A DNA stretch of 64,000 nucleotides from Massilia rubra (lineage in GTDB: Bacteria > Pseudomonadota > Gammaproteobacteria > Burkholderiales > Burkholderiaceae_D): NCBI RefSeq assembly GCF_011682065.1, contig NZ_VUYU01000033.1, positions 1-64,000 on the forward strand. Direction: 5' to 3'. The notes under the pieces are model-generated. The model worked only from the letters and a program-made list of their open reading frames with translations, did not search any database and had not been told where the DNA came from. Position numbers and translations under genes: made by a program. Of the stretch, positions 1 through 64,000 are shown in pieces; the stretch's first letter is position 1; each line of letters begins with the position of its first letter.

Positions 1-18
1 GGATCGATCGCACAATGC

Positions 19-41
19 AAAAAGCCGCACAAGGCGGCTTC
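19..41 (-). terminator. Rho-independent terminator of the tRNA cluster
   Basis: On the minus strand a 7-bp stem (AAGCCGC / GCGGCTT) with a short loop is followed by a run of five T. It lies just past the 3' end of the last tRNA-Glu gene and most likely ends the tRNA transcript. Confidence 0.8.
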
Positions 42-51
42 TCACACTTAC

Positions 52-127
52 TGGCGTCCCCAAGGGGATTCGAACCCCTGTACTCACCGTGAAAGGGTGA
101 TGTCCTAGGCCTCTAGACGATGGGGAC
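52..127 (-). tRNA. tRNA-Glu (anticodon UUC), distal copy
   Basis: The minus strand reads as a complete 76-nt cloverleaf beginning GTCCCCATCGTCTAGAGG and ending in an encoded CCA. The anticodon arm is TCACC-CTTTCAC-GGTGA, so the anticodon is TTC, decoding GAA/GAG. The T arm carries GTTCGAATC. It is identical over all 76 nt to the copy at 267-342. It is the last gene of the Ala-Glu-Glu cluster and is separated from the proximal copy by terminator-like hairpins, so its expression may depend on readthrough or on a weak promoter of its own. Confidence 0.97.
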
Positions 128-157
128 AGAAATCTGTCCTGGATGTATTCTACATCC
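125..157. repeat. Two small palindromes beside the distal tRNA-Glu
   Basis: Two short inverted repeats lie directly upstream of the distal tRNA-Glu: GACAGA-AA-TCTGTC at 125-138 and GGATGTA-TTC-TACATCC at 141-157. The first overlaps the tRNA 5' end. They could form leader structures that affect 5' processing; no function can be assigned. Confidence 0.5.
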
Positions 158-179
158 TGACCTGCCCTACCGCACCAAT

Positions 180-219
180 AAAAAACCCTGACGTATCAGG
201 GCGTTTAGTGATACTAAAC
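180..219 (-). terminator. Tandem-hairpin terminator between the tRNA-Glu copies
   Basis: Minus-strand order: hairpin GTTTAG-TATCA-CTAAAC (219-203), then hairpin CCCTGA-TACG-TCAGGG (201-186), then six T (185-180). This is a good intrinsic terminator placed after the proximal tRNA-Glu and before the distal one, so it should split or attenuate the tRNA operon. Confidence 0.7.
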
Positions 220-266
220 TGCGACCGCATTATACTGCATCTTGCTACATTTTACTACTTGAATCC

Positions 267-342
267 TGGCGTCCCCAAGGGGATTCGAACCCCTGTACTC
301 ACCGTGAAAGGGTGATGTCCTAGGCCTCTAGACGATGGGGAC
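267..342 (-). tRNA. tRNA-Glu (anticodon UUC), proximal copy
   Basis: A complete 76-nt tRNA with anticodon TTC and encoded CCA, identical to the copy at 52-127. It lies 59 nt downstream of tRNA-Ala in the same orientation and is probably co-transcribed with it from the promoter at 496-523. The cluster sits immediately downstream of gltX, which encodes the enzyme that charges this tRNA. Confidence 0.97.
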
Positions 343-401
343 CCGGTACTGCAATCAGGTAGTGGCATCTACCTGCAACACATTACAACTGCTTCGATTA
401 G

Positions 402-477
<76 letters not shown>

Positions 478-495
478 GTCCGTCGAAGAAGCAGA

Positions 496-523
496 ATTAT
501 ATACTAGGGCTTGCAATATGCAA
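496..523 (-). promoter_or_regulatory. Sigma-70-type promoter of the tRNA operon
   Basis: On the minus strand a -35 element TTGCAT (523-518) and a perfect -10 TATAAT (501-496) are separated by 16 bp. The -10 lies 18 bp upstream of the tRNA-Ala 5' end. The promoter fills the short gap between the gltX stop and tRNA-Ala, so the tRNAs probably have their own start in addition to any readthrough from gltX. Confidence 0.8.
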
Positions 524-541
524 AGCCCCGGGAAAAACAAT

Positions 542-1951
542 TTATACGGCAGCGTTCAGGCGCGACAGAACCAGTTCGCGACCCAGCAGCACCAGCACCG
601 CATCGATGGCCGGCGTTTGCAACTGGCCAGTCAGCAAGAGGCGCAGCGGCATCGCCAGGACCGGCATCTTGATCGTGTTAGCGGCAAGCACTTCCTTGAT
701 CATCGCGGCCAGCGCTTCGCGCGTCCATTCAAGCGTGGCGCAACGCTCGGCAAACTGCGCCAGCGCCGGCTTGACCGCATCGGTCAGGTGCTGGGCCATC
801 AGGGCGGCGTCCGGCTGCGGCGTGCGGTAGAACAGCATGGCGGCGTCCGCCAGTTCGTTGATGGTATTGGTGCGGTCCTTCATCAGCGCCAGCGCGTCGG
901 CCAGTTCCGGCGCGCCGTCGAACTGGGCGCCCTGCGCTTCCATGCGCGGACGCGCCAGTGCGGCCAGGCGGGTGTTGTCGGCTTGCTTGATATAGTGGTT
1001 GTTCACCCACGCCAGTTTTTCCAGGTCGAACTGGGCTGGCGACGACGTCAGGTGATCGGTATTGAACCATTCGCAGAACTGCTGCATCGAGAACACTTCA
1101 TCGTCGCCGTGGCTCCAGCCCAGACGCGCCAGGTAGTTCAGCAACGCTTCCGGCAGATAGCCCATGGCGGGATAGTCCATGATGTTGACCGGAACAACTT
1201 TCTCCCCTTTATCGCGCTTGGAAATTTTCTTGCCATCCGAACCGTGGATCATCGGCAGGTGGCCGTACTGCGGCAGCGGTGCGCCGATGGCATTGAGAAT
1301 ATTGATCTGGCGTGGGGTGTTATTCACATGGTCGTCACCGCGCAGCACGTGGGTGATCTGCATGTCCCAGTCATCGACCGCGACGCAGAAGTTATAGGTC
1401 GGCACGCCGCCCGGACGGGCGATCACGAGGTCGTCCAGTTCCTTGTTGCCAATCGTGATCGGTCCCTTGACCACGTCATTCCAGGTGACATCGCCGTCGA
1501 GCGGATTCTTGAAGCGCACCACGGGCTCACGGTCGGCCGGGATGGTAGGCAAGGTCTTGCCCGATTCCGGACGCCAGGTGCCGTCGTAACGCGGCTTTTC
1601 GCCGGCGGCCGTGAAGCGTTCGCGCATGGCGTCGACTTCTTCCTTGGAAGAATAGCAGTGGTAGGCGGTACCGGCTTCGAGCATCTGGGCCAGTACTTCG
1701 CGGTAACGGTCCATGCGCTGCATCTGGTAGAACGGGCCTTCGTCATGGCTCAAACCGAGCCACTGCATGCCCTCGATGATGGCCTGCACGGCTTCCGGCG
1801 TCGAACGCTCGACGTCGGTGTCTTCGATGCGCAGCACGAAGGTGCCGCCGAAATGGCGGGCGTATGCCCAGCTGTAGAGTGCGGTGCGGGCGCCGCCAAG
1901 GTGGAGGTAGCCGGTCGGGCTGGGGGCAAAACGGGTGCGGACGACGGTCAT
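542..1951 (-). CDS. gltX: Glutamate--tRNA ligase
   Basis: Cytoplasmic class I aminoacyl-tRNA synthetase of 469 residues that charges tRNA-Glu with glutamate using ATP. The class I HIGH signature appears near the N-terminus as [13 protein letters not shown] and the KMSKS signature as KKISKRDKG. The C-terminal half has the helical anticodon-binding region usual for bacterial GluRS, and the length is typical. The start at 1951 ([14 protein letters not shown]) was chosen because it matches the conserved N-terminus; an upstream in-frame extension to 2158 lacks conserved features. The downstream neighbours are two tRNA-Glu genes. I cannot decide from the sequence whether the enzyme is discriminating or non-discriminating. 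Confidence 0.97.
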
Positions 1952-2454
1952 GGGATCGGTATGCTGAGATAAAGAGAAGTATTTTACAGCGTCGCCGCCG
2001 CGCCGTGCCAGAGACGGCGGACGCCTTACTGCCATGCGTGCTCCGGGTGCCGATTCTCGAACAGGCTGCGACAAATTCGTATTCTCTTGAGATCGCACAA
2101 GGGCGCATCTGGCCACGTGAACCTTTGAGCATCCGCAAGCGTGACCAATTAGGCTCATACCGGCCCGCTCTCACGCGCGTTTTTAGCCGCGTATGCCAGT
2201 GCAACGATCACCGGCTGGTCGCATTGCGCCCGTAACACCTCCTCGATCGAACAGTACAAGCGAACCGCCAACGGAGGTAGCCTTTCTCCTGGCCGCTCAC
2301 TGAAGCTGACACCACTGCGGGTTCCCGCCTGAGTCACCGCAACACCCGAGCGGCGGCGGCGCGCTATCGTCCGCACGTATGCCCCTCACCGTAGAGCACC
2401 CCTGCGGGCATCCCCGCGCTTCCCGGCCGGAAGCCATCTCACAGGGAACACACC
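1952..2454. other. Intergenic region between divergent gltX and the haloperoxidase
   Basis: About 500 bp separate the divergent genes. It must hold the promoters of both, but no convincing -35/-10 pair was found. Open frames crossing it have no recognisable family content. No tRNA, hairpin-T-run or repeat family of this window is present. Confidence 0.5.
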
Positions 2455-3957
2455 ATGAAACGACGCACCTTCCTGACGATCGGCGGCGCTGCCGCCATCG
2501 GCAATGCGCTGACGGCCTGCGGCGGCGGCTCCCACAACCCGCCTCCTTCGCAACCACCACCGGAGCCGACCCAATCGGGCACGGTTACTGGCTGGAACAA
2601 CCAGGCGCTTGATGCCGTGCGCGCCGTGCGCATGGCGCCGCCCATGGCCGCGCGTGCGGTCGCGATCATTCACAGCGCCATGTACGAGGCCTGGGCCGCC
2701 TATGACAATGCCGCGCTCGGACAGTACCTGGGCGCACAATTGCGCAGGCCGGCTGCGGAGCGCACGGCGGCCAATAAGGCGAAGGCCATGAGCTTTGCCG
2801 CCTATGCCGCCCTGCTCGATCAGTTTCCTGGCCAGCAAGCCGCTTTCACCGCCTACCTTGCCACGCTCGGCAGCCGCCCGATCGACGCCTACAACAACAC
2901 GGCCCCGGCCCCACGCCTTGGCACCATTGCAGCCCAGGCGGTGCTCGACAAGCGCCGCGACGACGGCGCCAACCAGGGCGGCACAATGGCGCCGGGCGGC
3001 ACCCCGTTCGCCGACTACAGCGGCTACGTGGCACGCAATCCTCCGCTGCTGGTCATCCAGCCCACGCCACGCAGCAACATCGTGGCCCCCGACCGCTGGC
3101 AACCGCTCTCGTTCAACGATGCCGCCGGCGTACGCCGCACCCAGAGCTTTCTTGCGCCGTTCTGGGGCACGGTGCACCCGTTTGCGCTCACCTCGGGCAG
3201 CCAGTTCCGCCCACCCCCACCTGCCGCCTTCGGCACCCAGGAATTTATCGACCAGGCAACCGAGATCGTGCAAATCCAGGCCGTCCTGACCGAGCGCCAG
3301 AAGGTCATCGTCGACTTCTGGGCCGGCGGCGCCAGCGGCGAATTGCCCGGTTCCTACTGGTGCCGCTTTGCCCAGTTGATTTCCGCGCGCAAAAACTACA
3401 CCGATGATGACGACGTGAAACTGTTTTTCGCACTCACCAACGCGGTACTCGATGCCAGCATTGCCGCCTGGGACGCCAAGCGCGCCTACGATTCCGCACG
3501 CCCGATTACCGCGATCCGCTACCTGTTCAACGGGCGCATCGTCCAGAGCTACGGCCCCGCAGGACCGGCCGGCGGGCTGCACCCGGTCCCCGGCGAGGCC
3601 TGGATGCCCTTCTATCCGCCGAGCGCGCCGACGCCCGCCTTTCCTGACCATGTTTCCGGACACAGCACCTTCAGCGCGGCCTCGGCCGACGTGCTGCGCC
3701 GCTTTACCGGCAGCGATCTGTTCAGGCATGCGGTCACCATCCAGGCACGTTCCCTGCTGATCGATCCGGGCCTGCCCACTACCCCCGTCACCCTTGCATG
3801 GGAGACCTTCACCGATGCCGTCATCGAGGCCAGCGCCTCGCGCGTCTACGCCGGCATTCACTTCGAGCGCGCCAGCGACGACGGCCGCACGCTCGGCACC
3901 CAGGTGGGCGCCACCGCGTTCGCACGCGCCCGCGCACTCTGGACCGGCAACGCCTAA
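2455..3957 (+). CDS. Exported vanadium-dependent haloperoxidase family protein
   Basis: A 500-residue protein of the vanadium haloperoxidase / PAP2-type phosphatase superfamily, which uses bound vanadate and peroxide to oxidise halides, or acts as a phosphatase. All expected active-site residues are visible with the spacing of fungal chloroperoxidase: Lys342 and Arg349 (AKRAYDSARPITA), Ser401-Gly402-His403 (DHVSGHSTFS), and Arg463 with the metal-ligating His469 (SRVYAGIHFE). The N-terminus MKRRTFLTIGG looks like a twin-arginine signal and is followed by a lipobox-like LTAC and a Gly/Pro-rich linker, so the protein is probably exported, perhaps as a Tat lipoprotein. Substrate (bromide, chloride, iodide or none) cannot be told. 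It stands alone, upstream of the SWIM operon. Confidence 0.88.
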   Translation: MKRRTFLTIGGAAAIGNALTACGGGSHNPPPSQPPPEPTQSGTVTGWNNQALDAVRAVRMAPPMAARAVAIIHSAMYEAWAAYDNAALGQYLGAQLRRPAAERTAANKAKAMSFAAYAALLDQFPGQQAAFTAYLATLGSRPIDAYNNTAPAPRLGTIAAQAVLDKRRDDGANQGGTMAPGGTPFADYSGYVARNPPLLVIQPTPRSNIVAPDRWQPLSFNDAAGVRRTQSFLAPFWGTVHPFALTSGSQFRPPPPAAFGTQEFIDQATEIVQIQAVLTERQKVIVDFWAGGASGELPGSYWCRFAQLISARKNYTDDDDVKLFFALTNAVLDASIAAWDAKRAYDSARPITAIRYLFNGRIVQSYGPAGPAGGLHPVPGEAWMPFYPPSAPTPAFPDHVSGHSTFSAASADVLRRFTGSDLFRHAVTIQARSLLIDPGLPTTPVTLAWETFTDAVIEASASRVYAGIHFERASDDGRTLGTQVGATAFARARALWTGNA

Positions 3958-4317
3958 CGCGCCGCCGCGTGCTGCCAGGCCGCAGGCGGCAGCCTGGCAG
4001 CGGACGCTTGACCTGGTCACACCGGATGCGACCGCCCGGACGCGACGCGCCACGGCCTGGCGCCTCGAGATTGATGTCAGCCGCTTATCACCACCCCGAT
4101 CTCCCCCTTCTTGACGCCGCCGCGTGCAATACACAGTCGCCCGTCACCTGGAACGACACCGCGCAATCGGCCACCAGCCTACGCCCACCGCATCAAGCGC
4201 CGGGATGGCTGACCCGCCAGTTCAGCAAAAAGGACTTCCCAAAACGGCCACCAACGGTTAACTTACTATCTTTAATCATTTGCCAACGGTCTTTGGCCGC
4301 GGGCATTGTTCCTCTCC
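3958..4317. other. Intergenic region upstream of the SWIM-MoxR-VWA operon
   Basis: A gap of 360 bp in which I see no credible gene. It contains the strong hairpin at 3972-4000 and presumably the promoter of the downstream five-gene operon, but no clear -35/-10 pair was identified. Confidence 0.5.
3972..4000 (+). terminator. Strong hairpin after the haloperoxidase gene
   Basis: CTGCCAGGC and GCCTGGCAG form a perfect 9-bp stem around an 11-nt loop, 14 bp after the haloperoxidase stop codon. No T-run follows, so it may be a mRNA 3' stabiliser or a weak or Rho-assisted terminator. Confidence 0.45.
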
Positions 4318-5673
4318 ATGACTTTGAACGCCGATCAAATCCTCGCACTGGCGCCCGATGCGAGTTCCGCCAAAGCCGGCAGCCAGCTGGCCGGACCCGC
4401 CAAGTGGGGCAACTTGGGCCGGACCGACAGCGCCGTGTGGGGCGAATGCCAGGGCAGCGGCAAAGTCCCCTACCGCACCCAGATCGACCTCGGCGAACCC
4501 GCCTTCAAGTGCTCCTGCCCGAGTCGCAAGTTTCCCTGCAAGCATGGCATCGGCCTGTACCTGCTACTAGCCGGCAACGGCCCGCTGTTCGCAGCCGCCG
4601 CGCCGCCGCAGTGGGTGAGTGACTGGCTCGACAGCCGCCAGCAACGCACCGAGAAAAAACTCCAGAGCGCCGCCGAAAAAGCCACCGGCACCACGCCCGA
4701 GCAAGCCGCCGCACAAGCGGCCGCCGCGCAAAAGCGCGAGGAAAAGCGCGACAACAAGGTTGCAGCCGGCATCGTCGAACTGCAAACCTGGCTGGAAGAC
4801 CTGGCGCGCGAGGGCTTGTCGACCCTGCGCGCGCGCGGCCCGTCTTTCTGGAACGACATTGCCGCCCGCATGGTCGACGCCCAGGCCGGCGGCCTGGCTG
4901 CGCGCCTGCGCCGCGCCAGCGGCATGTGCTTCGATACCAATCTGCCCGACTGGGAAACCCGGCTGGCGCGCGAACTGGCCTCGATCTACCTGCTCGGCAG
5001 CGCCTGCCGCCGCCTGCCGGAGCTGGCGCCGGAACTGCAAAGCGACGTGCGCGCCTTGGTCGGCTGGACCGTCAGCCAGGAGGACGTACTGGCCCAGGCC
5101 GGCGTACAGGACCGCTGGCAGGTGCTGGCCCAGCACACCAGCGACAACGACCGCGTGCGCGCACGCACAAGCTGGCTGCGCGGGCAAGCAAGCGGGCGCT
5201 GGGCCATGATCTTGCAATACGCCGCCGGCAGCGCGGGCTACGACAAGGTGCTCGCCCCCGGCACCCGGTTCGACGGCGAACTGTGCTTCTACCATAGCGC
5301 TTACCCGCTGCGCGCCCTGATCAAGCAGCAGGATGCCTTCGGCACGCTCGACACAACGCTGGCGCCCGCCCCCACCCTGGACGCCTCGCTGGCCGCGTAC
5401 GCCGACGCCCTGGCGCGCAACCCCTTCATCGAGCGCTTTCCACTGCTGCTCGACGCCGTGGTGCCGCACGCCGGCAAAGCGCCCCACCTTGCCTGCGCCG
5501 ATGGCCGCATTCTGCCGCTGCACGCGCTGTTTCGCCACCTGTGGCCGCTGCTCGCGCTCAGCGGCGGCCACCCGGTCACGGTGATGGGCGAGTGGGACGG
5601 CTACGCCATCGTCCCGCTCGCCGTTTTCGCCGAAAGCCGCTTGCATCATTTTGACAATGAGACCGTAGCATGA
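4318..5673 (+). CDS. SWIM zinc finger domain protein
   Basis: A 451-residue protein that opens a five-gene operon. Around residues 60-75 it has a SWIM zinc-finger signature, CSCPSRKFPCKHGIGLYLL (C-x-C, then C-x-H), a fold known to bind nucleic acid or protein. After it comes a Lys/Glu/Ala-rich segment (about 100-150) that is probably helical or coiled-coil, then a long region with no other recognised domain. The ATG at 4318 was preferred to a TTG four codons upstream because the family-like sequence starts there; no strong Shine-Dalgarno motif is visible. Its stop overlaps the next start as ATGA, implying translational coupling. It probably supplies a binding or recognition function to the downstream ATPase-VWA pair (inference). 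Confidence 0.85.
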   Translation: MTLNADQILALAPDASSAKAGSQLAGPAKWGNLGRTDSAVWGECQGSGKVPYRTQIDLGEPAFKCSCPSRKFPCKHGIGLYLLLAGNGPLFAAAAPPQWVSDWLDSRQQRTEKKLQSAAEKATGTTPEQAAAQAAAAQKREEKRDNKVAAGIVELQTWLEDLAREGLSTLRARGPSFWNDIAARMVDAQAGGLAARLRRASGMCFDTNLPDWETRLARELASIYLLGSACRRLPELAPELQSDVRALVGWTVSQEDVLAQAGVQDRWQVLAQHTSDNDRVRARTSWLRGQASGRWAMILQYAAGSAGYDKVLAPGTRFDGELCFYHSAYPLRALIKQQDAFGTLDTTLAPAPTLDASLAAYADALARNPFIERFPLLLDAVVPHAGKAPHLACADGRILPLHALFRHLWPLLALSGGHPVTVMGEWDGYAIVPLAVFAESRLHHFDNETVA

Positions 5674-7313
5674 GTTCCCCGCTCCCGATAAAAATCCATC
5701 AAACCCTGCAGATCGGTACCTCGCGCGCCGCGCCCGGTTTCGACGAGGACTTGCCGCTGGCCCTGCGCGACAGCGTGCGCAGCCGTCCCGGCGCGAACGC
5801 CGCCCCGCAAGAGGAAAACCTGTGGCTCTCGCTGGCCGCGCACGCCCTGTGGCAGCGCGCCGGCTGCCAGCCCGACAGCGCCGGGTCAGTCCCGCCCATG
5901 ACACCGTCCGGCGACAGCGATGCCTTGCGGCCCTGCCCGGCCCAAGCCGAAAAGGCGCTGGCGCTGTTGCTGCTCGATGAATATCCGCAAGTGCGCCCCG
6001 AATGGCTGCGGCTGGCCAACGCCCACCGCTGCCGCCTGCCGCCGCGCCTGCTGCCGGGCGTGCTCGACCTGGGCACCTCGCAGCGCCCCCTGCGCACGCT
6101 GATCGAAGGCGTGCTCGGCGCGCGCGGGCACTGGCTGGCGCAGCAAAATCCCGATTGGAACTGGGTCGGCGCCGACACCAGCGACATGCGCGTAGGCGAC
6201 ATGCGCGTAGGCGATGTTCAGGCATTGTGGGAAGACGGCAATATCGAACAGCGCGCGCAGGCCCTGCGCGACATGCGCGTAGGCGACGTGCGCGTAGGCG
6301 AGGCCGGCGCCGCCCTGCTGGCCCTGCAAGCGACCTGGACCAACGAAACGCCGGAACACCGCGCCACCCTGCTCGGCTGCCTGTCGGTCGGCCTGAGCCT
6401 GGCCGACGAAGCTTTCCTGGAAAGCGCGCTCGACGACAAGCGCAAGGAAGTGCGCACCGTGGCGCAGCGCCTGCTGGCCGGCCTGCCCGGCGCGCAACTG
6501 GCAATGCGCATGCGCGAACGCGCCATGCCGCTGCTGCGCGTCGAACGCAACGGCGATACGGCCCACCTGCTGGCCGAGGTGCCGCAAGAGCGCGACAAAA
6601 GCATGCAGCGCGACGGCGTCGGCGCCGGCCTGTACCCCGCCATGGGCGAAAAATCGGGCTGGCTGGTCGATATCCTGGCCGCCGTGCCGCCGACGCACTG
6701 GTCGAGCACCTTCGATGCCTCGCCACGCGCCTGCCTGGCACTGGCCATGGCCAGCGAATTCAAACATACCTTGCTGCTGGGCTGGTCGAGCGCGCTGCAG
6801 CGCAGCCTGCAAGCCGGCTACGATGCCGGCCTGCACGCATGGTTCACCGCCTTCCTCGACCTGTACCTGAAATCGACCGGCATCCACACCCACATGCCGC
6901 GCGACTTCTTCAGCCTGTTCGGTGCCCTGCCGCCGGACGCCGCCGACGACTTGCTGCGCACCCTGGTCGAGGCCACCCCGGCTGCCTGGATGCGCGCCCA
7001 TTCGAGCCTGATCGACCTGCTCGACGATGCCGCCAAGAATGCCAAGCGCAACTGGCCGCTGGACTTGTCCAAGGCGGTGGTCGGCCGCATCCAGGCCGGT
7101 TGCGCGGCCAACACGCTGCAAAGCTGGTCGCTCAGCTACACCATGGCCACGCTGGCGCTGGTACTCGACCCGCTTGGGATCGAGGACTACGAAAACGGCT
7201 GGCCGAAAGACATCCCCGAGTTTGCGCAGTGGGAAGAGACGGTCGATAAATTCCTGCGCACCCTGCGTTTCCGACACGATATGTACTTACCTTTTCAGGA
7301 GCACTCTGCATGA
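5670..7313 (+). CDS. DUF5691 family protein
   Basis: A 547-residue, Ala/Leu-rich, probably all-helical protein that I recognise as DUF5691-like from its N-terminal part (a 'GTSRA' segment, then EENLWLSLAAHALWQRAG) and from its neighbours. It has no catalytic motif or signal peptide. Long stretches look like helical-repeat scaffold sequence. It overlaps the SWIM gene before it and the MoxR gene after it by ATGA, so the proteins are likely made in coupled amounts. Around residues 170-210 it carries four copies of an in-frame pentapeptide (DMRVG or DVRVG), encoded by 15-bp DNA repeats. Role unknown; an adaptor between the ATPase and the other subunits is plausible. Confidence 0.75.
   Translation: MSSPLPIKIHQTLQIGTSRAAPGFDEDLPLALRDSVRSRPGANAAPQEENLWLSLAAHALWQRAGCQPDSAGSVPPMTPSGDSDALRPCPAQAEKALALLLLDEYPQVRPEWLRLANAHRCRLPPRLLPGVLDLGTSQRPLRTLIEGVLGARGHWLAQQNPDWNWVGADTSDMRVGDMRVGDVQALWEDGNIEQRAQALRDMRVGDVRVGEAGAALLALQATWTNETPEHRATLLGCLSVGLSLADEAFLESALDDKRKEVRTVAQRLLAGLPGAQLAMRMRERAMPLLRVERNGDTAHLLAEVPQERDKSMQRDGVGAGLYPAMGEKSGWLVDILAAVPPTHWSSTFDASPRACLALAMASEFKHTLLLGWSSALQRSLQAGYDAGLHAWFTAFLDLYLKSTGIHTHMPRDFFSLFGALPPDAADDLLRTLVEATPAAWMRAHSSLIDLLDDAAKNAKRNWPLDLSKAVVGRIQAGCAANTLQSWSLSYTMATLALVLDPLGIEDYENGWPKDIPEFAQWEETVDKFLRTLRFRHDMYLPFQEHSA
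6181..6297 (+). repeat. 15-bp in-frame repeats inside the DUF5691 gene
   Basis: The unit GCGACATGCGCGTAG occurs at 6181-6195, 6196-6210 and 6268-6282, and with one change (GCGACGTGCGCGTAG) at 6283-6297. Each unit encodes D-M/V-R-V-G, and a degenerate half unit follows. The copies form two tandem pairs 57 bp apart. Because units are multiples of three, copy number could vary without breaking the frame. Confidence 0.9.
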
Positions 7314-8401
7314 CCGCCATTTCTACCATCCTGCGCCAGCACGCCGAAACGCAGTACGCCGAGGAACTCGCAGCGCTGGCCGCAGCCGATACGCGCCAGC
7401 GTCCGCCGCGCTGGAAGCTGTCGCCCTGGGCCGTGTCCAAGTACTTGCTGGGCGGCACGCTCGACAATGGCGTGGAAATCAGCGCTAAATATATCGGTAA
7501 TGCGCGCATCATCGAGATCGCCGTCGCCACTCTGGCGACCGACCGCGCCCTGCTGCTGCTCGGCGTGCCTGGCACGGCCAAGTCGTGGGTGTCGGAACAC
7601 CTCGCTGCCGCCATCAGCGGCGATTCAACCATGATCGTGCAGGGAACCGCCGGCACCAGCGAGGAAGCGGTGCGTTTCGGCTGGAACTACGCGCAGTTGC
7701 TGGCCAAGGGGCCGTCGATGGAAGCGGTGGTGCCGAGCCCGATCATGCGCGCCATGCGCGACGGCAAAATCGCCCGGGTGGAAGAATTGACCCGCATCCC
7801 GAGCGAAGTGCAGGACAGCCTGATTACCATCCTGTCGGAAAAAATGCTGCCGATCGCCGAACTCGACGACGAAGTGCTGGCGCAAAAAGGCTTCAATATC
7901 ATCGCCACCGCGAACGATCGCGACCGTGGCGTGAATGAACTGTCGAGCGCGCTCAAGCGCCGCTTTAACACCGTGGTGCTGCCGCCCCCGGCCACCGCCG
8001 ACGAGGAAGTGCGCATCGTCGAAACCCGCGTGGCCAGCCTCGGCCGCGCGCTGGAGTTGCCGGGCGAAGTGCCGGCGCTGGAAGAAATCCGCCGTGTCGT
8101 CACGGTGTTTCGCGAACTGCGCGCCGGCGTCACCACTGACGGCAAGCGCAAGATCAAGGCGCCCAGCGCCAGCATGAGCACGGCCGAAGCGATTTCGGTC
8201 ATTACCAACGGCATGTCGCTGGCCGCCCACTTCGGCGACGGCACCATGCGCGGCGCCGACGTGGCCGCCGGCATGATCGGCGCCATCGTCAAGGACCCGG
8301 TCCAGGACCGCGTGGTCATGCTGGAATACCTCGAAACCGTGGTCAAGGAACGCGAAGGCTGGAAAGACCTGTACCGGGCCTGCCGCGACGTGATGAATTG
8401 A
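7310..8401 (+). CDS. MoxR-type AAA ATPase
   Basis: A 363-residue cytoplasmic AAA+ ATPase of the MoxR group, which typically remodels a client together with a VWA protein. Visible motifs: Walker A GVPGTAKS at residues 85-92; a Walker B-like element ARVEELTRIP at about 155-164, where the usual Asp-Glu pair reads Glu-Glu (158-159); sensor-1 Asn202 in IIATANDRDRG; and an arginine-finger segment ALKRRFN. A clear AGGAG precedes the ATG, which overlaps the DUF5691 stop (ATGA). The gene for the matching VWA protein is two genes downstream. The unusual Walker B may be a feature of this subfamily rather than a defect. Confidence 0.9.
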   Translation: MTAISTILRQHAETQYAEELAALAAADTRQRPPRWKLSPWAVSKYLLGGTLDNGVEISAKYIGNARIIEIAVATLATDRALLLLGVPGTAKSWVSEHLAAAISGDSTMIVQGTAGTSEEAVRFGWNYAQLLAKGPSMEAVVPSPIMRAMRDGKIARVEELTRIPSEVQDSLITILSEKMLPIAELDDEVLAQKGFNIIATANDRDRGVNELSSALKRRFNTVVLPPPATADEEVRIVETRVASLGRALELPGEVPALEEIRRVVTVFRELRAGVTTDGKRKIKAPSASMSTAEAISVITNGMSLAAHFGDGTMRGADVAAGMIGAIVKDPVQDRVVMLEYLETVVKEREGWKDLYRACRDVMN

Positions 8402-8408
8402 CTGGCCG

Positions 8409-10715
8409 ATGAGCGTTCATTTATTCGGCATCCGCCACCACGGTCCGGGCTGCGCGCGCAGCCTGGCGCAAGCCCTGCAGGCGCTGCAACCGGACTGCAT
8501 CTTGATCGAAGGCCCGCCCGAGGCCGACGAGCTGATCGCCTTTGCCGCCGATCCGGCCATCAAGCCGCCGGTCGCGCTGCTGGTCTACGTGCCGGCCACG
8601 CCGCAGCGCGCCGTGTTTTACCCATTCGCCGAGTTCTCGCCGGAATGGCAAGCCATGCGCTACGCCACCGCCAACGGCGTGCCGGTGCGCTTTTGCGACT
8701 TGCCGCAGACGCATCGTTTGGCCGAAGAGGAAGTTGCCGGGGCCGCTACAGCCGGGACCGGCGAGGATGAGGACAAGGACGAGGGCGCGCAAGCGCCGCC
8801 CGACACCGGGACCGGGACCGACACCGACACCGACGCGCTGCACCAGGACCCGCTGCACTGGCTCGCCCAGGCCGCCGGTTTCTCGGACACCGACACCTGG
8901 TGGGAGCACCTGGTCGAGCAGCGCACCGACAGCCTCGACCTGTTCGCCGCCATCGCCGAAATGATGACCACGGTGCGCACCGACATCGCCGCCCCGCCCG
9001 ATCTGCGCGAGCAGCAGCGCGAAGCATGGATGCGCAACGCCATCCGCCTGGCCGAAAAACAGGGCCACCAGCGCATCGCCGTGGTCTGCGGCGCCTACCA
9101 CGTGCCGGCGCTGGCTAGCATGCCGTCCGCTAAGAGCGACAACGACTTGCTCAAGGGCTTGCCCAAGGTAAAACTGGCCGCGACCTGGACCCCATGGAGC
9201 TATGGCCGCCTGGCGTTTCGCAGCGGCTACGGAGCGGGGGTCAGCGCGCCCGGCTGGTACCATCATATGTGGAACCACCCGGCCCAGGCCAGCCTGTACT
9301 GGCTGACCGACGTCGCCATTTTGCTGCGCAAGCACGACCTTGATGCGTCCTCGGCCAGCATCATCGAAGCGGTACGCCTGGCCGATACGCTGGCGGCGAT
9401 GCGCGAACGCCCCCGTCCGGGCCTGAGCGAGTTGCAGGAAGCGGTACGCGCCGTGTTTTGCTACGACAGCGACGCCCCGCTGCGCCTGATCCACGACGCC
9501 CTGCTGATCAACGACCGCCTGGGCGAGGTGCCTGAAGGCGTGCCCACCCTGCCGCTGTCGCAGGATGTGCAGACCCAGCAAAAACGTCTGCGCCTGCCGG
9601 TCAAGGCCGATCACAGCCAGCTCGAACTCGACCTGCGCCAGCCGGCGCACCTGGAAAAAAGCGTGTTGCTGCACCGCCTGGCGCTGCTCGGGGTCGAATG
9701 GGGCCGCGCCGAAAGGGTGACCGGCAAGTCCGGCACCTTCCACGAATGGTGGCGCCTGGCGTGGGAGCCGGAATTTGCGATTCGCCTGATCGAAGCGAAC
9801 GTCTGGGGCGGCACCGTGGAAGCGGCCGCCACCGGCAAGGCGGTCAGCCAGGCCAATGAAGCCACCACCCTGCCCGAGCTGACCGCCCTGATCGAACAGG
9901 TGCTGCTGGCCGACCTGCCGCAGGCGGTCGACTTGCTGATGCGGCGCATCCAGGAAGTGGGCGCGTTGACGCCCGATGTCGGCTTCATGCTGGCGGCCTT
10001 GCCGCCGCTGGCGGGCGTACTGCGCTACGGCAGCGTGCGCGGCACCGATACCAGCGCCATTGGCCAGGTGGTGGACGGCCTCGTCACGCGCGCCTGCATC
10101 GCCCTGCCCTTCGGCGTGCTGGGCATGGCCGACGAGCCGGCGGCGGTGCTGGTCAAGCAGCTCATCGCCGCCGACCGCGCGATCCGCCTGATCCAGGACC
10201 AAGCACTGCTGGATGCCTGGTTCGACGCGCTCGACCAGGTGGCGGGCAATGAACTGTCGCATCCGCTGATCAGCGGGCGCTGCGCGCGCATTTTGTCGGA
10301 GCAAGGGCATTGGGACCAGGAGCGCACCGCGCGCGCCCTGGCCTTGCGCTGCTCGCACGCCAGCGCGCCGCTGGCCAGCGGCAACTGGCTGGAAGGCTTT
10401 TTGCAGGGTAGCGCAGCCTTGCTGCTGCACAACGACAGCCTGTGGACCCTGGTCAATACCTGGATCAACGGCCTCGATGCGGAGAGCTTCGTCGAACTGC
10501 TGCCGCTGCTGCGCCGCACTTTTGGCGCGTTCGAGGCGCCGGAACGGCGTCAGCTGAGCGAACGCGCCGGCAGCGCCGGGGGCGCGGTCGGCATCGCCGC
10601 GCCAGGCGGCAACATCGATGAAGCGCGCGCCCGGCTGGTGTTGCCGGTGCTCGGCATGATCCTCGGCAGCGCAGTGACATCGGCATCGACAACGGAGGCC
10701 CATCATGGCGCATGA
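8409..10715 (+). CDS. DUF5682 family protein with TraB/Tiki-like motifs
   Basis: A 768-residue cytoplasmic protein that I recognise as DUF5682-like by sequence style and operon context. Its N-terminal 240 residues contain FGIRHHGPG (His10-His11), LIEGPPEADEL (Glu34) and AVVCGAYHVPAL (His231). The order H..., ...EGP..., ...GA-x-H-V-P resembles the TraB/PrgY/Tiki/ChaN-type fold, whose members are putative metal-dependent hydrolases. That assignment is my inference and not established here. Between residues about 115 and 145 there is an acidic Thr-Asp/Gly-Thr low-complexity linker. The C-terminal 500 residues are helical with no known motif. It starts 7 bp after moxR and overlaps the VWA gene by 11 bp. 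Confidence 0.8.
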   Translation: MSVHLFGIRHHGPGCARSLAQALQALQPDCILIEGPPEADELIAFAADPAIKPPVALLVYVPATPQRAVFYPFAEFSPEWQAMRYATANGVPVRFCDLPQTHRLAEEEVAGAATAGTGEDEDKDEGAQAPPDTGTGTDTDTDALHQDPLHWLAQAAGFSDTDTWWEHLVEQRTDSLDLFAAIAEMMTTVRTDIAAPPDLREQQREAWMRNAIRLAEKQGHQRIAVVCGAYHVPALASMPSAKSDNDLLKGLPKVKLAATWTPWSYGRLAFRSGYGAGVSAPGWYHHMWNHPAQASLYWLTDVAILLRKHDLDASSASIIEAVRLADTLAAMRERPRPGLSELQEAVRAVFCYDSDAPLRLIHDALLINDRLGEVPEGVPTLPLSQDVQTQQKRLRLPVKADHSQLELDLRQPAHLEKSVLLHRLALLGVEWGRAERVTGKSGTFHEWWRLAWEPEFAIRLIEANVWGGTVEAAATGKAVSQANEATTLPELTALIEQVLLADLPQAVDLLMRRIQEVGALTPDVGFMLAALPPLAGVLRYGSVRGTDTSAIGQVVDGLVTRACIALPFGVLGMADEPAAVLVKQLIAADRAIRLIQDQALLDAWFDALDQVAGNELSHPLISGRCARILSEQGHWDQERTARALALRCSHASAPLASGNWLEGFLQGSAALLLHNDSLWTLVNTWINGLDAESFVELLPLLRRTFGAFEAPERRQLSERAGSAGGAVGIAAPGGNIDEARARLVLPVLGMILGSAVTSASTTEAHHGA

Positions 10716-11862
10716 CATCACCCCGCAGGAACAAACGCGCCGCTGGCGCATGGTATTGGGCAGCGAGCCGGGCCAGCCGGAAGTCTCGCTCGGCGTGGAC
10801 GACCTGGCCATGGACCGGGCGCTGTCGGCCCTGTACAACCCGCCGTCGGGACGCGGCGCCGGGCTCGGGGCGTCGGCGCCGAACGTATCGCGCTGGCTGG
10901 GCGACATCCGCCAGTATTTTCCATCGAGCGTGGTGCAGGTGATGCAGAAAGATGCGCTGGAGCGGCTGGGACTGGAGCAAATGCTGCTGGAACCCGAGAT
11001 GCTCAAGGCGGTCGAGCCGGACGTGCACCTGGTCGCCACCCTGCTCAGTTTGAACAAGGTGATGCCGAACAAGACCAAGGAAACCGCGCGCATGGTGGTG
11101 CGGCAAGTGGTGGAAGAACTCGAGCGCAGGCTGGCCAGTCCGTTCCGGCAAGCGGTGACGGGGAGTTTGAACCGGGCCACGCGCAACCGTCGCCCGCGCC
11201 ATCACGAAATCGACTGGCTGCGCACGATCCGCGCCAATTTGCGGCATTACCAGCCCGAGTACCGGACCATTATTCCGGAAACGCGGATCGGGTTCGGGCG
11301 CAAGGGGCAATCGCTGCGCGATATCGTGCTGTGCATCGACCAGAGCGGATCGATGGCGCCGTCGGTGGTGTACGCCAGCGTGTTCGCGGCGGTGCTGGCC
11401 ACGATCAAGGCGGTCAGCACGCAGGTGGTGGTGTTCGATACGGCGGTGATCGACCTCACGCCGCTGCTGGCCGATCCGGTCGATGTGCTGTTCGGTACGC
11501 AGCTGGGTGGCGGGACGGATATTAATCGGGCGCTCGGGTATTGCCAGGGTTTGATCTCACGGCCGACCGATACCATTTTCGTGCTGATCAGCGATTTGTA
11601 CGAGGGTGGGAATAATAACGAGATGCGCAGGCGCGCGGCGGCGCTGGTGGCGGCCGGGGTGCAGGTCATTGTGCTGCTGGCGCTCGACGATAACGGGGCG
11701 CCAAGTTATGACCACGCGAATGCGGCGTATTTTGCCGCGCTGGGGGCGCCGTGTTTTGCGTGTACGCCGGATTTGTTCCCGGAGCTGATGGCGGCGGCGA
11801 TCAAGCGCAGTGACTTGGGACAGTGGGCGGCCGAAGTGGGAATTGTGGGAGTGAAGCCGTAA
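10705..11862 (+). CDS. VWA domain protein, CoxE-like
   Basis: A 385-residue protein whose C-terminal half (about residues 205-380) is a von Willebrand factor A domain with a complete MIDAS metal site: Asp212-x-Ser214-x-Ser216 in CIDQSGSM, the Thr of GGGTDIN, and the Asp of ISDLYEGG. The N-terminal half is helical, as in CoxE-like partners of MoxR ATPases. It is the last gene of the operon, overlapping DUF5682 by 11 bp, with a GGAGG-type Shine-Dalgarno inside the end of that gene. It probably binds client proteins and couples them to the MoxR ATPase. A REP-type inverted repeat begins 2 bp after its stop codon. Confidence 0.88.
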   Translation: MAHDITPQEQTRRWRMVLGSEPGQPEVSLGVDDLAMDRALSALYNPPSGRGAGLGASAPNVSRWLGDIRQYFPSSVVQVMQKDALERLGLEQMLLEPEMLKAVEPDVHLVATLLSLNKVMPNKTKETARMVVRQVVEELERRLASPFRQAVTGSLNRATRNRRPRHHEIDWLRTIRANLRHYQPEYRTIIPETRIGFGRKGQSLRDIVLCIDQSGSMAPSVVYASVFAAVLATIKAVSTQVVVFDTAVIDLTPLLADPVDVLFGTQLGGGTDINRALGYCQGLISRPTDTIFVLISDLYEGGNNNEMRRRAAALVAAGVQVIVLLALDDNGAPSYDHANAAYFAALGAPCFACTPDLFPELMAAAIKRSDLGQWAAEVGIVGVKP

Positions 11863-11863
11863 T

Positions 11864-11948
11864 CGTCGTTCCCGCGCAGGCGGGAACCCAAGTTTCGTGC
11901 TCACCGAGTGCGCTAAATACTTGGGTTCCCGCCTGCGCGGGAACGACG
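11864..11948. repeat. REP-type inverted-repeat pair, copy 1
   Basis: Two inverted arms of about 29 bp (CGTCGTTCCCGCGCAGGCGG... and its complement) face each other around a spacer of about 27 bp. Each arm contains its own small palindrome, TTCCCGC-GCAG-GCGGGAA. It starts 2 bp after the VWA stop codon and lies between convergent genes, so it may also act as a bidirectional transcript end. Related pairs occur at 39580 and 44697. Confidence 0.9.
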
Positions 11949-12011
11949 GTGACGGCAATGCCAGGAAGTCGTTTCGGGCAATGCCAGAAACGACGGATCG
12001 CGGGTTGGCGC

Positions 12012-13211
12012 CTACGGCGCGATCGAATTCGCCTCATACGCACCGATATCGAGCACGCCGGTTACCGGGCGGCCGACCCAGAACGCCACATGCTTGTACT
12101 GCGCCACCGGCTTGAGCACATAGCCACTGGCCGACACGCCCGGATCGCTCCCGGCATTGACCACCAGCGGCGACGGCGTCGGCCGCAAATCATACGTCGC
12201 CCGGTTCACGAACCCTGGCGCCACCGAGCGGTAATTGGTCTTGGCCACCGTACTGACCTGCGAACTCAAGGTTCCGATCCCCGAAAAGATATTATTCTGC
12301 AGCAGAACCGGCTTGGTCACGCCCGCGCCCACCATCACGAACACGCCGCGCGCGGTATCATCGTTGAGGAAGGTGTTATTGACCACATACAGATCATGCC
12401 CTGCGTTGGACGCCCCCTCTTCTCCATACGCCAGCATGGCCCCGTTTTGATTGGCCGCCGGCTGCTGGATCACATTCCCGATCACGTACGAGGTACCGGC
12501 ATTCGGCAAGTCGATCTCGTAACTCGGCTGGCCGGCCGCGGTCGAACCGGTTTCGCCCGGGCGCAGGCTGGAAAAGCGGTTATACAGAATATAGTTGGTC
12601 AGCGCGCGCGACTTGAGGTTATGCCCCACATTGGCGTCATGCGAAAAATTGCGGCGGAACATCAGGCTGCGCACCGTGCCGATATACAGGTTGTGGGTCT
12701 GCCCGGTCCCGTAACCATTGCGTCCGAATTCGGTGCCTTCGATAAGCACATCGCTGGCCGCATTCGCGCCGCTGAGAATGCCGTTTTCGTTATCGTGCAG
12801 GAAGCTGTTGAGCAAGGTAAAGCCCGCGCCCTCCAGACGCAAGGCTGCGCCGTTTCGGTCAGGCACCTTGGCCCCGTACATCTCCACGTTGGCGATCAGC
12901 ACGTTGTTGCCGACCACCACCCAGATTGCTTTCCCCATCGCATTCTTGCCTGCGGCATCGATTTTCGGACGACCGTTCACGCCCCGGATGGTGAAGTTGC
13001 TGGCATAAATGCCGCACACGTCGCCGCTGTAGACCACGCCACCTTCGATCTCGACGGTGTCGCCATTCTTCGCCGCGGCAATCGCGGCGCAGGGTTTGGC
13101 GTAGGTCTTGCCCGGTCCGACCGACAGCAGCGCCGCCGAGGCGGACGCCTGTACGCCGAATACCGCCACCGCCGACACGCAAGCCGTGCGCAGAATAGTT
13201 TTGTTAATCAT
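12012..13211 (-). CDS. Secreted right-handed beta-helix protein
   Basis: A 399-residue exported protein with a Sec signal peptide (residues 1 to about 26, MINKTILRTACVSAVAVFG... ending ASASA). The mature part is rich in short Asn/Val/Ile/Gly strands such as NFTIRGVNG, NVLIANVEMYGA, LLNSFLHDNENGI and LYVVNNTFLND, the pattern of parallel beta-helix (pectate-lyase-like) repeats. The family acts on polysaccharides or serves as surface adhesin; no catalytic set can be identified here. The start at 13211 was chosen because AGGAGA precedes it and the signal peptide begins there; the longer frame to 13289 is unlikely. It stands alone. Confidence 0.8.
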   Translation of the reverse strand: MINKTILRTACVSAVAVFGVQASASAALLSVGPGKTYAKPCAAIAAAKNGDTVEIEGGVVYSGDVCGIYASNFTIRGVNGRPKIDAAGKNAMGKAIWVVVGNNVLIANVEMYGAKVPDRNGAALRLEGAGFTLLNSFLHDNENGILSGANAASDVLIEGTEFGRNGYGTGQTHNLYIGTVRSLMFRRNFSHDANVGHNLKSRALTNYILYNRFSSLRPGETGSTAAGQPSYEIDLPNAGTSYVIGNVIQQPAANQNGAMLAYGEEGASNAGHDLYVVNNTFLNDDTARGVFVMVGAGVTKPVLLQNNIFSGIGTLSSQVSTVAKTNYRSVAPGFVNRATYDLRPTPSPLVVNAGSDPGVSASGYVLKPVAQYKHVAFWVGRPVTGVLDIGAYEANSIAP

Positions 13212-13337
13212 TTTTTTGTCTCCTGGGAGCAGGTGGACGCACCAACGCATCTCCTGCGAAAAATCAACTGGGAATATGACCATTGTCAATGCGTCATGCG
13301 GCGTATGGTAACCGCAAGCCGTCGATTCTACGAGGAT

Positions 13338-13367
13338 ATGAGCGGGGCGAGCGCGCCCCAGCGCCGC
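13338..13367 (-). terminator. GC-rich hairpin after the binding-protein gene
   Basis: Directly after the stop of the upstream minus-strand gene, GGGGCG-CGCT-CGCCCC forms a perfect 6-bp stem, with outer GAGC/GCTC pairing. No T-run follows. It could be a weak terminator or an mRNA 3' structure. Confidence 0.35.
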
Positions 13368-14162
13368 TCAGGGCACCTGGACGTTGTAGCGCTTGCCGAG
13401 TTTGCGCAGTTCGCCGCTGTCGACGTAGGCATTGAAGGCGCGGTCGAACCGCGCACGCATGACGTCGTATTCGGGACGCTTGGGGAAGGCAAAGAAGCCG
13501 CGCTGCAGGGAAATGGTGCGCCCGACCGGAAACACTTTGCCTTCCAGCGCCAGCAGTGGAATGACCGGCTCGGTATTACGCACATTGCTGGCAAATAAAT
13601 CCACGCGCCCGTGCGAGAGCATGGTCAGCGCCGACTCGACCGAATTGGTCACGCTGACCGTCAATTGCTCGCGCGCGCCATTGAATTCATCCCCGTAAGC
13701 CCAGCCGTTGATGATCACGATGCGCTTCTCGCGCAAGGACGCGTAGCTGCCGTCCCAGGCAAACGGCGCATTGCTGCGCGAGAAGAACACCATCTGATCC
13801 TGGTAAAACGGACGTTCGGAAAACGCAAACGAGGCCAGCCGTTCAGGCGACTTGTAGGGGCCGACGAGAATATCGGCCTGGCCCTGCGCCACCATCGACT
13901 GCGCGCGCGCCCACGGGTACAGCTCGAAATACACCGGTTGCCCGAGTTCGCCGGCAATGGCGCGGATGATCTCGACCGCCATGCCCGAGAATTCGCCGTT
14001 GGCGCGCTCGTACACCCGCGCGAAATGGGCGCCGACGACCAGCAGTTCGCGCGGACCGGAACGGGCTGTGGCGACCGGCATGGCGAGCGCCGCCGCCGCA
14101 CCGAGCATCAGGGCGCGCCGGGCAATATCGACGGGGGAATCGGAGCGCTTCATGGCAGCCAT
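13368..14162 (-). CDS. Periplasmic solute-binding protein (type II PBP, SBP_bac_3-like)
   Basis: A 264-residue protein with an N-terminal signal (MKRSDSPVDIARRALMLGAAAALAMPVATA) that contains a loose twin-arginine-like stretch. The rest matches amino-acid-type periplasmic binding proteins: LLVVGAHFARVYERANGEFSG, a GMAVEIIRAIAGELG segment, WARAQSMVAQGQADILVGPY, and a C-terminal FNAYVDSGELRKLGKRYNV. Length is typical. There are no adjacent ABC permease or ATPase genes, so it may be an orphan binding protein or a sensor. Starts at 14162 or 14153 are both possible. Confidence 0.82.
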   Translation of the reverse strand: MAAMKRSDSPVDIARRALMLGAAAALAMPVATARSGPRELLVVGAHFARVYERANGEFSGMAVEIIRAIAGELGQPVYFELYPWARAQSMVAQGQADILVGPYKSPERLASFAFSERPFYQDQMVFFSRSNAPFAWDGSYASLREKRIVIINGWAYGDEFNGAREQLTVSVTNSVESALTMLSHGRVDLFASNVRNTEPVIPLLALEGKVFPVGRTISLQRGFFAFPKRPEYDVMRARFDRAFNAYVDSGELRKLGKRYNVQVP

Positions 14163-14210
14163 TGTTCAGACGATAAAACAATTGTACTGCCGCCAGCGCT
14201 CACGGGGGAA

Positions 14211-14606
14211 TTACTTGACGGTCACTTTAATCGACTTGCTCATCGGCGTGCCGTAGGACTGGTGCGCACCGTTGGCAAACTGCATGGTCAGGGTGTATTC
14301 GCCGGGCGCCAGCTTGACCTCGGTCTCGGTCTGGCCTTTGCCGAAGTGCAAGTGCTTGTCGTCGAAGGGAATCGACTCGCCTTCCTTGATGGCGCCGCCG
14401 TTGATGACCAGGTGATGATGGCCGGAATTGGCGACCGGCGCGCCGGCCGGCTTGACATCCATGCCGTCCACGGCGAACTTGACCTTGAACGGGCTTTTGA
14501 CGGTCGCGCCGTCCGCCGGCTCGACGAAGGAGACCGATTGCGCCGACGCGGCGGCGGCGACCAGCAGGGAGGCGGAAAAGACGAGGTGCTTGATGAACGA
14601 TTTCAA
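14211..14606 (-). CDS. DUF4399 domain periplasmic protein
   Basis: A 131-residue exported protein with signal peptide (MKSFIKHLVFSASLLVAAAA, cleavage near ASAQS). The mature part shows the DUF4399 pattern: VSFVEPADGATVKSPFKVKF, the His-rich NSGHHHLVINGG, DDKHLHFGKGQTE, and LAPGEYTLTMQFANGAHQSYG. It is a small beta-sandwich-like domain of unknown function; the clustered His residues suggest metal binding, which is an inference. Transcribed alone on the minus strand between mrp and the binding protein. Confidence 0.85.
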   Translation of the reverse strand: MKSFIKHLVFSASLLVAAAASAQSVSFVEPADGATVKSPFKVKFAVDGMDVKPAGAPVANSGHHHLVINGGAIKEGESIPFDDKHLHFGKGQTETEVKLAPGEYTLTMQFANGAHQSYGTPMSKSIKVTVK

Positions 14607-14704
14607 GTGGATTCCTTTGCGGTTGGTAAGAGGCTTGTTGGCGTGGCGCGGGCCGATGCTTGCCTATTCTGCACGACAGCGCCACGAAAGCGCCACACCT
14701 TAGC

Positions 14705-14724
14705 GCCTATCTCAACAGATAGGC
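14705..14724. terminator. Small hairpin downstream of mrp
   Basis: GCCTATCT-CAAC-AGATAGGC is a perfect 8-bp stem with a 4-nt loop, 17 bp past the mrp stop codon. No T-run follows on the minus strand, so it may be an mRNA end structure rather than a complete intrinsic terminator. Confidence 0.4.
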
Positions 14725-14741
14725 CCAAGTTCGGCAGACTC

Positions 14742-15830
14742 CTAATCGTTTTTAATGACGATGTTGGGGAACTTGCTGGTCATGTCTTTCGCCTTCTCTG
14801 CGATCTTGATAGCAACCTTGCGCGCGATATCCTTGTAGATCTGCGCCACCGGGCCATTTGGCTCGGCCACCACGGTCGGACGGCCCGAATCGGTCTGCTC
14901 GCGGATCGACATGGTCAGCGGCAATGCGCCCAAGAACTCCACCCCGAAGTCGGCGCACATCTTGGCGCCGCCGCCGTGACCGAAAATGGCTTCCGTGTGG
15001 CCACAGTTCGAGCAGATGTGCGTGCTCATGTTTTCCACCACGCCAAGGATCGGAATGCCGACTTTCTCGAACATTTTCAAGCCCTTGCGCGCGTCGAGCA
15101 AGGCGATATCCTGCGGCGTGGTGACGATCACCGCGCCCGTGACCGGCACTTTTTGCGACAGGGTCAGCTGGATGTCGCCGGTGCCTGGCGGCATGTCGAC
15201 GATCAGGTAATCGAGGTCGCGCCAGTTGGTTTGCTCAAGCAACTGTTGCAAGGCTTGCGTGACCATCGGGCCGCGCCACACCATCGGCTCGTCCGGATCG
15301 ATCATGAAACCGATCGACGACACCTGCAAGCCGTGGTTCTCCAGCGGCTCCATGGTCTTGCCGTCCGAGGTTTCCGGGCGGCCGCTAATGCCGAGCATCA
15401 TCGGCTGCGACGGACCATAAATGTCCGCATCGAGCACGCCCACGCTGGCGCCCTCGGCCGCCAGGGCCAGCGCCAGGTTGACCGCCGTGGTCGACTTGCC
15501 CACGCCGCCCTTGCCCGAGGCCACCGCGATGATGTTCTTCACGTTCGGCATGATTTTCAGGCCGCGCTGCACCGTGTGCGAAATAATCTTGACATACACG
15601 TTCGGATTGACCCGCCCCGCGCCCGGCAGCGCCTGCAGGGCGGCCACGATGGCGCTGCGGATGCCGTCGATCTGGCTTTTGGCCGGATAGCCGAGTTCGA
15701 CGTCGAGCGCGATGTCGTTGCCGTCGAGCTTGATATTTTTGATCGCCTTGGAAGAAACGAAATCTTTCTGCGTGTTCGGATCGATAACCGCCGTCAGTGC
15801 ATTCTTGACGTCTTCTACTGTGATGCTCAT
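14742..15830 (-). CDS. apbC: Iron-sulfur cluster carrier protein Mrp/ApbC
   Basis: A 362-residue cytoplasmic P-loop protein that carries and delivers Fe-S clusters. The N-terminal 80 residues form the DUF59/MIP18-type domain; the ParA/MinD-type domain follows with P-loop ASGKGGVGKSTT (Gly106-Ser113 region) and the switch IVDMPPGTGDIQLTLSQ. The cluster-binding Cys pair is HICSNCGH. The start at 15830 has a GGAG upstream and matches the usual MSITVEDV-type N-terminus; the longer frame to 15920 does not. It is divergent from metG, an arrangement also found in enterobacteria. Confidence 0.95.
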   Translation of the reverse strand: MSITVEDVKNALTAVIDPNTQKDFVSSKAIKNIKLDGNDIALDVELGYPAKSQIDGIRSAIVAALQALPGAGRVNPNVYVKIISHTVQRGLKIMPNVKNIIAVASGKGGVGKSTTAVNLALALAAEGASVGVLDADIYGPSQPMMLGISGRPETSDGKTMEPLENHGLQVSSIGFMIDPDEPMVWRGPMVTQALQQLLEQTNWRDLDYLIVDMPPGTGDIQLTLSQKVPVTGAVIVTTPQDIALLDARKGLKMFEKVGIPILGVVENMSTHICSNCGHTEAIFGHGGGAKMCADFGVEFLGALPLTMSIREQTDSGRPTVVAEPNGPVAQIYKDIARKVAIKIAEKAKDMTSKFPNIVIKND

Positions 15831-15886
15831 GTAAATCTCCAAGGAATATGATACCGAAACATGCCGAAGTTTAGCGCAAATCGCCC

Positions 15887-15919
15887 TGCCCGGCCTTGCC
15901 TGAATGGCAAATCCGGGCA
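15887..15919. promoter_or_regulatory. Large interrupted palindrome between mrp and metG
   Basis: TGCCCGG-CC-TTGCC-TGAAT-GGCAA-AT-CCGGGCA: two nested inverted repeats of 7 and 5 bp with a 2/2 internal mismatch and a 5-nt loop, lying 57 bp upstream of the mrp start and 85 bp upstream of metG. It could be an operator in the shared divergent promoter or a cruciform-forming site. No known regulator site matches. Confidence 0.5.
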
Positions 15920-16003
15920 AAGCCCCGTGCGCAGTCGGGTCATCCGCTGGTAAAATGCTCCTCTGTATTTCCTAATAAACTTATTAAAAAGCGCATCTTA
16001 ACC

Positions 16004-18139
16004 ATGACTCGCAAGCTGTTCGTCACCACCGCCCTGCCTTACGCCAACGGAGCTTTTCATATCGGCCACATGATGGAATACATCCAGGCCGATATCTGGG
16101 TACGCTTCCAGCGAATGCAACGCGACGCCGACGGCCAGCGCGAGGTTCACTTCGTCTGCGCCGACGACACCCACGGCACGCCGATCATGATCGCGGCCGA
16201 AAAGAAGGGCATCACGCCCCAGGAATTCGTGGCCGAGATCGCCGCCGACCGCCCGCAATACCTGGACGGCTTCCACATTGCCTTCGATAACTGGTACTCG
16301 ACCGATTCGCCGGAAAACGTGGAGTTGTCGCAAGGCATCTACCGCAAACTGCGCGATACCGGCCTGATCGTCACCAAGACGGTCGACCGCTTCTTCGACC
16401 CGGTCAAGGGCATGTTCCTGGCCGACCGCAACATCAAGGGCGAATGCCCGAAATGCGGCGCCAAGGACCAGTATGGCGACAATTGCGAAGTGTGCGGCGC
16501 GGCTTACCAGCCGACCGAACTGGTGAACCCGTTCTCGGTCTTCACCGGCTCGACCCCGATCCTCAAACCATCGGAACAGTACTTCTTCGCCCTGTCCGAC
16601 CCGCGCTGCTACACCTTCCTCAAGGAATGGCTGAACACGCCTGGCCGCTTGCAGCCGGAAATGGTCAATAAAGTGTCCGAGTGGCTCGGCGAGGCCGGCG
16701 AGAAGCTGGCCGACTGGGATATTTCGCGCGACGCGCCCTACTTCGGCATCCCGATTCCCGATGCGCCGGGCAAGTTTTTCTATGTCTGGCTGGACGCGCC
16801 GGTCGGCTACCTGGCCAGCCTGAAAAACTACTGCAGCAAGAAAGGGATCGATTTTGACGCCTTGCTCAATGATCCGGACACCGAGCAAGTCCACTTCATC
16901 GGCAAGGATATCGTGTCCTTCCACCTGCTGTTCTGGCCAGCGATGCTGAACTTCGCCGGGCACCCGGTGATCGACAAGCTCAAGGTCAACGTACACGGCC
17001 ACCTGACCCTGAACGGCGAAAAGATGGCCAAGTCGCGCGGCACCGGCATTTCGCCGCTGCGCTACCTGGACCTGAAGATGAATCCGGAATGGCTGCGCTA
17101 CTACATCGCCTTCAAGCTCAATTCGAAGGTGGAAGACCTCGACTTCAACGGCGACGATTTCGTGGCCCGCGTGAATAGCGACCTGATCGGCAAATACGTC
17201 AACATCGCTAGCCGCTGCGCCGGATTCGTCGCCAAGCATTTCGACGGCAAGCTCGCCGCGACCCTGTCGCCCGACGCCCAGCAAGTTATCGGCCGTGCGC
17301 TCCTGGTCGATGGCCAGGAGCGCCAAGCCAGCATTGCCGCCAGCTACGAGAGCCGCGAGTTCGGCAAGGCCCTGCGCGAAATCATGGAAATCGTCGCCAT
17401 CACTAACCAGTACATCGACGATAACAAGCCCTGGCTACTGGCCAAGGATCCGGAAAAAATGGCGCAGTTGCACGATGTCTGCAGCACGTCGCTGATCCTG
17501 TTCCGCCAGATGACGGTCATGCTCGCACCGGTGCTGCCGCAGGTTGCCGCCCAGGTTGCCACGTTCCTGGGCGACGATCAGCTGAGCTGGAGCGATACGA
17601 CGGGCGCGGCCGTGTACGAAACCATGCTCGGCCGCCAGATCGGCACCTACGTTCCGCTGATGACCCGGATTGAACCGAAAATGGTCGAGGCGCTGATCGA
17701 CAAGCCGCCGGTAGTAGCCGCGCCTGCTCCTGCGCCCGTTGTCGCCGCACCTGTCCTGGAAGCGCCGGTCGCCGGCGACATCGAAGCGATCGCACCGACC
17801 ATCGAGTTCGACGACTTTGTCAAGATCGACATGCGCATCGCCAAGATCGTCAACTGCGAACTGGTGGCCGGCTCCGAACGGCTGCTGCGCCTGACCCTGG
17901 ACGTCGGCGAAGGCCGCCACCGCAACGTACTGTCGGGCATCAGGTCGGCCTACACGCCCGAGCAACTGATCGGCAAGCTGACGGTCATGGTGGCCAACCT
18001 GGCGCCGCGCAAGATCGGCAAGTTCGGCAGCTCGGAAGGCATGGTCCTGTGCGCCTCCGCCGCCGACGAGAAAGCCAATCCGGGCCTGTACGTCCTGGAA
18101 CCCTTCCCGGGCGCGCAGCCGGGCATGCGCATCGGCTAA
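16004..18139 (+). CDS. metG: Methionine--tRNA ligase
   Basis: A 711-residue cytoplasmic class I synthetase that charges tRNA-Met. Motifs: HIGH as [11 protein letters not shown] near residue 20, the zinc knuckle [18 protein letters not shown] at about 147-164, and KMSKS as [13 protein letters not shown] near 340. A Pro/Ala-rich linker (about 565-590) leads to a C-terminal EMAP/tRNA-binding OB domain ([18 protein letters not shown]). The start at 16004 was chosen because [16 protein letters not shown] is the family N-terminus; the frame upstream to 15896 is not conserved. The length is that of the long, dimeric bacterial form. Confidence 0.97.
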
Positions 18140-18147
18140 GGACGCGC

Positions 18148-18627
18148 ATGAACCTGGTGGTGCGCCCGGCGGACGACGATGACGCCCAACTGATCGCCGA
18201 CCTGACCCGGGCTTCCTGGGCCGGGACGGTGACGGTAACCTCGAGCGGCCACCGCGAAACCGCCCAGCGCGTGACCGAACAGTTGCGCGCCGGCGGCGCC
18301 TTCATCCTGCTGCAGGACGACGCCCCGGTCGGCTCGGTGCGCTGGGCGCCGCACGAGTTCGAACCGGACGTGTGGGAAATCCGGCGCATGGGCGTGCTGC
18401 CGCGCTGCCGCGGCGCCAACCTGTCGCAACACCTGCTCGAAGCGGTCATCCACCAGGGCCTGGCCAGTGGCGTGCAGGAACTGCGGCTGGCCGTGCGCAC
18501 CGACCAGCCCAGGCTGCTCGACCTGTACGCCGCTTACGCATTCGAACTGGCCGACGAACTCGACTATTCACACGCCAACGCGGCCGAACCGCCGCCGCGC
18601 GTGATGCGGCGCGTGCTGCGCCATTAG
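18148..18627 (+). CDS. GNAT family N-acetyltransferase
   Basis: A 159-residue protein with the GNAT pattern: an N-terminal VVRPADDDDAQLIADLTR, central strand GSVRWAPHEF, acetyl-CoA loop region EIRRMGVLPRCRGANLSQHLLE, and a C-terminal LRLAVRTDQPRLLDLYAAYAFE. The acceptor cannot be predicted. It starts 8 bp after the metG stop and is probably co-transcribed with it. The start at 18148 avoids an extension that overlaps metG. Confidence 0.85.
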   Translation: MNLVVRPADDDDAQLIADLTRASWAGTVTVTSSGHRETAQRVTEQLRAGGAFILLQDDAPVGSVRWAPHEFEPDVWEIRRMGVLPRCRGANLSQHLLEAVIHQGLASGVQELRLAVRTDQPRLLDLYAAYAFELADELDYSHANAAEPPPRVMRRVLRH

Positions 18628-18801
18628 CACCCGGGCCATCGAATGAATGAGCGCGTCAATACCGGACGCCGCGAGCGGGAGACTATAATGTCGCGCTTGA
18701 CGAGAAAAACAACATGCCTCGCGAATTGGCCGCCAGCAGCACGGCGCCTGAGCGGGGTGGTGGGCCAGGCGCCCGAACCTTCTTACTTTTGAGTGGTATC
18801 T

Positions 18802-20118
18802 ATGACCGAATTGACTTCCTTGAGGCACATCCCGCACGCCAACCTGTTTCGCAAAGGCGACGTGTTCGTACTGTTCGGCGAGCTGTTCGGCCGCGGCTAT
18901 GCTAACGGCCTGATCGATGAGGCACGCAAGGCCGGCATGACCATCGTCGGCATCACCGTCGGCCGGCGCGACGAGAACAACGCGTTGCGCGCACTCAACG
19001 AAGAAGAACTGGCCGAAGCCGAAGCCAAGCTGGGCGGGCGCATCATCAACGTGCCGCTGATGGCCGGCTTCGACCTCGACGCACCCGAAGGCGAACAGAA
19101 CCCGACCGAGATGCTGGCCGGCATCACCCTCAAGGGCTGGCAGGACGAAAAACTGGACTGGGCCGCGGTCGAACGCTGCCGCGACGTCGGCGTGCGCCGC
19201 TTCGCCAGCTCCGCCGCGCAAGCCATGGCCGAGATCGACAAGCTGATCCCGGACGGCAGCAATGTCTTCTTCGCCCACACCATGGCCGGCGGGATTCCCA
19301 AGATCAAGGCTTTCCTGGCGATCGCCAACCGCATCTACAAGGGCCGCGGCGAGCGCTTCATGTCCTCGCGGGAACTGCTCGACAGCGACCTCGGCAAGCT
19401 GATCTTGATGAACTTCGACGAAGTCACCGCCAACACCCTGCAACACCTGATTACCGCCAGCGCCGCCATCCGCGAACGCATCACCGCCAAGGGCGGCCAG
19501 GTGCGCTACACGGCGTACGGCTACCACGGCAGCGAAATCCTGATCGACGGCCAATACCAGTGGCAAACCTACACCAATTACACCCAGGGCTACGCCAAAA
19601 TGCGCTTGGAGAGCGTGGCGCAGGCTGCCTGGGCGCAAGGGATTGCCGCAACGGTGTTCAACTGCCCTGAAATCCGTACCAATTCGTCCGATATCTTTGC
19701 CGGCGTCGAGCTGTCGCTGTTCCCCCTGCTGAGCGCGCTCAAACGCGAAGGCGGCGGCGCATGGGTCGAACAACAATGGGCCGCCTGCCAGGAATTGCTC
19801 AACGACGGCCTCTCGCTGCAAAGCCTGATCGACCAGATCGAGGCCTACAACAACGACCCAGTCAGCGCCAGTTTCCGCAACTTCGATGCCTGGCCGATGG
19901 ACAACACCCCGGCCCTGGCGGAAGTGATGATCGGCACCTCGGACGAAATGACCAAGCTGCACAAGGACCGCAAGGCCCTGATCACCGACCGCCTCAGTGC
20001 GCTGGTGCTGGAAAGCGCCGGCCCGCTGATGTTCTACGGCGCCGCCGAGAAAATCGCCCCGGTGGTATGGCTCAACCACGACATCATCGCCAAGCAACTG
20101 AACGCACTGCACCCGTAA
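18802..20118 (+). CDS. FabMG-like putative enoyl-ACP reductase family protein
   Basis: A 438-residue protein. The N-terminus (KGDVFVLFGELFGRGYANGLIDEARKAGMTIVGITVGRR) has the spacing of a Rossmann nucleotide-binding motif, with a Gly-rich turn after the first strand and a second strand ending in GR. From memory this resembles proteins named 'enoyl ACP reductase FabMG family' in betaproteobacteria; that identification is tentative. A Tyr-rich segment in the middle (VRYTAYGYHGSEILIDGQYQWQ split over about 233-256) could hold a catalytic Tyr. The ATG at 18802 was preferred over a GTG three codons upstream. A TATAAT box lies at 18684-18689, without a good -35. Confidence 0.55.
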   Translation: MTELTSLRHIPHANLFRKGDVFVLFGELFGRGYANGLIDEARKAGMTIVGITVGRRDENNALRALNEEELAEAEAKLGGRIINVPLMAGFDLDAPEGEQNPTEMLAGITLKGWQDEKLDWAAVERCRDVGVRRFASSAAQAMAEIDKLIPDGSNVFFAHTMAGGIPKIKAFLAIANRIYKGRGERFMSSRELLDSDLGKLILMNFDEVTANTLQHLITASAAIRERITAKGGQVRYTAYGYHGSEILIDGQYQWQTYTNYTQGYAKMRLESVAQAAWAQGIAATVFNCPEIRTNSSDIFAGVELSLFPLLSALKREGGGAWVEQQWAACQELLNDGLSLQSLIDQIEAYNNDPVSASFRNFDAWPMDNTPALAEVMIGTSDEMTKLHKDRKALITDRLSALVLESAGPLMFYGAAEKIAPVVWLNHDIIAKQLNALHP

Positions 20119-20136
20119 GCGTCCGCAACGCCCCCT

Positions 20137-20162
20137 CGTCGGGCTGCCAGTGGCGCCCGACG
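20137..20162 (+). terminator. Inverted repeat after the FabMG-like gene
   Basis: CGTCGGGC and GCCCGACG form an 8-bp stem around a 10-nt loop, 18 bp after the stop codon. Only AATTCC follows, so it is at best a weak intrinsic terminator. Confidence 0.4.
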
Positions 20163-20233
20163 AATTCCCCCTGCCGCCTTGCTCGCGGTAAAATAGCATT
20201 GTCGCTACCCTCGTCGCTACCTACTGCCCTATT

Positions 20234-20443
20234 ATGAAACTGACCAAACAATTCCAGCTCTACGAATCCGACCACACCAAGTTCATCCGCGAGCTCAAGG
20301 CCAAGAATCCCGAGATGGAAGCTGGCCAGATTGCCGGCCGCGCGCTGCTGTGGGACAAGGCGCCGATCACCCTGGCCGACCAGGATAAAACCAAGGAATC
20401 GCGCGTCCAGCAGCAAGCTTACGTGTACCAGAACAAACTCTGA
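20234..20443 (+). CDS. DUF3460 family protein
   Basis: A 69-residue cytoplasmic protein with the DUF3460 pattern: YESDHTKFIRELKAKNPEME, GRALLWDK and a Gln-rich end. Short, charged, no membrane segment, no catalytic motif. It is 17 bp upstream of scpA, a placement I know from related betaproteobacteria, and may share its transcript. Function unknown. Confidence 0.88.
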   Translation: MKLTKQFQLYESDHTKFIRELKAKNPEMEAGQIAGRALLWDKAPITLADQDKTKESRVQQQAYVYQNKL

Positions 20444-20460
20444 CGGTTCAGGGCGAGACC

Positions 20461-21357
20461 ATGTTGCCAGAAGAGGCGGCGACGGAAGAACTCGCCACCG
20501 AGCCAGGTGGCTCGCTCAGCGACGCGCCCGCCGCCCCGGTCGAACTGCCGGCGCTGCTTGAAGCGCCGCCCGAAGCGCCCGCGTTTGCCCGTCTATACGG
20601 CGAACCGCTGCTGCGCATGCCGACCGACCTGTTCATCCCGCCGGACGCGCTCGAGATCTTCCTGGACGCCTTCGAAGGTCCGCTCGACCTGCTGCTCTAC
20701 CTGATCCGCAAGCAAAACTTCAATATTCTCGATATTCCGATGGCGCAGGTCACCCTGCAATATCTGAAATATGTCGACCAGATCCGCCTGCACAACCTGG
20801 AACTGGCGGCCGAATATTTGCTGATGGCCGCCATGCTGATCGAAATCAAGTCGCGCATGTTGCTGCCGCAGCGGGTCGCCGACGACGACCTGCTCGACAC
20901 CTACGACCCGCGCGCCGACCTGGTGCGGCGCTTGCTCGACTACGAGCAGATCAAGCTGGCCGCCTACGAAATCAACGCCATACCCCAGCTCGACCGTGAC
21001 TTCACCCGGCCCTCCCTGTTCGTCGAGCAGAGCAACATCCCGACTTGGCCCGATGTGGACCCGCTCGACCTGCAGCGCGCCTGGCTGGACGTGCTCAAGC
21101 GCGCCAAGCTGACCCAGCACCACCGCATCAGCCGCCAGGAACTGTCGGTGCGCGAGCACATGACCTCGATCCTGCGGCAACTGCAAACGGCCCGCTTCGT
21201 CGAATTCGCCGACTTGTTCCAGGGCCAGGGCGGCGTGCCGATTGTGGTCGTGCACTTCGTGGCCATGCTGGAACTGGCCAAGGAAACCCTGATCGAAATT
21301 ACCCAGGCCGAGCCGTTCGCGCCGATCTACGTGCGCCTCGCCTACTCCCCGGCATAA
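20461..21357 (+). CDS. scpA: Segregation and condensation protein A
   Basis: A 298-residue kleisin subunit of the bacterial SMC/MukBEF-type condensin, which links SMC heads with ScpB. The family core is clear: EIFLDAFEGPLDLLLYLIRK and ILDIPMAQVTLQYLKYVD at about residues 62-100, LAAEYLLMAAMLIEIKSRMLLP after it, and a C-terminal winged helix. The first 55 residues are an acidic Ala/Glu/Pro-rich extension, probably disordered. No scpB is in the window. It lies between DUF3460 and panC on the same strand. Confidence 0.94.
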   Translation: MLPEEAATEELATEPGGSLSDAPAAPVELPALLEAPPEAPAFARLYGEPLLRMPTDLFIPPDALEIFLDAFEGPLDLLLYLIRKQNFNILDIPMAQVTLQYLKYVDQIRLHNLELAAEYLLMAAMLIEIKSRMLLPQRVADDDLLDTYDPRADLVRRLLDYEQIKLAAYEINAIPQLDRDFTRPSLFVEQSNIPTWPDVDPLDLQRAWLDVLKRAKLTQHHRISRQELSVREHMTSILRQLQTARFVEFADLFQGQGGVPIVVVHFVAMLELAKETLIEITQAEPFAPIYVRLAYSPA

Positions 21358-21371
21358 GCCGATTCATTTGA

Positions 21372-22232
<861 letters not shown>

Positions 22233-22241
22233 TCCCCCCCA

Positions 22242-22423
22242 AACCGGGGTCTGACCTCTGATTCGAAATTTTGTTAAATTTTCATCACATTGAGGCAAGG
22301 CCGACGGCTATTGGTTGGCTACACCAACGTTAGTCGACCGCCGCGTCACTTTTCCGCAACAGTACTCCACCGGGGTCTGACCTCTGATTCGAAAGATTTC
22401 TAATCAGAGGTCAGACCCCGGTT
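22242..22423. mobile_element. MITE-like element, copy A (182 bp)
   Basis: Left end AACCGGGGTCTGACCTCTG ATTCGAAA at 22242; right end is its inverted complement finishing CAGACCCCGGTT at 22423. An extra direct copy of the left end lies inside at 22369-22394, so the right part folds into a long hairpin. It encodes no protein. The body shares stretches with copy B (TTGTTAAATT, GGCAAGGCCG-like, CCGCAACA). It sits between panC and the DUF1963 stop codon. Confidence 0.8.
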
Positions 22424-22431
22424 GGGAGGCA

Positions 22432-23178
22432 CTATCCGGCATCGCAGCGCAGTTCACTGAAGTCGGCTTCCTTGAGCCTGTCTTTGTGAATGAACACCAT
22501 CAGCTTGGCGCCGTCCTGCCAGCACCATTGCAGCGCCTCATGCGAGACGAGCGTCAACAGGCTTACCCAGTCCTTTTCCGGTGTCGGATCGTACGCCAGG
22601 GAATCGAACGATGGGTATCCAAGCAAGTAATCATCGGCGGCGAATGGCGATAAAGCGCTGAGCACGCGGTCCGCCTCCTCGCTGTAATGCTCGAACGGCC
22701 AGTCATTGCGCAGCTCGTAATGCCGGGGAATACTCATCCCCGCTTTGAAATCGATTGCGACGCTGTGCTGGACCGGGTCCCCGTCACCACCGATAAACTG
22801 CGCCAATTGCTCAGGATCGTCCCAATAATAGGCGACGACAAAATCGGGATCTCCCCAAAAACACACGCCATCCTCGTCTTCCGCATAAAACAAGCTCAAC
22901 ATGCCGGTGCCCGGCAACGCCGACGGCGAGCTAATGTCACCGAAGTTGACCTGCCCGAGGAAGCGGTACGGGCCGACGGCATGCGCCGGCCACGCGAAGC
23001 CGGCCGGCACCATCGGGACGCCACCGAACCTGCTCGCCGCCGGTGCTGGAGCGACACTTTCCAGCAGGCTGATCTCGATGCAGGGTTGCGCAATGTCACG
23101 CAGGTAGTCGAGGTGCGCTGTCAAAGGCGCAAGTTCCCCGGATACCGGGATCATGCTGGCAAGGGCCTCGATATTCAT
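22432..23178 (-). CDS. DUF1963 (YwqG-like) family protein
   Basis: A 248-residue cytoplasmic protein with DUF1963 features: SRFGGVPMVPAGFAWP, YRFLGQVNFGDIS, MLSLFYAEDEDGVCFWGDPDF, and near the C-terminus LLGYPSFDSLAYDPTP and LMVFIHKDRLKEADFSEL, matching the 'lGG.p..', 'l.Fl.Qin' and 'gy' blocks of the family. Function is unknown in general. The start at 23178 (MNIEALASM) is used; MIAMNIE at 23187 is equally possible. The gene is tightly bracketed by two related MITE-like elements, 8 bp after its stop and 31 bp before its start, which suggests a mobilised or exchanged cassette. Confidence 0.78.
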   Translation of the reverse strand: MNIEALASMIPVSGELAPLTAHLDYLRDIAQPCIEISLLESVAPAPAASRFGGVPMVPAGFAWPAHAVGPYRFLGQVNFGDISSPSALPGTGMLSLFYAEDEDGVCFWGDPDFVVAYYWDDPEQLAQFIGGDGDPVQHSVAIDFKAGMSIPRHYELRNDWPFEHYSEEADRVLSALSPFAADDYLLGYPSFDSLAYDPTPEKDWVSLLTLVSHEALQWCWQDGAKLMVFIHKDRLKEADFSELRCDAG

Positions 23179-23209
23179 CGCAATCATCTTTCTTAGGTAG
23201 CAAACCGAC

Positions 23210-23389
23210 ACCGGGGTCAGAGCTTTAACTCGAAACATTGTTAAATTGCCGCCATACTGACGCAAGGCCGGGGACGATTTGTCAGTTCTGCTAAGGGCAC
23301 GCGACGCTTTCTTCAGTTTGCCGCAACATTTATCCATCGGCCTCAGCGCCTTAACTGGAAATCTTTCGAATTAAAGCTCTGACCCCGGT
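23210..23389. mobile_element. MITE-like element, copy B (180 bp)
   Basis: Left end ACCGGGGTCAGAGCTTTAAC (continuing TCGAAA), right end inverted, TTTCGAATTAAAGCTCTGAC then CCCGGT. The termini keep the GGGGTC and CGAAA blocks of copy A but differ between them (AGAGCTTTAA instead of TGACCTCTGA). The body aligns with copy A at several blocks and lacks an open frame. It lies between the DUF1963 start and the next small gene. Confidence 0.8.
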
Positions 23390-23426
23390 GGGAGGAAACT
23401 GGTTCACATTGGAAAGCCTGGCGTGC

Positions 23427-23795
23427 TCAGAATCTGCCTTTGAACTTGCAGTTGCCGGCGCCCCGCTTGGGCGACTTGCAACGCACGACGCGCGCTGTAC
23501 CGTCGGCGTCGCTGGTGATCTCTACCGCGAACAGGCGGCCATCGACGCAACGCGCACTCCACAGCGCCGTGCCGCCCTCGTCGCTGCCCTGGTAAATCGC
23601 GCGCTTGATGCCGATGCATTTGATCCCGGCTTGCTTGACCATCTCTCCCAAGGCCGCCTGGCGCTTGGTTTGCGTCATCTTGGCGATGTGCAGGTGGACC
23701 GGATTGGCACAGGCCGCTCCAGACAGCGCGGCGATCAGGACGCCCGCGACCAGGCGTGATATCAGTTGTTTCCCCACAAAACTTCCCTTATGCAT
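23427..23795 (-). CDS. Small exported Cys-containing protein (YQGSD family), paralogue 1
   Basis: A 122-residue protein with a signal peptide (residues 1 to about 30, cleavage near GAACA/NPVH). The mature part contains NPVHLHIAKMTQTKRQA, Cys in IKCIGIKRAIYQGSDEGG, ALWSARCVDGRLFAVEI and a C-terminal CKSPKRGAGNCKF. It is clearly paralogous to 24137-24490: both share NPxH, MTxxKRQA, C...YQGSD, AxWxAxCxDGxxFA and a last Cys near the end. Four mature Cys suggest two disulfides in the periplasm. I do not recognise a named family. Its ATG overlaps the stop of the cREC gene by 8 bp. Confidence 0.7.
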   Translation of the reverse strand: MHKGSFVGKQLISRLVAGVLIAALSGAACANPVHLHIAKMTQTKRQAALGEMVKQAGIKCIGIKRAIYQGSDEGGTALWSARCVDGRLFAVEITSDADGTARVVRCKSPKRGAGNCKFKGRF

Positions 23796-24093
23796 TGCCG
23801 GCGCGGCCGGCGTACCGTTCGATTGTTCGGATTCCCGCTTCCATTTTTTCGCGCGCCGAGGCGTTGGCCGAGTGCACCCGCATCGCTGGCGCCCGAAAGC
23901 CAGCCGTCATGACTTGCTCCTCGATCCACAGCACCACGTCATACCCCGTGCCGCGCGCGTCGTCGCCCAGGTCGTGATCGAGGCTGATCTCGGTGACGTC
24001 GCCCGTGCGCAGCAAGGCGATGGCTTCCTCCGGCCAATACACGCGTACCCAGCCGTCCGGAGTGCGGCGCTCGTCGTCCAGGTACACTTTCAT
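23788..24093 (-). CDS. Cyclic-phosphate-processing receiver (cREC) domain protein
   Basis: A 101-residue protein that begins MKVYLDDERRTPDGWVRVYW and has SLDHDLGDD at the second acidic block. The DDER ... SLDHDLG pattern is typical of the small receiver-like cREC domain proposed to handle cyclic phosphates or nucleotides. The start at 24093 gives exactly the domain; the frame upstream to 24282 runs into low-quality sequence. Its TAA overlaps the start of the downstream small exported gene by 8 bp, so the two are translationally coupled even though one product is cytoplasmic and the other exported. Confidence 0.75.
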   Translation of the reverse strand: MKVYLDDERRTPDGWVRVYWPEEAIALLRTGDVTEISLDHDLGDDARGTGYDVVLWIEEQVMTAGFRAPAMRVHSANASAREKMEAGIRTIERYAGRAGNA

Positions 24094-24136
24094 GCACACC
24101 TGCGGCGCGCCCGCTTGCGCAGCGCCACCGTCGAGC

Positions 24137-24490
24137 CTATTTTTTGAATTTGGTAAAGCATTTTTGGCCAGATACGGACTTGAGCACAGCGCAGCTGATA
24201 ATGCGGGTCGAGCCGCCCGCGTCGTTGTTGACCTGGATCGCGAAGGTCGAGCCATCCGCGCATTTGGCGTTCCAGATGGCATTGTCTTTCTGATCGCTAC
24301 CCTGATAGAAGGTTTGCGTGACAGCGGTGCATTGTTTGTTGGACTTGGCCATAAACTTGGTCAACAGCGCTTGCCGCTTCGCTTCCGTCATCGACATGAG
24401 TTGCTGGTGTGCCGGATTGGCGCTGGCGCCCAGGGGGATTGCCAACAACATGGCGCCCGCGACGATGAATGAAGCAAACTTGTATGTCAT
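24137..24490 (-). CDS. Small exported Cys-containing protein (YQGSD family), paralogue 2
   Basis: A 117-residue protein with a Sec signal peptide (MTYKFASFIVAGAMLLAIPL, cleavage near GASA/NPAH). The mature sequence carries NPAHQQLMSMTEAKRQALL, KQCTAVTQTFYQGSDQKDN, AIWNAKCADGSTFAIQV and a terminal SGQKCFTKFKK. It is a paralogue of 23427-23795 with one cREC gene between them, consistent with a local duplication. Periplasmic, likely disulfide-bonded. No enzymatic motif is visible and the family name is unknown to me. Confidence 0.7.
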   Translation of the reverse strand: MTYKFASFIVAGAMLLAIPLGASANPAHQQLMSMTEAKRQALLTKFMAKSNKQCTAVTQTFYQGSDQKDNAIWNAKCADGSTFAIQVNNDAGGSTRIISCAVLKSVSGQKCFTKFKK

Positions 24491-24542
24491 ACATATCCTT
24501 TAGCGTAAAAGCGGAATGCCGTCGACGCGGCGTCATACGGCG

Positions 24543-24594
24543 CCGGGGTCTGACCTCTGATTCGAAATATTTCGAATCAGAGGTCAGACCCCGG
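24543..24594. repeat. Perfect 52-bp palindrome with MITE-type ends
   Basis: Two perfect 26-bp arms meet without a spacer (centre between 24568 and 24569). The outer sequence CCGGGGTCTGACCTCTGATT is the same end type as in copy A. It looks like a solo head-to-head pair of element ends, possibly the minimal remnant of a 182-bp element or an independent palindromic unit. It lies between the EAL-HDOD stop codon and paralogue 2. Confidence 0.9.
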
Positions 24595-24629
24595 TTGGGC
24601 AATGCAAGCTGCTGCGGCCAGGCCGATGG

Positions 24630-25838
24630 TCAGGTGGTCAGGTTCTGGGCCCAGGCCAGTGCCGACAGGTGGGCCTTGTTGACGTCCACCGGTGCAATGT
24701 TGATCGACTTGGCCAGCGAGGCCACCAGCTGCGAGTTGAGCTCGCACGCTTCGGCCAGCGCCAGGTAGGGTCCGTACGCGCCGCCACGGGTGAGCAAGGC
24801 GCGCACCACTTCATCGGGCAGCTGGATGGTCTCGAGCACTTCTTTCATCGATAAGCCGAGCAGGCGATCGAGCAAGGAGAACATGCCGGCCATGAACAGG
24901 TTTTCGCTCTCGCTGCGTGGCAAGCCTTTGTTGCCGAGCAGTTCGGTCAGGCGGCCGCGCACCACGGCCGTTTCCATCAGCACCGGCGAGTAGCCGCTGG
25001 TGCTGGCCGTGGCCAGCAGCAGGGTCAGCCAGCGGTACATCGGCGAATAGCCGAGCATGGTGATGGCCTGGCGCAAGGATTGAATCTCGCGCCCGACCCC
25101 GAAACCAGCCGAGTTGATGAAACGCAGCAGCTTGTAGGAGAGTGCCGGATCGCGCTTGAGCACGCTTTCGATCTTGGGAATGTCTTCGTTCTTTTGCACC
25201 ATCTGCATCAGTTGCAGGATGATGGTCTGGGCCGGGTTCATGCCCTTGACCGGAATCCCAGGACGCGGGGTCAGGTGCAGCTTGCCGACAAAGGCGTCCA
25301 GGCCGAGCGCGGCGCAGGCGTCGAAGTCGGCCCAGGTGGTGACCGGACGGCCGACCATGCGCACCGACGATTGCTTGGCGGCGGCGTAGGTGCGGGCCTG
25401 GGCCGCCACGTCGGCGCCCGAAAAGCGCACTTCGATGTAGGAGGCGCTCATGCCGAGGTTCTTGCCCAGGTGGGCCAGGTCGCCGTCGCGCACCGAGATG
25501 CCGACGCCGCCGGCGCGCAAGCCCTGTACCGCCGCCAGGGTGTCGGGGTCGGCCAGGTCGGACGCCTTCATGGTCAGCACGGTGCGCTCGGGCGGCATGG
25601 CGAACAGGGCGTCGGTCGAGAGCATGTCCGGGACCGCGTCGAGGAACAGGATCTTGTCCTTGAGCAGCCAACCGTGTTCTTCGTCGTTGACGTTCTCGGC
25701 GACGAAGCCGATCAGGGCTTCGAGCTCCTCGTCGGTGACGGCTTGCCCCTCATGGTGCTGCCAGGATAGTTCATAACCGATCACGCGCTGCTTGGGATCG
25801 AGCAGGGGTTCGCGGACGATAAAGTTTGATTCGTGCAT
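24630..25838 (-). CDS. EAL-HDOD domain signalling protein
   Basis: A 402-residue cytoplasmic protein. Residues about 1-190 form an EAL-like domain starting FIVREPLLDPKQRVIGYELSW; the catalytic EAL block is missing (ELSWQ in its place) and other metal ligands are not evident, so it is probably a non-hydrolysing c-di-GMP sensor. Residues about 200-400 form an HDOD domain (ILQLMQMVQKNEDIPKIESV, LKRDPALSYKLLRFINSAGF, LRQAITMLGY). The YuxH-like EAL-HDOD architecture is common in motile proteobacteria. It lies 75 bp downstream of cheZ on the same strand, at the end of the che block, and may connect c-di-GMP to motility. Confidence 0.88.
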   Translation of the reverse strand: MHESNFIVREPLLDPKQRVIGYELSWQHHEGQAVTDEELEALIGFVAENVNDEEHGWLLKDKILFLDAVPDMLSTDALFAMPPERTVLTMKASDLADPDTLAAVQGLRAGGVGISVRDGDLAHLGKNLGMSASYIEVRFSGADVAAQARTYAAAKQSSVRMVGRPVTTWADFDACAALGLDAFVGKLHLTPRPGIPVKGMNPAQTIILQLMQMVQKNEDIPKIESVLKRDPALSYKLLRFINSAGFGVGREIQSLRQAITMLGYSPMYRWLTLLLATASTSGYSPVLMETAVVRGRLTELLGNKGLPRSESENLFMAGMFSLLDRLLGLSMKEVLETIQLPDEVVRALLTRGGAYGPYLALAEACELNSQLVASLAKSINIAPVDVNKAHLSALAWAQNLTT

Positions 25839-25913
25839 TGTATGGGTCGTGTAGGTGATGCCATGCGAAAGCGGGGCAATGCGCCCCGCCGCAAGCTGAA
25901 ATTCTCAGCCTGC

Positions 25914-26573
25914 TTAAAAGCCCAGACTGTCCAGCAGATCGTCGACCTGGCCCTGGTTCGAGACCACGTCGTGCCGGGTCGGGTCGATCTGCGGGCCATT
26001 GAGCAGCCCGTTGTCGTATTCGCGCTTGACCTCGGCCGGCGCAAAATCGACCAGCATCTGCACCAGTTGCTGTTCCAGGTTGCGGGTAATGGTGGTCACC
26101 TTGGTGATCACTTGCCCGGTCAGGTCCTGGAAATCCTGGGCCATCATGATGTCCATCAGGTAGCCCTTGGTGGCGCTGCTGGCCGTGCGCGCCTGGCTCA
26201 TGGCCGCCACGCTGCGCTCGGCCAGCGCGCGCCATTCGGCGTCGCTGGTGGCGGGCGCGTCGAGCAGCGCTTGCCACGAGGCGCCCAGGGCGCCCGCGCC
26301 GCTGTCGATCTGGTCCTGCAGCGGGCCGGCCGCTTCGGTTGCGGTGAGCACCTTTTGCGCAGCCTGTTCCGACAGGCGCGCGACATAGTCGAGGCGGTCG
26401 CGCGCGTCAGGAATGTCGCTGGCGGCTTTTTCGATCAGCTTGTCCAGGCCCAGGCCGCGCAGGCTGTCGTGCAGCGCGCGCGTCATGTGTCCGATCCGGC
26501 TGAGGAACTCGTCGTGCACGCCCGGCTCTTCCGACTGGCCTGCGCCTGCGCTGAGGTGCTCGCTCATGGTCAC
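25914..26573 (-). CDS. cheZ: Protein phosphatase CheZ
   Basis: A 219-residue protein that dephosphorylates CheY-P. The catalytic helix appears as [19 protein letters not shown] (the D..Q motif), and the C-terminus [11 protein letters not shown] is the known CheY-docking tail. The rest is helical, as expected for the four-helix dimer. The start is a GTG at 26573 overlapping the cheY stop (GTGA); an ATG two codons later is possible. The direct cheY-cheZ coupling keeps kinase output and phosphatase in ratio. Confidence 0.95.
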
Positions 26574-26968
26574 GCTCCGCTTTTTTCGAGCTTCTCGAAA
26601 ATCTTGTTCAGCTTTTCATCGAGCGTGGCCGCCGTGAACGGCTTGACCACGTAGCCGTTCGCGCCCGCCTGGGCGGCAGCGATGATGTTCTCTTTTTTGG
26701 CCTCGGCCGTGACCATCAGCACCGGCAGCTTGGCCAGCGCCGGGTCGGCGCGGATGTTCTGCAGCATGGTCAGGCCATCCATGTTCGGCATGTTCCAGTC
26801 CGAGACCACGAAGTCGAATGTTTCGCTACGCAGCTTGGCCAGCGCCATGACGCCGTCTTCCGCCTCGTCGACGTTGGCATAACCCAGTTCTTTCAACAGA
26901 TTACGCACAATGCGACGCATCGTGGAGAAATCGTCAACAACTAAAAAACGCATCTTTGGATCGGCCAT
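26570..26968 (-). CDS. cheY: Chemotaxis response regulator CheY
   Basis: A 132-residue single receiver domain that binds the flagellar switch when phosphorylated by CheA. Conserved residues: acidic pair in [16 protein letters not shown], phospho-acceptor Asp in [13 protein letters not shown], Thr in [10 protein letters not shown], Lys in GYVVKPF. The [17 protein letters not shown] stretch is the classic CheY N-terminal helix. ATG preceded by GGAG. The 138-bp gap before it suggests a secondary promoter, although none is certain. It overlaps cheZ. Confidence 0.96.
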
Positions 26969-27106
26969 TAAATTACTCCGTTGATTCTCTTACTATGGTT
27001 ATTGACAGACTTCCCCTACTGCGGAAGCAGACTAAAGGATAGCAGTTTTGTTGCTGTGAAGCGAATAAACGAGCAGCAAAAAGACAGTAATTCGGCTCAA
27101 ATCGGA

Positions 27107-28171
27107 TCAAACGCGCAACGCACGGCTGCCATGCGTTGCCAGATAGCCAAGGACCATGCCCGGCAGCGCGTTCAAGGGGCCCACTTCGTGGGTGCCGCCC
27201 ATCGCAATCGCTTCGCGCGGCATGCCGAAAACCACGCACGAGGCCTCGTCCTGGGCGAAGTTGTAGGCGCCCGCCGTTTTCATTTCGAGCATGCCGGCCG
27301 CGCCGTCCTTGCCCATGCCGGTCAGGATCACGCCGACCGCGTTCTTGCCGGCCGCCTGGGCCGCCGAGCGAAACAGCACGTCGACCGAGGGCCGGTGCCG
27401 GTTGACCGGGTCGGTCTGCTCGATGCGGGTGACGTAGTTGGCGCCCGAGCGCGCCAGCAGCAGGTGCGAGTGGCCGGGGGCGATGTAGGCGTGCCCGGGC
27501 AGCACGCGCTCGTCGCCGGCCGCTTCGCGCACGCTGATCTTGCACAGGGTGTCGAGGCGGCGCGCGAACGAGGTGGTGAACCCTTCCGGCATATGCTGGG
27601 CGATCAGGATGCCGGGGCAGTCGGACGGCATCTGCATCAGGAATTCGCGGATCGCTTCGGTGCCGCCGGTGGAGGCGCCGATGATGATCAGCTTTTCCGA
27701 CGAGGTGAGCGGATTGCGCAGGGCCGGCAGCGCGCCGCTCGCCTTTTCGGCGGTGACGGTGCGCGGCTTGATGCGCGCCTTGGAGGCCGCGCGGATTTTG
27801 TCCGAGATCAGTTCCGTGTATTCGCGCATGCCGCTCTGGATCGAGATCTTCGGCTTGGTCACGAAATCGACCGCGCCCAGTTCCAGCGCGCGCATCGTGA
27901 TTTCGGAGCCGCGCTCGGTCAGCGAGGACACCATCACCACCGGCATCGGTCGCAGGCGCATGAGTTTTTCGAGGAAGTCGAGGCCGTCCATCTTGGGCAT
28001 CTCGACGTCGAGCGTGAGCACGTCCGGGTTGGTCTGCTTGATCAGCTCACGCGCCACCAGCGGATCGGGCGCCACGCCCACCACTTCCATGTCGGGCTGG
28101 CTCGAGATAATCTCGCTCATGACGCTGCGGATCAGCGCCGAGTCGTCCACGATCAGTACTTTGATCTTCAT
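27107..28171 (-). CDS. cheB: Chemotaxis-specific protein-glutamate methylesterase CheB
   Basis: A 354-residue enzyme that removes methyl groups from, and deamidates, MCPs. An N-terminal receiver domain ([36 protein letters not shown]) is joined to a C-terminal methylesterase with the Ser motif [15 protein letters not shown], the His region [17 protein letters not shown], and [15 protein letters not shown] near the Asp. Length is typical. It follows cheD by 30 bp. Together with CheR it sets receptor adaptation. Confidence 0.96.
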
Positions 28172-28201
28172 AGCGTGCTTTCAGTGTGTCGGTCAGGACG
28201 G

Positions 28202-28810
28202 TCAGAACAGGTCGATCTCGCCGCCGACCGGCTGCACCTTGAGGCGGCTGGCGTAATCGAGTTCGCGCCGCGCCAGGGTATCGTTATGGGTTTGCATCAG
28301 CTTCTTGACCAGCACCTTGCCGGTGCGCGGGAAGAAGTACACCTTGCGCGGCCAGATATCGTTCAGGTCTTCGGCCACCACGCGCATTTTTTCGGTCTTG
28401 AGGAAGCTCATCACGAACGCCGCGTTGCGCTCGCCGACGTTGATCGCGGTAAAACCGCGCAGCACCGCGCCGCCGCCGAACACTTTCGCTTCCATGTTCT
28501 CGCGTCGCGCGCCGGCCTTGAGCAGGTCGTTGATCAGCACCTCCATCGCGTACGTCCCGTAGCGCATCGAGGCCGAGATCGGGCTGTTCGGGTCACTGCC
28601 GCCGTCCGGCAGCATGAAGTGGTTCATGCCGCCCAAGCCGGTGACCTTGTCGCGGATGCAGGCCGACACGCAGGAACCGAGCACCGTCACGATCAACATG
28701 TCCTTGGGCGTGTAGTAGTACTCGCCCGGCAGGATCTTGGCCGCGTCGCAGTCGAAAGTGCGGTCGTAATACACGTTGGTTGCGAATTGTTCTTTGATTT
28801 CGATAGCCAT
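28202..28810 (-). CDS. cheD: Chemoreceptor glutamine deamidase CheD
   Basis: A 202-residue enzyme that converts receptor glutamines to glutamates. The catalytic Cys is in VTVLGSCVSACIRD and the His in GLGGMNHFMLPDG; a Thr/Ser segment follows in the usual order. The ATG at 28810 (MAIEIKEQF) was preferred to a TTG two codons upstream. The protein ends GGEIDLF, an acidic-hydrophobic-Phe tail that resembles the end of the CheZ-like protein at 34710. It lies between cheR and cheB. Confidence 0.94.
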   Translation of the reverse strand: MAIEIKEQFATNVYYDRTFDCDAAKILPGEYYYTPKDMLIVTVLGSCVSACIRDKVTGLGGMNHFMLPDGGSDPNSPISASMRYGTYAMEVLINDLLKAGARRENMEAKVFGGGAVLRGFTAINVGERNAAFVMSFLKTEKMRVVAEDLNDIWPRKVYFFPRTGKVLVKKLMQTHNDTLARRELDYASRLKVQPVGGEIDLF

Positions 28811-28839
28811 GTTCAATTCTCAGTTCGGTGCGGGTCGCA

Positions 28840-29685
28840 TCAAGGCCGGCGACCATCGAGTTCGTACACGGTTTTGCCACGCAGTTTGAGCGACTCCGAC
28901 ACGTACAGAAAATTTTCGGAGTGGCCGGCAAACAGCAGTGCGTCGGGCTTCATCAGCGGCACAAAGCGCGAGAGGATCTTGCGCTGGGTCGCCTTGTCGA
29001 AGTAGATCATCACGTTACGGCAAAAAATGACATCGAACGGGCCTTTCAAGGGCCAGCCGTCGCCCAGCAAATTGAGCTGCTTGAAGGTGATCAGCTGGCG
29101 CAGTTCGGGACGCACCCGCACCATGCCTTCCTGCTCGCCCTTGCCGCGCAAGAAAAAGCGCCTGGCCCGTTCGGGCTCCATTTTTTCGATGCGGTCGATT
29201 CCGTACACCCCTTGCGCACCGGTGGCCAGCACATTGGTGTCGATGTCGGTGGCGATGATCTGCACCGGCGGCGTGAGCGTGTTGAACGCTTCGCACACGG
29301 TCATGGCGATCGAATACGGTTCTTCGCCGGTCGACGCCGCCGAGCACCAGATCTGGATCGGATGGTCGCGCAGCTTCTTTACATGCTCGGCCAGCAGCGG
29401 GAAGTGGTGCGCTTCGCGGAAAAACGAGGTCAGGTTGGTGGTCAGGGCGTTGGTGAACGACTCCCACTCCTCGCCCAGGCGCCCCGCTTCCAGGTCGTCC
29501 AGGTAGCGCCCGAACGACACAATGCCGGTGGCGCGCAGGCGCCGCGCCAGGCGGCTGTAGACCATTTCCTGCTTGCTGTCGGCCAGCGAAATGCCGGCGC
29601 GCTGGTAAATCAGCGCGCGCACGCGCTCAAAATCACTTTTGGTGAAGTTGAATTCCTTGACGGTGTCGGTTTTCGTTTGCGTCAC
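28840..29685 (-). CDS. cheR: Chemotaxis protein methyltransferase CheR
   Basis: A 281-residue SAM-dependent enzyme that methylates MCP glutamates. An N-terminal helical domain (FERVRALIYQRAGISLADSK) precedes the methyltransferase domain with IWCSAASTGEEPYSIAM (SAM loop), ATDIDTNVLATGAQGVY and VIFCRNVMIYFDK. The start is GTG at 29685 with GGGTGAAG upstream. It lies between the MCP and cheD. The MCP's WxxF tail is a likely docking site for it. Confidence 0.96.
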   Translation of the reverse strand: MTQTKTDTVKEFNFTKSDFERVRALIYQRAGISLADSKQEMVYSRLARRLRATGIVSFGRYLDDLEAGRLGEEWESFTNALTTNLTSFFREAHHFPLLAEHVKKLRDHPIQIWCSAASTGEEPYSIAMTVCEAFNTLTPPVQIIATDIDTNVLATGAQGVYGIDRIEKMEPERARRFFLRGKGEQEGMVRVRPELRQLITFKQLNLLGDGWPLKGPFDVIFCRNVMIYFDKATQRKILSRFVPLMKPDALLFAGHSENFLYVSESLKLRGKTVYELDGRRP

Positions 29686-29738
29686 TGCTTCACCCTGTTT
29701 TCATGTTCACTGCGCGTGCCGCCAAGTGGCCGGACCGT

Positions 29739-31442
29739 TCAAAACTCTTCCCAGTCGTCGCCGGGCGTGGCGGCGGCCAGCTTGCGCGGCTTGGCCGCTT
29801 GCGCCGGACGCGCCACTGTCGCCACCGCGCGCGAGACCGGCCGGGCAGCGGCCGGGGCTGCGCGCAGCGGCACCGCCGTCGCGCTCTTGCGATCGTCGCC
29901 ACTGAGCTTGAAGATGCTCACGGCGGCGGCCAGCAACTGGGCCTGTTCCTGCATGCTCTCGGCGGCGGCGGCGGCTTCCTCGACCAGGGCCGCGTTCTGC
30001 TGCGTCATTTCGTCCATCTGGGTGATGGCCTGGTTGACTTCTTCGATGCCGTTGCTCTGTTCCTGGGTCGCCGCGGTGATCTCGCCCATGATGTCGGCCA
30101 CCTGCTTGATCGAGGTCACGATCAGGTCCATGGTCTGCCCCGCTTCGTCCACCAGCTTGCTGCCGGCATCGACCTTGTCGACCGAATCGCCGATCAGCGA
30201 CTTGATTTCCTTGGCCGCACCGGCCGAGCGCTGCGCCAGGTTGCGCACTTCGGACGCCACCACCGCGAAGCCGCGCCCCTGTTCGCCGGCGCGCGCCGCT
30301 TCCACCGCGGCGTTGAGCGCCAGGATATTGGTCTGGAACGCGATGCCGTCGATGACGCCGATGATGTCGACGATCTTGCGCGAGCTTTCCTTGATCGAGC
30401 CCATGGTGTCGACCACCTGCGACACCACGGCGCCGCCCTTGACCGCGACCGACGACGCCGACACGGCCAACTGGTTGGCCTGGCGCGCATTGTCGGCATT
30501 TTGCTTGACGGTGGAGGTCAGTTCCTCCATCGAACTGGCGGTTTCTTCGAGCGAACTGGCTTGCGACTCGGTGCGCGAGGACAGGTCGGCGTTACCGGAA
30601 GCGATTTCCTGCGAAGCCACCGTGATCATCTCGGTCCCGGAGCGCACGTCGCCCACGGTTTTCGACAGGCTGTCGTTCATGTCCTTGAGCGCCTTGAGCA
30701 GTTCGCTCGTTTCATCCTTGCCCGCGACCCGGATTTCGGAAGTCAGCTCGCCGGCGGCGACCTTCTTGGCCACGGAGACGGCGCCCAGCAAGGGCACGGT
30801 GATCGAACGGGTGGTGACCAGTGCGCACACCACGCCCAGCGCCACGGCCAGCGCGCACACCACGAACATGATCATGCCCACGCGCTGGTCCGCTTCCACC
30901 GATTTTTTCAGGAAGTCGTCGGCTTCGACCTGCTGCTTGTCGACCAGTTTGTTCAATACTTCCAGGGTCTTCTGGTTCAGCGGGTCGATGCGCGTGGCGA
31001 TCACCTTGGCCGCGCCCTCGCTGTTAAACGCCAGCACCTGGCCGATGGCTTCCTTGAAGGCGGCGTCGACTTCCTTGTCGAGCGCGGCGACGTCGGCCAG
31101 CAGCTTGGTTTCGGCTTCATCCAGGCCGGTGGCCTGCAGGCGCGTGCGCGCCTCTTCATACCGCTTGCTCTGGACCTTGACCTTGTCCTGTTCCTTCTGC
31201 ATCAGCGCAACGTCGGACTGCAGGCCGATATTGCGCATGGCGATGCCGGTTTCCAGCATCGCGCCCTTCATGCTGGCCGCATGCAGGTTCTGGGCGCTGG
31301 AACTGGCCAGGCCCGTCATCAGGCTGTTCTTGTTGCGCGAGTTAAGCACGCTCGCCATCAACGCCATCGCGACCAGGATCAGCAAAATACTGCCGAATCC
31401 GAACGCCAGGCGCGTACCAATTTTATAATCGCGCAGATTCAT
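29739..31442 (-). CDS. Methyl-accepting chemotaxis protein
   Basis: A 567-residue inner-membrane receptor. Transmembrane segment 1 is at about residues 11-32; a periplasmic four-helix-bundle (4HB_MCP-type) region spans about 33-187 with no conserved ligand motif; transmembrane segment 2 is at about 190-212 ([20 protein letters not shown]). HAMP follows, then the signalling hairpin with its tip near [20 protein letters not shown]. The C-terminus is a flexible Ala/Lys/Arg linker ending DDWEEF, which fits the WxxF-type tether for CheR/CheB. A perfect GGAGAG Shine-Dalgarno precedes the ATG. Ligand unknown. Confidence 0.94.
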
Positions 31443-31537
31443 GTTTTCTCTCCTCGATACGTCGTATGGATAGGAACGGCGGCTTCTGGCGAACCGCTCG
31501 CTCCGGCGTTGCTGTCAATGCGTCAATGGCCGTCGTC

Positions 31538-32038
31538 TTATGCGGCCAGTTTTTCGATCAGGCCCATTTCGCTCGACGACATCAGCTTGTCGATGTCGAT
31601 CAGGATCAGCATGCGCTGGTCCACGGTGCCCAGGCCGACCAGGTAGTCGGAGCCGAAGGCGGTGCCCATTTCCGGGGCCGGCTTGATCTGCTCGGGGGTG
31701 AGCGTGGTCACGTCGGAGACGCTGTCGACCACCACGCCCATGATGCGGCCACCGATGTTGAGGATGATGACGACCGTGAACTGGTCATACACCGGGGTGC
31801 CGAGGTTGAACTTGATGCGCATGTCCACCACCGGGATGATGATGCCGCGCAGGTTGATCACGCCCTTGATGAAGTCGGGCGCGTTGGCGATGCGGGTGAC
31901 CGCTTCGTAGCCGCGGATTTCCTGCACTTTCAGGATGTCGATCCCGTATTCTTCCGAGCCGAGCGTGAAGGCCAGAAATTCGCTGCCTGCGCCATCTTTG
32001 GCTTCGCCGTTCTTGGAGGAGGTTGAGGTCATGGACAT
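31538..32038 (-). CDS. cheW: Chemotaxis coupling protein CheW
   Basis: A 166-residue SH3-like adaptor joining CheA to receptors. Core motifs: [40 protein letters not shown] and [14 protein letters not shown] Ser/Thr-rich stretch of about 20 residues precedes the domain. Starts at 32038 or 32032 (MTST) are both possible. It is 28 bp downstream of cheA and was surely translated from the same transcript. Confidence 0.96.
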
Positions 32039-32066
32039 GATAAATTCCTATCTGGTTTGTTGTACG

Positions 32067-34229
32067 TTAAGAGAAGATGGCGTCGTCGGCCAGCTGGCGC
32101 GAGGAGCGCATCAGGGCCGTGACGTCGAGGATCAGCGAGACGCCGCCATCGCCGAGGATGGTGGCGCCGGAAATCCCGGTCACCTTGCGATAATTCGATT
32201 CGAGGTTCTTGACCACGACCTGCTGCTGGCCGACCAGGTCGTCGACGAACAGGCCGGCCTTGCGCCCGTCCGACTCGAGGATCACGACGATGCCTTCGCA
32301 CGGGTTGGTAAAGCGCGGCGTGATGTCGAACATCTGGTGCAGCGGGATCAGGGGCAGGTATTCGCCGCGCACCTTGATCACCGGGCCGCGGCCCGAGATT
32401 TCCTTGATGTCTTCCGGGGCCGGCTGCAGCGATTCGACCACGAAGCCGAGCGGCAGGATATACACTTCCTCGCCGCAGCGGATCGACATGCCGTCCAGAA
32501 TGGCCAGGGTCAGCGGCAGCGAAATCGAGATCGTGGTGCCGAAGCCTTTGGCCGAGCGGATGTCCACCGAGCCGCCCATGGCCATGATGTTGCGCTTGAC
32601 GACATCCATGCCCACGCCGCGTCCGGACACGTCGGTCACCGTTTCGGCGGTCGAGAAGCCCGGCGCGAAAATGAGCTGCCATACTTCGCCGTCGGTCATG
32701 CTCTCGCCCACCGGCAGCCCGTTCTGGGCCGCCTTGGCCAGGATCCGTTCGCGGTTCAAACCACCGCCGTCGTCGGACACTTCGATCACGATATTGCCGC
32801 CCTGGTGGCCGGCCGAGAGGAACAGGCGCCCCGCTTCGGTCTTGCCGGCGGCGGCGCGCGCTTCCGGCATTTCGATGCCGTGGTCGATACTGTTGCGCAC
32901 CAGGTGGGTGAGCGGATCGACGATGCGTTCGATCAGGCCCTTGTCCAATTCGGTGGCGGCGCCATGGGTGATGAAATCGACCTTCTTGCCCAGTTTCGCG
33001 GCCAGGTCGCGCACCATGCGCGGAAAGCGCGAGAACACGAAATCCATCGGCATCATGCGGATCGACATGACCGCTTCCTGCAGGTCGCGCGTGTTGCGCG
33101 TGAGCTGGCTGACGCTGTTCAAGAGCCGTTCGTGCAGCATCGGGTCGAGCGCGTCGCTGCGCTGCTCGATCATGGCCTGGGTGATCACCAGTTCGCCGAT
33201 CAGGTTGATCAACTGGTCGACCTTTTCGATCGACACCCGGATCGACGACGATTCGGCGGCGGCGTGCTTGTCGTCTTTTTTCGCGACGGCTTTCTTCTCG
33301 GCCGGCTCGCCGATCTCGAGCGGCTCGGCGCGCGCGCCCTGCACCGCTGCGGCGGCAGCCGCGCTGTTACCGATGGGAGCGACAATGCCGGCCGTGGCGC
33401 GGATATGTTCGATCGGCTGGAAAAAGCCGTAACCGCGTTCCTCGTCGGTCTGGGCCTGGGTCGGGGCGTCGATCGGGTCGAAAAAGCCGTAACCCATGTC
33501 GTCTTCGATCTTGGCCCGTTCGCGGTCTTCGATGATCTGCTGCTCGGGCGTGAGCGCCGGCGCCTCGAAAATTTTCAGGTCGTCGGGGTTGAGCACGAAC
33601 GAGCAGATCGCAATGATGTCTTCCAGCGACTCGTGCGTGGTGACGGTGATCGCATGCCGGTCGTCCGGCAGCGGCATGACCGACACGCGCCCGAGCAGGC
33701 CCAGTTCGGCCGTGAGCGCATTCACATCGCGCTGCTCCACATGCGGCATCTCGATGCGAAAGCGCCGCCCGCCGGTGCTCACGTTGGCCTTGATCGAACT
33801 CTGGATGAACGAGGGCGCCGGCGGCGCGGCCACCGGCACCACATCCTGCGAGAGCTCTTGGAGCATCATGCGCACATTGGCCACGGCATCCTGGTCGACG
33901 TGGGCGCCGTTGCGATGGCCGTCGAGCTGCATCTTGAGGATGTCCTTGGCCGCGAGGAAGGCGTCGACGTGTTCGGCGGTGAGCGCCATTTCGCCTTTGC
34001 GGATGCGGTCGAGCAGCGACTCCAGGAAATGGGTCACTTCGGTCATGTCGTTCAGGCCGAACGTCGACGAACCGCCCTTGATCGAGTGGGCGGTGCGGAA
34101 AATGGCGTTCAGGTCTTCCGGATCCGGCGACGCGATGTCGACGGCCAGCAGCAGACGCTCTTTTTCGGCCAGCAGTTCTTCGGCTTCATCGAAGAAGACC
34201 TGGAAAAACTGGCTTATGTCGATGGTCAT
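32067..34229 (-). CDS. cheA: Chemotaxis histidine kinase CheA
   Basis: A 720-residue cytoplasmic kinase. P1/HPt with the phospho-His48 in FRTAHSIKGGSSTFG; a P2-like region at about 150-235; a linker with two GYGFF-[D/Q]-PI motifs (near 260 and 282); P3 dimerisation (VEKVDQLINLIGELVITQ style) at about 335-400; P4 kinase with N box HLVRNSIDHGIE, G1 VSDDGGGLN and G2 GRGVGMDVV; and P5 CheW-like to the end. All kinase boxes are intact. It sits between a CheY-like regulator and cheW. The GYGFF repeat is worth noting as a possible docking motif. Confidence 0.96.
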   Translation of the reverse strand: MTIDISQFFQVFFDEAEELLAEKERLLLAVDIASPDPEDLNAIFRTAHSIKGGSSTFGLNDMTEVTHFLESLLDRIRKGEMALTAEHVDAFLAAKDILKMQLDGHRNGAHVDQDAVANVRMMLQELSQDVVPVAAPPAPSFIQSSIKANVSTGGRRFRIEMPHVEQRDVNALTAELGLLGRVSVMPLPDDRHAITVTTHESLEDIIAICSFVLNPDDLKIFEAPALTPEQQIIEDRERAKIEDDMGYGFFDPIDAPTQAQTDEERGYGFFQPIEHIRATAGIVAPIGNSAAAAAAVQGARAEPLEIGEPAEKKAVAKKDDKHAAAESSSIRVSIEKVDQLINLIGELVITQAMIEQRSDALDPMLHERLLNSVSQLTRNTRDLQEAVMSIRMMPMDFVFSRFPRMVRDLAAKLGKKVDFITHGAATELDKGLIERIVDPLTHLVRNSIDHGIEMPEARAAAGKTEAGRLFLSAGHQGGNIVIEVSDDGGGLNRERILAKAAQNGLPVGESMTDGEVWQLIFAPGFSTAETVTDVSGRGVGMDVVKRNIMAMGGSVDIRSAKGFGTTISISLPLTLAILDGMSIRCGEEVYILPLGFVVESLQPAPEDIKEISGRGPVIKVRGEYLPLIPLHQMFDITPRFTNPCEGIVVILESDGRKAGLFVDDLVGQQQVVVKNLESNYRKVTGISGATILGDGGVSLILDVTALMRSSRQLADDAIFS

Positions 34230-34284
34230 GGTCAGACTCCGTGAATTTCGCGATGCATCATGGCGCGTGCTCCCACCCGGTTCA

Positions 34285-34650
34285 TCAACCGATGACTTTT
34301 TTGACGACTTCGATCAGGCGCTGCGGGTCGAACGGCTTGACCAGCCAGCCATTGGCGCCGGCGGCACGTCCCTTGGTCTTCATTTCGTCGGACGATTCGG
34401 TGGTCAGCATCAGGATCGGCACCTTCTGGTACGCGGGCAGGCCGCGCAGCAGTTTGATCAGGGACAGGCCGTCCATGCGCGGCATGTTCTGGTCGGTCAG
34501 CACCAGGTCGACCGTTTGCTGCTTGGCTTTTTCGAGCCCGTCCTGACCGTCGACCGCTTCCACCACGAGGTAGCCCGCGGCCTTGAGACTGAATGCCACC
34601 ATCTGGCGCAGCGAACTGGAATCGTCGACTGCGAGTATTGTTTTAGCCAT
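34285..34650 (-). CDS. CheY-like single-domain response regulator
   Basis: A 121-residue receiver domain: LAVDDSSSLRQMVAFSLKAAG, phospho-acceptor Asp in LVLTDQNMPRMDGLS, Thr in ILMLTTESSDEMK, Lys in GWLVKPFDPQRL. AGGAG precedes the ATG. It is the second CheY homologue of the cluster, directly upstream of cheA. Its sequence differs from the switch-binding CheY at 26570 (no [10 protein letters not shown] helix), so it may be a phosphate sink or signal to another target. Confidence 0.93.
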   Translation of the reverse strand: MAKTILAVDDSSSLRQMVAFSLKAAGYLVVEAVDGQDGLEKAKQQTVDLVLTDQNMPRMDGLSLIKLLRGLPAYQKVPILMLTTESSDEMKTKGRAAGANGWLVKPFDPQRLIEVVKKVIG

Positions 34651-34709
34651 TTTTGCTCCTGCTTTTTTTAAATCGGGGGCACTGCGCCCATAATCATCGA
34701 GAGTGAACC

Positions 34710-35258
34710 TTAGAACAGTTCTATGTCGCCACTTTCCAGATGCTGCTGATTGACTGCTTTTCTTAGTACACTGCGTAATTCGAGCGACTGGATCGCCAGC
34801 GCCATGCTGACCTTGCCGAGCAGCTCGACGATTTCTTCGCTGCCCGTCTCGGGCACGATGTCGGCGCCGTGCGCCCCCAGGGTGCCGAGGAACTCGCGCA
34901 AACCGGTCACCCGTTTCAGGGTGCGGTCGATCAGCTGGCTCGTCATGTCCTGGAACTGCATGCTGGTGATCGCCGTGTTCACATGCGCGCCGATCTCGCC
35001 CGACATGGCGCTCAGGCGCGCGCTCTCTTCCGGGCTCGGCGTGCCGCCGGCCAGCAGCAGGTTGATGGTGTCCTGCTGGGCCCCGACGGCGGTGTGGATG
35101 GCCATGAAACTGCTGGTAAGCTTGTCGATGGCTTCCTGCAGCAGCAAATGGGTCTGGAGCAGATCGGTCTCGACTTCCGTCAGGTGCTTCTTGCCGTGAT
35201 CCGACACGCCCGACAGCAAGCGCTTCACGTGCGAGCCCAGTATTTTCTTTCTTGTCAT
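34710..35258 (-). CDS. CheZ-like helical chemotaxis protein
   Basis: A 182-residue, all-helical cytoplasmic protein. The central helix ITSMQFQDMTSQLIDRTLKR resembles the catalytic helix of CheZ ([14 protein letters not shown] in the cheZ of this window), and the C-terminus ESGDIELF resembles the CheY-docking end of CheZ. I do not know an established gene name. The position between motB and a CheY-like regulator suggests it acts on CheY-type proteins as a phosphatase or a localiser (inference). GGGAGAGGG precedes the ATG. Confidence 0.7.
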   Translation of the reverse strand: MTRKKILGSHVKRLLSGVSDHGKKHLTEVETDLLQTHLLLQEAIDKLTSSFMAIHTAVGAQQDTINLLLAGGTPSPEESARLSAMSGEIGAHVNTAITSMQFQDMTSQLIDRTLKRVTGLREFLGTLGAHGADIVPETGSEEIVELLGKVSMALAIQSLELRSVLRKAVNQQHLESGDIELF

Positions 35259-35286
35259 TCGCCCTCTCCCGTAACTTCCCTGGCCA

Positions 35287-36225
35287 TCATGGCGCCGCCT
35301 TCGTTGCTGCCGGCGCTGCCGCTGGCGGCGTCGCGACGCCCGACTGTTCCGGCACCTCCATCGAGGCGCCGTCGCGCATGACCGCTTCTTCCGTGCGCTT
35401 GTTCATGACAATGATGCTGATGCGCCGGTTCGCCGCACTGAACGGATCCTGGCGGTCCAGCGGCGCCGCCGCGGCCAGTCCCACCACGCGCAGGATCTTG
35501 GCGTCGTTCATGCCGCCGATGACCAGTTCGCGCCGCGACGCATTCGCGCGGTCGGCCGACAATTCCCAGTTGCTGTAACCGGTGTCGCTCATGTACGGGG
35601 TCGAATCGGTGTGGCCCGACAGGCCGATCCGGTTCGGCACTTCATTCAACACGATCCCGATCACGTGCAGGATGTCGCGCGTGTACGGCTGCAGTTCGGC
35701 CTTGGCCAGGTTGAACATCGGCCGGTTCAATTCGTCCACGATCTGGATGCGCAAGCCTTCGCTGGTGATATCGAGCAGCAGCTGGTTCTTGTATTTTTTC
35801 AGCAGCGGATTGGCCTCGATGGTCGCTTCCAGCTTGGCCTTGAGCGTCTTGAGGCGGTCCGCCTCGGCCGCTTCCAGCGCCGCCTTGGCCGCCTTCAGGT
35901 CGAACGACTTCTTGTCCGGGTTCTCGCCGCGCTTGACCTGGCCGGTGCGGCGCGACAAATCCTGGCCGCCGCCCTGCAGGATCGAGGAACTGTCGCCGCT
36001 GCCCGAGCCGCCCGCCAGCGCCACCTTCAGCGGGGTCTGGAAAAATTCCGAAATGCCGTTCAAGTCACCCTTGCTGGTCGAACCCAGGAGCCACATCAGC
36101 AGGAAAAATGCCATCATCGCCGTCACGAAGTCGGCGTAGGCGATCTTCCAGGCGCCGCCGTGGTGGCCGCCGGCGGTCTTCTTGATGCGCTTGACGATAA
36201 TCGGCCGCAGGCCTTCATCGGACAT
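35287..36225 (-). CDS. motB: Flagellar motor stator protein MotB
   Basis: A 312-residue inner-membrane protein. The N-terminal cytoplasmic part (MSDEGLRPIIVKRIKK) leads to one transmembrane helix with the proton-carrying Asp in IAYADFVTAMMAFFLLMWL. A plug and linker region (about 60-130) is followed by an OmpA-like peptidoglycan-binding domain (IGLSGHTDSTPY, NWELSADRANASRREL). It ends in an Ala/Pro-rich tail. It follows motA by 56 bp. Confidence 0.96.
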   Translation of the reverse strand: MSDEGLRPIIVKRIKKTAGGHHGGAWKIAYADFVTAMMAFFLLMWLLGSTSKGDLNGISEFFQTPLKVALAGGSGSGDSSSILQGGGQDLSRRTGQVKRGENPDKKSFDLKAAKAALEAAEADRLKTLKAKLEATIEANPLLKKYKNQLLLDITSEGLRIQIVDELNRPMFNLAKAELQPYTRDILHVIGIVLNEVPNRIGLSGHTDSTPYMSDTGYSNWELSADRANASRRELVIGGMNDAKILRVVGLAAAAPLDRQDPFSAANRRISIIVMNKRTEEAVMRDGASMEVPEQSGVATPPAAAPAATKAAP

Positions 36226-36281
36226 ATGCGCTCCGTCTGGTCGGCATCATGCAAGGGGCTAAGTGGCTGGGCATGATGGGC

Positions 36282-37142
36282 TTATTTGGTCTTCGATTTC
36301 TTGATGTGCTCTTCCAGCTCGGCGAAGGTCGGTCGCTCGGTCGAGTACAGCACCTTGCGCCCGAATTCAACCGCCAGCGCCGGCGCGTAGCCATTCAGGC
36401 TTGCCAGCAGGGTCACTTTGACGCACTGGAACATCTTGGTCGACTCTTCCAGCTTCTGTTCGAGCAGGCTGGCCAGCGGGCCGACGAAGCCGTACGCCAG
36501 CAAAATCCCGAGGAAAGTGCCGACCAGCGCCTTGGCGATCAGGATGCCCAGTTCGGCCGGCGGAATGCCGACCGACTCCATCGTGTGCACCACGCCCATC
36601 ACCGCCGCCACGATGCCGAACGCCGGCAAGCCATCGCCCAGCTTGGCGATGCAATGGGCCGGAACCGCGCCTTCGTGGTGGTGCGTTTCAATTTCGTTAT
36701 CCATCAGATTTTCAATCTGGAAGGCGTCCATATTTCCCGATACCATCAAACGCAGATAATCGGTCATGAATTCGACAATATGGTGGTCGGCCAGCACGCC
36801 GGGATATTTGGAAAACACCGGGCTTTGTTCCGGGTTTTCGATATCGCCTTCGATCGACATCAAGCCTTCCTTGCGCACTTTGGAAAGGACGTCGAACAGC
36901 AGCGACATCATTTCCATGTACAGGTCCTTGGTATAGCGCGAGCCCTTGAACAGGCCGGGAACCGCCTTGAGCGTGGCCTTGATCGATTTGCTGTTATTGC
37001 CGACAAAAAAAGCGCCGAAAGCCGCACCGCCGATCATCACCAGCTCGAGCGGCTGGAACAGCGACCCGAGGTGGCCGCCACTGGCGGCAAAGCCGCCGAA
37101 GACGGAACCGCAAACGATGATGTATCCGAGTATGACTAACAA
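36282..37142 (-). CDS. motA: Flagellar motor stator protein MotA
   Basis: A 286-residue, four-helix inner-membrane protein that forms the torque-generating stator with MotB. Helices are at about 1-20 (LVILGYIIVCGSVFGGFA), 28-48, 170-190 and 200-222. The charged cytoplasmic loop includes the segment before helix 3 that contacts FliG. The TTG at 37142 is taken as start: it gives the usual length and N-terminus and has GGGAG nine bases upstream. A longer TTG start (37208) would add 22 residues not found in the family. Downstream of a membrane methyltransferase and flhDC. Confidence 0.94.
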   Translation of the reverse strand: MLVILGYIIVCGSVFGGFAASGGHLGSLFQPLELVMIGGAAFGAFFVGNNSKSIKATLKAVPGLFKGSRYTKDLYMEMMSLLFDVLSKVRKEGLMSIEGDIENPEQSPVFSKYPGVLADHHIVEFMTDYLRLMVSGNMDAFQIENLMDNEIETHHHEGAVPAHCIAKLGDGLPAFGIVAAVMGVVHTMESVGIPPAELGILIAKALVGTFLGILLAYGFVGPLASLLEQKLEESTKMFQCVKVTLLASLNGYAPALAVEFGRKVLYSTERPTFAELEEHIKKSKTK

Positions 37143-37327
37143 GTGCGCTGACTCCCAGGTTGGAAAGAGCTCGGGCAGCGCCCGACGTTTTAAAGAAAAC
37201 AACGCCAATATATGAATGGCAATGAATGCTGTCGTTTCTTTAAATTGCTCGATTCATTTAATTTACATACGGAACTACAATAGCGTGAGACGGCCCGAGC
37301 GGCAAGGAAAACCCTGCCGTCTGTCTC

Positions 37328-38152
37328 CTAAAAGTGCCATCCGTAGAGAGGCGCGCCACGCCCTGTAGGCATAAGAATAATATCCGGCGTTTTTTCCGTT
37401 ATCAGAAACTCATAACTGAGCAAAATGCTACCGGGACGCATCTCTTTTGAGGCCTTGTTCCATAAAGCACTCATTGGCGCCGGCGACAGATAAGCGAACA
37501 CCGCATCGTAGTTACTTAAATCAAGATTGTCGTAATCGCCACGCACAAAACGCGCGCGACTTGCGCTCAGCCGGGCGCGCAAAAAGCTCAGCAGCCAGGG
37601 TAGCGGCGCCAGCTCGATGCCCACAAAATGCGACTCCGGCCGGCGGCGCGCCATCTCCATCGTAAAACCGCCCAGGCCGCTGCCGATATCGATCACCAGC
37701 AAGGGTTTGCCTTTGGGCAGCAGCTTGTCGACTTCATTCCAGACCCACTTGCCGGACGGGTAGTACGGCACCTGGGTGCGGAAGGTGGACCAGTACAGCG
37801 CCAGCAGGAACAGGAACACGCCCAGGAACAGCAGCGGAGGCAGGTTCAGCTCGAACACGAGGCTGAGCGCGCCGGTCAGCGCCAGCGGAAACACCAGCTG
37901 GATCCCGAGCCACCACACGGCCAGGCCGCGCAGGCGCGTCATGGCGCAGGCGACGATGCCCTGCACCAGGGCGACATCGGCATACGACAGGATGGCGCCG
38001 CTGCGCGCCAGCAGGAACACGATGAGCAAGGTCAGCGGAAAAGCCAGGCATTGCAGCAGCAGCGCCTGCACCGCGGGGGCACGCCAGATGCGGCGAAGGG
38101 CAAGGCTTGCGCCCTGCCCTTCGGAAGATGTGCGGGAAGGTTTGCCGGTCAC
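37328..38152 (-). CDS. Membrane-anchored class I SAM-dependent methyltransferase
   Basis: A 274-residue protein starting at a GTG that overlaps the flhC stop codon (GTGA). The first half has four hydrophobic segments (about residues 25-50, 50-68, 75-100 and 100-120), so it is anchored in the inner membrane. The second half is a Rossmann methyltransferase: SAM loop VIDIGSGLGGFTMEMARR, a second strand ending in VGIELAPLPW, and RGDYDNLDLSNYDAVFAYL. The substrate is unknown; a lipid, quinone or protein are all possible. Its coupling to flhC and place just before motAB suggest a link to the motility regulon. Confidence 0.82.
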   Translation of the reverse strand: MTGKPSRTSSEGQGASLALRRIWRAPAVQALLLQCLAFPLTLLIVFLLARSGAILSYADVALVQGIVACAMTRLRGLAVWWLGIQLVFPLALTGALSLVFELNLPPLLFLGVFLFLLALYWSTFRTQVPYYPSGKWVWNEVDKLLPKGKPLLVIDIGSGLGGFTMEMARRRPESHFVGIELAPLPWLLSFLRARLSASRARFVRGDYDNLDLSNYDAVFAYLSPAPMSALWNKASKEMRPGSILLSYEFLITEKTPDIILMPTGRGAPLYGWHF

Positions 38153-38754
38153 GCGTTCAGCAGCGCCGTCGCGGCGGCGTGCGCGTCCCTGGCCTCTTTG
38201 GCGTCGCTCGCATCCTTGGCGTCCTTGGCATCCTTGACCTTCCTGGTCTTGCCGGCGCGCGAAGGCATGTTGCACAGGCCGCACTGATACGCGTGGTTCA
38301 GGTCGAGGCAATCGACCACGAACTTGCCCTGGCACTTGTCGCACGGGGCCATGGCCAGCATTTTGCTCTGGAAGAAGCGCACCAGGGTCCACGCGCGGGT
38401 GAGCGAGAGCAGCGCTTCGACGCCGGGCTCGGGCGGCATTTGTTCGAGGTACAGCTTGTAGGCCTTCATGACCGCTTCGATACCGGTGGCGCCGGCATGA
38501 TCGACCAGGAATTTATGGATATTGATGAACAGCGAGGCGTGGATATTCGGCTGCCAGGTGAGGAACCAGTCGGTCGAGAAAGGCAGCATGCCCTTCGGCG
38601 GCGAGACGCCCTTGAGTTCCTTGTACAGCTTGAGCAAGCGTTCGCGCGAGAGCGACACTTCGGTCTCGAGCAACTGCAAGCGGGCGCCCAGGTTGATCAG
38701 CTCCATGGCCAGGCCGATTTCCTGGGCTTCCGATACGACGCTTTTCTTGGCCAT
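38149..38754 (-). CDS. flhC: Flagellar transcriptional activator FlhC
   Basis: A 201-residue subunit of the FlhD4C2 master activator. It matches FlhC through RLQLLETEVSLSRERLLKLYKE and FSTDWFLTWQPNIHASLF, and has the four-Cys zinc site CDKCQGKFVVDCLDLNHAYQC (with Cys-x2-Cys again after it). The tail is unusual: about 25 extra residues rich in KDA repeats (KDAKDAKDASDAKEARDA). The start at 38754 (MAKKSVVSEAQE) agrees with the family. The stop is shared with the start of the methyltransferase. Confidence 0.96.
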   Translation of the reverse strand: MAKKSVVSEAQEIGLAMELINLGARLQLLETEVSLSRERLLKLYKELKGVSPPKGMLPFSTDWFLTWQPNIHASLFINIHKFLVDHAGATGIEAVMKAYKLYLEQMPPEPGVEALLSLTRAWTLVRFFQSKMLAMAPCDKCQGKFVVDCLDLNHAYQCGLCNMPSRAGKTRKVKDAKDAKDASDAKEARDAHAAATALLNA

Positions 38755-38808
38755 GAGCTCTCCCGAGGTTGCTGTTGTCGGCCGCGAGCGCGGCAAACCA
38801 GGCAACGC

Positions 38809-39126
38809 TTAAACGATTTCTTCGACTGCCTGGCCGGCCATCAGGATGGCGGCGTGGGACTGGGCGAGGACGCGGTCTTTGCTGTTGCTGGTCAACATCG
38901 ACAGAATAGCACCATCATCGAAGCGGAAGCGCGCCAGCATCATATTGCCGCCAGCCAACTTCAAGATCTGGGAATTGCTCATGTTTTCGATCAGTTCGGC
39001 GATGTCCGCCGAAATCCCGAGACGGAAGATCGCGGTCACTTTGTCGGCGCGAATCATCTGCTGGGCGAGCATCAGGTAGCTCAGGTTCGCATCACGAATT
39101 TCAGCCATCATGTCGTTCGCAGTCAT
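38809..39126 (-). CDS. flhD: Flagellar transcriptional activator FlhD
   Basis: A 105-residue subunit of the flagellar master regulator. Helical family sequence: EIRDANLSYLMLAQQMIRAD, KVTAIFRLGISADIAELI and LARFRFDDGAILSMLTS. First gene of the motility block; the long 5' region upstream probably integrates several inputs. It is 54 bp upstream of flhC. Confidence 0.96.
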   Translation of the reverse strand: MTANDMMAEIRDANLSYLMLAQQMIRADKVTAIFRLGISADIAELIENMSNSQILKLAGGNMMLARFRFDDGAILSMLTSNSKDRVLAQSHAAILMAGQAVEEIV

Positions 39127-39260
39127 TTTCCGTCTCCTTCAATCCGTTGAAATCTGGCGCTGTGTTCGTATTGCCAGTGAGATAGATTCTGACTGTACAG
39201 CAACAATACGAGAATAGGCGCGCGCCTGTATTTTGGGTGAGGTACAGATGAGGCAAGTCC

Positions 39261-39281
39261 GTAGGTGTTCGTCCTACGAAC
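39261..39281. promoter_or_regulatory. Inverted repeat upstream of flhD (possible operator)
   Basis: GTTCGT-CCT-ACGAAC (39267-39281) is a perfect 6-bp inverted repeat, overlapped by GTAGG-N7-CCTAC (39261-39277). It lies 135-155 bp upstream of the flhD start. It could be an operator or an RNA hairpin in the flhD leader; no regulator can be named. Confidence 0.4.
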
Positions 39282-39579
39282 CCTGCCGGATCATGGTCGC
39301 GCCCCTATGAAAACGGGGCGGAGAAGCTGATTGTGGGGCGCTGTGTAACTGACCCGTCGACGCGGTTTTTCTGTCGTCTTGTACCGGTTACGTCAAACTT
39401 TTGGAGAACTTGAGGGTTTTTTCGAAATAGATTCAAAAAAACTGAAAATAGTTTGAAAGTCCCGCGTGTCTGACTCGGTAACGGCGGGTGGACGGGGAAC
39501 TTGAGGGGAAGTTGAAAAATATGTTCACGCTCAGTGCTCAGGTCGTTTCCGTAACGCCCCGTTGTTCTCGCCGCCAGCT

Positions 39580-39668
39580 CGTCGTTCCCGCGAAGGCGGG
39601 AACCCAAGTACGTGCCGACGCCACTAGCGGATCAATCAACTTGGGTTCCCGCCTTCGCGGGAACGACG
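39580..39668. repeat. REP-type inverted-repeat pair, copy 2
   Basis: Two arms CGTCGTTCCCGCGAAGGCGG... and its complement face each other around a spacer of about 31 bp. The arm loop is GAAG here instead of GCAG in copies 1 and 3, and the opposite arm has changed to match (CTTC). Located in the flhD/kynU divergent region, about 97 bp before the kynU start. Confidence 0.9.
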
Positions 39669-39764
39669 GGACGGGGGCCATTCCCGCCTCCCGCCTTAAT
39701 TTTCTTGCTACACTGCCGCATTGGCTCAAATTACATGAAGCCTAAAGTATTTCTAAGGTGAACG

Positions 39765-41003
39765 ATGAACCGTAACGACTGCCTTGCCCTCGACGCCGGC
39801 GATGCCCTCGCCCCCCTGCGCCAGCACTTCGACCTGCCCGACGGCCTGATCTACCTCGATGGCAACTCGCTGGGCGCCCGCCCGCGCGCCGCCCTCGCGC
39901 GCGCCCAGGACGTCATCGCCCGCGAATGGGGCCGCGACCTGATCACCAGCTGGAACACGGCCGGCTGGTTCGACCTGCCCAAGCGCCTCGGCGACCGCCT
40001 CGCCCCGCTGATCGGCGCGCGCGCCGGCGAAGTCGTCGTCAACGACACCACCTCGCTCAACCTGTTCAAGGCGCTCGCCGCGGCCCTGCACATGCAGTCG
40101 GGCTCGCCCGGGCGCAAGGTCATCGTCACCGAACGCAGCAACTTCCCCACCGACCTGTACATGGCCCAGGGCCTGACCGGCTGGCTCGACCGCGGCTACG
40201 AGGTGCGCCTGGTCGACTCGGTCGAGGAGCTTGCCGGCGCTGTCGGGCAAGACTGCGCCGTCGTCATGCTCACCCACGTGAACTACCGCACCGGCTACCA
40301 GCACGACATGGCCGCCATGAGCCGCCACGCGCACGAACAGGGCGCGCTGATCCTGTGGGACCTGGCCCACTCGGCCGGCGCCGTGCCGCTCGACCTGCAA
40401 GGCGACGGCGCCGACCTGGCCGTCGGCTGTACATATAAGTACCTCAACGCCGGCCCCGGCGCACCGGCCTTTATCTGGGTGCCCGAGCGCCACCAGGCGG
40501 CCTTCACCCAGCCGCTGTCAGGCTGGTGGGGCCACGCCCGGCCCTTCGCCATGGCGCCCGAATTCGAGCCGGTCGCCGGCATCGGACGCGCGCTGTGCGG
40601 CACCCAGCCGATCGTCTCGCTGTCCCTGGTCGAATGCGGGCTCGAGATCTTCGAACAAACCGACATGCACGCCATCCGCGCCAAGTCGCTGGCCCTGACC
40701 GATTTGTTCATCGCCCTGGTAGAACAACGGTGCGCCAGCCATCCGCTGGGCCTTGCCACCCCGCGCGAGCATGCGCGGCGCGGCAGCCAGGTGAGCTTTA
40801 CCCACCCGCACGGCTACGCGGTGATGCAAGCCCTGATCGCGCGCGGCGTCATTGGCGACTACCGCGAGCCGGCCATCATGCGCTTCGGCTTTACGCCGCT
40901 GTACACCAGCTTTGCCGACATCTGGGACGCGGTCGAAATCCTGCGCCAGATCCTCGATGACCGAGCCTACGATGTTGCCGCCAGCCGCGGCGCAGTAACC
41001 TGA
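39765..41003 (+). CDS. kynU: Kynureninase
   Basis: A 412-residue cytoplasmic PLP enzyme that cleaves kynurenine to anthranilate and alanine (or 3-hydroxykynurenine to 3-hydroxyanthranilate). Family motifs: [57 protein letters not shown] and the PLP lysine Lys225 in [18 protein letters not shown]. Length is typical. It precedes kynA by 22 bp; no kynB is in the window, so the formamidase must be elsewhere or replaced. Confidence 0.96.
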
Positions 41004-41025
41004 CCGAACAGCCTGAAAGCGAATC

Positions 41026-41868
41026 ATGTCCGATGAAGCAAAATGTCCGGCCCAATGGCACGGCGCCAAGATGGATTTCAGCGAAGCGATGAGCTACGGC
41101 GACTACCTGGGACTCGAGCAGATCCTGGGCGCCCAGCATCCGCGCTCGCCCAACCACAATGAAATGCTGTTCATCGTGCAGCACCAGACCAGCGAATTGT
41201 GGCTCAAGCTGATGCTGCACGAATTGCACGCGGTGCGCGCCAACCTGCGCGCCGGGGAACTGGCGCCGGCCTTCAAGATGCTGGCCCGGGTGGCGCGCAT
41301 CATGGACCAGTTGGTGCACGCCTGGGACGTGCTGGCTACCATGACGCCGACCGAATACACCGCCATCCGCCCATTCCTGGGCGCGTCGTCGGGCTTTCAG
41401 TCGCACCAGTACCGCGAGCTTGAATTCCTGCTCGGGAACAAGAACGCGGCGCTGTTGAACGTGCACGACACCGCGCCGGCGGCGCACGCGGTGCTCGATC
41501 GCGAACTGCGCGCGCCCTCGGTCTACGACGAAGCGGTGATGCTGCTCGCGCGCAGCGGCTTTGCCATCGCGCCCGAACGCCTGAACGCCGACTGGACCCT
41601 GCCGACCCGCGCCGACGACTCGGTCAAGGCGGCCTGGCTGACCGTGTACCAGGACCCGTCGCAGCACTGGGCCTTGTACGAACTGGCCGAAAAGCTGGTG
41701 GACATGGAGACCGCGTTTCGCTTCTGGCGCTTCCGCCACGTGACGACGGTCGAACGCATCATCGGTTTCAAAACCGGCACCGGCGGCACGGCCGGCGTGA
41801 GCTACCTGCGCAAGATGCTCGACGTGGTGCTGTTTCCGGAGTTGTTCTCGCTGCGCACGGCCCTGTAA
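41026..41868 (+). CDS. kynA: Tryptophan 2,3-dioxygenase
   Basis: A 280-residue haem dioxygenase that opens the indole ring of tryptophan to N-formylkynurenine. Signature stretches: [38 protein letters not shown] (with the haem-pocket His), [38 protein letters not shown] and [15 protein letters not shown]. Length is typical. Second gene of the kyn operon, probably induced by tryptophan or kynurenine through a regulator not found here. Confidence 0.97.
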
Positions 41869-42174
41869 GCGGTACAAGGGCGCCTGGGAAGGTCCCCATC
41901 CCCCGGGCGACGACTCCATGATCAGCCAGCCGGTATCCTGAATACTTGCAGTAAATCAGTGTTTCTTCCACGCCGCACGGCGGAAAGGTTTCCATTGACT
42001 TGGGAAGGAGCGTGATGTCAAATGCTCCACAGTCACCTGAAAACGATTTCAAAACTATTCGGGGACGACAGGCGCCAAGGTGCGCCGCCCGCAGCACCGA
42101 GATGGCAGCAAGCCCGATCCCGCCACTGGCCCGTCGCCCCTCGCTCACCGACATCGACCCAGGAGACAATAGCG
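41869..42174. other. Intergenic region between kynA and the GH5 gene
   Basis: About 300 bp that should hold the GH5 promoter. An open frame runs through it into the GH5 gene but has no signal-peptide or family content. No T-run terminator is visible after kynA; GGGCGCC/CCCGGGCG-type pairing at about 41880-41912 is imperfect. No repeat of the window's families. Confidence 0.45.
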
Positions 42175-44007
42175 ATGAGCATGACCCTCAACAATGCAGC
42201 AGTATTGCGCCCAACCTTCCGCCCGGCTTCCCACCTCCCCTTCACGCGCCTGGCCGCCGCCCTGGCGCTGTCGCTGTGCGCCGGCGCCGCGCTGGCCGAT
42301 GTGCCGGCGCTGTCGGTGGCCGGCAACCAGGTGCTGGTCGGCGGCAAGCCGGGCAGCATCAGCGGCAGCAGCATGTACTGGTCCAACAACGGCTGGCCCG
42401 GCGCGCGCTTCTACAACGCCGGCGCGGTCGGCTGGCTCAAGGACGACTGGAAGGCCAAGCTGGTGCGCGCCGCCATGGGCGTGGAAGAAGACGGCGGCTA
42501 CATCCAGTTCCCGGCCGATAACAAGGCGCGCGTCAAGGCCGTGGTGGACGCCGCCATCGCCAAGGACATGTACGTCATCATCGACTGGCACTCGCACTAC
42601 GCCTTCCGCCATCAAAACGAAGCGATCGCCTTCTTCCAGGAGATGGCGCGCACCTACGGCAACCACAAGCACGTCATCTACGAGATCTACAACGAACCGA
42701 AGGACGACGTTACGTGGGACGCCAACGTCAAGCCGTACGCGCAGGCGGTGATCGCGGCGATCCGGGCGATCGATCCCGACAACCTGATCATCGTCGGTTC
42801 GCCGCACTGGTCGCAGGACGCCGACATCGCCTCGCGCAATCCGATCACGGGCCACAGCAACATCGCCTACACCCTGCACTTCTACGCCGGCACCCACACC
42901 CAATACCTGCGCGACAAGGCCGCCACCGCCATGAACAACGGCCTGGCCCTGTTCGTGACCGAGTGGGGTTCGGTCAACGCGGACGGCAACGGCGGCGTGA
43001 ACTACCCCGAAACCAACGCCTGGATCGACTTCATGAAGAAGCACAACATCAGCAACGCCAACTGGGCGCTCGATGATGCCAGAGAAGGCTCGGCCAGCCT
43101 GGTGCCGGGAGCCAGCTCCAACGGTGGCTGGGCCAACTGGGACCTGACCGAATCGGGCAAGCAGGCGCGCGAGACGGTGCGCAACTGGCCATCGACGCCG
43201 GACGCCGGCTGCGCCACCGCCAGCGTGCCATCGACCATCCAGGCCGAAGCCTGGTGCCAGATGAGCGGCGTGCAGCTGGAAGCGACCAGCGACGCCGGCG
43301 GCGGCCAGAACGTCGGCTACATCGACAGCGGCGACTGGATGAACTACACGGTCGACGTGCCGTCCGCCGGGCTGTACACGGTGTCGTACCGCGTGGCCAG
43401 CGCCAATGGCGGCGGCAGCATCAGCCTGGAACGGGCCGGCGGCAGCCCGGTGTTCGGCACCAAAGCGGTGGGCGCGACCGGCGGCTGGCAAAGCTGGAGC
43501 ACCATCTCGCACGACGTACAGCTCCCGGCCGGCAAGCAGTCGATCGGGATCGCGGCCAAGGCCGGCGGCTTTAACCTGAACTGGATCGGCATCGCCGCCG
43601 CCGGATCGGGCGGGCAGATCGCGCTGATCCAGGCCGAAGACCATGCCAGCATGAGCGGCGTGGAGTCGGAACCGACCACCGACGCCGGCGGCGGCAGGAA
43701 CGCCAGCCATATCGACACCGGCGACTGGATGTCGTACACCAACGCGCCCGTGCTCATTCCCGAAACCGGCGCCTACACGATCGAATTCCGGGTCGCCAGT
43801 CCGGGCGGCGGCGAGCTCAGTTTCGAGGAAGCCGGCGGCAAGCCGAACTACGCCACGGTAGCGGTGCCGGCCACCGGCGGCTGGCAGAACTGGGCCTCCG
43901 TGAACCGGACAGTGACCTTGTCGGCCGGCAGCCATTCGTTCGGCGTGTATGCGAAACAGGGCGGCTGGAACCTGAACTGGATCAAGGTGAGCAAGGCCGC
44001 GCGATAG
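42175..44007 (+). CDS. Secreted GH5 endoglucanase with two CBM6 modules
   Basis: A 610-residue exported glycoside hydrolase. A signal peptide with a long n-region (about 1-42, ending GAALA/DVPALS) is followed by a GH5 catalytic domain (about 45-340) with acid/base Glu174 in IYEIYNEPKDD, nucleophile Glu263 in LFVTEWGSV, and IIDWHSHYA before them. Two CBM6-like modules follow (about 350-475 and 483-610); each has the IQAE...M-SGV, DAGGG-N, ID(S/T)GDWM(N/S)YT and NLNWI blocks. AGGAGACAAT precedes the ATG at 42175; the longer frame to 42022 is not supported. It probably acts on cellulose or mixed-linkage glucans outside the cell. Confidence 0.93.
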   Translation: MSMTLNNAAVLRPTFRPASHLPFTRLAAALALSLCAGAALADVPALSVAGNQVLVGGKPGSISGSSMYWSNNGWPGARFYNAGAVGWLKDDWKAKLVRAAMGVEEDGGYIQFPADNKARVKAVVDAAIAKDMYVIIDWHSHYAFRHQNEAIAFFQEMARTYGNHKHVIYEIYNEPKDDVTWDANVKPYAQAVIAAIRAIDPDNLIIVGSPHWSQDADIASRNPITGHSNIAYTLHFYAGTHTQYLRDKAATAMNNGLALFVTEWGSVNADGNGGVNYPETNAWIDFMKKHNISNANWALDDAREGSASLVPGASSNGGWANWDLTESGKQARETVRNWPSTPDAGCATASVPSTIQAEAWCQMSGVQLEATSDAGGGQNVGYIDSGDWMNYTVDVPSAGLYTVSYRVASANGGGSISLERAGGSPVFGTKAVGATGGWQSWSTISHDVQLPAGKQSIGIAAKAGGFNLNWIGIAAAGSGGQIALIQAEDHASMSGVESEPTTDAGGGRNASHIDTGDWMSYTNAPVLIPETGAYTIEFRVASPGGGELSFEEAGGKPNYATVAVPATGGWQNWASVNRTVTLSAGSHSFGVYAKQGGWNLNWIKVSKAAR

Positions 44008-44124
44008 CGACCCGTGTGCCGCGGCCGGGCGCGCTGTTCATGCCAGTGCGCCTGGCCGCGTGCACAAGCGCTGGTCCTTTAGTCGTACAATCGTTGCAAT
44101 CGAACCAACAACAGCGGAGGGGTA

Positions 44125-44670
44125 ATGGATTGCGATGTACTGACATTGGCGGGGATCTGGAATTCGGGGCCGTCGCACTGGCAAACGCACTGGGAACGGC
44201 GCAACCCGAAGTGGAAGCGGGTCGCGCACCGCGACTGGAACAATCCCGATTGCCACGAATGGGTCGATGAACTCGATGCGGCCATTGCGATGAGCGAAGG
44301 GCCGCCGATCCTGGTGGCGCACAGCATGGCGTGCGGCCTGGTGGCGCACTGGGCGCGTTCGGAATCAACGCTCGGTATCAGCGGAGCGTTCCTGGTGGCG
44401 CCGGCCGATGCCGATGCCGACTCGTTTCCGTCCGAGGCGGTGGGGTTTGCGCCGATGCAGCTGCAAAAGCTGCCGTTTCCGAGCATTGTGGTGGCCAGCA
44501 CCAACGATCCTTACGTGTCGATCGAACGCGCACGCGCGTTTGCCGAGGCGTGGGGCAGCCGCTTCGTCGAGATTGGCGACGCGGGGCATATCAATGGGGA
44601 GAGCGGGTACGGCGACTGGCCGGAGGGGGAGAAGCTGTTGGGGGAGTTGTGCAAGCAGGTGTCGGCTTAA
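44125..44670 (+). CDS. RBBP9/YdeN-like alpha/beta hydrolase
   Basis: A 181-residue small serine hydrolase. N-terminal LTLAGIWNSGPSHWQTHWER and a WV segment are typical of the RBBP9/YdeN group. The nucleophile elbow reads ILVAHSMACGLVAHWA (Ser in AHSMA), the Asp is in VVASTNDPYVSIE, and the His in IGDAGHINGESGYGDW. Substrate unknown; a small-molecule or peptide esterase is possible. AGGGGTA precedes the ATG. Monocistronic, followed by a REP pair. Confidence 0.86.
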   Translation: MDCDVLTLAGIWNSGPSHWQTHWERRNPKWKRVAHRDWNNPDCHEWVDELDAAIAMSEGPPILVAHSMACGLVAHWARSESTLGISGAFLVAPADADADSFPSEAVGFAPMQLQKLPFPSIVVASTNDPYVSIERARAFAEAWGSRFVEIGDAGHINGESGYGDWPEGEKLLGELCKQVSA

Positions 44671-44696
44671 GCGCCGTTCTTCGTTAACATAAAGAC

Positions 44697-44782
44697 CGTC
44701 GTTCCCGCGCAGGCGGGAACCCAAGTTTGTTGAGCCGCGTTTAATGCTGCTAACTTGGGTTCCCGCCTGCGCGGGAACGACG
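44697..44782. repeat. REP-type inverted-repeat pair, copy 3
   Basis: Same family as 11864 (arms CGTCGTTCCCGCGCAGGCGG... and complement, spacer about 29 bp). It lies between the convergent ends of the hydrolase and htpG and could serve as a shared transcript end. Confidence 0.9.
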
Positions 44783-44813
44783 GAACTTATGACGATGGTG
44801 CTCAATAAGAGCC

Positions 44814-46733
44814 TTACTTCGCCCCAGCCAGCAGCATCTCGTTCAAGCGCTTCACGAACGTGGCCGGATCGCTCAGCGAACCGCCTTCAGCCAGCAGCGC
44901 CTGGTCGAACAAGATGTGCGCCCAGTCGCCGAACTGCGTGCTCGCCGCGTCTTCGTTTTTCAAACGCGTCACCAGCGGGTGATTCGGATTGATCTCCAGG
45001 ATCGGCTTCGACTCCGGCGCACTCTGCCCGGCCGCCTTCAACATGCGCAGCAGGTTCCCCGACAGCTCGTTTTCATCGGCCACCAGGCAGGCTGGCGAAT
45101 CGGTCAGGCGGAACGTCACGCGCACGTCCTTGGCCTTCTCGCCCAGCGCCGCCTTCATGCGCTCGACCAGGTCCTTGTACGAGGTTTCGGTTTCTTCGTG
45201 TTCCTTCTTCTCGGCTTCGTCTTCCAGGCCGCCCAGATCAAGGCCACCCTTGGCCACCGACACCAGTTCCTTGCCTTCGAACTCGGTCAGGAACGACAGC
45301 ATCCATTCATCGACGCGGTCGGTCATCAACAGCACTTCCACGCCCTTCTTGCGGAAGATTTCGAGATGCGGGCTGTTCTTGGCAGCGGTGTAATTGTCGC
45401 CGGTGACGTAGTAGACCTTCTCCTGGCCTTCCTTCATGCGCCCGATGTAGTCGGCCAGCGAGGTCGTCTGGTCGGCGTTCTCGTTGGCGGTCGAGGCGAA
45501 ACGCAGCAACTTGGCGATGCGTTCGAGGTTGCCGGAATCTTCGCCGATGCCTTCCTTGAGCACCTGGCCGAATTCCTTCCAGAAGGTGGTGTACTTGTCC
45601 TTCTTTTCCTGCTCCTCGGCGTTGGCCAATTCTTCGAGCATGCCCAGCACGCGCTTGGTCGAGCCTTCGCGGATCACCTTCACATCGCGCGACTCCTGCA
45701 AGATCTCGCGCGACACGTTCAGCGGCAGGTCGTTCGAATCGATCACGCCCTTGATGAAGCGCAGGTAGGCCGGCATCAGCTGCTCGGCATCGTCCATGAT
45801 GAACACGCGCTTGACGTACAGCTTGATGCCGCCGCGCTTGTTGCGGTCCCACAGGTCGAACGGGGCGTGGCTCGGCACGTACAACAGTTGCGTGTATTCG
45901 CTGCGGCCCTCGACCCGGTTATGGGTGTGGGCCAGCGGCGCCTGGAAGTCGTGCGAGACGTGCTTGTAGAATTCCTCGTACTGCTCGGGCGTGATGTCGT
46001 TCTTGTTGCGGGCCCACAGCGCGCTGGCCTGGTTGACCGTCTCGGTTTCATCCTTGAGGACCGTCTCGCTTTTCTCGGCGTCCCACTCGTCCTTTTGCAT
46101 CACGATCGGCAGCGAGATGTGGTCCGAGTACTTGCGGATGATCGATTTCAGCTTCCAGCTCGACAGCAGCTCGTCCTCGCCTTCGCGCAGGTGCAGGATG
46201 ATGTCGGTGCCGCGCGCGGTCTTCTCGATCGCTTCGACGCTGTAATCGCCCTCGCCCGCCGACTCCCAGCGCACGCCTTCGGACGCTTCGGCGCCGGCGC
46301 GGCGGGTTTCGACCGTGATCTTGTCGGCCACGATGAAGCCCGAGTAGAAGCCCACGCCGAACTGGCCGATCAGGGCCGCGTCGGCCTGCTGGTCGCCGGA
46401 CAGTTTGCCGAAGAATTCCTTGGTGCCCGACTTGGCGATGGTGCCCAGGTGCGAAATGACTTCGTCGCGGCTCATGCCGATGCCGTTGTCGGAAATGGTG
46501 ACCGTGCGCGCTTCCTTGTTAAAGGCGACGCGGATTTTCAGTTCATGGTCGTTACCGTACAAAGCGTCGTTATTGATCGCCTCGAAGCGCAGCTTGTCGG
46601 ACGCGTCGGACGCGTTCGAAATGAGCTCGCGCAGGAAGATCTCCTTGTTCGAGTACAGGGAGTGGATCATCAGTTGCAGCAACTGTTTTACTTCTGCTTG
46701 AAAACCAAGGGTTTCTTTTTCGGCAACAGCCAT
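44814..46733 (-). CDS. htpG: Molecular chaperone HtpG (Hsp90)
   Basis: A 639-residue cytoplasmic ATP-dependent chaperone. GHKL ATPase domain: [54 protein letters not shown]. Middle domain with [32 protein letters not shown]-terminal dimerisation domain ends NEMLLAGAK. Full length. Heat regulation is expected for the family; no sigma-32 promoter was located. Confidence 0.97.
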
Positions 46734-46796
46734 TTTTAGTCCTCGTGTAAGACGGGTTGAACGGATTGTCCAGAAATGGGGGTGTTCCGGGCGATT

Positions 46797-48257
46797 TCAA
46801 GGCCTGCGAAGCGGGCTCCCCAGTTCCTTGGCCAGAAATTCCCATACCCCCGGCTCCTGGGAGGTCGACACATTCATGCGCATCCGGGTCGACGGCAGCT
46901 GGCTGGGCGAAAACAGCGCCCCCGGCGCCAGCAGCAAACCGGCGGCCATGGCGCGTTCGGCCAGGGCAATGGTATCGACACCGGTGTCGGCCCAGATGAA
47001 CATGCCCGCCGGCGGCGCCACGTCGATGCGCAAGCCGACCTTTTCCATCTGGCGCACCGTGCGCGCGCGCACCGCGTCGAGCCGTGCGCGCAGGCGGTCG
47101 GCGTGCTTGCGGTACAAGCCCTCGGAGAGCACTTTGTATACCACGCGCTCGCCGATGTCGCTGGTGGTGAGCGTGGCCAGCATCTTGCGGTCGCACAGGC
47201 GCTGCGCCCACTCGGGAGAGGTGGCGATGAAGCCGACCCGCAGGTTAGCCGCCAGCGACTTGGAAAAGCCGCCCAGGTAAATCACCCGTTTCAGCTGGTC
47301 GAGCGCGGCCATGCGCGTGGCCGGCTGCACCGCGCTGCCGGGATGCAGGTCGCAGTAGATATCGTCTTCGACGATGGTAAAGCCGTGTTCCTCTGCGATG
47401 CGCAGCACCTGGAACGCCTTGGCCGCCGACAGCGAGGTGGAGGTGGGGTTGTGCAGCACCGAATTGATCACGTACAGCTTCGGTTTGTGCAGCGCCGCCA
47501 TGGCGGCCAGCTGGGCGAGGTCCGGGCCATCGGGCAGGCGTGGAATGCCGACCACCTTCAGCCCCATCGCCGCAAAAGCGCCGAACATCAGGAACCAGGC
47601 CGGGTCGTCGACCAAAATGGTGTCGCCGGGGCGGGTGAATTCGCGCGCCACCAGGTCCAGCGCCTGGGTCACGCCGACGGTGGTCACGAACTGCTCGGGC
47701 GCGGCGTCGATTTCGAGCTCGGCCAGTTTCAGCTGGAGCTGCTGGCGCAGCGGCAGGAAGCCCTGCGGCATGCCGTAGTTAAGCAGCAGCGCGGCGCTCT
47801 GGCGGCTGACCGCGCGCAGGGCGTTGGCGATCATCGGGCCGTCCAGCCATTCGGACGGCAGCACGCCGGAGCCGGGCACCCGCTGCGAGGGCGCGGGACG
47901 GAACATGTTGCGGATCAGCCAGACCACGTCGAGCGGCTTGGTTTCCAGCGCCGCCGGCGCGGCGTCCGGCGCCGAGCGCTCGCCGGCGTTGAGCGGCGAG
48001 CGCTCGCGCACGAAGAAGCCGGCGCCACGGCGCGACTCCACATACCCCTTGGCCACCAGCTTGTCGTAGCTGGCCACCACCGTGAAGCACGATACGCCGT
48101 GAGTGGCCGCGAACTGGCGGATCGACGGCATGCGCGCGCCGCTGCGCAGGATTTTATCGTCGATACGGTTTGAGACCGAACGCACGATCTGGTCGATCAG
48201 CGTTTCGCCCGAGCCGCGCGTGAGCAGGCCCATGGCGGGATTGCTTGTATTGGTCAT
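46797..48257 (-). CDS. MocR-type transcriptional regulator (GntR HTH + aminotransferase fold)
   Basis: A 486-residue regulator. The N-terminal winged helix (about 15-85) has LIDQIVRSVSNRIDDKIL, MPSIRQFAATHGVSCFTVV and YVESRRGAGFFVR. A linker leads to a fold-type I aminotransferase domain (about 120-480) with DDPAWFLMFGAF, VVEDDIYCDLHP and a PLP-lysine-type LGGFSKSLAANLRVG. MocR proteins sense PLP or an amino compound and often control the neighbouring divergent genes; here these are a PLP dehydratase and an exporter. Confidence 0.92.
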   Translation of the reverse strand: MTNTSNPAMGLLTRGSGETLIDQIVRSVSNRIDDKILRSGARMPSIRQFAATHGVSCFTVVASYDKLVAKGYVESRRGAGFFVRERSPLNAGERSAPDAAPAALETKPLDVVWLIRNMFRPAPSQRVPGSGVLPSEWLDGPMIANALRAVSRQSAALLLNYGMPQGFLPLRQQLQLKLAELEIDAAPEQFVTTVGVTQALDLVAREFTRPGDTILVDDPAWFLMFGAFAAMGLKVVGIPRLPDGPDLAQLAAMAALHKPKLYVINSVLHNPTSTSLSAAKAFQVLRIAEEHGFTIVEDDIYCDLHPGSAVQPATRMAALDQLKRVIYLGGFSKSLAANLRVGFIATSPEWAQRLCDRKMLATLTTSDIGERVVYKVLSEGLYRKHADRLRARLDAVRARTVRQMEKVGLRIDVAPPAGMFIWADTGVDTIALAERAMAAGLLLAPGALFSPSQLPSTRMRMNVSTSQEPGVWEFLAKELGSPLRRP

Positions 48258-48294
48258 GGCACCGTCACAGTATGCGTAATTATGTGGATAAGTG

Positions 48295-48314
48295 TATTGG
48301 TACTGTACTGGTTT
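48295..48314 (+). promoter_or_regulatory. Direct repeat in the MocR/dehydratase divergent promoter
   Basis: TATTGGTAC and TACTGGTTT occur 11 bp apart (48295 and 48306) in the 101-bp divergent region. Direct repeats are the usual operator form for MocR regulators. TTGGTA inside the first copy could be a -35 element for the dehydratase, with TAGGAT (48322-48327) as -10 at a long 19-bp spacing. Confidence 0.4.
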
Positions 48315-48358
48315 TCTCGTCTAGGATACACCCATCGACCCACCTTTGAAAGAGCGCC

Positions 48359-49327
48359 ATGTACTTGCCATCCCTTGCCGAACTCGATGCCGCCGCGGCC
48401 CTTGTGTACCGCGCCATGCCGCCCACGCCGCAGTATTCGTGGCCGCTGCTGAACGAGGCGCTCGGCACCGAGGCCTGGGTCAAGCACGAGAACCACACGC
48501 CGCTCGGCACCTTCAAGGCGCGCGGCGCGGTGGTCTATCTCGATGCGCTGGTGCGGCGCGCGCCCGAGGTGCGCGGCATCATCGCCCCGAGCCGCGGCAA
48601 CCATGGCCAGGCGATCGCCTTCAGCGGCGCGCGCCTGGGATTGCAGGTGACGGTGGTGGTCCCGCACGGGAACAGCGTGGAAAAGAACGCCTGCATGCGT
48701 GGCCTGGGCGCGCGCGTCATCGAACATGGCCACGACTTCCAGGAAAGCCGCGAGCATGCGCTGGCGCTGATGCGCGAAGAAGGCCTGCACATGGTGCCCT
48801 CGTACCACGAAGACCTGGTGGCGGGCGTGGCCAGCGGCTGGCTCGAACTGTTCCGCGCCCAGCCCGACCTGGACCTGGTGCTGGTGCCGATCGGCCAGGG
48901 TTCGGGCATCTGCGGCGCCATCGCGGCGCGCCACGCGCTGGGCGTGAAAACCCGGATCATCGGCGTGGTGTCGAGCCATGCGCCGGCGTACCAGCTCTCG
49001 TTCCGGGCCGGGTACAGCATCGAAGCGGCGGTCAGCACGGTGGTGGCCGACGGGCTGGCATGCCGCGTGGCCGATGCGGCGTCGCTGGTGGCGGTGCTCG
49101 AATGCGCCGACGACGTGCTGGCCGTGACCGACGACGAAGTCGCGCGCGCCATGCGCCTGTATTACCGCTGCACCCACAACCTGGCCGAGGGCGCGGGCGC
49201 GGCGGCGCTGGCGGCGGCCATGCAGATCAAGGACGGGCCGCTGATCCGAGGCAAGAAGATCGGCCTGCCATTGACTGGCGGCAATGTCGACGCCGACCTG
49301 TTTCGCCACATCCTGCAAGGACCCTGA
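48359..49327 (+). CDS. PLP-dependent threonine/serine dehydratase-like enzyme
   Basis: A 322-residue fold-type II PLP enzyme resembling catabolic threonine/serine dehydratases and related hydroxyaspartate enzymes. Motifs: KHENHTPLGTFKARGAVVY with the PLP lysine, APSRGNHGQAIAFS, the phosphate loop VPIGQGSGICGAIAA, and GLPLTGGNVDADLF near the end. There is no C-terminal ACT domain, so it is unlikely to be biosynthetic and isoleucine-inhibited. It is divergent from a MocR regulator and 3 bp upstream of an EamA exporter, which suggests amino-acid detoxification or export. The exact substrate cannot be told. Confidence 0.85.
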   Translation: MYLPSLAELDAAAALVYRAMPPTPQYSWPLLNEALGTEAWVKHENHTPLGTFKARGAVVYLDALVRRAPEVRGIIAPSRGNHGQAIAFSGARLGLQVTVVVPHGNSVEKNACMRGLGARVIEHGHDFQESREHALALMREEGLHMVPSYHEDLVAGVASGWLELFRAQPDLDLVLVPIGQGSGICGAIAARHALGVKTRIIGVVSSHAPAYQLSFRAGYSIEAAVSTVVADGLACRVADAASLVAVLECADDVLAVTDDEVARAMRLYYRCTHNLAEGAGAAALAAAMQIKDGPLIRGKKIGLPLTGGNVDADLFRHILQGP

Positions 49328-49330
49328 GCC

Positions 49331-50245
49331 ATGACGAGCACCTTGACGATGGCGGCGCGGCCCGCCATGTCGGACGAGAGCGCCGGGATGCTGCTGGGGC
49401 TGGCCGGGGTTGCCCTGTTCAGTCTGACGCTGCCCTTCACGCGGATGGCGGTGGCCGGGCTGGAACCGGTGTTCGTCGCCTTGGGGCGGGCCTTGGTGGC
49501 GGCCCTGCTGGCGGCCATCTGGCTGATGTGGAAGCGCGCGCCGCTGCCGCCGAGGTCGGCGCTATGGCCGCTGGCGATGGTCTCGCTCGGCTGCGTGATC
49601 GGCTTTCCGTGGCTGACCTCGATTGCCTTGCGCAGTTTGCCGGCGTCGCACGGCGCGGTGCTGGTCGGCATCTTACCGCTGGCCACGGCGCTCGTTTCCG
49701 CGCTGCGCGGCAATGAAAAACCCTCGCTCGGCTTCTGGCTGACCGCCGTGGCGGGTTCGGCCATCGTGATCGGCTTCGCCCTGCGCCAGAGCGGCGGCAG
49801 CTTCCACCAGGCCGACCTGCTGATGTTCGGGGCAGTTGCCGCGGCGGCGGTGGGCTACGCCGAGGGAGGAAAACTATCGCAGAGCATGGGCGGGCAACAA
49901 GTAATCAGCTGGGCGCTGGTATTGTCGGTGCCGCTGGTGTTACCGCTGGTAATCTGGCTGGCGTTGCCGCAGCTGGACCGGATGGCCGAGGCTGGCGCGC
50001 GGGCATGGATCGGCTTTGCGTACGTATCGATATTCTCGATGTTCATCGGCTTTTTCTTCTGGTACCGGGGCATGGCGCGCGGCGGCATTGCCCGGGTGGG
50101 GCAAGTGCAGCTACTGCAACCGTTCATGACGCTCGCTGGCGCCTGGCTGCTGCTGGGCGAGCCGCTCGAGCCCGCCAACATCGGCTTCGCCCTCGCGGTG
50201 ATTGCCGTCGTCGCCATCGGCCGCCGCATGCAAATCAAACGCTAA
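49331..50245 (+). CDS. EamA/DMT family transporter
   Basis: A 304-residue inner-membrane protein with about ten hydrophobic helices in two EamA repeats (first: GMLLGLAGVALFSLTLPFTRMA; second: ADLLMFGAVAAAAVGYAEGG). A Pro-rich FTRMAVAGLEPVFVALGRAL block is typical. The family exports amino acids and metabolites. It begins 3 bp after the dehydratase stop and is therefore in the same operon under the MocR regulator. Confidence 0.88.
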   Translation: MTSTLTMAARPAMSDESAGMLLGLAGVALFSLTLPFTRMAVAGLEPVFVALGRALVAALLAAIWLMWKRAPLPPRSALWPLAMVSLGCVIGFPWLTSIALRSLPASHGAVLVGILPLATALVSALRGNEKPSLGFWLTAVAGSAIVIGFALRQSGGSFHQADLLMFGAVAAAAVGYAEGGKLSQSMGGQQVISWALVLSVPLVLPLVIWLALPQLDRMAEAGARAWIGFAYVSIFSMFIGFFFWYRGMARGGIARVGQVQLLQPFMTLAGAWLLLGEPLEPANIGFALAVIAVVAIGRRMQIKR

Positions 50246-50252
50246 CACCCCC

Positions 50253-50276
50253 AACCGGGGTCTGACCTCTGATTCG
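50253..50276 (+). repeat. Solo element end next to copy D
   Basis: AACCGGGGTCTGACCTCTGA (then TTCG) is a single left end of the copy-A type, 8 bp after the EamA stop and 14 bp before the 182-bp copy D. It looks like a leftover from an earlier insertion or a nested event. Confidence 0.75.
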
Positions 50277-50290
50277 CCAACCGCACCCCC

Positions 50291-50472
50291 AACCGGGGTC
50301 AGAGCTTTAATTAGAAACTTTTTTATTGCAAAACCGCCAAAGGCGCCGGTTTTGCAAGCTTTTCACGGCAAGCCTGGTCGGTAAGCCCTTGGGACGCTGA
50401 AAATGCGATCGGTCGAATGCGATCTGCGTTAATAGAGAGAAAAAGTTTCGAATTAAAGCTCTGACCCCGGTT
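50291..50472. mobile_element. MITE-like element, copy D (182 bp)
   Basis: Left end AACCGGGGTCAGAGCTTTAA, right end its inverted complement finishing CTGACCCCGGTT, i.e. the end type of copy B. Total 182 bp, as in copy A. The body has an internal hairpin around GCAAAACCG/CGGTTTTGC (50328-50356) and no open frame. It lies between the EamA gene and ridA. Confidence 0.82.
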
Positions 50473-50603
50473 GTAGGAGTTTTGGAAGTTGTTTTGCCGG
50501 AGGCTGTCCCAACTTTCGGCCTTGGCGTGATTCCGGTGGGCAGCCGGTCGTGCCCGACGTACAATACTGCCTTGTTCTTTCTATCCGCTTCCGAGGAATC
50601 ACC

Positions 50604-51065
50604 ATGACCGTCTACGACACACTGAAATCGCTTGATATCACCCTCAGCCCACCTGCCGCGCCCGTCGCCGCGTATGTGATGTATGTCCAGACCGGGAATC
50701 TGGTGTTTATTTCCGGACACATCGCGAAGAACGCCGACGGTTCCGTCAATGCCGGTCAGCTGGGCAAGGACGTCAGCACCGAGCAAGGTATCGCCGCCGC
50801 GCGCGCGATTGCGATCGATCTGCTGGGCACGCTTCAGGAAGCCTGCGGCGGCGATCTCGGCAAGGTCAAGCGTATCGTCAAACTGATGAGCCTGGTCAAC
50901 TCGACCCCCGGCTTCACCGACCAGCACCTGGTCACCAACGGCGCCTCGGAACTGCTGGCCGAGGTGTTCGGCGATGCCGGCAAGCATGCGCGCTCGGCCT
51001 TCGGCGTGGCGCAGAACCCGCGCGGCGCCTGTGTCGAAATCGAAATGATCGTCGAAGTCGCTTAA
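50604..51065 (+). CDS. RidA family protein
   Basis: A 153-residue protein of the RidA/YjgF (Rid2-like) superfamily, which hydrolyses reactive enamine/imine intermediates or has related roles. Motifs: VQTGNLVFISGHIAKNADGS, GIAAARAIAIDLLGTL, VKRIVKLMSLVNSTPGFTD and the C-terminal RSAFGVAQNPRGACVEIEMIVE with the conserved Arg-x-Ala-x-Glu block. CGAGGAATC precedes the ATG at 50604; the upstream frame to 50550 lacks conservation. Close to two PLP enzymes whose by-products such proteins remove. Confidence 0.9.
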   Translation: MTVYDTLKSLDITLSPPAAPVAAYVMYVQTGNLVFISGHIAKNADGSVNAGQLGKDVSTEQGIAAARAIAIDLLGTLQEACGGDLGKVKRIVKLMSLVNSTPGFTDQHLVTNGASELLAEVFGDAGKHARSAFGVAQNPRGACVEIEMIVEVA

Positions 51066-51083
51066 ACCAACATCAACATCCCG

Positions 51084-51109
51084 GACGCTGCTTATCCGGC
51101 GGCGTCTTT
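51084..51109 (+). terminator. Putative terminator after ridA
   Basis: GACGCTGC and GCGGCGTC form an 8-bp stem (one G-U pair) around TTATCCG, followed by TTT. It lies 18 bp after the ridA stop. Confidence 0.55.
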
Positions 51110-51132
51110 CCAGCCGCTTACCCAGCGTGCTC

Positions 51133-51138
51133 TATAAT
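51133..51138 (+). promoter_or_regulatory. Candidate -10 box upstream of the aminotransferase
   Basis: A perfect TATAAT lies 41 bp upstream of the aminotransferase start, after the ridA terminator. No good -35 hexamer is found at 16-18 bp, so this is only a candidate. Confidence 0.4.
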
Positions 51139-51179
51139 CGGCCCAGTGCGAACCCGGCCGCCTTGACTGTGAGACCAGT

Positions 51180-52373
51180 ATGAAAATCGAAAATCCAAAC
51201 CCCATCGAGTGGCGTTTTTCCGAGCGCGCCAGCCAGCTTCAGAGTTCGTTCATCCGCGAAATCCTGAAGATTACCCAGCGTCCGGAGATCATCTCCTTCG
51301 CCGGCGGCCTGCCCTCGCCCGCCACCTTCCCGGTCGAGCACATGAAGGCGGCCTTCGACAAGGTCTTGTCCGAAAACGGTAAAGTCGCATTGCAATACGG
51401 CCCGACCGATGGCTACCCGCTGCTGCGCGAGTGGATCGCCAATTCGCTGTCCACCGCCACTTGCAAGATCCTGCCGGAACAGGTCCTGATGACCTCCGGC
51501 TCGCAGCAGGCGCTCGACCTGCTGGGCAAGGTGCTGATCGACGAAGGCAGCCGCGTGCTGGTCGAAACGCCGAGCTACCTGGGCGCGCTGCAAGCGTTCT
51601 CGGTGTATCGCCCCGAATTCAAGTCGGTCGCAACAGACGAGCATGGCCTGGTGCCGTCCTCGATCGCCGCCGTGGCCGAGGGCGCGCGCCTGCTGTACGC
51701 GCTGCCGAACTTCCAGAATCCGACCGGGCGCAGCCTGTCCATCGAGCGCCGCCAGGAACTGGTCGAAACCTGCGCCCGCCTCGGCCTGCCGCTGATCGAG
51801 GACGATCCGTACGGCGCGCTGAGCTACAAGGGCGAGCCGTTCCCGAAAATGCTGAACATGAACCCGGATGGCGTCATCTACATGGGCTCGTTCTCGAAGG
51901 TGCTCACGCCGGGCATCCGCCTCGGCTACGTGGTGGCGCCGCTGCCGCTGGTGCGCCGCCTGGAACTGGCCAAGCAGGCCGCCGACCTGCACACCGCGCA
52001 GCTGACCCAGATGGTCGTCTACGAAGTGGTCAAGGATGGCTTCCTCGACCAGCACATCCCAACCATCCGCGCGCTGTACGCCAACCAGTGCCAGGCAATG
52101 CTCGACGCGGTCGCCGAGTTCTTCCCGGAAGGCGTCACCTGGACCAAGCCCGAAGGCGGCATGTTCATCTGGGTCACCCTGCCCAAGCATATCGACGCCA
52201 TGAAGCTGCTCGACCAGGCCATCGCGGCCAAGGTGGCCTTCGTGCCGGGCGCGCCGTTCTACGCCAACGAGCCGGAAACGAACACCCTGCGCCTGTCCTT
52301 CGTGACGGTGCCGCCGGAGCGTATCCGTGAAGGCGTCGCCATCCTCGGCAAGCTGATCGCCGCCCAGATGTAA
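51180..52373 (+). CDS. PLP-dependent aminotransferase, 2-aminoadipate type
   Basis: A 397-residue fold-type I aminotransferase close to 2-aminoadipate/LysN-type enzymes. Motifs: ISFAGGLPSPATFPVE, LMTSGSQQALDLLGKVLIDEG, LPNFQNPTGRSLS, LIEDDPYGALSY and the PLP lysine in YMGSFSKVLTPGIRLGYVV. It has no HTH, unlike the MocR protein at 46797. The amino donor is uncertain (2-aminoadipate, branched-chain or aromatic). Has its own upstream terminator and TATAAT, and a strong terminator after it. Confidence 0.92.
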   Translation: MKIENPNPIEWRFSERASQLQSSFIREILKITQRPEIISFAGGLPSPATFPVEHMKAAFDKVLSENGKVALQYGPTDGYPLLREWIANSLSTATCKILPEQVLMTSGSQQALDLLGKVLIDEGSRVLVETPSYLGALQAFSVYRPEFKSVATDEHGLVPSSIAAVAEGARLLYALPNFQNPTGRSLSIERRQELVETCARLGLPLIEDDPYGALSYKGEPFPKMLNMNPDGVIYMGSFSKVLTPGIRLGYVVAPLPLVRRLELAKQAADLHTAQLTQMVVYEVVKDGFLDQHIPTIRALYANQCQAMLDAVAEFFPEGVTWTKPEGGMFIWVTLPKHIDAMKLLDQAIAAKVAFVPGAPFYANEPETNTLRLSFVTVPPERIREGVAILGKLIAAQM

Positions 52374-52393
52374 ATCCGGCCGCGGCAAGCCAG

Positions 52394-52427
52394 CGCCGTC
52401 CCCCAGGCAACTGACGGACGGCGTTTT
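52394..52427 (+). terminator. Rho-independent terminator after the aminotransferase
   Basis: CGCCGTCC and GGACGGCG form a perfect 8-bp stem around a 14-nt loop, followed by TTTT, 20 bp after the stop codon. Confidence 0.8.
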
Positions 52428-52461
52428 GCATTCGATGCGCCGGGCCGCCGATGCGCGGGCG

Positions 52462-53877
52462 TCAGGGCCGCTTTCTCAAGGTGGCCACATACTCGCCGCG
52501 CGAGGTTTCAATCACCGCGCTGTCGCCCTCCAGGCGCACGCCGTCCAGCGTGGCTTCCGGCCCCGGCGCGCAGATCGCCGGCGGACAACTGCGCTGTCCG
52601 TCGAAGCGGGCCAGCGGCCGCAGGGTTTTCCGGTCGAGCACATGCACCACCGGGCGCAGGCGGGCGTCGCCGGAACGCGCCAGGTCGCCGGCCAGCACCA
52701 CGTAACTGTCGGAACAGAAGCCGGACATGCCGCCCATCCTTCCCGCCGCGATCACTTCGCGCCCGTCCAGCGAGCGCAGGCGCGCGATGCCGTCGATGTC
52801 GGCGCTGCCGATGGGGCAGCGCTGGCGCACCACTTCGGCACGCGCGAGCGGCTTGTCGTGCGCGAACGGCAGACCCTGGCCCATGGCACGCAGCAGCGCC
52901 CCGCCATACTCGAAGTGCAGCCCGTAATTGGGCGCGCGCGCCATGAGCGGGCAAAGACTGCGGGGGCGGCCGCGGCCGCTATCCACGCTGGCCAGCCGCT
53001 GCTCGTACAACAGCCGGCGCGGTTCGCCTTTGAGCAAACGCAGCACGGCGCCGTCGCCCAGCGCTTTCACCTCCAGCAGCAGCGTGCCGGGCTGCGCCGC
53101 CTGTCTGATCATCAGGCTGTCTTCGCGGTCGGAATACGCGATCCAGGCCGCCCCGCCGGCATGCGCCTTGGTGAACCCGCCGGGCAGTTCGAGCGCCGGC
53201 CCCGCGCCCGCCGGTTCCAGCACGCGCGCATCGATGTCGAGCACCAGCGGCTCGCCGCCGGGCGCGTCCGACGGCACGGGCCAGGTCAGCGGGACCGGGC
53301 ACAAGTCGCTGGTGGTGTAGATCATGCCGTGAGGCAGAAGCAAGGCCCGGTCGTCATGGCCGGCGGCGCGCCACTGGCGCGCATGCAGCGCTAGCGCCGC
53401 GACGAAGCTGAGCGCGATGAGCAGCCCCAGCACCAGCGCGCCGCGCACGCCAATGATCCTGCGCCTGGCCGCCGTGGCGGCGGTGAGCAGCACCAGCGAC
53501 CACAGCCACATGAATGCGCCCCATCCCCAACTGACTGCGTGCGAGCCATGACCGCCCTTTTTGTCCAGAATCCCGGTTAGCAGGGGCAAGGTGGCGGCGA
53601 ACAGGAGCATGAGCACGATGGACTTGCGCGGAACCTTGCCCATGCACAAACGCCACGCCGCATACAGGAAGAAGGGATTGGCATACACCGCCCAGCCGTT
53701 CGCGGCCCAGCCGAACAACAGACCCAGCAGCAGCATGCCCCCGCCCGGCAGAGGAGGACTGTAGGCCCCGGTGGCAAACACCGGGCTACCCATGGAAATG
53801 ATCCATGCGAGCAGCGCCGCGCCCAGCAGGACAACATCGACCGGCCGCAAGTGCGCGGGTGTACTTGGAGAAGTCAT
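52462..53877 (-). CDS. Polytopic membrane protein of unknown function, tandem paralogue 1
   Basis: A 471-residue protein. The first 170 residues hold four or five hydrophobic helices with NGWAVYANPFFLYAAWRL, SWGWGAFMWLWSLVLLTAA and ALVLGLLIALSFVAALAL. The remaining 300 residues are likely extracytoplasmic, with paired cysteines: LCPVPLTWPVP, RRLLYEQRL, RCPIGSADIDGIARL and CPPAICAPGP. It is a full-length paralogue of the next gene (same length, same cysteine pattern). I do not recognise the family. ATG at 53877 is preferred over a GTG four codons upstream. It is the downstream member of the pair. Confidence 0.7.
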   Translation of the reverse strand: MTSPSTPAHLRPVDVVLLGAALLAWIISMGSPVFATGAYSPPLPGGGMLLLGLLFGWAANGWAVYANPFFLYAAWRLCMGKVPRKSIVLMLLFAATLPLLTGILDKKGGHGSHAVSWGWGAFMWLWSLVLLTAATAARRRIIGVRGALVLGLLIALSFVAALALHARQWRAAGHDDRALLLPHGMIYTTSDLCPVPLTWPVPSDAPGGEPLVLDIDARVLEPAGAGPALELPGGFTKAHAGGAAWIAYSDREDSLMIRQAAQPGTLLLEVKALGDGAVLRLLKGEPRRLLYEQRLASVDSGRGRPRSLCPLMARAPNYGLHFEYGGALLRAMGQGLPFAHDKPLARAEVVRQRCPIGSADIDGIARLRSLDGREVIAAGRMGGMSGFCSDSYVVLAGDLARSGDARLRPVVHVLDRKTLRPLARFDGQRSCPPAICAPGPEATLDGVRLEGDSAVIETSRGEYVATLRKRP

Positions 53878-53962
53878 CGTCGTTTGCACCAGAAAATGCC
53901 CTTGGCAAGGTGTTGCTCACGGGCAGGCGCCATTATACGAAGCGCAGGCCGCGCCGCAGCGG

Positions 53963-55378
53963 TCAGAATCGCTCGTCCATCGTGGCGGAATAGCTGCCCA
54001 GCGTGGTCTGTATCACGGCTTTTCTGCCATCGAGGGCGATTGCCTGGACAGTCACGGCAACTCCCGGCCCGCACATGGTATCCGGGCAACTGTCCCCGCG
54101 ACTGAAAACGGCAAGGGGATTGAGCGTCTTGCGGTCATACACGTACATCGACTGCCACAGCGCAGGTTCATGCGGAGGCGCACCGTGATACACCAGCACC
54201 ATGTAGCTTGCGGAGCAAAAGCCGGATACCTTGTGCTGGCTCGCGTTCCAGATCATGACCTCGCGCCCATCCCAGTTGCGCAATCCTTTGATGCGGTCGA
54301 TATCGGCCGTACCGAAGTCGCACGGTTCGCGCGCCTCCTCGGCACGCGGCAATGGCGTGCCCTCTTGAATGGGCGGATCGAGCGCCATGGCGCGCATCAG
54401 CGCCTTGTCATAATCGTCCCGCTGCGAAAACCTGGACCGGCCAAGCAGCGGGCAAAATCCGACGTCGCCTTTGGCCGACGCCACCTCGTGCAAACGCTGC
54501 TCGTACAGCACGCGCTGCGGCACGCCTTTGAGCAAGCGCATGACGGCGTCCTTGCCCTCGGCTTTGAACTGCAGTACCAGCGATCCTGCCTGGGCCTTCT
54601 CCCTCACCATCACGGTGGAGGACGTTCCTTCCACGCGATGCACGCGCCAGGCCGAGCCATCGCCCTGTTCGTCGGTGAACTCGGCGGGAAGATCGAGCTT
54701 GACGCCGTCGCTGCTACGCAGCAGCGGATCGATATCGAGCACCACCGCTTCGCCCGTCGACCCGTCCAGCGGCGCCGGCCAGGCCAGTGCGAAGGGACAT
54801 AATTCGCTGACGGTAAATATCATTCCGTTCGACAGCAGCGCCTGCCTGTCGGGCTCGTTCGCATGCCACCACTGGTAGCCATGCAGCGCCAGCGCCGCCA
54901 CGCAGGCGAGCAGGATTGCGAGCCCGAACCGCACCGCCCCGCGCCTGGCCAGGCGCTCCTCCTTTGCCCGCGCCGCGGCGGCGAGCAGCACCAGCGACAC
55001 CAGCCAGAGAAAGGCTCCCCAGCCCCAGCTGACCACCGGCCAGACCGTCCCCGACGAGAAATTGGCATACGAGCCTTTGAGGAAGGGCAATGTGGCCGCC
55101 AATAACAGCATGGCGCCGATGGCATAGCCGGTCGGTTTGCCGGCACGCACACGCACAGCGCCGATTGCGAAGAACACGTTCGCATACACGGCCCATCCGT
55201 TCACCATCCAGCCGAGCACCAAGCCGTCCAGCATGACGTCCAGGCCCCAATCGGGCCAGCGTTTGCCCTCGAGGGTAAACGCCGGCAAGAGAAGGGAAAC
55301 GCCCCAGGCGATCAGCGCCGCGTGCAGCAGCATCTGGGCCAGTGGGCGGGGTGGCGGGGGGGACAGCGGAACGTGCAT
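53963..55378 (-). CDS. Polytopic membrane protein of unknown function, tandem paralogue 2
   Basis: Also 471 residues with the same plan: four or five N-terminal helices (MVNGWAVYANVFFAIGAVRV, SWGWGAFLWLVSLVLLAAA, FGLAILLACVAALALHGYQW) and a large soluble part with LCPFALAWPAP, LRLLKGVPQRVLYEQRL, PCDFGTADIDRIKGLRNWDG and CPDTMCGPGV. The tandem arrangement and the shared blocks indicate gene duplication; divergence is greatest in the soluble domain. The start at 55378 was chosen because sequence upstream is not hydrophobic and not shared with paralogue 1. Function unknown. Confidence 0.7.
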   Translation of the reverse strand: MHVPLSPPPPRPLAQMLLHAALIAWGVSLLLPAFTLEGKRWPDWGLDVMLDGLVLGWMVNGWAVYANVFFAIGAVRVRAGKPTGYAIGAMLLLAATLPFLKGSYANFSSGTVWPVVSWGWGAFLWLVSLVLLAAAARAKEERLARRGAVRFGLAILLACVAALALHGYQWWHANEPDRQALLSNGMIFTVSELCPFALAWPAPLDGSTGEAVVLDIDPLLRSSDGVKLDLPAEFTDEQGDGSAWRVHRVEGTSSTVMVREKAQAGSLVLQFKAEGKDAVMRLLKGVPQRVLYEQRLHEVASAKGDVGFCPLLGRSRFSQRDDYDKALMRAMALDPPIQEGTPLPRAEEAREPCDFGTADIDRIKGLRNWDGREVMIWNASQHKVSGFCSASYMVLVYHGAPPHEPALWQSMYVYDRKTLNPLAVFSRGDSCPDTMCGPGVAVTVQAIALDGRKAVIQTTLGSYSATMDERF

Positions 55379-55587
55379 CGTCGATGTGATCCATATGCGG
55401 ATCAAAAGGTTTCCGATCACGGTACGGCGATTATAGGAGCGGCAAGCCGGGTTCTCTACCCGCGAGGCATAAAGCCACACAGTTCCCGGTAAATACACTT
55501 TGATTTGATAACAGGAATAGAATACGCCGACAACCGCGCGCTCTGATAGGTAAGGGAGCCAATGCTGTACTCACTCGTGGATGCGCC

Positions 55588-56391
55588 ATGAATATTCAGC
55601 AACGCAACAACGTGAATTTTTACGGAACCGGTTCCTCCACCCTGGTATTCGGCCACGGCTTCGGCTGCGACCAGAACATGTGGCGCAAGCTGCTGCCCGC
55701 CTTTTCCGACCGCTACAAGGTCACCCTGTACGATCTGGTAGGCAGCGGCGGCTCCGACCTGTCGGCCTACAACGAATTCGACTACGCCACCCTGCACCGC
55801 CATGCCGAAGACCTGCTCGAGATCATCCACCAATTCGCCAACGAGCCTGTGGTTTTCATCGGCCATTCGGTCAGCGCCATGATCGGCATGCTGGCCGCGA
55901 TCCGCGAGCCGGCCATGTTCGCCGGCCAGGTGATGGTGGGCCCGTCGCCCTGTTTCATCAACGATGGCGACTACATCGGCGGCTTTAACCGCGAGGATAT
56001 CGACACCCTGCTGCGCCTCATGCACGACAATTACCTCAAATGGGCCGCCAACATGGCGCCGCTGATCATGGGCGCGCCCGGCCAGCCCGACCTGCAGCAG
56101 GAGCTGACCGCCAGCTTTTGCCGCAACGATCCCGAAATCGCCCGCCATTTCGCGCGCGTCACGTTCCTGTCGGACCACCGCGCCGACGTGCCGCGCTCGC
56201 ACACGCCCACCTTGATTTTGCAAAGCACCGATGACATGATCGCCCCGCGTGAAGTGGGCGAGTACATGCGCCGGCACCTGCCGGTCAGCTGGCTGGCGTT
56301 TGTCGACAATATCGGGCATTGCCCGCACATGAGCGCGGCGAGCGAAAGCGCGGAGCTGATCCGCACCTTCATCTCGCGTTTGCTCAAGTAG
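55588..56391 (+). CDS. RsbQ/KAI2-like alpha/beta hydrolase
   Basis: A 267-residue cytoplasmic protein of the RsbQ/KAI2/D14 group. Catalytic triad: Ser94 in FIGHSVSAMIG, Asp215 or Asp216 in LQSTDDMIAP, His247 in GHCPHMSA. FGHGFGCDQNMWRKLLPAF and VTLYDLVGSGGSDLSAY are the family's oxyanion and loop blocks. In Bacillus RsbQ works with the phosphatase RsbP in energy-stress sensing; no RsbP-like gene is next to it here. It is followed by bluB 22 bp later, probably in the same transcript. Confidence 0.93.
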   Translation: MNIQQRNNVNFYGTGSSTLVFGHGFGCDQNMWRKLLPAFSDRYKVTLYDLVGSGGSDLSAYNEFDYATLHRHAEDLLEIIHQFANEPVVFIGHSVSAMIGMLAAIREPAMFAGQVMVGPSPCFINDGDYIGGFNREDIDTLLRLMHDNYLKWAANMAPLIMGAPGQPDLQQELTASFCRNDPEIARHFARVTFLSDHRADVPRSHTPTLILQSTDDMIAPREVGEYMRRHLPVSWLAFVDNIGHCPHMSAASESAELIRTFISRLLK

Positions 56392-56413
56392 CCGGGCTGC
56401 CAGATAATGGATA

Positions 56414-57136
56414 ATGGCGGCACCGGCGGCGCAATCCGCGCTGCCCGCCACCTGCGAGGCCACCGTGACCGATCAATTCAGCCAGGGCGATATCGACGCC
56501 GTCTACCGCGTCATCGCCGCGCGCCGCGACGTGCGCCATTTTGTACCGGGCGCCATCGACGAGGCGCTATTCGCAAGGCTGGTCAACGCGGCCCACCAGG
56601 CCCCCAGCGTGGGGATGATGCAGCCGTGGCGCTTTATCCGCATCCGCAGCGACGCCGTGCGCGAGGCGATCGTGAAGCTGGTCGACGAGGAACGGCTGGC
56701 CACGGCCGAGGCGCTGGGCGAACGCGGTTCGGAATTCATGCGCCTCAAGGTCGAGGGAATTCGCGAATGCGGCGAGTTGCTGGTGGCGGCGCTGATGGAC
56801 CGGCGCGAGGAGTATGTATTCGGACGGCGCACCTTGCCCGAAATGGACCTGGCGTCGGTGGCCTGCGCGCTGCAGAACATGTGGCTGGCCTCGCGCGCGG
56901 AAGGGGTCGGGATGGGCTGGGTGTCGCTGTTCGATCCCGACAAGCTGGCCGCGCTGCTGTCGATTCCGGCGGGCGGCAAGCCGGTGGCGGTGGTCTGCAT
57001 CGGCCACGTGGCGCAGTTTTATCCGATGCCGATGCTGGAGATAGAGGGGTGGGCATCGCGCAGGAAGCTGGACGACATGGTGTGCGTCGATCGCTGGGAT
57101 TTTCCCGGCATCAAGGCTTCTTCGGATACCCCGTAA
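56414..57136 (+). CDS. bluB: 5,6-dimethylbenzimidazole synthase BluB
   Basis: A 240-residue nitroreductase-fold enzyme that cannibalises FMN to make 5,6-dimethylbenzimidazole, the lower ligand of cobalamin. Diagnostic blocks: [73 protein letters not shown] and [14 protein letters not shown]. It is the only cobalamin gene in the window, and no cobalamin riboswitch is visible. Its 3' end overlaps the convergent FGGY kinase gene by 26 bp. Confidence 0.94.
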
Positions 57137-58673
57137 TCTCCGCAATCTGCGCATACATCGGCTGCAAGCGCGCGTACATCTTGCGGTACACCTGCCTGTA
57201 CAACCGGTCGTACATGACCCGGTTCGCCGCAATCGGCTCGAACACCCGCCCGATGCGCGTCATCGCCGCAATGGCCGCCGCAAAGTCAGGGTACAAACCC
57301 AGCCCCACCGCCGCCGCAATCGCCGCCCCCAGTCCCGACGTTTCATACACGTGCGGGCGCGCCGTCGGCAGCCCGAAAATATCGGCCGTCAGCTGCATCG
57401 CCGCGTCGCTCTGCGAGCCGCCGCCCGACACGCGCAACTCGGTAATCGGCACGCCGCTGCGTTTCTCGGTGCGCTCCTTCCCCTCGCGCAGCGCATACGC
57501 CAGTCCTTCCAGGATGGCCCGGTACACATGCGCGCGCGTGTGCACATCGCCAAAGCCGATGATCGCGCCCTTCGCCTCCGGCCCCGGCACGCGGATACCC
57601 GGGCTCCAGTAAGGCTGCAGCATCAGCCCCATGGCTCCCGCCGGCACCGCATTGACCAGTTCATCGAACAACTGCTCCGGCGCGACATCTTCTTCCAGCG
57701 CGCGCGCACGCTCGTGGTGGCCGAACTGCTCCTTGAACCAGTTCACCATCCAGTAGCCGCGAAAAATCTGCACCTCGGTGCTGTAGGTATCGGGTATGGC
57801 CGCCGGGTACGGCGGAATGAACGGCGTCACCTCCACATAGCGGCGGCTGGTGGTGTTGATGGTGGCCGTGGTGCCGTAACTGAGGCAGCCGATATGCGGC
57901 GCCTGGCAGCCCGCGCCGATTACTTCGCACGCCTTGTCGGCGGCCGCCGCCAGCAGCGGCGTGCCGGCCGGGATGCCGGTCAGCGCGGCCACCGCATCGT
58001 CGATCTTGCCGATCACCGTGCCAGGGGCCACCAGTTCGGGCAGCATCTGCGGCGTGATCGCGAGCGCCTGCCACTTCCAGTCGCGCGGACCGGCCCAGCG
58101 CTGGCGCTTGTAGTCGAACGGCAGGTACGCCACCTGCGAGCCGGTCGAATCGACATAGCGCCCGCACAGGCGGTAATTCAGGTAGCCCGACAACAGCAGG
58201 AACTTGTGCGTGCGCGCCCACACATCCGGCTGGTGCGCCTTGATCCAGTTGATCTCGGCCTCGCCGCGAAAGTAGTCGATCGTGCCCTTGACCCGCGCCA
58301 GCCGGAACGCCAGGTTCCACCACATGCCAACTTGCGGCGCCACGTCGGTGCGGCGCTGATCCAGCCAGGTGATGGCCGGGCGCAGCGGCACGCCGTCAAT
58401 GCCGACGTTGATCACCGTGCCGCGCTGGGTGGTCACGGCCACGCCCGCTACCGCCGCCTTGTCGGCGCCCGGCTGCTCCCACAGCTGCTGGCAGGCGCGG
58501 CACAGCGACTGCCAGTAGTCTTCCGGGTCATGCTCGGCCCAGCCGGGATGCGCCGAAAAATAGCTCTCGAAATGCACCTGCGCCTTGGCCACGATATTGC
58601 CCTGCAGGTCGAACAGGATCGCGCGCACGCTCTGGGTGCCGTTGTCGATGGCGAGGATGGTTTTGTTGGTCAT
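57111..58673 (-). CDS. FGGY-family carbohydrate kinase
   Basis: A 520-residue ASKHA-fold kinase. N-terminal [20 protein letters not shown] (phosphate 1), [19 protein letters not shown]-terminal [17 protein letters not shown] and [20 protein letters not shown] (adenosine site). It is not a typical glycerol kinase (DQGTTSSRAI) or xylulokinase, and the sugar cannot be predicted. The context with a GlpD-like and an alkyl-DHAP-synthase-like enzyme suggests glycerol- or dihydroxyacetone-type substrates. The start at 58673 overlaps the glpD-like stop (ATGA); the longer upstream frame is a shadow of that gene. The 3' end overlaps bluB tail to tail. Confidence 0.88.
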
Positions 58674-60253
58674 GGCAGCTTGCCCGGCAGGCCGTAGTGC
58701 GCCTGCCATAGTGCCAGATACGCCGCTTCGCTGGCACTCCAGCGCGCGTCGTCCCATTCCAGCTCGCGCTGGCAGATCGCGCGGATGCGCGCCATGTGCC
58801 GCACCCCGCCGCCGCGCAGCTGCAAGCCGAGGCGGGTGCGGCGCAGCAGCAGGTCTTCCAGGTGCTGCACCGCTTCCGTGCGCGCCGCCCAGCGCAGTTC
58901 GGCCCACAGCGATTCGGTGCCGGGAATGATTTCCAGCTCGCCCGCGCGCGCCGCGTCGATCAAGGGCTGCGCATGCGCGCCGTAGCGGCCGCGCAAACGC
59001 CGCACCACCGCCGGCCGCAGCGGCGCGACCAGCGATGGCGACGGCGCAAACACGGCGCACGGCGCCAGGTCGTCGCGCCAGCCGGGTAACAAAGGCATGG
59101 CGTGGCGCAGCGCGTCGAGCGCGATCACGCGGAAAGTGGTCAGCTTGCCGCCGGTGACGGTCAACAGGCCGTCTTCCAGCCACACGGCATGGTCGCGCGA
59201 GGCCTTGGACGGGTCGCCCGCGCCGCTGTCGATCACCGGGCGCACGCCGGCGTAGGTTGCGATCACATCCGCCTCGCTCAAGGCCAGTTGCGGGAACTGC
59301 GCATGCAGCGCCGCCATCAGGTAATCGAGTTCGGCCCGCGTGATGGCCGCTTCGCTTGCCAGGCCGGCGCCATGATCGACGTCGGTGGTGCCGACCAGGG
59401 TAACGCCTTCCCACGGAAAGGCGAACACCGGGCGGCCGTCCGCCGGATGCATCAGGCTGACCGCCTGCGCCAGCGGCAGGCGCCACGCCGGCAGCACCAG
59501 GTGGCTGCCGCGCAGCGGACGCAGTCGCGGCGCGCCGCCCGCTTGCGCGCGCAGGCCGTCGGCCCAGGCGCCGGTGGCGTTGATGACCACCCGCGCGCGC
59601 ACGTCGTGGGTGGCGCCATCGCGCCCGTCGAGCAGCACTGCGCCGTTGACAGTGGGGCCGCTGCGCAGCAGTTCGCGCGCGGCCATGTAGTTGATCGCCA
59701 CCCCGCCATGGGCCTGGGCTTCCTGCAGCACGCGCAGCACCAGGCGCGCGTCGTCGGTCTTGGCGTCGGTGTAGAGCATGCCGCCCTGCAGGCCGGCGCG
59801 CGCGGCGTTTGGCGTCATCATCGAAAATTCGCCATCGTCGACGTAGTGCCGTTCGCGTTTACCGGCAAGAAAATCGTACATCGCCAGACCGAGCAAGAAC
59901 GTCTTGCGGCCCGGCTTGCGTCCCACGTAGTCGCCAAAGGCGAAGCTTTGCGGTTCGACCAGCCCCGCAGCCCCGGCCAGCAGCGCGTCGCGCTCGTGCA
60001 CCGATTCGCGGGTCAGGCCGATGCGCCCTTCTTTCAGGTAGCGCAGGCCGCCGTGCACCAGTTTCGAGGAGCGGCTGGAGGTGCCCCAGGCAAAATCGCG
60101 CTGCTCGACCAGCAGCGCTTTCAGGCCGCGGCGCGAGGCCTCCAGCAGGATCCCGGCGCCGGTGATGCCGCCACCGATGATCAACAAGTCCCATTCGCGC
60201 GCCAACAGCAGCGGCAGCGTGGTGTGCCAGCCGTTCTGCCAGTGGGCGCTCAT
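58670..60253 (-). CDS. Glycerol-3-phosphate dehydrogenase/oxidase (GlpD family)
   Basis: A 527-residue FAD enzyme that oxidises glycerol 3-phosphate to dihydroxyacetone phosphate at the membrane. Motifs: [21 protein letters not shown] (FAD dinucleotide fold), [44 protein letters not shown] and the C-terminal helical domain. It overlaps the flavoprotein gene upstream (ATGA, 60250-60253) and the FGGY kinase downstream, so all three are co-translated. It may be a second copy in addition to a canonical glpD elsewhere. Confidence 0.93.
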
Positions 60254-61845
60254 GGCGACACCAGCTTGCCCGGGTTCATGCGGCCATCCGGATCGAAGTG
60301 GCGGAACAGCGTGCGCATGGCGCCCATGCCCAATAAGCCTTTTTCGGACGCGAGGTAAGGCGCGTGGTCGGCGCCGACGCCATGCTGGTGGCTGATGGTG
60401 CCGCCGTTGACGACGATCGCTTCCGACACGGCGCCCTTCAGGCGGCGCCAGCGCTGCAAGTCTTCTTCATAGCTGCCCGAGAGGCGGTACACGAAGGTGG
60501 TGTAGACGCTGGCGCCCTGCGCATACAAATGCGACAGGTGGGTGTAGGCGTGCACGCGCTCCCCGCACGAGGCCATGGCCTGCGCGGCGGCGTCTTCCAG
60601 CGCGTGCATCATGGGTGTGACGCCCGGCCAATCGACCGCCGTTTCCACCGTGTCGATGGCGTAGCCGTGCTGCCAGGCGGCGTTGCGCAGGTAGACGTTG
60701 CGGAAGCGGTTCTGCTTCCATTTGTCGCCCATGGTGCGGCCCACGTGCACGCCCCCGCCGGCGCGCGCGATTCTTAGTGCGGCGCGCAGCGCGTGCTTCG
60801 CGTTGGCGGCGCTGCCGCTGGCGCCGATCATCAGCATGCATTTGCCGTCGGCGCAGCCGCGCCAGCGCAGCCAGGTTTCCAGCGCGCCGATCAGGCGCTT
60901 GTGGCCGGCCAGGGTCAGCATGGTCAAGGTCTCCAGCGGATTCGACAGGCGCAGCATCGACAGCGGCAGCCTGGCCTGCGCCAGCTCGCGCGTGGCCCCC
61001 GCCGCCGCGTCCCAGCTCGGGAAGAACACGGCGTGAAAGGCTTCGTACTGCGGCAAGCGGCTGATGCGCACCGTCGCCTCGGTGAGGATGCCGAGCCGGC
61101 CCTCGGAGCCGAGCACCATTTCGCGCAGGTCGGTACCGGCGGCCGACGCCGGAAAGGTCGGCAAGTCAAACGTGCCGGCCGGTGTTTCGACCCTGCCGCC
61201 GGCAAACAGCTGTTCGATGCGCCCGTAGCGCAGCGACTGCTGGCCGGACGAGCGTGTCACGACCCAGCCGCCCAGGGTCGAGTATTCGAACGATTGCGGA
61301 AAGTGGCCGAGCGTGTAGCCGAAGGCGCGCAATTGCGCTTCCAGGTCCGGCCCCAGCACGCCGGCGCCGAAGGTGGCCAGTTGCGCGTCCTTGTCCAGGT
61401 CGATCATGGCGCGCATGCGGGTCAGGTTGATGGTCAGGACCGGTTTGGGCCCGGCATCGACGCCGACATGGCCGGCCACGCTGGTGCCGCCACCGTACGG
61501 AATGACGATGGCGCCGCACAGTGCCGCAAAATCGAGCAGCTCGCGCACTTCTTCGCCGCTTTCGGGATACGCCACGCCGTCCGGGGCGGTGTCGATTTTG
61601 CCGTAGCGCAGGCGCAGCCAGTCGGGCAGGCTCTGGCCAAGCGCATTGGCCAGCCGTGCGGCGGCCGAGGTGTCGATCAGCGGATGCGGCGGCAGGCGGC
61701 TGGCGCCGATGCGCGCGCAGGCGTCGGCATGGCTGGTCTCGGCGCCGGCGGTTCCAGGCCCCAGGCGTTCGCCCAAAAATGCCAGCGCGTCGTCGTTCAA
61801 CGCAAATTCAATGGCATCGTCGCCCCATCCGTTCCACCGTTTCAT
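60250..61845 (-). CDS. FAD-binding oxidase, alkyl-dihydroxyacetonephosphate-synthase-like
   Basis: A 531-residue VAO-type flavoprotein. The PCMH FAD domain has YPESGEEVRELLDFAALCG, IPYGGGTSVAGHVG, GVLGPDLEAQLRAFGYTLGH and FEYSTLGGWVVTRSSGQQS. The C-terminal domain includes HAYTHLSHLYAQGASVYTTF and GGTISHQHGVGADHAPYL with a conserved His cluster. The overall pattern resembles alkylglycerone-phosphate synthase (ether-lipid synthesis), although bacterial homologues may be dehydrogenases of other substrates. First gene of a three-gene operon, divergent from an AraC regulator. Confidence 0.88.
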   Translation of the reverse strand: MKRWNGWGDDAIEFALNDDALAFLGERLGPGTAGAETSHADACARIGASRLPPHPLIDTSAAARLANALGQSLPDWLRLRYGKIDTAPDGVAYPESGEEVRELLDFAALCGAIVIPYGGGTSVAGHVGVDAGPKPVLTINLTRMRAMIDLDKDAQLATFGAGVLGPDLEAQLRAFGYTLGHFPQSFEYSTLGGWVVTRSSGQQSLRYGRIEQLFAGGRVETPAGTFDLPTFPASAAGTDLREMVLGSEGRLGILTEATVRISRLPQYEAFHAVFFPSWDAAAGATRELAQARLPLSMLRLSNPLETLTMLTLAGHKRLIGALETWLRWRGCADGKCMLMIGASGSAANAKHALRAALRIARAGGGVHVGRTMGDKWKQNRFRNVYLRNAAWQHGYAIDTVETAVDWPGVTPMMHALEDAAAQAMASCGERVHAYTHLSHLYAQGASVYTTFVYRLSGSYEEDLQRWRRLKGAVSEAIVVNGGTISHQHGVGADHAPYLASEKGLLGMGAMRTLFRHFDPDGRMNPGKLVSP

Positions 61846-61945
61846 CGTTTTTTCCCGTTATACTTGTCTGTTCATCCACAGCCGCCAGCGTATGCGAAGG
61901 CGGGCTTCACGTATTGCGCTTTCATGACAACTGCTTTGTTCAAAC

Positions 61946-62986
61946 ATGCCAGCGATGCCGCCCGTGCCGCGCGCTGACACGCGCCGCGTCACCGGGTCTT
62001 ATCTGCAGCCGCTGCTCGAAGCGGCGCAGGCGCGCGGCGTGGCCCCAAGCGCCTTGGCCGCCGCCGCCGGCCTGCCCGTGGCGGCGCTCGAGCGCCTGCC
62101 CGATTCGCTCGGCGCGGCCGATTACGTGCGCCTGCTGGCCGCCGGCGCCGAGCTGGCGCACGATCCGCATTTCGGCCTGCACGTGGGGGAACGGGTCAGG
62201 CTGGGAACGTACAGCGTGTACGGTTTGATTTTGCTGTCGTGCCGCGATTTCGGCCAGGCTTTCCAGCAGACCTTGCGCTACGAGCAGCTGGCGCACGACC
62301 TGGGCCGCTCGGTGCTGCACCTGGACGGCGGGCAGGCGCAGTACGAATGGGTCAGCAACTACCCCGACGGCGGCCGCCACCTGGTCGAAAGCGTGTTTGC
62401 CGGCATCCGCACCTTTACCACCTGGCTGGCCGGGAGCGCGCTGCCGGCGCCGCAACTGGGGTTCACGCACGCGCAGCAGGCCGACGGCGCCGAGTATGCG
62501 CGCATTTTCGGCGCGCTGCCGCGCTTCGGGGCGAGCGCCAACGCGGCCGGCTTCGACGCCCAATTGCTCGGCTGGCCCGTGCCGAATGCCGACGTGGGCC
62601 TGTACCCGGTGCTGCAGCGGCACGCCGAGCAGCTCCTGCGCGAGCGTGGCCGGGATGACGATGGGGTGGTGGCGCGGGTGCATGCGGCCATCATCGGCAA
62701 CCTGGCGCACGACCGGGTGCGGCTGGCCACGATTGCGGAAGAACTCAAGCTCTCGCCACGCACCCTGCAGCGCAAACTGAGCGAGGCCGGGGCAAGCTTC
62801 CAGCAGGTGCTCGACCAGGCGCGCTACGCCCTGGCCATGGATTACCTGCGCCAGGGCGGCCTGTCGCTGGTCGATATCGCGTTTTTGCTGGGCTACCAGG
62901 AGCAAAGTGCCTTCTCCCACGCCTTCAAGGAATGGTCCGGGGTAAATCCCGGAGCGTGGCGCGATAGCGGCCATTTGCGCCTATAA
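61946..62986 (+). CDS. AraC family transcriptional regulator
   Basis: A 346-residue regulator. The N-terminal Arabinose_bd-type domain (about 15-200) includes LPDSLGAADYVRLLAAGAEL and GLHVGERVRLGTYSVYGLIL. The C-terminal double HTH (about 245-335) contains VRLATIAEELKLSPRTLQRK, ALAMDYLRQGGLSLVDIAFL and GYQEQSAFSHAFKEWSGVNP. Members of this subgroup control neighbouring catabolic genes; the divergent flavoprotein-GlpD-FGGY operon 100 bp away is the obvious target. The effector is unknown. Starts at 61946 and 61955 are possible. Confidence 0.92.
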   Translation: MPAMPPVPRADTRRVTGSYLQPLLEAAQARGVAPSALAAAAGLPVAALERLPDSLGAADYVRLLAAGAELAHDPHFGLHVGERVRLGTYSVYGLILLSCRDFGQAFQQTLRYEQLAHDLGRSVLHLDGGQAQYEWVSNYPDGGRHLVESVFAGIRTFTTWLAGSALPAPQLGFTHAQQADGAEYARIFGALPRFGASANAAGFDAQLLGWPVPNADVGLYPVLQRHAEQLLRERGRDDDGVVARVHAAIIGNLAHDRVRLATIAEELKLSPRTLQRKLSEAGASFQQVLDQARYALAMDYLRQGGLSLVDIAFLLGYQEQSAFSHAFKEWSGVNPGAWRDSGHLRL

Positions 62987-63046
62987 TACGTCGCTGTTCC
63001 GATCTACGCTAACCCTGCGCTTCCTGCGCCAAAACCTGGCAACGCC

Positions 63047-64000
63047 GTGAATCCACATCTCGACAAACTGCACCCCTACCCTTTCGAAAAACTGCGCCAG
63101 TTGTTCGCGGGCGTGACCCCGAACCCGGACTACGCCGCCATCAGCCTCGGGATCGGCGAGCCGAAACACCCGACGCCGCCCTTCATCCAGAAGGCGCTGG
63201 CGCACGGTGTGGCGGGACTGGCCAATTATCCGACCACGGCCGGCAGCGACGCTCTGCGCGGCGCCATCGCCAGCTGGCTGGAACGGCGCTACGGCGTGCC
63301 GGCCTTGAATCCGGCCACCCAGGTGCTGCCGGTGAACGGTTCGCGCGAGGCGCTGTTCGGGATCGCCCACTGCGTCATCGATGCCTCGAAACCGGCGCCG
63401 CTGATCGTCTGCCCCAACCCGTTCTACCAGATCTACGAGGGCGCGGCCTACCTGGCCGGGGCCGAGCCGTACTTCGTCAACTCGGAACCGGGCCGCAATT
63501 TCGGCTGCGATTACGCCAGCGTGCCGGCCACAATCTGGCCGCGCGTGCAGTTGCTGTACCTGTGCACCCCGGGCAATCCGACCGGCGCCACCCTGTCGCT
63601 GGCGGACTGGGAGCAGTTGTTCGCGCTGTCCGACCGCTACGGCTTCGTGATCGCCGCCGACGAATGCTATTCCGAGATTTACCACACCAGCGCGGCGCCC
63701 CTGGGCGCGCTGGAAGCGGCGCACCAGCTCGGGCGCAGCGGCGGCGAGACGCCGTACGCGAACCTGATCGTGTTTTCCAGCCTGTCCAAGCGCTCCAACG
63801 TGCCGGGCATGCGCTCGGGCTTCGTGGCCGGGGACCCGGCCGTGATCAAGAAATTCCTGTTGTACCGCACCTACTGCGGCGGCGCCATGTCGCCACCGGT
63901 GCAGGCCGCGTCCATCGCCGCCTGGGGCGACGAAGCGCACGTGCAGGAAAACCGGGTCAAGTACCGCGAAAAGTTCGCCCTGGTCACCCCGCTGCTCAGG
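63047..64000 (+). CDS. dapC: Succinyldiaminopimelate transaminase DapC (3' end cut by window)
   Basis: At least 318 codons from a GTG start at 63047, reading open to the window edge. Fold-type I aminotransferase of lysine/diaminopimelate synthesis. Family blocks: LDKLHPYPFEKLRQLFAGV at the N-terminus, LGIGEPKHPTPPFIQ, LPVNGSREALFGIA, LCTPGNPTGATLS, AADECYSEIYH and the PLP-lysine segment FSSLSKRSNVPGMRSGFV. TATAAT at 62982-62987, inside the end of the AraC gene, may be its -10 box. Confidence 0.93.
   Translation, partial: MNPHLDKLHPYPFEKLRQLFAGVTPNPDYAAISLGIGEPKHPTPPFIQKALAHGVAGLANYPTTAGSDALRGAIASWLERRYGVPALNPATQVLPVNGSREALFGIAHCVIDASKPAPLIVCPNPFYQIYEGAAYLAGAEPYFVNSEPGRNFGCDYASVPATIWPRVQLLYLCTPGNPTGATLSLADWEQLFALSDRYGFVIAADECYSEIYHTSAAPLGALEAAHQLGRSGGETPYANLIVFSSLSKRSNVPGMRSGFVAGDPAVIKKFLLYRTYCGGAMSPPVQAASIAAWGDEAHVQENRVKYREKFALVTPLLR

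Follow-up and report, generated by a model that had tools for sequence, protein, structure and literature searches.

Organization of the five-gene locus

The DNA analysed here (the window) is a 64,000-nucleotide stretch of Massilia rubra and constitutes contig 45 of a 7.57-Mb genome. At positions 4318-11862, an ORF check identified five co-directional genes encoding SWIM, DUF5691, MoxR, DUF5682 and CoxE-type VWA proteins, all on the + strand. The first gene (4318..5673) encodes a SWIM zinc-finger protein of 451 aa (Pfam SWIM, E=2.6e-4); its start was placed at the ATG at 4318, the longest possible start being a TTG at 4306. It is followed by a DUF5691 protein of 547 aa with a predicted HEAT/ARM-like helical fold (5670..7313; Pfam DUF5691, 2.7e-113), a YehL-related MoxR AAA+ ATPase of 363 aa (7310..8401; AAA_5, E=4.2e-37), a DUF5682 protein of 768 aa (8409..10715; Pfam DUF5682, E=2.7e-271) and a CoxE-type VWA protein of 385 aa with an intact MIDAS (10705..11862; VWA_CoxE, E=1e-51). 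The SWIM/DUF5691 and DUF5691/MoxR junctions are overlaps of 4 bp each, MoxR and DUF5682 are separated by a 7-bp gap, and DUF5682 and VWA overlap by 11 bp. The DUF5682 protein shares 90% identity with its counterpart in Massilia frigida (L022).

Conserved residues and predicted folds

The window MoxR displays the Walker A, Walker B, sensor asparagine and arginine finger of AAA+ proteins, with EE rather than DE as the acidic pair. Its key residues (Walker A K91, acidic pair E158 E159, sensor N202, and R217 R218) are invariant in 111/111 type A and 10/10 type B/C homologues (types described below), in an alignment of 125 from which 4 of unassigned type were left out of the tally. In the VWA protein, the MIDAS residues are D212, S214, S216, T271 and D297. 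Among 117 aligned homologues, 4 of them left out of the tally, the D, S, S and D positions are invariant (104/104 type A, 9/9 type B/C), and the threonine is present in 101/104 and 9/9, respectively. The SWIM finger residues C65, C67, C74 and H76 are kept in all 104 type A homologues.

Seven PDB sequences matched the window MoxR; the best were Midasin AAA modules, and NorQ was among the seven. Midasin is a ribosome-assembly remodeller with a MIDAS domain of its own, and this likeness may serve as an analogy rather than as a test of function. The VWA protein gave no match to solved structures. Separately, the bpMoxR model, which is named for one published MoxR-VWA ternary conflict system, covered 52 residues of the window MoxR at 28.9 bits against a cut-off of 27.

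The predicted model of DUF5691 is helical with HEAT/ARM-like matches, and its successive helix pairs are similar to HEAT-type repeats. For DUF5682, the AlphaFold2 model (mean pLDDT 90.5) shows an N-terminal alpha/beta domain followed mostly by helices, arranged as helical repeats. The N-terminal motifs GIRHHGP, LIEGP, SPE, D97, RE and GAYH have nearly invariant residues across 107 type A and 10 type B/C homologues (128 aligned, 11 left out of the tally). We consider DUF5682 to be a putative enzyme with a candidate metal-hydrolase site. The TIKI/TraB/EreA/ChaN superfamily is marked by two GxxH motifs and a conserved Glu within a common alpha/beta fold; in the N-terminal domain of DUF5682, GxxH motifs end two strands and a Glu follows another strand. 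Sequence support for this possible relationship is weak, with Pfam TraB_PrgY_gumN found in 2/13 DUF5682 members at a best E=0.0057, under the cut-off. A DUF5682 profile gave a single match to solved structures, at E=0.59, and the 50 matches listed for DUF5682 contained no chain named TIKI, TraB, EreA or ChaN, which excludes nothing.

The initial annotation had read the locus as a run of five genes joined by 4- and 11-bp overlaps and a 7-bp gap, encoding an AAA+ ATPase, a MIDAS-bearing VWA adaptor, a helical DUF5691 scaffold and a hydrolase-like DUF5682. ORFs and Pfam agree with that layout, the ATPase and VWA key residues are intact and nearly invariant among homologues, the predicted fold bears out a helical DUF5691, and the nearly invariant candidate active site fits a hydrolase-like DUF5682.

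SWIM and DUF5691 were also found as one frame of ~1000-1100 aa in 15 of the 44 Hymenobacteraceae-group loci carrying both, against 1/97 elsewhere. This group, to which we gave the family name because of the Rufibacter L086 genome, comprises the family sample containing that genome, together with L086, L105, L110 and L124. In the L105 fusion frame, Pfam confirms the DUF5691 half only, and the SWIM half was recognized by our own profile. These fusion frames are the sole observation bearing on a single complex of all five proteins, which may exist.

Three versions of the system

The window genome contains three MoxR-DUF5682-VWA-SWIM systems. Type A is the window system and bears DUF5691. Type B, on contig 29, is orthologous to E. 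coli yehLMPQ and is preceded by two WGR-DUF4132-type genes; type C, on contig 41, is likewise accompanied by DUF4132-like genes. The type B MoxR of this genome is a clear YehL orthologue (584 bits), and the window MoxR matches YehL at 245 bits (phmmer) and has the same three partner families.

With our own profiles, DUF4132 was found in 10 of 12 type B/C loci (L004, L007, L008, L108, L112, L118, L119, L120, L122 and L123), lying downstream rather than upstream in L123, and DUF5691 in none of the 12. Of the other two, L121 is truncated where its contig ends, and in L109 our profile missed a DUF4132 gene that is annotated. The absence of DUF5691 and presence of DUF4132 in these loci therefore define a four-protein core: MoxR, DUF5682, VWA and SWIM are common to all versions seen, and the large partner alternates between DUF5691 and DUF4132. 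Both large partners occur together in 7 of the 80 survey loci (best 80 of 567), all Bacteroidota by name, with L077 partial.

The SWIM proteins of type A and types B/C (YehQ-type) align over 274 columns beyond the finger, in the C-terminal region (hhalign E=0.0014, probability 17.5%), which suggests, and does not prove, common descent. Homology between DUF5691 and DUF4132 is not claimed, as hhalign gave E=0.024 and a probability of 2% over a HEAT-like stretch only. For the type A SWIM protein against DUF5691, hhalign gave E=0.39, and homology is likewise not claimed.

In E. coli, yehLMPQ was detected in 5301/5426 complete genomes, and in 5162 of these the match spanned 80% or more of the query. 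We found no function for it in the text accessible through one open literature collection, where two or more of yehL, yehM, yehP and yehQ were named together only in genome-sequence or strain papers.

Distribution, gene order and co-inheritance

A DUF5682 profile scan of GTDB contigs gave 567 relatives, ranked by nearness to the window protein, and the best 80 formed our survey. By organism name, these 80 belong to Pseudomonadota, Cyanobacteriota, Chloroflexota, Bacteroidota, Verrucomicrobiota, Acidobacteriota, Planctomycetota, Armatimonadota and Desulfobacterota. The order SWIM-DUF5691-MoxR-DUF5682-VWA is complete in 65 of these 80 best-ranked loci; the remaining 15, many of them short contigs, either lack part of it within the locus or have it rearranged. 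It is also complete in 31 of 46 extra loci, one of which is a duplicate (L154 is the same stretch as survey locus L067), giving 96/126 loci with an intact order in about nine phyla. The five-gene order is thus kept far beyond chance. The initial annotation had allowed that its proposal should be given up if the five genes did not co-occur outside this genus; with the order kept across about nine phyla, that objection fails, because the genes co-occur far outside the genus.

DUF5682 was present in 7/198 Bacteroidota genomes and in 12/299 unselected Pseudomonadota genomes. The same 7 Bacteroidota genomes carry DUF5691 (E<=0.001), 6 above the curated cut-off and 1 below; one further genome of the 198 has a sub-cut-off DUF5691 match without DUF5682. 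The hypergeometric P for this co-occurrence is 5e-13 (7/7), or 4e-12 counting the eighth genome, and in 2 of the 7 genomes the two genes lie on different contigs. Furthermore, across 67 loci, correlations between the distance matrices of the five proteins reach r 0.72-0.86, with a permutation maximum of 0.119. These correlations fit inheritance as a block, and do not by themselves separate co-evolution from shared species history.

Carriage by mobile elements was considered and set aside. A single match was found among 50,697 phage records, and a viral-contig scan for DUF5682 gave no confirmed relative. The plasmid collection gave 36 matching records out of 72,556, and three or more of the 36 exceed 2.6 Mb; Deinococcus and Nonomuraea records in this collection contain all five genes.

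A variable cargo slot in Hymenobacteraceae

The MoxR-DUF5682 junction exceeds 450 bp in 38/41 Hymenobacteraceae-group loci, against 10/117 elsewhere. The same length is exceeded by the SWIM-DUF5691 junction in 0/44 loci of the group and 2/97 elsewhere, by the DUF5691-MoxR junction in 0/44 and 3/100, and by the DUF5682-VWA junction in 6/16 and 5/110. A Pfam scan covered 20 insert proteins, 15 from the Hymenobacteraceae group and 5 from elsewhere. Within the group, SUKH-1 (SMI1/KNR4) was found in 4/15 and no match in another 4/15; DUF6985, DUF1963, DUF6414, a REase-like protein, a RusA-like protein, a 2OG oxygenase and a pyridine-nucleotide oxidoreductase occurred once each. The inserts elsewhere comprise DUF4241 (L094), a DNA methylase (L047), a transposase (L057), a weak TPR match (L091) and one protein with no match (L046). 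SUKH proteins are toxin-immunity proteins, and the cargo lends weight to a conflict setting.

RNA-repair genes next to the system

Neighbouring genes, up to four on each side at 83 loci, were clustered and the clusters read by eye. Clusters with members in at least four loci are presumably, from the first residues of their proteins, response-regulator-like, ABC-F, AraC and RtcB proteins and one family seen in Comamonas and Chitinimonas. The RtcB neighbour occurred in four loci of four phyla. In a targeted scan, RtcB, RtcA, RlaP, Hen1 or Pnkp was identified in the fetched flank of 8 of 177 loci, some of them partial (L051, L082, L094, L097, L112, L124, L179 and L191), and none of these genes in the other 169; the scan used single-sequence seeds, so weak relatives can be missed.

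Four of the eight loci look like operons. In L097, RtcB and RtcA precede the SWIM gene by 49 bp; in L124, the order is Hen1-Pnkp-RlaP-RlaP, then 192 bp, then SWIM; in L094, RtcB-RlaP-RtcA and one further gene lead to SWIM, and in all three loci the RNA-repair genes are Pfam-confirmed. In L179, RlaP-like frames and RtcB lie 168 bp ahead of SWIM, identified by phmmer only. Additionally, L112 holds a type C system whose DUF4132 gene has a Pfam-confirmed RtcB gene upstream. The RNA-repair genes of L051 and L082 are Pfam-confirmed, and that of L191 was seen by phmmer only. The genes lie upstream in 8/8 loci and on the same strand in 5/8; an upstream position is favoured for L179 and L191 because these belong to 40 loci fetched with more upstream than downstream sequence, which is not so for the other six.

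RtcB occurred in the flanks of 4 survey loci (best 80 of 567; 871 kb), where the density of RtcB in 46 of the surveyed genomes would predict 0.33 (P=4e-4), a value that is exploratory because the RNA-repair families joined the scan after being seen. The RtcB phylogenetic profile, at 46/46 surveyed genomes, looked decisive, and this figure is biased because the survey leans to relatives of the window and to large genomes. RtcB enrichment was not significant in unselected Pseudomonadota (5/12 genomes with DUF5682 vs 69/287 without, P=0.18) or unselected Bacteroidota (5/7 vs 87/191, P=0.25), and we count the profile against the link. No RNA-repair gene adjoined the system in 25 added DUF5691 loci of Planctomycetota and Chloroflexota. 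In the 64-kb window itself, phmmer detected no RtcB, RtcA, RlaP, Hen1, Pnkp or DUF4132 gene; the RtcB and RlaP genes of this genome sit on other contigs.

Proposed function and alternatives

The initial annotation had left the role of the system open between stress, metal insertion and defence; the evidence presented here leans towards RNA damage and its repair. The five genes probably encode a protein-remodelling machine in which MoxR and VWA work with three dedicated partners. Our preferred reading, which is tentative, is an ATP-driven MoxR-VWA remodeller coupled to RNA-damage repair; we infer this coupling from a minority of loci, most copies, including that of the window, being without such a neighbour. 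Substrate would be recognized by the SWIM protein and the HEAT-like DUF5691, which are fused in some relatives, and the MIDAS site of the VWA protein would join it to the MoxR ring, which would spend ATP on pulling or reshaping this substrate. DUF5682, with its two parts, may cleave or release something, so that ligases (RtcB, Pnkp-Hen1) could gain access to the broken ends. Damaged RNA or RNA-protein complexes are the presumed target, and the order of these events is likewise putative.

A broader version of this proposal, which we regard as rather doubtful, would make the system the prototype of an RNA-damage response machine with a wide distribution and, in kind, a bacterial counterpart of Midasin. 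Such a machine would combine a MoxR ring and a MIDAS adaptor with a SWIM-HEAT reader and a TIKI-like hydrolase to strip or open RNA-protein complexes that have been damaged, serving several RNA-repair ligases that can replace one another. Some lineages would add an exchangeable slot for immunity cargo, and nearly every E. coli strain would carry a DUF4132-type version.

A system for conflict with phage or rival bacteria, in which the variable cargo would provide immunity or effector modules, appears unlikely. The Hymenobacteraceae-group cargo at MoxR-DUF5682, including SUKH-1, DUF6985, DUF1963 and a REase-like gene, argues for it, as do the MoxR-VWA ternary conflict systems described in the accessible part of PMC7159879 and the window MoxR score above the bpMoxR cut-off. 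However, the cargo is mainly confined to one family, the viral scans gave one match in the phage records and no confirmed relative, and reading the recurrent neighbour clusters by eye brought no defence gene to notice. Known defence models were tried and rejected, as none of the five proteins had a PADLOC 2023 match (0 families, E<=0.01). Moreover, most defence genes are not near-universal within a species, unlike yehLMPQ in E. coli. The RNA and conflict readings are compatible, because many rival toxins cleave RNA.

A chaperone for enzyme maturation, of the NorQD or CoxDE kind, inserting a metal or cofactor into one dedicated enzyme, seems equally improbable: the CoxE-type VWA domain, the NorQ match of the window MoxR and the role of several MoxR proteins in enzyme activation (PMC3893208, accessible part) would suit it, but no enzyme gene is a constant neighbour among up to four genes on each side at 83 loci. 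Least likely is a general stress or DNA-damage chaperone with incidental RNA-repair neighbours, to which the WGR or DUF4132 proteins of yeh-type versions point: in Deinococcus radiodurans, one DUF4132 gene and one WGR gene respond when the DNA-damage repressor DdrO is lost (PMC8533742, accessible part). Against it, we noticed no recurrent DNA-repair neighbour in the clusters read by eye and, in a crude test, no CTG-N10-CAG site lies within 370 bases before the window operon.

Previous knowledge and significance

To call the system undescribed, as was done initially, is too strong, because four of its five component types are found in yehLMPQ, and YehL is among the seven MoxR subfamilies already in print (PMC3893208, accessible part). 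The five-part set itself stands for type A, where DUF5691 is present, and not for the other versions, where DUF4132 proteins take its place. What is already known is the MoxR-VWA-with-partners kind, the named YehL subfamily and the four-gene E. coli version. In one open literature collection, we found no mention of DUF5682 or DUF5691, and none of 'SWIM zinc finger' together with MoxR; in the text accessible there, we likewise did not find the five-gene form with DUF5691 or its range, the exchange between DUF4132 and DUF5691, the adjacency to RNA-repair genes or the cargo slot.

A four-gene set that is near-universal in E. coli, with relatives in about ten phyla, has a role that we did not find in print. 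The MoxR-DUF5682-VWA-SWIM core with alternative partners and its apparent link to RtcB, RtcA, RlaP and Pnkp-Hen1 offer a specific and testable function for this orphan system. Bacterial RNA repair is described mainly in terms of end-healing and sealing enzymes; if our preferred reading is true, it would gain ATP-driven remodelling.

Comparison with known systems

The combination of a MoxR ring and a VWA adaptor is shared with NorQ-NorD, RavA-ViaA and CoxD-CoxE, pairs that each act on one enzyme or membrane target. Unlike these pairs, the window system includes a further three conserved genes, and we saw no client gene that was constant. It also resembles the MoxR-vWA ternary conflict systems, in which a MoxR AAA+ protein and a vWA protein are joined by further components (Kaur et al. 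2020, PMC7159879, accessible part). The third components named there (VMAP, iSTAND, FtsH and beta-propeller) have no Pfam match in the five proteins, and a word search of the accessible main text of PMC7159879 did not find SWIM, YehL, RtcB, SUKH or WGR.

Bacterial RNA-repair cassettes (RtcB-RtcA, Pnkp-Hen1 and RlaP) adjoin the system in a minority of loci, whereas the five proteins themselves are without Pfam match to the ligase, kinase, cyclase and end-modifying families of these cassettes. In the case of E. coli yehLMPQ, genes for MoxR, DUF5682, VWA and SWIM proteins lie in one run, with junctions similar to those of the window (a 10-bp gap and overlaps of 8 and 4 bp). The E. coli and window DUF5682 proteins share only 26% identity. 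Unlike the window operon, yehLMPQ has the SWIM gene last rather than first and no DUF5691, and E. coli carries WGR and DUF4132 genes (yehF, yehH and yehI) upstream of it.

Additional systems and related loci

The Massilia rubra genome encodes two MoxR-DUF5682-VWA-SWIM systems besides the one in the window, located on contig 41 (L007, type C) and contig 29 (L008, type B, orthologous to yehLMPQ), each with DUF4132 genes upstream. Within the DUF5691 gene (5670–7313, + strand) of the window's own type A system, a unit of approximately 15 bases occurs four times between 6181 and 6307, always in frame. These units are arranged as two pairs, encode MRVGD- or VRVGD-like residues, and were not present in the Massilia frigida relative (L022).

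Across the Hymenobacteraceae family sample (L160–L199), the MoxR-DUF5682 junction was observed to be a site of variable cargo, among which are SUKH-1, DUF6985, DUF1963, DUF6414 and REase-like genes. In Hymenobacter radiodurans (L110), the DUF5682 gene (12001–14272) is annotated as three overlapping frames and looks broken or mis-sequenced; the DUF5682 gene of a similar plasmid locus (L105), which has many neighbouring proteins in common with L110, differs from this three-frame version.

Among 50,697 phage records, the sole DUF5682 match was MT835988.1, a 14-kb record labelled Bacteriophage sp. and sourced from human faeces, where a DUF5682-like frame (10644–12758) exhibited 28.6% identity with 93% covered.

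Immediately upstream of E. coli yehLMPQ, WGR and DUF4132 genes were found as yehF-yehI (L004, 475–7912). A published study (PMC9334617) reports that, in ST131, a transposon has inserted into the metG/DUF4132/yeh region.
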